From positions 1 to 33,283 of the forward strand of contig JALRHB010000004.1 in the NCBI GenBank assembly GCA_023253245.1: a DNA stretch of 33,283 nucleotides, written 5' to 3'. Shown in pieces: positions 1 to 33,283 of the stretch; positions within the stretch are counted from its first letter, which is position 1; each line of letters opens with the position of its first letter. The notes under the pieces are model-generated. The model saw only the letters and a program-made list of their open reading frames with translations. It did no database searches and had not been told where the DNA came from. A program made the position numbers and the translations under genes. This DNA is from Polynucleobacter sp. (lineage in GTDB: Bacteria; Pseudomonadota; Gammaproteobacteria; Burkholderiales; Burkholderiaceae).

Positions 1-575
1 CAAGCGCTGGCATCGTAACCCAAAGCCCCGACCTCTGCTCGAGCAGCCAACCACAATACTCCAGCCCCAGACCAAATTAATGCCAATCGGTAACCGGTTT
101 GATAAGTAGCCGCTAAGGCAGCCTGATGATCACTGTCAGCTGATTCGATTCGAAAAGCATCTAGAGCAATATCTTGGGTAGCAGAACCAAACGCCACTAG
201 CAAGGCACACCAAACAATTGGTGTGAGCTGCGCCCTAGGATCAGCACTTGCCATACCGAGAAGACCCACGATGATTAATAGCTGTGCAAATAGTAGCCAG
301 CTACGCCTTCTGCCAAGAAATGAAGTCAGCATAGGTATGGGCAATCGATCAACCAAGGGCGCCCACATCCACTTAAAGGCATAAATCAAGCCGACCCAAG
401 TGAGATAGCCAATGGTGCTGCGATCAATCCCGGCCTCTCTGAGCCAAAAACTCAAGGTTCCTAAGATTAATAAGAGAGGTAATCCTGCAGAGAACCCAAG
501 AAAGAGCATCCGCAAACATGGCCACTCGAGATAAACTCGAAAATCATTCAGCCAGGACTGAGCGGCTTTAAGCAC
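1..575 (-). CDS. ampG: AmpG-like MFS permease (muropeptide transporter family), C-terminus cut by window edge
   Basis: Manual minus-strand translation gives [81 protein letters not shown], typical of AmpG; GTG start at 575 overlaps metW stop; absent from the ORF track because open at the edge. Confidence 0.8.
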   Translation of the reverse strand, partial: MLKAAQSWLNDFRVYLEWPCLRMLFLGFSAGLPLLLILGTLSFWLREAGIDRSTIGYLTWVGLIYAFKWMWAPLVDRLPIPMLTSFLGRRRSWLLFAQLLIIVGLLGMASADPRAQLTPIVWCALLVAFGSATQDIALDAFRIESADSDHQAALAATYQTGYRLALIWSGAGVLWLAARAEVGALGYDASA

Positions 576-1149
576 GGCGAACGCGGAACAGCGCTAAGCT
601 TCCAAAAAAATTAGGCATCAAAGTCACCTGGCGACCTTCATGTAATATGCATTGATCCAAAATCTCGAGGCCTAGCGCAGAGGCTAATTTTTCAAAATCA
701 GCCACCGTTAGAACGCGCACGTTTGGAGTGTTAAACCATTGATAAGGTAGGCTCTTAGAGACTGGCATTCTGCCAAAACCAACGGATAAGCGATGAGACC
801 AGTGTCCAAAATTTGGAAAAGATACGATCGACTCCTTACCAACTCTCACAACCTCTCGCAAAATCTTTTCAGTCTCGTGAATGGTTTGCAAAGTTTGTGA
901 AAGCACCACAGTATCAAAACTGCTATTTTCAAACAATGCTAAGCCGCCTTCTAAGTTTTGCTGAATAACATTAATACCCTTTTGCACACATGAGAGTACG
1001 CGTGCATCATCAATCTCAACACCATAAGCATGAACTGGCTTTTGCTTTTGCAAATATTCCAAAAAACTGCCATCTCCACATCCGAGATCAAGCACTTCGC
1101 TATTAGGTGCAATCCAATTAGCAATCGCGGTAAAGTCTGCGCGCTTCAT
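568..1149 (-). CDS. metW: Methionine biosynthesis protein MetW (SAM methyltransferase fold)
   Basis: [15 protein letters not shown] motif; directly downstream of metX with 4-nt overlap. Confidence 0.93.
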
Positions 1150-2285
1150 GATTTTGCCTCCAACATCTGCTCAAAATAAGCTCGAATCAAATTGTGATAG
1201 CGAGGATCATCTAATAAGAAAGCATCGTGACCATGGGGCGCATCAATCTCAGCATAACTCACCTCACTCTTATTGCTTAGCAAAGACTCTACGATTTCGC
1301 GACTACGATTTGGCGGGAAACGCCAATCGGTAGAAAAACTCACCACCAAGAACTTAGCCTGCACCTCAGCCAGGGCTCGATTGAGACTGCCTTCGTAACG
1401 ACGTGCAGGGTCAAAATAATCTAAAGCTCGGGTAATAAGCAAATAGGTGTTGGCATCAAAATAAGTAGAAAATTTATCGCCTTGATGTCGTAAATAACTC
1501 TCTACCTCGAATTCAACATCGAAGCTAAAACGATAATCATGTGGCTCACCTTCAGGGCGCTGCAACTCGCGCCCAAACTTTTCTGCCATATCGTCATCAG
1601 ACAAATATGTAATGTGCCCAACCATACGCGCCAAGCGTAATCCACGCTTTGGTACTACGCCATGCTCATAGTAATTTCCGCCATGAAAATCAGGGTCAGA
1701 CAAAATGGCATTGCGTGCCACTTCATTAAAAGCAATATTTTGAGCGCTAAGCTTAGGAGTAGAGGCAATAATGACGCAATGTGCCAAACGTTTAGGAAAT
1801 TGAATTGACCAAGCCAGGGCTTGCATTCCACCCAGACTGCCACCCATTACAGCAGCAAATTTACGAATGCCCAACTTATCGGCCAAACGCGCTTGAGTAT
1901 TAACCCAATCCTCAACTGTAATGACTGGAAAATCTGCGCCGTAAGGCTTGCCACTAGCAGAATTAATACTCATTGGTCCGGTTGAGCCAAAACAAGAGCC
2001 TAAATTATTCACTCCAATGACATAAAAATGATCTGTATCAACTGGCTTGCCAGGGCCAATCATGTTATCCCACCAGCCAATATCCTTTGGATTATCTGGG
2101 CTTGCTCCAGCCACATGGTGTGAAGCATTTAAGGCATGACAAACCAATACTGCATTACTTTTATCAGCATTTAGCTTGCCATAAGTTTCAATCACTAAAT
2201 CATAGCCATGTAATATGGCGCCACTTTGCAAAGGCAAAGGCTCGGCAAAGTGGATCGTATTTCTTGAGAGGTGCAGCTCGCTCAT
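1146..2285 (-). CDS. metX: Homoserine O-acetyl/succinyltransferase
   Basis: alpha/beta-hydrolase with [12 protein letters not shown] nucleophile elbow; metXW order. Confidence 0.95.
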
Positions 2286-2935
2286 TCGGACAGCAGAATA
2301 CGTAGACTGATATCAGATGCATCTGTAGGCAGCTTTTTAAAGCCACTGCGAGCAAATCGATGCCAGCGCCCTAAAACGCAACTCATTAGCATTGCAGCAC
2401 GAACACTAACCTCATCTTGGCTAACGTTTGCCCATGCCCCGCCCTGAGTTTGTGCAATTCGCAATGCTTGCTTAAGCGAGGCCTCCACGCGATCTAACAC
2501 CTGAGTAATGCGCTCTTGCAAACGATCGTCTTCTTGTAGCAGTGCATCGCCCAAAAGAACGCGAGTCATGCCGGGATTTTTCTCGGCAAAAAATAGCAGC
2601 ATTTGCAAAATACCACGCGCTTGCGCAAGACCAGACTCTTCTTTCTGATTAATTTGATTAATCAAACCAAATACTGTTTGCTCAATGAAGGAAATGAGGC
2701 CTTCAAACATTTGCGCTTTACTCGCAAAATGACGATAGAGCGCCGCTTCAGATACTTGAATTTTTGCAGCTAGCGCTGCAGTCGTGACGCGTTCGCCTTT
2801 TGGGTTCTGCAACATCTCGGCAAGCACCTGAAGAATCTGAAGTCGCCTCTCCCCAGGACGAGGACGCTTGCGTGTTGTAGCCGCATCAACAGTGCTTGCT
2901 TCAAGTTCTGAAGTGGGCTCGAAAGAATCACGCAT
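2282..2935 (-). CDS. slmA: TetR-family nucleoid occlusion factor SlmA
   Basis: [14 protein letters not shown]...[34 protein letters not shown] typical of SlmA. Confidence 0.88.
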
Positions 2936-2957
2936 GTTTATCTCTTTTATTTTGTTC

Positions 2958-3860
2958 TCAACGCGAGCGAATCATCGTTCCAAAAGCTTGCTCAGTCAGA
3001 ATTTCTAATAATAGAGAGTGTTCGATTCGTCCATCAATAATATGAACTGAATTCACACCGCTCTTAGCTGCATCTAATGCCGAAGAAATCTTGGGCAACA
3101 TCCCGCCAGAAATTGTCCCGTCTGCAAATAAGCCATCAATCTCACGCGCAGTAAGATCGGTTAATAGATTGCCACTCTTATCCATTACACCAGGAATGTT
3201 AGTCATCATGACTAATTTCTCAGCATGCAAAATTTCTGCCATCTTGCCAGCGACTAGATCGGCATTAATGTTATATGCCTGACCTTCTTCACTAAATCCA
3301 ATAGGAGAGATTACCGGTATAAACGCATCGTCTTGTAAGGCCTTAACAACCGCAGGATTAATGGCTTCAATTTCTCCCACAAAACCCAGATCAATTTTGC
3401 CCCCAGGAGATTTCTCATCAGCAACTAACATTTTTTTCGCACGAATCAAGCCTCCATCTTTACCAGTCAGACCAACTGCCTGACCGCCAAAATGATTGAT
3501 CAACATCACGATATCTTGTTGAACTTCGCCACCCAGAACCCACTCAACCACTTCCATGGTTTCTTCATCGGTAACGCGCATCCCTTGAATAAAAGTGCCG
3601 CTCTTACCGATTTTCTTGAGCGCTTCATCAATTTGTGGGCCGCCTCCATGAACCACTACAGGGTTCATGCCAACCAACTTGAGCAAAATCACATCGCGCG
3701 CAAAACTTTCCTTTAGGCGCTCTTCCACCATAGCGTTTCCGCCGTACTTAATAACGATAGTCTTGCCGTGATACGCGCGAATATAGGGCAAAGCTTCGGC
3801 CAAAATCTCTGCCTTTAATAAAGGCGGGATTTCACTAATAGATGGTGATTGCTTAGTCAT
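2958..3860 (-). CDS. argB: Acetylglutamate kinase
   Basis: [59 protein letters not shown]. Confidence 0.97.
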
Positions 3861-3886
3861 TGCCGCTTCTAAATTGAGTCTAAAAA

Positions 3887-4375
3887 TTAATCGCCAAACA
3901 ATTTTTGGCGCAGCTCACGACGCTCTTGCGCCTCAAGAGAGAGATTAGCCGTTGGGCGCGCAATTAAACGGTTCAATCCAATGGGCTCACCAGTCTCTTC
4001 ACACCAACCGTAATCGCCAGACTCAATTCGCGCTAGAGCTTGCTCAACTTTTTTCAACAATTTGCGCTCACGATCCCTGGTGCGCAACTCAAGAGCATGC
4101 TCCTCCTCAATTGTGGCGCGATCAGCTGGATCAGGAACCAAAATATTCTCACGAAGATGCTCAGTAGTCTCGGAAGCATTTTTTAAGATATCGTCTTTTA
4201 AGGCGAGCAGCTTCTGACGGAAAAAATCTAGTTGGGCTGCATTCATATAGTCCTTTTCGGACATCTTGAGCAATTCCGCCTCTGTTAAAGGAGCGCCCTT
4301 GCTAGCCTTCGTGCTAGCGGCCTTGGTAGGGGCTTTTGTAGCGGCCGTAGATTTCGCTGGTGTTTTTACCGTCAT
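3887..4375 (-). CDS. dksA: RNA polymerase-binding transcription factor DksA (Cys-poor form)
   Basis: DPADRA coiled-coil tip motif; [40 protein letters not shown]-terminus; start refined to MTVKTPAK at 4375 (track start is 4453). Confidence 0.9.
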
Positions 4376-4488
4376 TTCTTTCTTTCCATGGATTTGAACC
4401 ATTATTACTTCATTCTGCCAAACTTTTGCTGCCACTTTGCCAATATTCTGCAATATTGCCCGTGGCGGCGGATTGTACTGTAAATTTT

Positions 4489-5550
4489 CTATGCCAAACA
4501 GCCTTCAAGGCCAGCTAGCAGAGTGTCTTTGGGCAAATCGATACCAATAAAAACCATCCGGGTTTGCTTAGGTTCAGCACCCCATAAACCGGCTAAATCA
4601 CTCCCCATCATCTGATGGACGCCCTGAAACACCACTTTTCGATTGCTTCCCTTTATATAGAGGACGCCTTTGTAACGCAGCATTTTCTCCCCAAAGACCT
4701 CCAAAATGCCTCCAAGAAAGTCCTCCAATTTTTTATGATCAAAGGGTTTATCACTACGAAAAACGAAGGATTGGATGCGGTCTGTATGTCCCGCATGGCC
4801 ATGATGATCGTGAGCATGGTCGTGACCGCAATTACTGTGGTCGTGGTGCTCATGGCCGTGATCATGGCCACATGTGGCGTGATCATGGTCTTCTTGCTCT
4901 AGAAAATGAGGGTCAATGTCTAACTTGGCATTCAAGTTAAAGCCCTTGAGATCAAGAACAGCCTCCAGTGGCACCACCCCCTTAGAGATTGCCGTAATAG
5001 GGGCACGTGGGTTCATATGCATCAAACGACCCCTTAAGGCCTCTACCTCAGCAGGCCTTACTAAATCAGTTTTAGTAATAAAAATTTGATCGGCAAATCC
5101 TACCTGTCGCTGTGCCTCTTCATGCTCAGTTAATTGCTGCTGGCCGTGCTTGGCATCCACTAGAGTGACGATGGCATCGAGCACGTAATGGTCAGCAACA
5201 TCATCATCCATAAAGAAAGTCTGTGCTACTGGACCAGGGTTGGCTACGCCGGTAGTCTCAATCACAACACGCTCGAAGCTAATTTTTTTGTCTTTGCGCT
5301 GTTCCCACAATGCATTGAGCGCCTCGACCAAATCCCCGCGAATCGTGCAACAAATACAGCCATTACTCATCTGCACAATATTCTCTTGATTGTCTTGAAC
5401 CAAAATATCGTTATCAATATTCTCTTCACCAAATTCATTTTCAATCACAGCAATTTTTTGACCATGTTGTTCAGTCAAAATATGTTTGAGCAAAGTAGTT
5501 TTGCCACTACCCAAAAAGCCCGTGAGAATTGTTACCGGAATTAACGCCAT
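4489..5550 (-). CDS. COG0523 / CobW-family GTPase, His-rich metallochaperone-like
   Basis: [10 protein letters not shown] Walker [12 protein letters not shown] CxCC motif, His-rich linker [35 protein letters not shown]; probable start [11 protein letters not shown]. Confidence 0.93.
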
Positions 5551-5616
5551 ATTTAATCCATTCAAAATCTATCAATGTCTCCCCAGTTCGGGGAACCTTC
5601 TATCTTACCGAGTTCC

Positions 5617-6627
5617 TCATTCTTTGCCAGCCTTTGCGCGAGGATGGGCCTTATCGTAGGCCTGTGCAAGATGCTGAAAATCCAAAGAGGTGTAAATCTG
5701 GGTGCTGGCAATGCTGGCGTGTCCTAGCATTTCCTGAACGGCCCGCAGGTCCTGAGAGGACTGCAAAACATGGCTGGCAAAACTATGCCGCATCATGTGT
5801 GGGTGCACATGTGTTGGTAAGCCCGCCCTCAAAGCTAGGGTGCGCAAACGCGCCTGAACAGTCCTAGGAGATAGCCTAGCACCTGTTGCCGAAATAAATA
5901 GCGCATTTGATACTGGTGCTTGGCCTACTTGCTGGACCTGATCCCGCAGCTCTCGCCAAACTCTTAAGGACTGCAAGGCGGGACCTCCGATCGGCACTGA
6001 GCGACGCTTGCCGCCTTTACCTAAAACGGTGACCTCTGCCCCATCCCAATCCAACCAGCCCGCCGACTCTTGTTGACGGTCTTTGCTTTGCATCACATCA
6101 ATACCTAAAAGCTCTGATAAACGTAGGCCTGAGGAATACAGCAAGTCAATAATGGCGGCATCGCGCACCGTTTCCAAATCTTTTTTTTCTTGAGCTTCTT
6201 TTACAGCCTGATTAATTAGAGAAAGAGCCTGTTCTACCGAGAGCGCTTTGGGTAAAGATTTGAGCCGCTTAGGGGCTTTAACATCATCGACTGGATTAGC
6301 GGCTAACTTCACTGACGCATGTCCTCGCTGTGCATCACAGCGCATATCTCTCTCTGTTAACCAGTCGTACCATCCGCGCCATGCAGAAAGTGCACGCGCA
6401 ATTGTGCGTGATGATTTTGCCTTAGAGTGCAAACGACCAGCCCAACGACGGATATGGGTATTTCTTGCGCTTAGAAGATCAACTGAATCCTCTAAAGCAA
6501 GTGCCTGCAACCCACTTAAATCCATCCGATATGCTTTGAGAGTATGGGGTGAGAGCTGTCTTAATACATGCAGCTCATGCAAGTATTCCTCAATAAGAGG
6601 GTGTGTCTCAGCTAAGGTTTGGCTCAT
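5617..6627 (-). CDS. xerC: Tyrosine recombinase XerC
   Basis: SSGLRLSELLG, HMMRHSFASHVLQ, LGHASIASTQIYTSLDF catalytic regions; adjacent to DUF484. Confidence 0.93.
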   Translation of the reverse strand: MSQTLAETHPLIEEYLHELHVLRQLSPHTLKAYRMDLSGLQALALEDSVDLLSARNTHIRRWAGRLHSKAKSSRTIARALSAWRGWYDWLTERDMRCDAQRGHASVKLAANPVDDVKAPKRLKSLPKALSVEQALSLINQAVKEAQEKKDLETVRDAAIIDLLYSSGLRLSELLGIDVMQSKDRQQESAGWLDWDGAEVTVLGKGGKRRSVPIGGPALQSLRVWRELRDQVQQVGQAPVSNALFISATGARLSPRTVQARLRTLALRAGLPTHVHPHMMRHSFASHVLQSSQDLRAVQEMLGHASIASTQIYTSLDFQHLAQAYDKAHPRAKAGKE

Positions 6628-7282
6628 AAGCCTGGATGCGATCCAAAGCTGCTGCAGTTAACTCGGCAATTTGACGCAAGTAAAAAGCGCCCATATCGGC
6701 TGTAAAACGCGTTTCATCTTTGCTTGCCAACAACAATACTGCTGGTGGGGCAGATTTACCAATACTCTTACCCAAGGGTATGCCAATGGCCACCATACTC
6801 TGCCATTGAGGATCAATCGTAACTTGCGTTGCCAAAAGATCAATGCTGGCAGAACTCAACTCCTTAGCACTACCGCACAAGGGTATATCCACCCAAGGGC
6901 CAAAAGCAGGGCTGGGCGATAGGAGTTGCGCGGACTCAACTTCAAAAACCTCAGCTAAACCAGCCGTAACTGCGGACTCAACATCCACCTTGTTATTTGC
7001 CTGCATCAAACGTAGCAACCATGCAACCAAACTTTGCTGAGTTTTGTCATTGCGGCTGCCAAAGTGCAACATTTCACTAAGACGACGATTGAGTTCTTGG
7101 TTTTGTGAGCGCAACATTGTCATTTGGCGCTCTTGCAAAGATATAGCGCGATCCTCATGAGGATGCTTTAAACGAATCTCGTTAAATAGATCGGCATATC
7201 GCTCAAAAAAACCTGGGGTAGCGCGCAACCACTCTGCGACCAACTCTTCTTGCTCAGCTTGCTTAGGATCAATTGCGCTCAT
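6608..7282 (-). CDS. DUF484 family protein
   Basis: VAEWLRATPGFFERYADLF N-terminus; position upstream of and overlapping xerC. Confidence 0.88.
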   Translation of the reverse strand: MSAIDPKQAEQEELVAEWLRATPGFFERYADLFNEIRLKHPHEDRAISLQERQMTMLRSQNQELNRRLSEMLHFGSRNDKTQQSLVAWLLRLMQANNKVDVESAVTAGLAEVFEVESAQLLSPSPAFGPWVDIPLCGSAKELSSASIDLLATQVTIDPQWQSMVAIGIPLGKSIGKSAPPAVLLLASKDETRFTADMGAFYLRQIAELTAAALDRIQAYEPNLS

Positions 7283-7318
7283 CTATTCTCTCGCTTACTT
7301 TTTTATTTAGCTTATTAA

Positions 7319-8791
7319 TTAGCCCAGTTTTTTACGGAGTAATTCGTTTACCTGGCCAGGATTTGCCTTGCCTTGAGAAGCCTTCATAATTTGACCAACT
7401 AAAGCATTAAAGGCCTTCTCTTTTCCTGAACGGAACTCGTCGACTGACTTTTCATTTGCCGCCAGAACCTTATCGATCATGGCCTCTAACTCACCACTAT
7501 CACTAATTTGCTTCAAGCCCTTGGCATCAATTACTTGATCAACTGTACTAATAGTCTTTCCGGCTACAGCTTCTTCCCACAAGATTGCAAAAATATCTTT
7601 TGCAATCTTGTTCGAGATCGTGCCATCTGCCACGCGGGTTAATAGTGGAGCCAAGTGTTCTGCTTTCAGGGGGGCGTTAGCAACAGAAATGCCCGCTCTG
7701 TTTAGTGAAGATGCAAACTCGCCCGCAATCAAATTGGCAGCAGCTTTTGCCAAAGGCTTCCCAACAATCGCTAACAGCTCTTCAAATATTTTTGCCGTTT
7801 CCCGATCTTGCGTCAGTAACTGTGCATCATAGGCGCTCAGACCAAAGTCGCTTTGCCAGCGCTCGCGCAATTGTGCTGGAAGAGCCGGCATTTTGCTACG
7901 CACGTCTGCAATCCATGCTTCATCTATAACTACTGGTAACAAATCTGGATCAGGAAAGTAGCGGTAATCGTTTGCATCTTCCTTGCTACGCATGCTCCGC
8001 GTCTCTTGACGATCGGGATCATATAAACGCGTTTCTTGAACAACAGTCCCGCCATCTTCAATCAATTCAATCTGTCGACGCACTTCATATTGAATCGCTT
8101 CCTCTAAAAAGCGGAAAGAATTTAGGTTCTTAATCTCACAGCGAGTACCAAACTCTTTTTGCCCAAGGGGGCGAACGGAGACGTTGGCATCACAACGGAA
8201 TGATCCTTCTTGCATATTTCCGTCACAAACACCCAACCATACGACTAAAGTGTGCAAGGCCTTTGCATAGGCCACTGCCTCAGCCGCACTTCGCATGACC
8301 GGTTCAGTCACAATTTCTAATAAGGGAGTGCCAGCACGGTTTAAATCAATCCCACTTGATGCCTCACCATGCGGCCCAATAAAACCTTCTTCATGCACAG
8401 ACTTCCCCGCATCCTCTTCCATATGGGCACGGGTGAGCTCAACCACCTTGACTTGATCTCCAACCAATATCTCCAGATGGCCGCCAACAACAACTGGAAT
8501 CTCCATCTGACTGATCTGATAGCCCTTTGGCAAATCAGGATAGAAATAATTCTTACGCGCAAAAATACTCGCTGGTGAAATTTTTGCGCCTATCGCCAAG
8601 CCAAAACGTATCGCATGCTCTACTACTTGGCGATTGAGTACTGGTAATACTCCAGGCAGCGCCAAATCGACTGCGCACGCCTGTGTATTAGGCCCAGCCC
8701 CAAAACGCGTGCTGGCTCCACTAAAAATTTTAGATTGCGTTTGAAGTTGTGCGTGAGTCTCTAGACCAATAACCACTTCCCATTGCATCAT
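7319..8791 (-). CDS. gatB: Asp-tRNA(Asn)/Glu-tRNA(Gln) amidotransferase subunit B
   Basis: [34 protein letters not shown]; start refined to the ATG overlapping the gatA stop. Confidence 0.97.
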
Positions 8792-10301
8792 GCCACCTCG
8801 CTTGCAATGCGCATATGCCAATCGCTGGCTTGCTGATATTGATGGGCAACTTGCAATAATCGCGCCTCAGAAAAATAGTTACCAATTAACTGCATGCCGA
8901 TAGGCAAATTATTCGCATTAAATCCGCAAGGAACGCTCATTGCCGGTAAACCCGCTAAGTTAGTAGAGAGTGTATAAATATCCTCTAAGTACATTTGCAC
9001 AGGGTCTTTTGATTTCTCGCCAAGACGCCATGCAACATCTGGCGCTACTGGGCCTAAGATCACATCGCACTTTTCAAATGCAATCTGAAAATCTGCTGCA
9101 ATAATGCGCCGAATTTTTTGCGCCTGTAAGTAGTATGCATCGTAGTAACCATGCGAAAGAACGTATGTACCTATTAGGATACGTCGTCTAACTTCTGCCC
9201 CAAATCCCTCTGTACGTGATTTTTTATACATATCAACTAGATCACGATATTCATTAGCGCGATGCCCATAACGCACACCATCAAAGCGACTTAAATTACT
9301 TGAGGCTTCAGCTGGTGCCAAAACGTAGTAAACCGGAATCGATAATTTTGTTTTAGGCAGACTCACTTCTACTAGAGTAGCACCGAGATTTTCTAAAAGC
9401 TTGCTGGCTTCGTTAACAGATTTAGCAACATCGCTTGCCAGGCCTTCCGCAAAAAATTCTTTTGGCAAACCAACACGCAAACCCTCTAATGGTTTCGCCG
9501 AATTTGCACCACCTTCTCTCCATTCCTGGTTGAGATAACGACTGTAATCTTCACCAGTATCCGCTAAGGATGTAGAGTCACGCGGATCGTGTGATGACAT
9601 TGCCGTGAGCAATAAAGCACAATCCTCCGCGGTTTTGCCCATTGGACCGGCCTGATCTAGGGAAGATGCGTAAGCAATCATCCCGTAACGGGAAACGCGC
9701 CCATAACTTGGTTTAATGCCCGTCAAACCACAAAATGCTGCCGGTTGGCGAATTGAGCCGCCAGTATCTGTTCCTGTTGCAATAGGTGCCAATCCAGCTG
9801 CAACTGCAGCCGCAGACCCCCCTGAAGATCCACCGGCTACATACTCGCAATTCCAGGGATTTAAAACGGGTCCATACGCTGAATTTTCATTGGAAGAACC
9901 CATTGCGAATTCATCCATATTGGTTTTGCCTAGGCAAACCATTCCAGCAGCATTCGGCGTGTCCTCATTTGGGATGCCCAAATTTGCAACTACAGTCGCA
10001 TCAAACGGGCTAAGGTAGCCCTCCAGCATTTTGGAGGCTGCAGTGGACTTCCAGCCACGCGTCACAAAGACATCTTTATGCGCTATGGGTATGCCAGTTA
10101 GTTTGCCAGCCTTTCCAGATGCCAGCAAAGCATCTGCCTTAGAAGCTTGTTCCAAACTTAAGTGAGCACTTACATCAATATAAGCATTAAAGCGTTTTTC
10201 AGCCTCGATTCGATCTAAAAAGTACTTTGTTAACTCTGTGCTTGAGACCTCTTTTGCGGCTAGCGCTTTTGCCATTAGGGCAATCGGGGTATTGTGCCAA
10301 C

Positions 10302-10305
<4 letters not shown>
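8788..10305 (-). CDS. gatA: Asp-tRNA(Asn)/Glu-tRNA(Gln) amidotransferase subunit A
   Basis: [36 protein letters not shown] amidase signature. Confidence 0.97.
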
Positions 10306-11701
<1,396 letters not shown>

Positions 11702-11725
11702 TTGACCTAAACGTCGATTAGGGAA

Positions 11726-12655
11726 TTGCAACATAGCGCTCCTCCTCTTTTCAGACAAGGCGTTCCGGCTTTAGTCAAACTGATTGTCTGCCTGTCGATC
11801 AGCATCGCATTGATGTTGATCGATTTTCGTTACAAAGCACTTGACCCGATTCGCAAGCATGTAAATTGGCTTTTGCGTCCACTCGAGTATGTAATGCTGA
11901 TGCCGCGTAATGCCTATGAGGCAACTACAGAATATTTCACTACTCGCAGCACCTTAGACAAAGAAAATCAACAAATGAAAGTACGCCAAGCAGAGCTCTC
12001 ACTGCTGGCCAATCAATCTGAATTTCTATTGATTGAAAATCAAAATTTACGGCAATTAATGGATTTGCAAAAACAAATTCCATTCAAAACGCTGCCCGTT
12101 GAAATTCTTTTTAACCCACCCAATCCTATTTCCCAACGAATTGTCATCAATCGTGGCAGCAGTGACGGACTTAAATTGGGCAACCCTATTGCCAATGACT
12201 CCGGCATTTTGGGGCAAGTCGTTCGTCTCTATGAGCGCTCAGCAGAAGTATCACTATTAGAAGATCGTGACTTTGCTGTGCCCGTTCAAGTCGCACGCAA
12301 TGGTCTCAGAGCTGCGGTATTTGGTACTGGCCGTGGCAACCCCCTAGAGCTTCGCTATCTTCCCGTTGCTAGTGATTTGGAAGTGGGCGATGTTTTAATC
12401 ACATCAGGTATTGATGGGGTATACCCGCCAGGTTTTGCTGTTGCGGTGATTAGTCGTATAGATCGCAATACCGATAAAAATTCTTCAAACGTATTTTGTG
12501 TGCCAATTGCTCCCGTAAATCGTTATCGCCAAGCACTAGCTTTACTCTACGAGCCACATTGGGATGCCAAAGCCCCCTCAAACACTGGCAAACCTGAAGC
12601 GTCAACAGGCAATTCGCCTGGTCGCCGCCAAACTCGTTCGCGGGGCATGCAATGA
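11726..12655 (+). CDS. mreC: Rod shape-determining protein MreC (TTG start)
   Basis: Position after mreB; N-terminal TM, coiled coil and beta domain; first codon at 11726 is TTG. Confidence 0.93.
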   Translation: MQHSAPPLFRQGVPALVKLIVCLSISIALMLIDFRYKALDPIRKHVNWLLRPLEYVMLMPRNAYEATTEYFTTRSTLDKENQQMKVRQAELSLLANQSEFLLIENQNLRQLMDLQKQIPFKTLPVEILFNPPNPISQRIVINRGSSDGLKLGNPIANDSGILGQVVRLYERSAEVSLLEDRDFAVPVQVARNGLRAAVFGTGRGNPLELRYLPVASDLEVGDVLITSGIDGVYPPGFAVAVISRIDRNTDKNSSNVFCVPIAPVNRYRQALALLYEPHWDAKAPSNTGKPEASTGNSPGRRQTRSRGMQ

Positions 12656-13176
12656 TTGACTTTCAGAGTGGCTATATTCTGCGCCCAGTCAACCCCGTCT
12701 TTATTTATTTCAGTCTACTTTGTGCATTGTTGTTAAATTTATTGCCCATTGGCAATTATGGCTGGGTACCAGACTGGCTCATTATTTGTATTATTTTTTG
12801 GAATATTCATCAACACCGTTATGTTGGGGTCATTACTGCATTCATCCTTGGCTTGCTGATGGACGTTCACAACTCAGATCTGTTGGGCTTGCATGCATTT
12901 AGCTACTCCTTAGTGGCATATCTTGCCATTACTTGGCATCGTCGCATCATTGCGCTATCAGTACTTCCTCAGGCCTTGCACATTTTCCCGATCTTTTTAT
13001 TGGTTTCACTTTTTCCAGTGCTCGCTCATTGGTTACTCAGTGGTGAGATTTATTGGTGGGCGTTAACTGGCGCTATTCAGGCAACGGTTGAGGCGCTACT
13101 ATGGCCAATAGCAACCCGAATTCTGCTATCACCACAGCGCCGACCAATTGACGTTGATCACAATCGCCCAATCTAA
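12652..13176 (+). CDS. mreD: Rod shape-determining protein MreD
   Basis: Small multi-TM protein, 4-nt overlap with mreC. Confidence 0.92.
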   Translation: MIDFQSGYILRPVNPVFIYFSLLCALLLNLLPIGNYGWVPDWLIICIIFWNIHQHRYVGVITAFILGLLMDVHNSDLLGLHAFSYSLVAYLAITWHRRIIALSVLPQALHIFPIFLLVSLFPVLAHWLLSGEIYWWALTGAIQATVEALLWPIATRILLSPQRRPIDVDHNRPI

Positions 13177-13184
13177 AGAGCAGT

Positions 13185-15092
13185 ATGGTTTCCTTTAAAA
13201 AACCAAATCTCGATTCGTTTCAAGAGCGAATTCATATTGCAAGCATCTTTGTTACTTTCTGCTTTCTACTTTTGGTCACGCGCCTAGTATGGCTACAGCT
13301 TGTAAGCCACGGCAAATACGCTGTACTAGCTGAAAATAATCGTATTGCGATTGTTCCTGCGCCCGCCAACCGAGGTCTATTAATAGACCGCAATGGGATT
13401 GTCATTGGCCGAAATTACTCCGCACTTACTTTAGATATCAATGCGGAGGAGGTGAAGGGCAATATGGATGACTTGATCGATGAACTCTCTCAAATTGTCC
13501 AAATTTCTCCTAGAGATCGGCGTAATTTCAAGCGTTCGCTAGAAGATTCACGAAAAATGGGTACATTCCCCCTAAGGTCTATGCTTACCGAAACCGAAAC
13601 AGCCCGGTTTATGGCCAATCGTTATCGCTTTCCTGGGGTAGAAATCCGTGCTCGCAGCTTTCGTGAATACCCTTACAACGAATTGGCCTCTCATTTAATT
13701 GGCTATATTGGTCGCGTTTCGCAAAAGGACAGAGAGCGTATGCAGACCGAAATCGAGAATGCAAAGGCGGATGATCCAGATGCCTTGCAAGCCTCTTTTT
13801 TGCCAGGCATTCAATACGTAGGAAAAATTGGCTTGGAGCAAAGCTATGAATCAGTATTGCGAGGTACCCCTGGCTACGATCAAGTAGAAATCACTGCGGG
13901 CGGAAAACCAGTACGCACACTTTCAAGCTCTCCATCGATACCGGGAAAAAATGTCATTCTCTCCATCGATATCAAATTGCAATATTTAGTGGAGCAGTTA
14001 TATGGAAACTACCGAGGTGCATTTGTAGCAATTGAACCAGAGACTGGTGACATTCTTGCATTTGTCTCAAAGCCAAACTTTAATCCAAATGATTTTGTTG
14101 AAGGCATTGATGCGGTTACTTGGAAAGAGCTCAACGACTCGCCGCAAAAACCTCTCTATAACCGACCGCTTAAAGGTATTTATCCACCAGGATCAACCTA
14201 TAAACCTTTCATGGCGCTCGCAGCATTAGAGACAAATAAACGCACTCCATCACAAAGCATCTCGGATCCAGGCTATTTTGAGTTTGGAAATCATGTCTTC
14301 CGTGATGATAAAAAGGGTGGCCATGGCATTGTTGATATGCAAAAGTCGATTGTAGAGTCTTGTGACACCTATTACTACTTGCTTGCACGCGATATGGGCG
14401 TCAATATGATGCATGATTTTATGAAGCCATTTGGTTTCGGACAAATTACTGGCATCGATTTACAAGGCGAATCTAAGGGTGTTTTGCCATCTACAGAATG
14501 GAAAAAAAAGACCTTCAAGAAACCAGAGCAGCAAAAATGGTATGAAGGGGAAACCATTTCTCTTGGAATTGGTCAAGGCTATAACGCATTCACCATTTTG
14601 CAGTTAGCGCATGCCATGGCTAACCTAGCAAATAATGGCATTGTTATGAAACCCCATTTAGCAAAAGCGATCGAAGATCCGTTCACTCGTCAGCGCGCAT
14701 TAACTACGCCCAAAGAAAGTTATCGCATAGAACTAAAGCCTGAAAACATAGAAGTAATTAAGAAGGCGATGATTGAAGTGAATAACACTGGAACATCGGC
14801 ATCAATCTTTAAGGGCGCCAATTACCAAGCTGGCGGCAAGACCGGAACAGCACAGGTATTTAGTTTAAATTCCAAAGAATATCATCACGGATCTACTGCA
14901 GAGTTTTTACGTGACCATGCTTTGTATGTTGCTTTCGCGCCCGCTGAAAAACCAACCATTGTGATTGCTATGGTTGTCGAGAATGCAGGATTTGGCGCGC
15001 AATATGCTGCGCCGATTGCACGTAAAGCCTTAGATTTTTATATTGAAGGTAAATGGCCTAAGGAGGTTCCTGAATGGAAAAGAGCACCTTAG
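13185..15092 (+). CDS. mrdA: Penicillin-binding protein 2
   Basis: PPGSTYKPF (SxxK), KTGTAQ (KTG) motifs; mre operon. Confidence 0.96.
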   Translation: MVSFKKPNLDSFQERIHIASIFVTFCFLLLVTRLVWLQLVSHGKYAVLAENNRIAIVPAPANRGLLIDRNGIVIGRNYSALTLDINAEEVKGNMDDLIDELSQIVQISPRDRRNFKRSLEDSRKMGTFPLRSMLTETETARFMANRYRFPGVEIRARSFREYPYNELASHLIGYIGRVSQKDRERMQTEIENAKADDPDALQASFLPGIQYVGKIGLEQSYESVLRGTPGYDQVEITAGGKPVRTLSSSPSIPGKNVILSIDIKLQYLVEQLYGNYRGAFVAIEPETGDILAFVSKPNFNPNDFVEGIDAVTWKELNDSPQKPLYNRPLKGIYPPGSTYKPFMALAALETNKRTPSQSISDPGYFEFGNHVFRDDKKGGHGIVDMQKSIVESCDTYYYLLARDMGVNMMHDFMKPFGFGQITGIDLQGESKGVLPSTEWKKKTFKKPEQQKWYEGETISLGIGQGYNAFTILQLAHAMANLANNGIVMKPHLAKAIEDPFTRQRALTTPKESYRIELKPENIEVIKKAMIEVNNTGTSASIFKGANYQAGGKTGTAQVFSLNSKEYHHGSTAEFLRDHALYVAFAPAEKPTIVIAMVVENAGFGAQYAAPIARKALDFYIEGKWPKEVPEWKRAP

Positions 15093-16225
15093 GAAAATTT
15101 AAAAAAATATTTTTTGCAATTTTTAGCGGTCTCGATCGCCAGCTAGGCCTTATTTTGCTTGCTTTAGCGACAGTTGGCTTTCTTACTTTTTTATCGGCTA
15201 GCCAAAATACTCCCGTGCAATTTGAAGACGAACTTCGTAACTTAGCACTGTCATTCATGGTGATGTGGGTGGTATCTCGCATTCCCCCAAAGTGGTTAGA
15301 AATAGGTGCCGCTTGGATTTATGGTCTAGGTGTTGCTTTACTTATTGCGGTAGCCGTTTTTGGCTTAATTAAAAAAGGTGCGCGTCGGTGGCTGAACATT
15401 GGCTTTGTTATTCAGCCCTCTGAGCTTATGAAAATTGCGATGCCATTAATGCTGGCATGGTACTTTCAAAAACGTGAAGGCATTCAAAAGTCTTGGGACT
15501 ATGCTGTAGCGGCAATCATTCTTGGAATTCCTGTTTTGCTGATTGCTCGTCAACCAGATTTGGGAACCTCATTGCTCGTTTTTGCTGCGGGGATGTATGT
15601 CATTATTCTTGCTGGCCTTCCTTGGAAATGGATTTTGCCATTTATTGCATTAGGAGCACTTGGAATAATTTTGATTGTTATTTTTGGCAGCAGCATTTGC
15701 GCGCAAGATGTTGTCTGGCCATTTGTACATAGCTATCAAAAGCATCGAGTATGCACATTGCTTGATCCAAGCAGTGATCCTCTTGGAAAAGGTTTTCACA
15801 CTATTCAATCGATGATTGCTATTGGATCAGGTGGTTTTTTTGGCAAAGGCTGGTTTCAAGGAACACAAACGCACCTCGAATTTATTCCGGAAAAGCATAC
15901 GGACTTTATTTTTGCTGTCTACTCAGAGGAGTTTGGACTTGTTGGGAATATCATTTTGCTAGCACTCTTTTTTGCGCTCATCAAAAGAGGTTTGGCAATT
16001 TCTGCAAGCGCGCCCAATTTATTCACTCGACTACTAGGTGCTTCAGTAACCTTAATTTTCTTTACTTATGCTTTTGTCAATATTGGCATGGTAAGCGGCT
16101 TATTACCTGTGGTGGGTGTCCCGTTACCATTTATTAGCTATGGTGGTACGGCCCTAGTAACACTCGGATTTGGGGCGGGTATTTTAATGAGCATCCATCG
16201 TCATCGACGTCTTGTACAGAGCTAG
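15074..16225 (+). CDS. rodA: Rod shape-determining protein RodA (SEDS glycosyltransferase)
   Basis: SEDS topology, RRWLNIGFVIQPSELMKIAMP, EKHTDFIFAVYSEEFGLVG, GVPLPFISYGGTALVTLG. Confidence 0.96.
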   Translation: MEKSTLGKFKKIFFAIFSGLDRQLGLILLALATVGFLTFLSASQNTPVQFEDELRNLALSFMVMWVVSRIPPKWLEIGAAWIYGLGVALLIAVAVFGLIKKGARRWLNIGFVIQPSELMKIAMPLMLAWYFQKREGIQKSWDYAVAAIILGIPVLLIARQPDLGTSLLVFAAGMYVIILAGLPWKWILPFIALGALGIILIVIFGSSICAQDVVWPFVHSYQKHRVCTLLDPSSDPLGKGFHTIQSMIAIGSGGFFGKGWFQGTQTHLEFIPEKHTDFIFAVYSEEFGLVGNIILLALFFALIKRGLAISASAPNLFTRLLGASVTLIFFTYAFVNIGMVSGLLPVVGVPLPFISYGGTALVTLGFGAGILMSIHRHRRLVQS

Positions 16226-16249
16226 ATCAACCAAACTGACCTTGGATAA

Positions 16250-16281
16250 ATAAAAAAGCCCGGCATGCCGGGCTTTTTTAT
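16250..16281. terminator. Bidirectional rho-independent terminator between convergent rodA and HU
   Basis: Perfect 32-bp palindrome ATAAAAAAGCCCGGCATGCCGGGCTTTTTTAT. Confidence 0.92.
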
Positions 16282-16295
16282 CAACAATGCAAGAA

Positions 16296-16580
16296 TTACT
16301 TCTTACGCTTGTTTACTGAATCTTTAAATGCTTTGCCAGCAGAAAACTTAACAGTTTTAGCAGCAGCAATTTTGAGTGGCTCGCCAGTTTTTGGGTTACG
16401 ACCCATACGCGCAGCGCGCTTACCAGAAGCGAAAGTACCGAAGCCGATCAGTTGTACTGAATCGCCTTTAGTAACAGCCTTAATGATTTGCTCAATCGCA
16501 GAATTCAATGCAAATTCAGCTTTGGCTTTTGAGATCTCAGCATCGTCAGCAATTGCTGCGATTAGTTCTGCTTTGTTCAA
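16296..16580 (-). CDS. hup: DNA-binding protein HU (TTG start)
   Basis: [25 protein letters not shown]...[41 protein letters not shown] supports a TTG start at 16580 rather than the track ATG at 16616. Confidence 0.93.
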
Positions 16581-16692
16581 GTGAAGCTCCTTATATATAT
16601 TGATGTCAGCGCACATTACGCTTACATGATTTTAACCACAAAAAATTACAAAAATAAAGCTGCATCACAGCAAATTTATTCATATCATCTCA

Positions 16693-17058
16693 TTAATCTT
16701 CCAAAACAGTAATATTCGATACAAAGTACTCTGTATCTCCAAAGCAGGTGGTTGGCAAACCAATATGCTGGTCATAGGAAAGAGATACCTTTTTCCCTAA
16801 ATTAGCGTTGATTTTTTGAGCAACCGCATCTTCTCGTACGGTAAAAAAGAACTTTTCGGACATTGTTCCCGGCATAGAAACCATGGCCAACTCCCCCTCC
16901 CAGGTTTTGCAAACAAACCCCCGGTGTGAAAATTTTTGCACATATCCTGCGCGCTCACCATTTCCATAGCTCCAATTAAGCATAATCCAGGTATAGCCAG
17001 CAAGGCTGGCAAAGCCAATTACTAGAAGGCTAAGTAGCCATTTCACGAATCCATTCAT
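16693..17058 (-). CDS. Conserved hypothetical membrane-anchored protein
   Basis: Single N-terminal TM followed by soluble domain; intact ORF. Confidence 0.7.
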   Translation of the reverse strand: MNGFVKWLLSLLVIGFASLAGYTWIMLNWSYGNGERAGYVQKFSHRGFVCKTWEGELAMVSMPGTMSEKFFFTVREDAVAQKINANLGKKVSLSYDQHIGLPTTCFGDTEYFVSNITVLED

Positions 17059-17218
17059 GGTTTTCCTTAATACCCCGCTTTAAGCCCCGATTAGGTGCAT
17101 TTATTTAAGCTTGCTTTAACGAATAAGCAGTATAGGGGGTAAATGATCACAAAAATAGTGAGGTTTCTGGCCTGCAGGCAAACTAAAATATTAGTGTTAA
17201 CGCTAATCGGTAAATTTT

Positions 17219-18121
17219 ATGGAAGTTCGACACCTAATATTTTTAATATTTGTTCTGTCTGCGATCTATGTCTATTACAGGGGTAGGGTCAGATTTGGTA
17301 TCGTACGCTCTCTCACAGACTACCAAGTTCTTTTGGCACCAATTAACAGCCTTCTCTACCTTTTCTCCAAAACTAAAGCGGGGGCCTTTATTCCCGTAAA
17401 AGAATTTCCTGAAATGCAGATCCTCCAAGATAACTGGCAAATTATTCGAGATGAGGCATTAGCCTTAAATGCTGATGGCGCGATTGCCGCTGCAACTGGT
17501 TATAACGACATCGGCTTTAATTCTTTCTTTAGAACTGGATGGAAGCGCTTTCACCTCTACTGGTATGGGAAAGAAATGCCCTCGGCACAGGCCAATTGTC
17601 CTAAAACAGTTGCACTACTAAAATCAATTCCATCTGTTAAAGCAGCCATGTTCGCCTCCCTTCCACCTGGTGCTACTCTCGTGCGACACCGCGACCCTTA
17701 TGCAGGATCTTTGCGTTATCACATAGGCCTTCTCACCCCAAATGATCCGAAATGCTTTATTGACGTTGATGGGGAACGCTATTACTGGAAAGATGGCGAA
17801 CCTGTAATGTTTGATGAAACTTACATTCATTACGCAGCCAATGAAACTGAGCATCAACGTATCGTCCTCTTTTGCGATGTAGAGCGCCCTGTTTATACAA
17901 AAACTGTGCAACTTTTTAATCGCTGGTTTGGTCGGCATGTCATGAGCGCAGCATCATCACAAAATGTTGAGGGCGAACAAGTGGGCTTTGTTAATGTGCT
18001 CTTTAAATATTTTTACCATTTAAGAGCACAAGCAAAAAAATTGAAAGCAACCCATCGTCAGGTCTACTACATTGGGAAATGGGCGCTAATTTTAGGAATT
18101 TTATGGGCAATATTTTGGTAA
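17219..18121 (+). CDS. lpxO: LpxO-like aspartyl/asparaginyl beta-hydroxylase (lipid A 2-hydroxylase family)
   Basis: PGATLVRHRDPYAGSLRYHIGLLTP (HxD) and EHQRIVLFCDVERP; terminal TM segments. Confidence 0.82.
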   Translation: MEVRHLIFLIFVLSAIYVYYRGRVRFGIVRSLTDYQVLLAPINSLLYLFSKTKAGAFIPVKEFPEMQILQDNWQIIRDEALALNADGAIAAATGYNDIGFNSFFRTGWKRFHLYWYGKEMPSAQANCPKTVALLKSIPSVKAAMFASLPPGATLVRHRDPYAGSLRYHIGLLTPNDPKCFIDVDGERYYWKDGEPVMFDETYIHYAANETEHQRIVLFCDVERPVYTKTVQLFNRWFGRHVMSAASSQNVEGEQVGFVNVLFKYFYHLRAQAKKLKATHRQVYYIGKWALILGILWAIFW

Positions 18122-18122
18122 T

Positions 18123-18419
18123 TTAAAAGCTGAGTACTTCCATAATTTGTTCTGGGGTGATTGAACCCAAAATCTCAAGTCTCTTTTTTCGACTAGTTTG
18201 GCCGGAAAGAAATTGAATTTGCTTTTGTGGAACTTTTAGTTTTTTTGAAAGCCAAGCCAGCAACATTTCATTTGCCTTATTATCAGCAGCAATCGCCTGC
18301 AGAGAAATCTTTAAACACCCATCATGCAAACCCACTATTTTGGTTTGCTTTGCGCCAGGTTGACAGTACAGGCTAAGCACAATTCCTGTAGGGGTTTGTT
18401 TTAACCAATTCACTATCAT
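18123..18419 (-). CDS. DUF167 / YggU family protein
   Basis: LSLYCQPGAKQTKIVGLHDGCLKISLQA...ANEMLLAWLSKKLKVP. Confidence 0.88.
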   Translation of the reverse strand: MIVNWLKQTPTGIVLSLYCQPGAKQTKIVGLHDGCLKISLQAIAADNKANEMLLAWLSKKLKVPQKQIQFLSGQTSRKKRLEILGSITPEQIMEVLSF

Positions 18420-18441
18420 TAAAGTCCTTTAAACTAAGGGC

Positions 18442-19107
18442 ATGATAACGAAAAACTCTAGCGCACTTGAACAATTATTTGCCAATAATCGTTCTTGGGC
18501 AGAGGCAATGGTTGCCGAAGATCCACAGTTCTTTAAGCGCTTACTTTCACAACAGGCCCCTGAGTACCTTTGGATTGGTTGCGCAGACAGTCGTGTACCC
18601 GCCAATGATATTGTTAACTTACTGCCAGGGGAATTATTTGTTCATCGCAATATTGCCAACGTAGTAGTGCATACCGATTTGAATTGCTTATCTGTCATTC
18701 AATTTGCGATTGACTTACTAAAGGTAAAACATATTTTGGTAGTAGGGCACTATGGCTGCTCCGGTGTTCATGCTGCTATGACCGATAAACGCGTTGGTCT
18801 TGCTGATAATTGGTTGCGTCATGTCAAAGATGTTCATCAAAAACATGAACGCTATCTTGGAGAAATCATTCCAAGCCCAAGAAGACATGATCGCTTGTGC
18901 GAACTTAATGTGATTGAACAAGTAGTCAATGTGTGCGAAACCACCATCGTGCAAGATGCTTGGGCAAGAGGCCAAGATCTTACTGTGCATGGCTGGACAT
19001 ATCGACTCGAGACAGGCCTAGTGAATGACTTGGGTATGTCTATTAGCTCGCCAGAAGAAATGAATGTCAGATACGCCAAATCTCTCTCGCGCTATGACGC
19101 TGAATAA
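18442..19107 (+). CDS. can: Beta-class carbonic anhydrase
   Basis: WIGCADSRVPAN, VVGHYGCSGVHAA zinc-ligand motifs. Confidence 0.95.
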   Translation: MITKNSSALEQLFANNRSWAEAMVAEDPQFFKRLLSQQAPEYLWIGCADSRVPANDIVNLLPGELFVHRNIANVVVHTDLNCLSVIQFAIDLLKVKHILVVGHYGCSGVHAAMTDKRVGLADNWLRHVKDVHQKHERYLGEIIPSPRRHDRLCELNVIEQVVNVCETTIVQDAWARGQDLTVHGWTYRLETGLVNDLGMSISSPEEMNVRYAKSLSRYDAE

Positions 19108-19115
19108 TTTCGGTC

Positions 19116-20003
19116 TTGTTAAAAAAACTATCTAATTATTCTGGGGTTGCTCTTCTCAGAGCGCTCGCATCACTTCCGTATAAAACTCTGATTACGATTG
19201 GCTATGGCTTGGGTTGGCTCGCTGCCCACATTCCCTCCGAACGCAATCGTGTTGTTAAAAAAAATCTTCAACTATGTTTTCCCGAGTTAGATAGCTTAGA
19301 AATTGATCAGCTCAGAAAACAACATTGGCGACTTCTTGGGAGAAGCTTGGTTGAGAAAAGCATCATTTGGCTTGGTAGCAAGAAGCAACTAGAAGAGATG
19401 ATTGAAGTGCATTCAGAGATAGACCTGACAGATAGAAAACCAAGGATATTGGTCAATATGCACTTCATTGGTATTGAAGGCAGCATTATCCTAAGCGCAC
19501 TCTCCCAAGAGAAGGGGTGGCCAAGAACCTCAGGCTTTTTTCAAAGAATGAAAAATCCTTTTTTTAACCGCAAAATTATCGAGTGGCGCAATCGATTTGG
19601 AGGTAACTCTATTGATCGTCAAGGAAATCTTCTTGAGTTAATTAGAGAAATTCGTAAAGGTAGCTTTATCATCATTGCACCAGATATTGATCTCGGGCTC
19701 AAAGATTCAACCTTTGTTCCTTTTTTTGATATTCAAACCAATACTATTACGGCTGTTTCTAGGATCGCCAAAATCACAAACGCACAAGTTTGTATGATGA
19801 TTACCACTCTAAAGAAAGATGAGGCGGGATATCTTTGCTCAATTAGCAAGCCATTAGAAAATTTTCCTACCGATGACCCTCAGGCTGATACTGCCAGACT
19901 TAATCAAATTTTTGAAAAAGAAATCCGCTTACGTCCAGCCGAATATTATTGGGTACACAAACGATTTAAGAATCGTCCATTTAACGAAGCAAATCCTTAC
20001 TAG
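19116..20003 (+). CDS. Lipid A biosynthesis acyltransferase (LpxL/HtrB family), TTG start
   Basis: NMHFIGIEGS (HX4E catalytic motif), NRVVKKNLQLCFPEL, APDIDLGLKDSTFVPFF. Confidence 0.88.
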   Translation: MLKKLSNYSGVALLRALASLPYKTLITIGYGLGWLAAHIPSERNRVVKKNLQLCFPELDSLEIDQLRKQHWRLLGRSLVEKSIIWLGSKKQLEEMIEVHSEIDLTDRKPRILVNMHFIGIEGSIILSALSQEKGWPRTSGFFQRMKNPFFNRKIIEWRNRFGGNSIDRQGNLLELIREIRKGSFIIIAPDIDLGLKDSTFVPFFDIQTNTITAVSRIAKITNAQVCMMITTLKKDEAGYLCSISKPLENFPTDDPQADTARLNQIFEKEIRLRPAEYYWVHKRFKNRPFNEANPY

Positions 20004-20030
20004 CCATAAATGAATTAATTCCTACATAAT

Positions 20031-20774
20031 GTGGTGATGGAAGAAAAAATTCGCATCTCTAAACTGCTATCAGAATTGGGTCTATGCTCTCGCCGTGAAG
20101 CTGACTCATATATTGAGCAAGGCTTGGTGACAGTAGATGGTGTGGTCGTAAACGAACTGGGCTCTCGCGCATTTCGGCATCAAAAAATAGAGCTGCAATC
20201 GGGTGCCAAAGCACAACAAGCTTCTAGGGTGACTGTTATTTTGAATAAGCCCGTGGGGTATATCTCTCATTATGATGATGAGCAAGAATATCGACCAGCA
20301 GCCTCACTCATAACACCAGAGAACTACTTTTCTAGCCCCCTGGATAAAGGGCGAAACCCGCGCTTCAATACCAAAGGCTTGGCTCCTGCTGGTCGTCTAG
20401 ATATTGACTCTACAGGTATGTTAGTTCTAACTCAAGATGGGCGAATTGCCAAACTACTTATCGGCGAAAACAGTCCCATTGAAAAAGAATATCTTGTCCG
20501 GGTTGAGGGCGCACTCTCTTTTGCTGATTTAGATCGGTTACGGCATGGTCTTGAGCTTGATGGGCTAGCCTTAAAGCCAGCCCAAGTCAGTTGGCAGAAT
20601 GAAGATCAACTCCGATTTGTGTTACGCGAGGGACGTAAGCGTCAAATTCGTAGAATGTGTGAGATGGTTGGGCTCAAGGTTTTAGGCTTAAAGCGTGTTC
20701 GCATGGGACGGATTTCGCTTGGAGCCCTGCCACCGGGCAAATGGCGCTTTCTTAGGCCTGAGGAACAGTTTTAA
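20031..20774 (+). CDS. rRNA pseudouridine synthase (RluB/E/F family)
   Basis: S4-domain N-terminus [32 protein letters not shown]; likely start ATG at 20037. Confidence 0.9.
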
Positions 20775-20788
20775 GCTTTTCCCCCGCT

Positions 20789-20794
20789 TATAAT
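20789..20794 (+). promoter_or_regulatory. Candidate -10 element for prfC
   Basis: Perfect TATAAT 25 bp upstream of the candidate AUU start; -35 match is weak. Confidence 0.4.
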
Positions 20795-20818
20795 CCAGTC
20801 TATTCAAATAGGCTCAGA

Positions 20819-22453
20819 ATTACCATCGATACCATCACCTCCAGCACTCCCGGCGCAGAAGTCTTAAGACGTCGTAGCTTTGCCATCATCTCCCATCCGG
20901 ATGCAGGTAAAACTACGCTTACTGAAAAATTACTCCTTTACGCTGGTGCCATTCAAATTGCTGGCAGTGTTAAAGCTCGCAAAGCCAGTAGACATGCGAC
21001 TTCAGACTGGATGGAAATTGAAAAGCAGCGCGGAATTTCTGTTGCTAGCTCCGTAATGCAGATGGAATATCGTGATTGCATTATTAATTTGCTCGATACC
21101 CCAGGCCACCAAGATTTCTCTGAAGATACTTATCGCGTTCTCACAGCCGTAGACTCAGCCCTAATGGTAATTGACGCGGCCAATGGTGTTGAATCACAAA
21201 CCCTGCGCTTGCTTGAGGTATGTCGTGCCCGCAACACTCCCATTGTTACTTTTATTAACAAAATGGATCGCGAAGTTAAACCACCCATGGAGTTGATGGA
21301 TGAAATTGAATCCGCTCTTGGAATCGAAGTGGTTCCATTTACTTGGCCAGTAGGCATGGGTAAGTCATTCGCTGGAGTAATTGATATTGCCAACTCTCAA
21401 ATGCGGATGTTTAAAGCGGGCGAAGATCGTGTGACAGAAAACTCACATGCGATAGTGGATGTGAATGATCCGGCCCTCAAAGAGCGCCTTGGGGCAGATC
21501 TGGAAAATGCCTTGGCTGCGGTCGATCTCATTAAAAACGCAATGCCTGCTTTTAACAAAGAAGCATTTTTAGCAGGGCATCAATCTCCTGTATTTTTTGG
21601 CTCTGCTATTAATAATTTTGGTGTACGTGAAATTCTGAATACTTTAGTTGAGTTGGCGCCATCACCCGGATCACGCAAAGCCTTACAACGCGAAGTGAGC
21701 CCAGCAGAAAATAAATTCTCAGCAGTAGTATTCAAAATTCAAGCCAATATGGATCCGGCTCATCGAGATCGTGTAGCCTTTTTACGTATCTGCTCAGGCC
21801 ACTTTCAGCGTGGCATGAAACTCAAAATTTGTCGCAATGGCAAAGAGGTGCGCACCAATAACGCACTCTCTTTTCTATCTCAAAGACGCGACATCTTAGA
21901 TGAAGCATTTCCCGGTGACATCATTGGATTGCCAAATCATGGGCTCTTAAGGCTAGGTGATACGCTAACTGAGGGTGAGCAACTCCAATTTACCGGCCTA
22001 CCTTTCTTCGCCCCCGAGATTTTCCGCATGGTCGAATCTGCCGATCCATTACGCTCCAAACAATTACGAACTGGCTTAATGCAGCTAGGAGAAGAAGGTG
22101 CTATTCAAGTATTTCGTCCGATGACGGGTGGCACGATGCTCCTTGGAGCTTTTGGGCAACTGCAGTTTGAAGTTGTGAGCCACCGTTTGCAAACTGAGTA
22201 TGGGGCTGAGGTTCGCCTGCTACCTGCACGCTATAACTTAGCTCGTTGGGTTAGCTCTGATGATCCCGTTGCCCTAAAGAAATTCATCCAAGAAAATATT
22301 CACCGTATGGCTGAAGATGTTGTAGGAGCCCCGGTATTTCTAGCCTCCCATAAGTCAGAGCTCGACGTTGCTCAGCAACGCTGGGAATCTATTCAATTCC
22401 ATGCATTACGAGAGCATGCAGGCTTAATTTACCAGTCTGATCTAGCTGGTTAA
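20819..22453 (+). CDS. prfC: Peptide chain release factor 3 with probable non-canonical AUU start
   Basis: Frame continues upstream of the track ATG: ITIDTITSSTPGAEVLRRRSFAIISHPDAGKTTLTEKLLLYAGAIQIAGSVKARKASRHATSDWM...; no ATG/GTG/TTG/CTG between the in-frame TGA at 20759 and ATG 21011. Confidence 0.9.
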   Translation: MTIDTITSSTPGAEVLRRRSFAIISHPDAGKTTLTEKLLLYAGAIQIAGSVKARKASRHATSDWMEIEKQRGISVASSVMQMEYRDCIINLLDTPGHQDFSEDTYRVLTAVDSALMVIDAANGVESQTLRLLEVCRARNTPIVTFINKMDREVKPPMELMDEIESALGIEVVPFTWPVGMGKSFAGVIDIANSQMRMFKAGEDRVTENSHAIVDVNDPALKERLGADLENALAAVDLIKNAMPAFNKEAFLAGHQSPVFFGSAINNFGVREILNTLVELAPSPGSRKALQREVSPAENKFSAVVFKIQANMDPAHRDRVAFLRICSGHFQRGMKLKICRNGKEVRTNNALSFLSQRRDILDEAFPGDIIGLPNHGLLRLGDTLTEGEQLQFTGLPFFAPEIFRMVESADPLRSKQLRTGLMQLGEEGAIQVFRPMTGGTMLLGAFGQLQFEVVSHRLQTEYGAEVRLLPARYNLARWVSSDDPVALKKFIQENIHRMAEDVVGAPVFLASHKSELDVAQQRWESIQFHALREHAGLIYQSDLAG

Positions 22454-22454
22454 T

Positions 22455-22715
22455 TTAACGCAAATTTAATTTCGGGTAGTTGCAATCAAATACTGCAACT
22501 AAAGATGTATCACTCTTTCTAAAGCTGGCAGTTTTTCCATACTGAGCACAATAGGCATTTGCTTTTTGGGTCAGAGATTCAATTGAATCGCCATCGCTAT
22601 TCAAAAAGGTTACATGGTTCGAATCTGATGCATCGGTATATACCGCTGCACAGCCAACTAGGAAAAACACAGTGAAAAACAAGCATCGCACCAATTGATT
22701 CATTAACACCCTCAT
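22455..22715 (-). CDS. Small putative lipoprotein
   Basis: Signal peptide with lipobox FLVGC; start may be MNQLVR at 22703. Confidence 0.7.
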   Translation of the reverse strand: MRVLMNQLVRCLFFTVFFLVGCAAVYTDASDSNHVTFLNSDGDSIESLTQKANAYCAQYGKTASFRKSDTSLVAVFDCNYPKLNLR

Positions 22716-22851
22716 TAAAAAATTAATTATGTCTAAATCATAATGTCTGCTGCGCCAAATGCCTTATTGAATATGTGATTACCATTCCTTGGCGCATAAG
22801 TTGGCTTTCAAAGCCAAACTCTAGTGAAATTTTTTATGCAATACTAGACAG

Positions 22852-23496
22852 ATGAGTACTACAAGATTCTGCCTCATCCGCCATGGTGAAACAAACTGGA
22901 ATGCTGAGCGACGCCTTCAAGGCCACACCGATACAGCTCTTAACTCACGTGGCGAGATGCAGGCCAGGCTAATGGCACAAGCCCTTAAAAATGCCAAGCT
23001 TTCATTTGACGTTTTGTACTCTAGTGATCTTCAAAGAGCAGTTCATACTGCTGATGCGATTGTGCAATCATTTGGAGTTAAAAATAACATCGATAGCGCC
23101 TTGCGAGAGCGCCATTTTGGAGCGCTTCAAGGTCTAAGCATTGATCAGGCGCCGCTAGCTCACCCCGACATATGGCAGGCTCATATTGCTCGCCAGCTAG
23201 ATCACGATCTGGCAGGCGGTGAAAGCATTCTTCAGTTTGCAGCTCGAGTCGAGAGTGCAATTGAAAGGTTGCGCGCACTACATCATGGAAAAACAATTTT
23301 GCTAGTTAGTCATGGGGGCACCCTTGATATGATGTATCGAATTGCAAGTAAGCAATCCCTCGACTCTGAGCGAATTGTCTCGGTACCCAATGCCTCTTTA
23401 AATTGGATTACTCATAACGATCAAGGCTGGTCGGTAGAGCGCTGGGCCGACATAAGGCATCTTCAAGATGGGGCTCTCGAAAACGTAGACCTCTAA
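22852..23496 (+). CDS. Histidine phosphatase / phosphoglycerate mutase family protein
   Basis: CLIRHGETNWNAERRLQGHTDTALN, LLVSHGGTLDM. Confidence 0.92.
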   Translation: MSTTRFCLIRHGETNWNAERRLQGHTDTALNSRGEMQARLMAQALKNAKLSFDVLYSSDLQRAVHTADAIVQSFGVKNNIDSALRERHFGALQGLSIDQAPLAHPDIWQAHIARQLDHDLAGGESILQFAARVESAIERLRALHHGKTILLVSHGGTLDMMYRIASKQSLDSERIVSVPNASLNWITHNDQGWSVERWADIRHLQDGALENVDL

Positions 23497-23500
23497 TAAA

Positions 23501-23520
23501 AAACCGCCATCAGGCGGTTT
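23501..23520. terminator. Rho-independent terminator between convergent genes
   Basis: AAACCGCC-ATCA-GGCGGTTT hairpin; T-tract on the minus-strand side (GGTTTTTTATT). Confidence 0.8.
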
Positions 23521-23541
23521 CAAATCCCAGGGCAATAGTAA

Positions 23542-23784
23542 TTACTTTCTAATGTGGGCATGGCGAGCAGCGTCTTGTGACATGCCATCGCCTCTAGGTT
23601 TACCCTCTAGGGCTTCCTTTTCAGCAGTAATTTCTTTGCGGCGCTCCTTGCAAGAACCCGCTATTTCTTGCAAAGCTTTACGCGCTCTTGCGGCAGAGGC
23701 CTTCACTCCTTTGCTTTGAAACTTTTCATTTTCAGCTTGATAGGTTTCAAAAGCTGCGATTAATTTGTCATGATGATGTGACAT
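23542..23784 (-). CDS. Small basic conserved hypothetical protein (histone-H1-like composition)
   Basis: KGVKASAARARKALQEIAGSCKERRKEI; own terminator downstream. Confidence 0.7.
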   Translation of the reverse strand: MSHHHDKLIAAFETYQAENEKFQSKGVKASAARARKALQEIAGSCKERRKEITAEKEALEGKPRGDGMSQDAARHAHIRK

Positions 23785-23856
23785 AGTTTTCCTTATTTAT
23801 AGTTGAGTGAGCCTAGCTAAGATGCACTTTAACCCATTACTGAAACAATTCTCTGA

Positions 23857-24609
23857 TTATTGTGTCCAATGATCTATGATGGCCTTAAGCTTTTCGGGAC
23901 CGAGCTCGTTTAAGTATTGATTAAAGTCATCACGTAACTTGGAGCCCTTTTTAAAAGCAAATCCAAGCTTATCAAAGCCTATCACTTGATAACTACTGCT
24001 TACAGGTAAATTGAGTGATTTTTGATAATTCACCAACATGACGTTATCCACAAATACTAAATCTACATTCCCATTTTGCAGGGCAATCAGTGCCTCTGCT
24101 GGAGATGGATATAGCTTGACCTGATCTACGGAATAATATCCTTGGGGTTGCAGCACATTTTTTACATAGTCATCAAAGACCGTGCCTGTGGGGTAGGCAA
24201 TCGTATATTTTTTGAGCTGCGATAAATCTGTTATTTTAATATTTCGTTTATTAAGGCTAATCAGCTGCCAAGTGCTAACAAAGTATGGATTAGAGAAATC
24301 CATCACCTCTTTACGCTTATCGGTAATCGATATTCCAGAAAAGGCCACATCCGCCTGTCCACTAGCAACTGCTCCTAACATTCCTAGCCAGTCATAAGCA
24401 GTCATCTTGAACTTACAGTTGCGAGATTTGCAATAGCCCTCAAAGATTTCCAAATCAACGCCTGTATATTTACCATCTTTTTCAAATAGCATCGGGGGTA
24501 TTGATGGCGATACAGCTACCTTAATCACATTTGAGGGCTCTTCTTTTGAGCAGGCTACTAATAATAAAAGTGAGCAAAATAGAATGGTGAATAAGCGGAT
24601 AGATTTCAT
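23857..24609 (-). CDS. Amino-acid-type ABC transporter substrate-binding lipoprotein
   Basis: Lipobox LLLVAC; PBPb fold features (GVDLEIFEGYC, DVAFSGISITDKRKEVMDFSNPY). Confidence 0.88.
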   Translation of the reverse strand: MKSIRLFTILFCSLLLLVACSKEEPSNVIKVAVSPSIPPMLFEKDGKYTGVDLEIFEGYCKSRNCKFKMTAYDWLGMLGAVASGQADVAFSGISITDKRKEVMDFSNPYFVSTWQLISLNKRNIKITDLSQLKKYTIAYPTGTVFDDYVKNVLQPQGYYSVDQVKLYPSPAEALIALQNGNVDLVFVDNVMLVNYQKSLNLPVSSSYQVIGFDKLGFAFKKGSKLRDDFNQYLNELGPEKLKAIIDHWTQ

Positions 24610-24658
24610 GGAGGGAGATTTATGGTCTATTGAGTGCTATTCCAGCGAGGTGATGATA

Positions 24659-24811
24659 CTACTTACCTTGACACACCAAAGGCATTTCCCATAAAGGCTT
24701 CTCTTGCCTAAAATCACAACTAATGCCATCAGGCGATGTGGAGCTTGCTTGACAAGCTCCCAAAATAATGACGAAGAAGGAAAGTAAGACAAAACTAATT
24801 ATGGAACGCAT
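24659..24811 (-). CDS. 50-aa putative lipoprotein missed by the ORF track
   Basis: Manual translation MRSIISFVLLSFFVIILGACQASSTSPDGISCDFRQEKPLWEMPLVCQGK; lipobox ILGAC. Confidence 0.55.
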   Translation of the reverse strand: MRSIISFVLLSFFVIILGACQASSTSPDGISCDFRQEKPLWEMPLVCQGK

Positions 24812-24863
24812 GGTCGAATATCCATTAGTGTGTTGTTAGATTGAAAGCATCCATTTACTTTGG

Positions 24864-25547
24864 CTAAAGAATTGCCACTATCTCACTTAATGAACGTCCC
24901 TCATAGTTAGGGCGTTCCCCAATCTCTTCGAAGGGATGAGCCAAACGATTTACCCAAAATACATCAACACCAAACCATTTGGCTGCCAAGGCATCCCAGG
25001 CATTACTAGAAACAAACAGGATGTCCTGCTTTTGTACGGAGAAGGCTTTTAATAAGAGCTCATAGACCTGTGGTGCTGTTTTAAATAATCGCACCTCTTC
25101 TACAGTAAGCAAGCGATCAAGGTATGGGGCTAATCCGCCACTATTAACAACTGTAGCAAGCATTTCTTTACTGCCATTAGATAGAATGGCTGTGGATTTA
25201 TTGAGCTCTTTAATGGTTTTTAAAACACTGAGGCTATCTTCAAAAGCAGTGAGCTTGGCATATTGGCCCATGAGTCGCTCCTCATACTCAGGGGTAAGAG
25301 TCAAAGCCATTCGCTTACAAACATAACGCAAAGATAAAATAGTGATATCCCAGAAAGGTAAGTAGTGCTTGCTTCCAGCGGGGTTAGGATCACTCATCGT
25401 CACTAAACGTGTGTATTCAATTTGACGATCACGCCACATCAGCGCCAATGCTTGACCATTCCCAGGAAATAACTCTTCAGCAAGCTGGCCAATTGAATAA
25501 ACATCAAATAGGGTACCGTATGCATCAAAAGCAATGAGCTTATACAT
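24864..25547 (-). CDS. Haloacid dehalogenase, type II (HAD superfamily)
   Basis: MYKLIAFDAYGTLFDV, ILSNGSKEML, LFVSSNAWDALAAKWFGVDVFWVNR; start refined from 25592. Confidence 0.9.
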   Translation of the reverse strand: MYKLIAFDAYGTLFDVYSIGQLAEELFPGNGQALALMWRDRQIEYTRLVTMSDPNPAGSKHYLPFWDITILSLRYVCKRMALTLTPEYEERLMGQYAKLTAFEDSLSVLKTIKELNKSTAILSNGSKEMLATVVNSGGLAPYLDRLLTVEEVRLFKTAPQVYELLLKAFSVQKQDILFVSSNAWDALAAKWFGVDVFWVNRLAHPFEEIGERPNYEGRSLSEIVAIL

Positions 25548-25658
25548 TCTGAAATCTTTCTCTACTAATTGATATTTTTGTTTGTTTGACAATAAATTAA
25601 TCTACCGCCCAAAAGATGAGCCCTTTATGGGTTAGGCCAATATAGCCTACTTAAAGAC

Positions 25659-26501
25659 TTACTCTCCAACGACAGCTTGAACCTGGCGGGTTTTAATCCA
25701 CTGAATAATCGCCTTAGTAGCAAGCTCTTCTCTGCCGCCCATGGAATGAAGATGGGTGCCCCCACAAATATCTCCAGTGCCTTCGCCACCCTTTACAGTA
25801 ATGAGATTATTTTTAGAATACGCCACAACTGTTGAGTAGGGCGTATGTGGACATTGATCATCTCCATGATGAATATTGAGTACAGGGGCTTTCAATTCCG
25901 ACATATCAAATGACTCAACTGAGGAGCCATACCCCCTGTTGTAAGGACTAGCATTTGTCATCGATGCAGAATGAATACTTCCCTGTATTTCATTTCCGAG
26001 ATTCTTGGCCAGCCACTTGGATGAGATCGTTCCATAGCTGTGGCCCATCACATAAAAATTATTTATTCCATATTTTTCTTTTAACAGCGCAATGATTTTT
26101 CTGACATCATCAGCATGCTGTTTTGACGATCGATAGTCATCATTACAGGCGAGCGGCTTGTTGCCCGGCGCAACCTTATTTTCATCGCTTGGGCAATCCA
26201 TAACGACTAGCGCAATTCCTGCTTGAGCGAATAACTCCGTGTTGTTCTTTAAATAATTTAGATTGCGCTTCCAGTCATTCTCAGAATTAATATTGGCAAT
26301 TCCAGACCAGCCACGATAAAAGAGCAATGCAGTGTCTGAAGGGACTGATGGCTTTAGCAAAATCGCCCTTTGGATCACTGGGGATTTTGAAAAGACTCCA
26401 GACTCTCTTCCCGCATCCACTTCTAAAAGAATGGGTGTTATTGTTTGAGCAATAGCATGATTGAAACAAACTAGAGCGCAGATACTCAGCAACCATTTCA
26501 T
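25659..26501 (-). CDS. Secreted alpha/beta hydrolase
   Basis: Signal peptide MKWLLSICALVCFNHAIAQ, GHSYG elbow; track start 26522 overlaps the upstream patatin gene. Confidence 0.8.
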   Translation of the reverse strand: MKWLLSICALVCFNHAIAQTITPILLEVDAGRESGVFSKSPVIQRAILLKPSVPSDTALLFYRGWSGIANINSENDWKRNLNYLKNNTELFAQAGIALVVMDCPSDENKVAPGNKPLACNDDYRSSKQHADDVRKIIALLKEKYGINNFYVMGHSYGTISSKWLAKNLGNEIQGSIHSASMTNASPYNRGYGSSVESFDMSELKAPVLNIHHGDDQCPHTPYSTVVAYSKNNLITVKGGEGTGDICGGTHLHSMGGREELATKAIIQWIKTRQVQAVVGE

Positions 26502-26512
26502 ATCAAAATTTC

Positions 26513-27619
26513 CTATGCCCAAAATGCTTTAATTTTTGGCCCCTCAACTTTTGACCGATCATAGCCTATCCGTAGAGCGCCAGCAATTTGTTTTGGGTCA
26601 AGCAAATTCACTCCCTGGGGCGTTCCCGCAACAATCCACATCGTTTTAGTTCCAGTTGCCTCTATATCTTTAATGTTTTGAGCAATAGGATGTGGGATGG
26701 TTGTTAAAATTGCGCCCGTGACACCGTCAGTCAAAGTAATAATCAAAGCCCTTTTAGAGCCAGCCACCAAATCAATGTGTGCGGGATTTGAGCAAATACC
26801 GCCATCCATCACATATCGTTGACCCAATAAGGTTGGCCCATCAACCCCAGGCAATGAACTACTTGCTGCGACCCCATGCGATAAGGGAATATTATTTTTT
26901 CTGGCAGTCAGCTGATTGACGACAATGCGCTCACCGGTATAGCAGTCAATACCGGTTGTATACATTCGACTGCTTGGCCAATCTTTTTTACTATCTCCGG
27001 TAAGCAATGCGGCTAATTTTTCAAGTCGGTCACCGTTTAGCTTATTATCAGAAGCCAATCCAGCATGGCCGATAACTCTCCGCGTCTCAATGCTGCCATC
27101 GACTGCACTCATATTGATTCGATCGGCTCTTAATTGACTCAAATTTGGCTTGGCTACAGGGGCAAGCTTTGCAAGAATTTCAGGAAACTTAGCAAAAAAT
27201 TCGAATTCAGTTCGCAAGCGCAAAAATTCTCCTGACAATAATGAAGAGCCCATATATGATCCAGCCGAAGTCCCAACAAGCATCTCTGGGAGCCTAATCA
27301 TGTCCAGGCCCTGTTCAATCAAGCCATGAAAAAATCCGCAATACCAAGCAATGTAGTACTCGCCACCACCGCCTAGCACCAAAGTTCGATCCATTCCTTT
27401 TGCAAACCTTGAAACTGTCGGCTTGGTGGCAATTGGAATTGCCAAGCCATCTTCGGCATATAAATTTTTTGTTATTTCTAGCGCCTTAATTTCGAGCGTT
27501 GATTTTGGAGAATTTGACTGGGCATATGCAGACTCTAGCGGGGCTCCAGCAGCGCCAATAAGCGATGCCGATCCTAATGCGGAAGTTTTTAAGAAATTGC
27601 GACGGGAAGACTGAGTCAT
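26513..27619 (-). CDS. Tat-exported patatin-like phospholipase
   Basis: Twin-arginine SRRNFLKTSALG; GGGGEYYIAWYCGFFHGL, GTSAGS, MDGG dyad motifs. Confidence 0.87.
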   Translation of the reverse strand: MTQSSRRNFLKTSALGSASLIGAAGAPLESAYAQSNSPKSTLEIKALEITKNLYAEDGLAIPIATKPTVSRFAKGMDRTLVLGGGGEYYIAWYCGFFHGLIEQGLDMIRLPEMLVGTSAGSYMGSSLLSGEFLRLRTEFEFFAKFPEILAKLAPVAKPNLSQLRADRINMSAVDGSIETRRVIGHAGLASDNKLNGDRLEKLAALLTGDSKKDWPSSRMYTTGIDCYTGERIVVNQLTARKNNIPLSHGVAASSSLPGVDGPTLLGQRYVMDGGICSNPAHIDLVAGSKRALIITLTDGVTGAILTTIPHPIAQNIKDIEATGTKTMWIVAGTPQGVNLLDPKQIAGALRIGYDRSKVEGPKIKAFWA

Positions 27620-27729
27620 GCTAGCCTCTTAAATGATTCATGAATTTATAGCACTGCAAATAACTACTATTCAAATATTGATTATGGTCGGCCCTAGCAG
27701 TGTTTAATGCTTTAACTTCACTGACTTAT

Positions 27730-27939
27730 CTAATCATCCCACGGAAAGCGTTGGCGAGATAATTCCTCCATGATTTCGCGCTTACTAAGGGCTGCCTTTC
27801 TTTGATCATGAGCACCCTTGGACTGGGGCGATTTTTCTGTACTAGCTTGATCTGTATTTTTACCAGGCTCTGCAGTTGAAAGCTCGGAAAAATCAGCGCC
27901 TATCTGGTTTGCTTTATCTGGATTAGATTGATTAGTCAT
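27730..27939 (-). CDS. Small polar hypothetical protein ending RFPWDD
   Basis: Intact 69-codon ORF, Q/S/K-rich. Confidence 0.5.
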   Translation of the reverse strand: MTNQSNPDKANQIGADFSELSTAEPGKNTDQASTEKSPQSKGAHDQRKAALSKREIMEELSRQRFPWDD

Positions 27940-27976
27940 ATTTTTTATTTAACAATTCTTTTCTTTTATACACAAG

Positions 27977-28375
27977 CTATCCGAGGAGCTTATATAAAGA
28001 CCATCCCAAATTCAATACGACCAGAGAAATTAAGGTATTGAATGTAAATTTCATGCCAAGCACCCGCTTACTAAAATCAGGTGGCGGAATATTTATCCCC
28101 CGAGCATGAATCACGCGACCGATGATGAGGGTTATGCCAAAAATAGCAACTAGCCACCAAGGTGCGCCATTGAGCTCAAGACAAGCAATCAAAATAATTC
28201 CGATTGGAACATATTCGGCAAAATTTCCTTGAGCACGAATCGCCCTCTCTAAATCCTCATGACCACCGCTACCTAAACCTATTTTATTTTTTCTCCTCAG
28301 GCTAATTACTGAAAATGAGAGTTTGATAAAGATGATGGTTAATACGGAAGCAATAATTGAGGTAATAATAAGCAT
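27977..28375 (-). CDS. MAPEG family membrane protein
   Basis: RAIRAQGNFAEYVPIGIILIACLELNGAP, GRVIHARGI. Confidence 0.92.
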   Translation of the reverse strand: MLIITSIIASVLTIIFIKLSFSVISLRRKNKIGLGSGGHEDLERAIRAQGNFAEYVPIGIILIACLELNGAPWWLVAIFGITLIIGRVIHARGINIPPPDFSKRVLGMKFTFNTLISLVVLNLGWSLYKLLG

Positions 28376-28481
28376 GGGGATCCTATATATTTTTTAAATT
28401 CTAGTGAGCGAAATTGGAATCACCCCAATAATATTCTTCGCAGCCAGAAATAAATTTGACCCATGCTCAGAGCGTCTAATT

Positions 28482-29378
28482 CTATTTCCAATTTTTTGCC
28501 TGCTGCGACAGGTATCTTTTAAATACTTTTGCTATTGGGGAAAGTTTTTTACCCTTGGGAACAACAATGTGCCAACTTGACTCAATTGGAAATTCTTTAC
28601 ATTTTAAGATGGCCACTTCTTCTTGATCAGCTTTCTCGCCAAGAGAATGCTTTGACAATACAGCTATACCTAGTCCGCCAATCACAGCTTGTTTAATTGC
28701 CTCATTGCTCCCAAGCTCTAATCTGATATTTGGCTTCATTTTTACTCTTTTAAAGTAGGCATCTGTTGCCATCCTAGTGCCAGAACCCTTCTCTCTAAGA
28801 ATAAATTTTTCATTTTTTAACAGCTGAAGATCAATGGATTTCTTCCTGCCCAAGGGATGGTCTCTAGAAGCAACCAATAACAGGGGGTTTGGCATAAACA
28901 CCTCATCTTCTATATCAACGTGCAGTGGTGGTTGTGACATGATGTAAAAATCATCCAAGTTCTCTTCTAATCTTTTAACCACACCATCACGATTGAGCAC
29001 CTCCAAGGAAATGTCTATTTGAGGATACTTCGCACAAAAAGCTCCTAATATTCTTGGGATGAAATATTTTGCAGTACTCACCACCGCGACTCTTAACTTA
29101 CCCCGCGTTAACCCTTTGATGCTATCAACTTCTTGCTCAAAAGCGCCCCACTCTTGGGAGATCGCTCTAGCAGTTTTTGCCAATTCGAGGCCCATTTGAG
29201 TTAAATGTACTTTTCTGGCCACTACTTCATAAAGTGGCACTCCAATAGCATCGCTAATCTCTTTAAGGCACATAGATGCCGTAGGTTGGGTAACGTGCAC
29301 CATACGAGCAGCTGCACTCACGCTACCAGTGTCTGCTAAAGCCAAAAAAAGACGTAATTGTCGAAAAGTAATATTCAT
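28482..29378 (-). CDS. LysR-family transcriptional regulator (CbbR/CmpR-like)
   Basis: N-terminal wHTH FRQLRLFLALADTGSVSAAARMVHVTQPTASMCLKEI; divergent from SbtA-like gene. Confidence 0.92.
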   Translation of the reverse strand: MNITFRQLRLFLALADTGSVSAAARMVHVTQPTASMCLKEISDAIGVPLYEVVARKVHLTQMGLELAKTARAISQEWGAFEQEVDSIKGLTRGKLRVAVVSTAKYFIPRILGAFCAKYPQIDISLEVLNRDGVVKRLEENLDDFYIMSQPPLHVDIEDEVFMPNPLLLVASRDHPLGRKKSIDLQLLKNEKFILREKGSGTRMATDAYFKRVKMKPNIRLELGSNEAIKQAVIGGLGIAVLSKHSLGEKADQEEVAILKCKEFPIESSWHIVVPKGKKLSPIAKVFKRYLSQQAKNWK

Positions 29379-29462
29379 AAGTTTTTACTGATATAAAACT
29401 TTTGTTTTTTTGATTTTACCTTATATGTTTATTTTCCTAAAATCAGAGCAAAAGGAAAATTT

Positions 29463-30422
29463 ATGACAAACCTATTAGATCCCTCAATTTTATTTTTCAT
29501 TTTTGGAATTTTTGCCGGTCTTATTAAATCTAATCTTGAAATTCCTCAACCGATCTCTCGTTTTCTCTCTCTATATCTTCTAATGGCACTAGGATTAAAA
29601 GGTGGCTTTGCTTTAAATAAGTCAGGATTCACCTCAGAAATTGGAATTAGCCTTGGTTTAGCAATTACCTTAGCCATCATCATTCCATTACTAGGCTACA
29701 ACTTGCTAAAACATAGGCTCGACAAACTGGATGCCGCCGCAATTGCTGCCACTTATGGATCCATTAGTGCGGTCACCTTTATAACAACGACGCAAGTTTT
29801 GGATCAAACAGGCATTCATTATGGCGGTCATATGGCTGCGGCAATGGCACTAATGGAGTCTCCCGCCATCATCATCGCGATAATTCTTGCTAATCGTATT
29901 CGGCAACAACGGCAGGGTACCGCCAGCCCGAACACCTCTCTAGGAAAAGTACTTCATGAATCATTTACTGATGGTGGGCAACTTTTACTACTAGGATCAT
30001 TAGCTGTGGGCTTGATTTCGGGGGATTCAGGCCATAAAGTCATGGCACCATTTTCAATTGATTTATTCAAAGGCCTGCTCGCATTCTTCTTGTTAGATAT
30101 GGGCTTAATTGCTGCGAGAAGTATTGGTGAGCTCAAGGGCAAGCCCCCAGTCACACTGGTATATGCTTTTATTGCGCCCCCGATTCACGCAATAATTGCT
30201 CTTAGCTTATGCCACTTATTTTATGTGCCGCTTGGTGACACAATTCTTTTGATGATTTTGGCAGCAAGTGCATCATATATTGCGGTACCGGCAGTTCTGC
30301 GCCATGCGATGCCTGAGGTGAATCCCGCCTTATATATGGCAATGTCGCTGGGGATTACTTTTCCTTTAAACATCATTTTAGGAATTCCTATCTATAGCGC
30401 CATTGCCAAGTATTTTGCTTAA
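29463..30422 (+). CDS. SbtA-like sodium-dependent bicarbonate transport family permease
   Basis: LKGGFALNKSGF, AATYGSISAVTFITTTQVL, AAAMALMESPAIIIAI, ASYIAVPAVLRHAMPEVNPALYMAMSLGITFPLNI. Confidence 0.9.
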   Translation: MTNLLDPSILFFIFGIFAGLIKSNLEIPQPISRFLSLYLLMALGLKGGFALNKSGFTSEIGISLGLAITLAIIIPLLGYNLLKHRLDKLDAAAIAATYGSISAVTFITTTQVLDQTGIHYGGHMAAAMALMESPAIIIAIILANRIRQQRQGTASPNTSLGKVLHESFTDGGQLLLLGSLAVGLISGDSGHKVMAPFSIDLFKGLLAFFLLDMGLIAARSIGELKGKPPVTLVYAFIAPPIHAIIALSLCHLFYVPLGDTILLMILAASASYIAVPAVLRHAMPEVNPALYMAMSLGITFPLNIILGIPIYSAIAKYFA

Positions 30423-30437
30423 GAATTTCAAATAAAT

Positions 30438-31292
30438 ATGTCCAGATACCTTAAACCTTATTTTGGATTGCAAGCAAGCCTGTTAACGCAACATGGCAAA
30501 GAAGCCATTATTTCTCCCGAACTACTTAGTACAAATGGACTGGAGGTAATTCATGTCAATAACTATGACACAGATAAATTGGGAACCTTTACTCGCGATA
30601 TTCCTAGATATGGCTCGCAGCTTGATGCCGCCAGAAAAAAGGCGAGAATTGGTATGGCGCTCTCTGATACCAAAATCGGAATTGCTAGTGAAGGGGCGTT
30701 TGGGAACGACCCATATACCGGCTTGCTCCCTTGGAATTACGAATTAGTAATCCTGATTGACGACACTCGCAATCTAGAAATTACTGGCTTTTATGGCGGG
30801 GAGGCACAAAGTGCGAGCAAGCAGGTAACTAGCTGGGATGAGGTAATTGCCTTCTTACCTGAAGCCCAATTTCCAAGTCACCAATTAGTCATAAGGCCTG
30901 ATGATGAATATCACCCTCTTTGCCGCAAAGGAATCAACACAATTGATTCCCTTGAGCTAGCTTACCACTGGGCTAAAAATCTCTCTAAAAACGGCAACAT
31001 TTTTTTGGAGAATGATCTGCGCGCTCATACAAACCCCACGCGTATAGCAAATATTTTAAAAGCTACACAAGACCTAGCCAAGAAATTGAACTCGCTTTGT
31101 CCAAAATGTGAATCCCCCGGATTCTCGGTTACTAAAACTAAAAAAGGTTTACTTTGCGCTAATTGTGGAGCCTCCACAAATCTACCTATTTCTAATATCT
31201 GGTCATGCTTAAACTGTAGGCACACAAAAGAAATTGCGATTACCAATCAAGCCGCAGCTGATCCATCAAGATGCAATTACTGCAATCCCTAA
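30438..31292 (+). CDS. DUF6671-like protein with C-terminal zinc ribbons
   Basis: GTFTRDIPRYGSQLDAARKKARIGMAL...GIASEGAFG; CPKC/CANC/CLNC/CNYC pairs; 15 nt after sbtA-like stop. Confidence 0.8.
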   Translation: MSRYLKPYFGLQASLLTQHGKEAIISPELLSTNGLEVIHVNNYDTDKLGTFTRDIPRYGSQLDAARKKARIGMALSDTKIGIASEGAFGNDPYTGLLPWNYELVILIDDTRNLEITGFYGGEAQSASKQVTSWDEVIAFLPEAQFPSHQLVIRPDDEYHPLCRKGINTIDSLELAYHWAKNLSKNGNIFLENDLRAHTNPTRIANILKATQDLAKKLNSLCPKCESPGFSVTKTKKGLLCANCGASTNLPISNIWSCLNCRHTKEIAITNQAAADPSRCNYCNP

Positions 31293-31390
31293 AGCTATGC
31301 AATCTCAACACAGACAATTAACTCTCCTTCTGTGACTTATAAATTCGTAAGGCCCGGGGCGAAATCGACCAGAGCCTTGAATGCCTGACT

Positions 31391-31852
31391 CTACCTGTAA
31401 GACTTATAAATGCTGGGCTTGCCATTTAGTCCAATAAGCAAAACATCATAAGGGTCTTTTCTACCCTTATATTCAGGACCATCCATCCCTGGAGAGCCAA
31501 CGGGCATAGCGGGAACTGCCAGTCCAATTGCTTTAGGTTTTTCTGCCAAAAGTCGCTTGATCTCTTTAGCGGGAACATGGCCCTCAATGGCATATCCCTC
31601 AATGAATGCAGTATGACAAGAACCAAACTGAATTGGCATTCCCAATTTCTTGCGAATTTCATCATTGCCATCTGTATAAGCTTTCACGGCAAAGCCATTC
31701 TTTTCCAGATGGTCAGCCCAATCTTTACAACAACCACAAGTAGGGCTCTTCCACATCGTAATGACAGGCTTTGGCGTTACAGCAAAACTCAAGGTTGGCA
31801 ATAGAGCTAATCCTAAAGAAATGAGTCTTCTTTGTTGATTTATTTGTTTCAT
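31391..31852 (-). CDS. DUF411 family metal-binding protein
   Basis: MWKSPTCGCCKDWADHLEKNGFAV, SCHTAFIEGYAIEGHVPAKEIKRLL. Confidence 0.92.
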   Translation of the reverse strand: MKQINQQRRLISLGLALLPTLSFAVTPKPVITMWKSPTCGCCKDWADHLEKNGFAVKAYTDGNDEIRKKLGMPIQFGSCHTAFIEGYAIEGHVPAKEIKRLLAEKPKAIGLAVPAMPVGSPGMDGPEYKGRKDPYDVLLIGLNGKPSIYKSYR

Positions 31853-31882
31853 CTTTTAACTATCACTTTCTTTAAGCGAAGA

Positions 31883-31898
31883 TTGCCCTTGCGGGCAA
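31883..31898 (-). terminator. Hairpin between membrane-protein gene and DUF411 gene (weak terminator or attenuator)
   Basis: TTGCCC-TTGC-GGGCAA inverted repeat; no strong T-tract. Confidence 0.3.
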
Positions 31899-31903
31899 CC
31901 CCC

Positions 31904-32548
31904 TCATTTGTGGGTATGTCCTTGGGTATTCATTGGCATCTGTCCACCACTCATGGGCATTTGATTAACAGACATGTTGCCCATCATTTGCTGATGTTGT
32001 TTCATCATCTTTTCATGCTCTTCTGGGTGGCAAAACTCATGGTCATCAGCACTAGAACTCATTTGATGAACGCCAGTGCCTTTGTAACCAAGAATGCCGG
32101 GATCAAGCATGCCTGCAATCATAGCAATATGGCCAAACACCAAAAATAGGGCAACGCAGATTGCGTGGATTTTTAATTTGCCCATTTGATCTAGCGCCTT
32201 ATTCACCACACCCATCTCTTGTAAGGCAATCCAAATGAGTGGCAATCCTGCAATAACATAAGTACCAACCGCAATCACATCAATTACTGTTCTCCACTCA
32301 CCTGCTTTAGTAATGGGAACTACCGCATTAGTTATGATGTAAATAATGATGCCAATAAAGTACACACCAACGGCAATCCCGGAAAAGCGATTCAGGTAAT
32401 AAATAGCTCCATCAAACTTACGAGTAAATAGTAAATACAACTCGGTAATTGCTAGAGTCTCAGCCAGAATAACTGGGATGGCCATAAAAATAATTAAATT
32501 CCAGGGCTGATTGACAGCCAATAACTCCATATAGTGAGTCATATTCAT
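31904..32548 (-). CDS. Multi-TM membrane protein with Met/His-rich C-terminal tail
   Basis: Several TM segments; tail HQMSSSADDHEFCHPEEHEKMMKQHQQMMGNMSVNQMPMSGGQMPMNTQGHTHK; start refined by GGAGAAATCTTATG. Confidence 0.8.
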   Translation of the reverse strand: MNMTHYMELLAVNQPWNLIIFMAIPVILAETLAITELYLLFTRKFDGAIYYLNRFSGIAVGVYFIGIIIYIITNAVVPITKAGEWRTVIDVIAVGTYVIAGLPLIWIALQEMGVVNKALDQMGKLKIHAICVALFLVFGHIAMIAGMLDPGILGYKGTGVHQMSSSADDHEFCHPEEHEKMMKQHQQMMGNMSVNQMPMSGGQMPMNTQGHTHK

Positions 32549-32607
32549 AAGATTTCTCCGATAGATAGCAGTGGCGAAGCGCCACAAAAAATTAGTTAAA
32601 ACAAAAA

Positions 32608-32940
32608 TTAACTAATAGATCTTGGAGGTTTGAAGATGTGATTGGGAATCGCCTCAATCATTAATTGAGAAACCCACACAACGAAGTGACTAGAAAACTC
32701 GGGTTGCTTGTACTGATTTGAGGGTAAGTTTGCGACTACGCCCAAGCAACATTGATGATGGGTTTGGTGATTAGTGGATTGCGACTTTTCAATCTTTGTG
32801 TCGGCATTTGTATGACAGTCATGTTGCACTACATGCTGAACATGAGCGCCCCCCGAAGGCTCATATGACATAGACATACTGCCCGCATGAATGAGGCTGG
32901 CAAATAAACTAAGGCAGAGAGCAAAACAAATTTTTCTCAT
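32608..32940 (-). CDS. Secreted His/Cys-rich protein, DUF2946/copper-resistance-like
   Basis: Signal peptide, HVQHVVQHDCH...HHQCC, C-terminal FKPPRS. Confidence 0.6.
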   Translation of the reverse strand: MRKICFALCLSLFASLIHAGSMSMSYEPSGGAHVQHVVQHDCHTNADTKIEKSQSTNHQTHHQCCLGVVANLPSNQYKQPEFSSHFVVWVSQLMIEAIPNHIFKPPRSIS

Positions 32941-32949
32941 GTTTTGATT

Positions 32950-33283
32950 CTATGCTAATTTAATAATTTGTGCAGAAATATCCATAATAAGAGCAGCTGT
33001 CTTAGGATCAAGGGCAGCTGTATGCTCATCTAAAAGTAAAATACTACTTGGTTGTAATGCAGACATTAATAAGGAAACAGATTGACGTTGTCCTCCAGAT
33101 AAAAGTCCCATTTGAGAATTCAATCTATCTTCAAGACCAAGATTTAGTCTACTTAGCTGCTCTTGAAAGATTTTTCGTAATTGATTATTTAACGCTAAAG
33201 ATAAAGAACCTTTTTGTCCACGTCCATATGCAAGTGCCATATTTTCTTCTACTGTTAAATCGCCACAAGTTCCTGCTAGTGGA
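32950..33283 (-). pseudogene. ABC transporter ATP-binding protein fragment; N-terminus off-window, C-terminus prematurely ended
   Basis: PLAGTCGDLTVEENMALAYGRG...LLSGGQRQSVSLLMSALQPSSILLLDEHTAALDPKTAALIMDISAQIIKLA*; signature, Walker B and D-loop present but the H-loop segment (normally xxVTHxM) is missing. Confidence 0.65.

Follow-up and report, generated by a model that had tools for sequence, protein, structure and literature searches.

DUF6671 proteins accompany SbtA and other inorganic-carbon transporters: a candidate nucleotide-linked partner of bicarbonate uptake in Polynucleobacter and beyond

The window analyzed here is the whole 33,283-nucleotide stretch of contig JALRHB010000004.1 from Polynucleobacter sp., and the locus was read within its 1.6-Mb assembly (323 contigs, 82% complete). 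The locus comprises three genes and a conserved intergenic element, with the following features:

28482..29378, minus strand: LysR-type regulator, CbbR-like, with HTH_1 and LysR_substrate domains, divergent from sbtA
29384..29419, no strand assigned: conserved footprint in the LysR-SbtA spacer, from an alignment of 13 spacers
29463..30422, plus strand: SbtA-family Na+/bicarbonate permease of 319 amino acids (PF05982, 371 bits)
30438..31292, plus strand: DUF6671 protein of 284 amino acids (PF20376, 174 bits), at the position that sbtB usually takes
30468..31085, plus strand: predicted N-terminal ITPase-like domain of the DUF6671 protein, about residues 11-216 (AlphaFold, Foldseek, conservation)
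31098..31289, plus strand: C-terminal tandem CxxC segment of the DUF6671 protein, zinc-ribbon-like (C221/224/240/243 and C257/260/279/282)

The starts of the divergent LysR and SbtA genes are separated by 84 nt, and the ATG of the DUF6671 gene follows the SbtA stop codon after 15 nt; sbtA and the DUF6671 gene are likely cotranscribed as one transcript. The preliminary description had reported the divergent LysR gene, the 15-nt distance and the lack of a PII-like gene. ORF coordinates and Pfam matches agree with all three: no PII-like ORF is found in the cluster beside sbtA, and the DUF6671 gene occupies that place. A β-carbonic anhydrase said to lie about 10 kb away, outside the cluster, is indeed encoded at 18442-19107 of the window, at a distance of 9.4 kb (Pro_CA match, 176 bits). 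RuBisCO, described as missing from the window, was also not found in the rest of the 82% complete genome or in any other of the 12 genus genomes tested, the remaining 11 being relatives of at least 99% completeness.

The regulator matches the Pfam profiles HTH_1 (60 bits) and LysR_substrate (172 bits). Its best NCBIfam match is CbbR with 237 bits, below the equivalog cut-off of 450 bits of a model built on one lineage. Of the earlier designation "CbbR/CmpR-like", the likeness to CbbR is thus fair, but this match does not establish identity as CbbR. With the CbbR/CmpR regulators of carbon fixation and inorganic-carbon (Ci) uptake genes it shares this top match and the divergent gene order, but it reaches only about half of the CbbR cut-off and no cbb operon is present. 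An alignment of 13 LysR-SbtA spacers from Polynucleobacter and other Burkholderiales revealed 16 invariant columns, each in or beside one of two boxes or the start codon of the LysR gene. The boxes, TTTACTGATA at 29384-29393 and TTGATTTTAC at 29410-29419, follow the consensus TTTAYCTATA...ATCGATTTTAC in these 13 spacers. The footprint at 29384-29419 is a probable LysR operator and promoter region to which the regulator would bind, and the occurrence of both boxes in Polynucleobacter as well as other Burkholderiales is consistent with LysR control. This conserved footprint is in line with the earlier description of the locus as a candidate regulated module; a promoter and terminator scan gave signals below or near chance.

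The permease is a full-length match to the Sbt_1 profile PF05982 (371 bits, positions 1-307 of 308 covered), and its sole relative in the PDB is SbtA of Synechocystis (7cye, E 5.7e-30). The bicarbonate site of the latter is a docking model backed by mutants (PMC8352866). Two of the residues docked to HCO3- in Slr1512, S114 and S324, are kept in the Polynucleobacter protein, while Y140 is replaced by Met and S327 by Ala, as is the case in most of its relatives. On the strength of these two replacements among four docked residues (PMC8352866), one could propose that the permease transports no bicarbonate and that this SbtA-like clade handles another anion together with DUF6671. We regard this as improbable: the Na+ site is built of backbone atoms, so side-chain changes there say little, and the neighbors of DUF6671 also include the Ci-accumulating DabAB as well as purK/purE, tsaC and PEP carboxylase, CO2/HCO3- being the only substrate common to all of these. 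Judged by family and context, the permease is likely to transport HCO3-.

The arrangement resembles cyanobacterial SbtA-SbtB in that an SbtA permease gene is directly followed by a gene for a small soluble protein, which in cyanobacteria binds and hydrolyses adenyl nucleotides (PMC10991534, PMC8352866). Unlike there, no PII-like gene is present and the slot is filled by a protein with a predicted ITPase fold and zinc ribbons, a divergent LysR gene is added, two of the four docked HCO3- residues differ, and the host is heterotrophic, with no RuBisCO or carboxysome detected. In a phylum-wide sample, a PII-like gene follows sbtA in 21 of 27 SbtA loci outside the genus and DUF6671 in none of these 27. 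Where DUF6671 directly follows sbtA, in contrast, a PII gene lies next to SbtA in only one of 32 operons (p = 1e-9 compared with 21/27), but in 13 of 19 loci with DUF6671 elsewhere in the locus (p = 7e-7 for 1/32 against 13/19). The absence of a PII gene pointed out in the preliminary description is real and significant, and a DUF6671 gene directly after sbtA holds the place of the PII-like sbtB. Because of the 13 loci containing both, PII and DUF6671 are not strictly alternative, and the exclusion from the slot may partly be an effect of the SbtA subfamily, given that most of the sbtA genes that stand without DUF6671 in the genus have no PII either. The idea that DUF6671 is itself PII-like was ruled out, since it has no PII match and a different fold.

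The assignment to DUF6671 is based on the PF20376 profile (174 bits compared with a cut-off of 24) together with the cysteine pattern of the family. The AlphaFold model of the protein has a mean pLDDT of 92 and a pTM of 0.87. All top eight PDB matches of the full-length protein identified by Foldseek, and all top nine of the N-domain, belong to the ITPase superfamily, led by an NTP pyrophosphatase of P. horikoshii, human ITPase, KomBC, YjjX, RdgB and Maf (E from 3e-4 upward, probability 0.87-1.0); the target TM-scores of 0.3-0.47 lie below 0.5, which makes the relation a distant one. Modelled alone, the N-domain again reaches a pLDDT of 92 and leaves the Foldseek list unchanged, and the order of its motifs had already pointed to an ITPase-like domain before the model existed. 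According to the model, the N-domain has the ITPase/Ham1/YjjX/Maf fold. It shares both fold (E 3e-4 to 3e-3, probability 1.0, target TM-scores of 0.37-0.45) and order of elements with the ITPase/Ham1-RdgB, YjjX and Maf pyrophosphatases, its T-x-H-G-K-E start resembles the T-x-N...K start of Ham1, and the same fold occurs in KomBC, a dITP-sensing complex containing an ITPase-fold chain. In contrast to the superfamily, DUF6671 has motifs of its own (DTDxLGTF, SEG[SA]FG and D[LM]RAHxNPxR) and a zinc-ribbon-like tail, and no match to the superfamily was found at the level of sequence. A sequence search of the PDB returned only chance matches and zinc-ribbon look-alikes; hhalign comparisons with ITPase families were not significant, and the positive control, Ham1 against YjjX, likewise failed. 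An ITPase-fold name also appears in the α-carboxysome literature, in which ham1 is listed as a cso-operon satellite gene of unknown function (PMC12918739); this shared name is a possible parallel to DUF6671.

Within 120 DUF6671 sequences, H19, K21, T45, D46, R57, K68, E85, E102, D193, R195 and R202 never vary, and D108 and K164 hardly do. With about 15 polar residues counted as invariant, this pattern resembles an active or ligand site. ITPase-fold enzymes typically are NTP pyrophosphatases, and both this fold and the resemblance of the invariant residues to an active site favor the main rival to a transporter partner: DUF6671 could be a house-cleaning or metabolic nucleotide pyrophosphatase for the low-CO2 or alkaline state, which shares a regulon with the transporters and leaves them untouched. 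We consider this possible but somewhat unlikely, and return to it below.

The four CxxC pairs noted in the preliminary description (C221/C224, C240/C243, C257/C260 and C279/C282) form two CxxC...CxxC units. Their eight cysteines are invariant in 62 homologues and conserved to 96-98% in the 120 sequences, and look like structural zinc ribbons. In principle, this two-zinc-ribbon pattern, the invariant His19 and the zinc site needed by DabA would also suit a metal protein, either a zinc carrier for DabA or carbonic anhydrase or a new carbonic anhydrase. Such a role seems highly improbable to us, as SbtA and SulP need no zinc, the cysteines are separate from the conserved ITPase-like pocket, and the ribbons, with weak matches to RPB12, eS27 and L37, resemble structural ones. 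DUF6671 had been thought of as a regulator, sensor or enzyme acting with SbtA: the predicted fold of the N-domain gives this idea a direction, namely nucleotide chemistry, whereas the CxxC pairs seem structural and the partner is not SbtA-specific.

Among the 31 Polynucleobacter genomes drawn, including the present one, 25 contain sbtA and 13 contain DUF6671. All 13 genomes with DUF6671 also carry sbtA, compared with 12 of the 18 without DUF6671 (p = 0.025). In 10 genomes, the two genes are adjacent and on the same strand; in two others (G224 and G242), they are apart. A further genome, G094, carries the remnants of sbtA and DUF6671 side by side, both decayed (L253:1175-2048), and its second sbtA copy (L254) is likewise broken, which amounts to a joint loss. 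One Polynucleobacter DUF6671 gene is located between a phosphatase-like gene and htpG (L147:8799-12441), and in another Polynucleobacter an sbtA gene without DUF6671 also adjoins htpG (L017:1-2442); this region is possibly a hot spot of exchange. In a second Polynucleobacter subtype (L059-L070), a gene for a TerC-Usp fusion is found near a LysR gene running in the same direction as sbtA, with terC about 1-3 kb upstream of sbtA. A contig binned as Rhodobacteraceae (L060) has a Polynucleobacter-like locus with a 71% identical DUF6671; it is probably mis-binned.

The preliminary description had called for a neighborhood survey across bacteria. This revealed that the sbtA-DUF6671 pair is not unique to this genome: it recurs in the 10 genus genomes and other Burkholderiales, and Arthrobacter plasmids carry it in a divergent form. 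Scanning the contigs of GTDB, we found at least 587 stretches with DUF6671 relatives, from which the best 80 were taken with 10-kb flanks. Within these best 80 of at least 587 loci, a Ci transporter is encoded within 10 kb in 67 cases: 45 with SbtA (five of them also with SulP), 18 with DabA and four with SulP alone. One of the other 13 loci, which lack SbtA, DabA and SulP, has dabB only, 4 nt upstream of DUF6671. By ORF clustering, the commonest neighbors in the best 80 loci, once DUF6671 and antisense artefacts are set aside, are SbtA, LysR, DabA and DabB, the latter corresponding in Pfam to an antiporter of the NADH-quinone-oxidoreductase type. In SbtA loci, DUF6671 often starts no more than 35 nt from the sbtA stop codon or overlaps it by about 3 nt, and the same short stop/start overlap is seen at several dabA loci.

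Since the best 80 loci are biased towards the query, we added taxonomically even draws at the level of family, phylum and order and from another class; phyla beyond Pseudomonadota are covered via best matches and plasmids only. Of 49 DUF6671 loci read in these draws, 31 lie no more than about 10 kb from a Ci transporter gene, compared with none of 40 random 20-kb control stretches, 39 of which come from the same genomes (Fisher p = 1.7e-11). A set of 119 dereplicated loci contains 90 with a Ci gene within 10 kb (SbtA 44, DabAB 39, SulP 7), 66 of the 119 having it within 300 bp, and 29 with no Ci transporter within 10 kb. Twelve of 18 genomes in which DUF6671 stands alone carry SbtA or DabA elsewhere, in two cases on the same contig at a distance of 10-13 kb; both are absent genome-wide in the other six. 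On plasmids of the PLSDB, a third source with annotation of its own, RefSeq naming places Ci genes beside DUF6671 in eight of 10 records, three as "sodium-dependent bicarbonate transport family permease" and five as NuoL plus DUF2309, with Arthrobacter, Nocardia, Mesorhizobium, Aminobacter and Ideonella as hosts.

The DabA-DabB system (DAB/DAC) is comparable to the Polynucleobacter locus in being LysR-flanked and in providing the nearest Ci gene, dabA or dabB, at 39 of the 119 DUF6671 loci, but its transporter is unrelated to SbtA. The earlier view of DUF6671 as an SbtA-specific partner has to be given up, as about as many copies accompany DabAB and some SulP; an SbtA-only partner is ruled out by these DabAB copies and the repeated occurrence with SulP. 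A tie to carbon fixation as such was likewise ruled out: only 12 of 40 genomes with DUF6671 encode RuBisCO, and not one of the 12 from the genus does. Most SbtA genomes outside the genus have no DUF6671, indicating that the protein is optional.

We calculated a maximum-likelihood tree of 120 DUF6671 proteins labelled with SbtA, Dab, SulP or none. The labels require at least 38 changes in all; if only switches between SbtA and Dab are counted, the minimum is 11. Both counts are rough, as the tree was computed quickly and contains some long branches. The labels are nevertheless clustered on the tree: shuffling gave a mean of 59 changes, and none of 200 shuffles was as low as 38. From the repeated switching between SbtA, Dab and SulP, we conclude that DUF6671 follows Ci uptake rather than one transporter. 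Could DUF6671 merely hitch-hike with Ci genes on mobile DNA or in common islands? Its presence on plasmids and its change of place within Polynucleobacter fit this idea. The repeated exchange among three unrelated Ci systems, the operon-like spacing and the joint decay of the adjacent genes in G094 all speak against it, and we give it a very small chance.

The wider neighborhood was scanned within 6 kb of 129 DUF6671 loci, with 40 random stretches as control. Genes of bicarbonate-related pathways comprise purK/purE (9/129), tsaC for threonylcarbamoyl-AMP synthase (17/129) and pyrC (12/129), compared with 0, 1 and 0 of the 40 control stretches. PurK, PEPC and TsaC are users of HCO3-, and the purK/purE, tsaC and pyrC neighbors fit a demand for HCO3-. 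Additional neighbors are ilvD (18, control 1/40), cysD (12, 1/40), terC (18, 0/40), raiA (5), P-type ATPases (8) and Na+/Ca2+ exchangers (6), the last three with controls of 0/40. This group suggests a setting of low CO2, alkaline conditions or metal stress. Four of its members (ilvD, cysD, raiA and terC) fit no pure Ci theme, and no theme covers all neighbors. For the pyrophosphatase proposal introduced above, this counts as support, since purK/E, pyrC, tsaC, cysD, ilvD, raiA, terC and Ca2+ exchangers together resemble a stress or growth-state island, and so does the fact that DUF6671 is tied to no single transporter. On the other hand, the frequent strict adjacency, the overlaps of about 3 nt with sbtA and dabA, and the SbtB slot point to a tighter connection with the transporters. 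The main competitor of our interpretation is still an NTP pyrophosphatase of metabolism that simply shares their regulon, albeit a somewhat unlikely one.

Our best reading is that DUF6671 hydrolyses or senses a nucleotide as a partner of Ci uptake, with substrate and action assigned by inference. The computation supports the domains, the gene order, the association with Ci transporters, the repeated exchange of partners, the exclusion from the SbtB slot and the predicted fold. SbtB is a nucleotide-binding ATPase/ADPase (PMC10991534), and with DUF6671 in its place, coupling to a nucleotide signal becomes the likeliest mechanism. Accordingly worded for the Polynucleobacter locus, the LysR protein would sense a metabolite of low Ci and open sbtA-DUF6671. 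SbtA would import HCO3- with Na+ and thereby supply the anaplerotic and biosynthetic carboxylations of a heterotroph that has no RuBisCO. DUF6671, presumably a soluble two-domain protein made of the ITPase-fold domain and a tandem zinc ribbon, would bind and probably hydrolyse a nucleotide that tracks the Ci or energy state, as fold and conservation suggest. By sensing, making or removing this nucleotide signal, it could then tune the uptake or use of HCO3-. HCO3- as substrate, a nucleotide as ligand and regulation as the function of DUF6671 are what we infer from these observations. We see about an even chance that the locus is a LysR-controlled Ci uptake operon in which DUF6671 couples uptake by SbtA to such a signal.

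Paired in turn with SbtA, DabAB and SulP, DUF6671 appears to serve Ci acquisition generally. We tentatively extend the interpretation, with clearly less than even confidence, to a general Ci component that reads or makes a nucleotide signal, controls or supports all three pumps and replaces SbtB after sbtA. DUF6671 probably is an overlooked part of bacterial CO2/bicarbonate acquisition. Autotrophs are limited in their growth by Ci uptake, and so are many heterotrophs at air-level CO2; to our knowledge, the regulation of Ci pumps outside the cyanobacteria is nearly unknown. The parts themselves, LysR, SbtA and a DUF family listed in Pfam, are already known. DUF6671 occurs in no paper that we found, those on Dab and SbtA included; subscription literature is mostly outside this coverage, and an earlier notice elsewhere is possible. 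The Ci toolkit as recently reviewed is confined to transporters and carbonic anhydrases (PMC10880623). A functionless family found with three unrelated pumps and in the SbtB slot, with the predicted fold of nucleotide pyrophosphatases, offers a concrete entry to this regulation. If our reading is true, bacteria share a second, PII-independent device for Ci signalling, DUF6671 gains a function, and the known Ci toolkit gains a part.

Some individual loci have neighbors of their own. Youngiibacter fragilis (L129:5355-10840) carries purK, an archaeal-type PEP carboxylase gene, purE, an MFS permease gene and DUF6671 on one strand, thus three HCO3-/CO2-related enzymes beside DUF6671. On two Mesorhizobium plasmids (L260:4538-8864 and L263:4631-8849), dabA is separated from DUF6671 by a cysD paralogue, apparently within one operon; cysD adjoins DUF6671 in 10 of the 129 loci. 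Finally, in a Methylobacter MAG (L134:7020-10831), the genes immediately upstream of DUF6671 encode a β-carbonic anhydrase and a Na+ symporter of the SBF/BASS type, which is possibly another Ci transporter.
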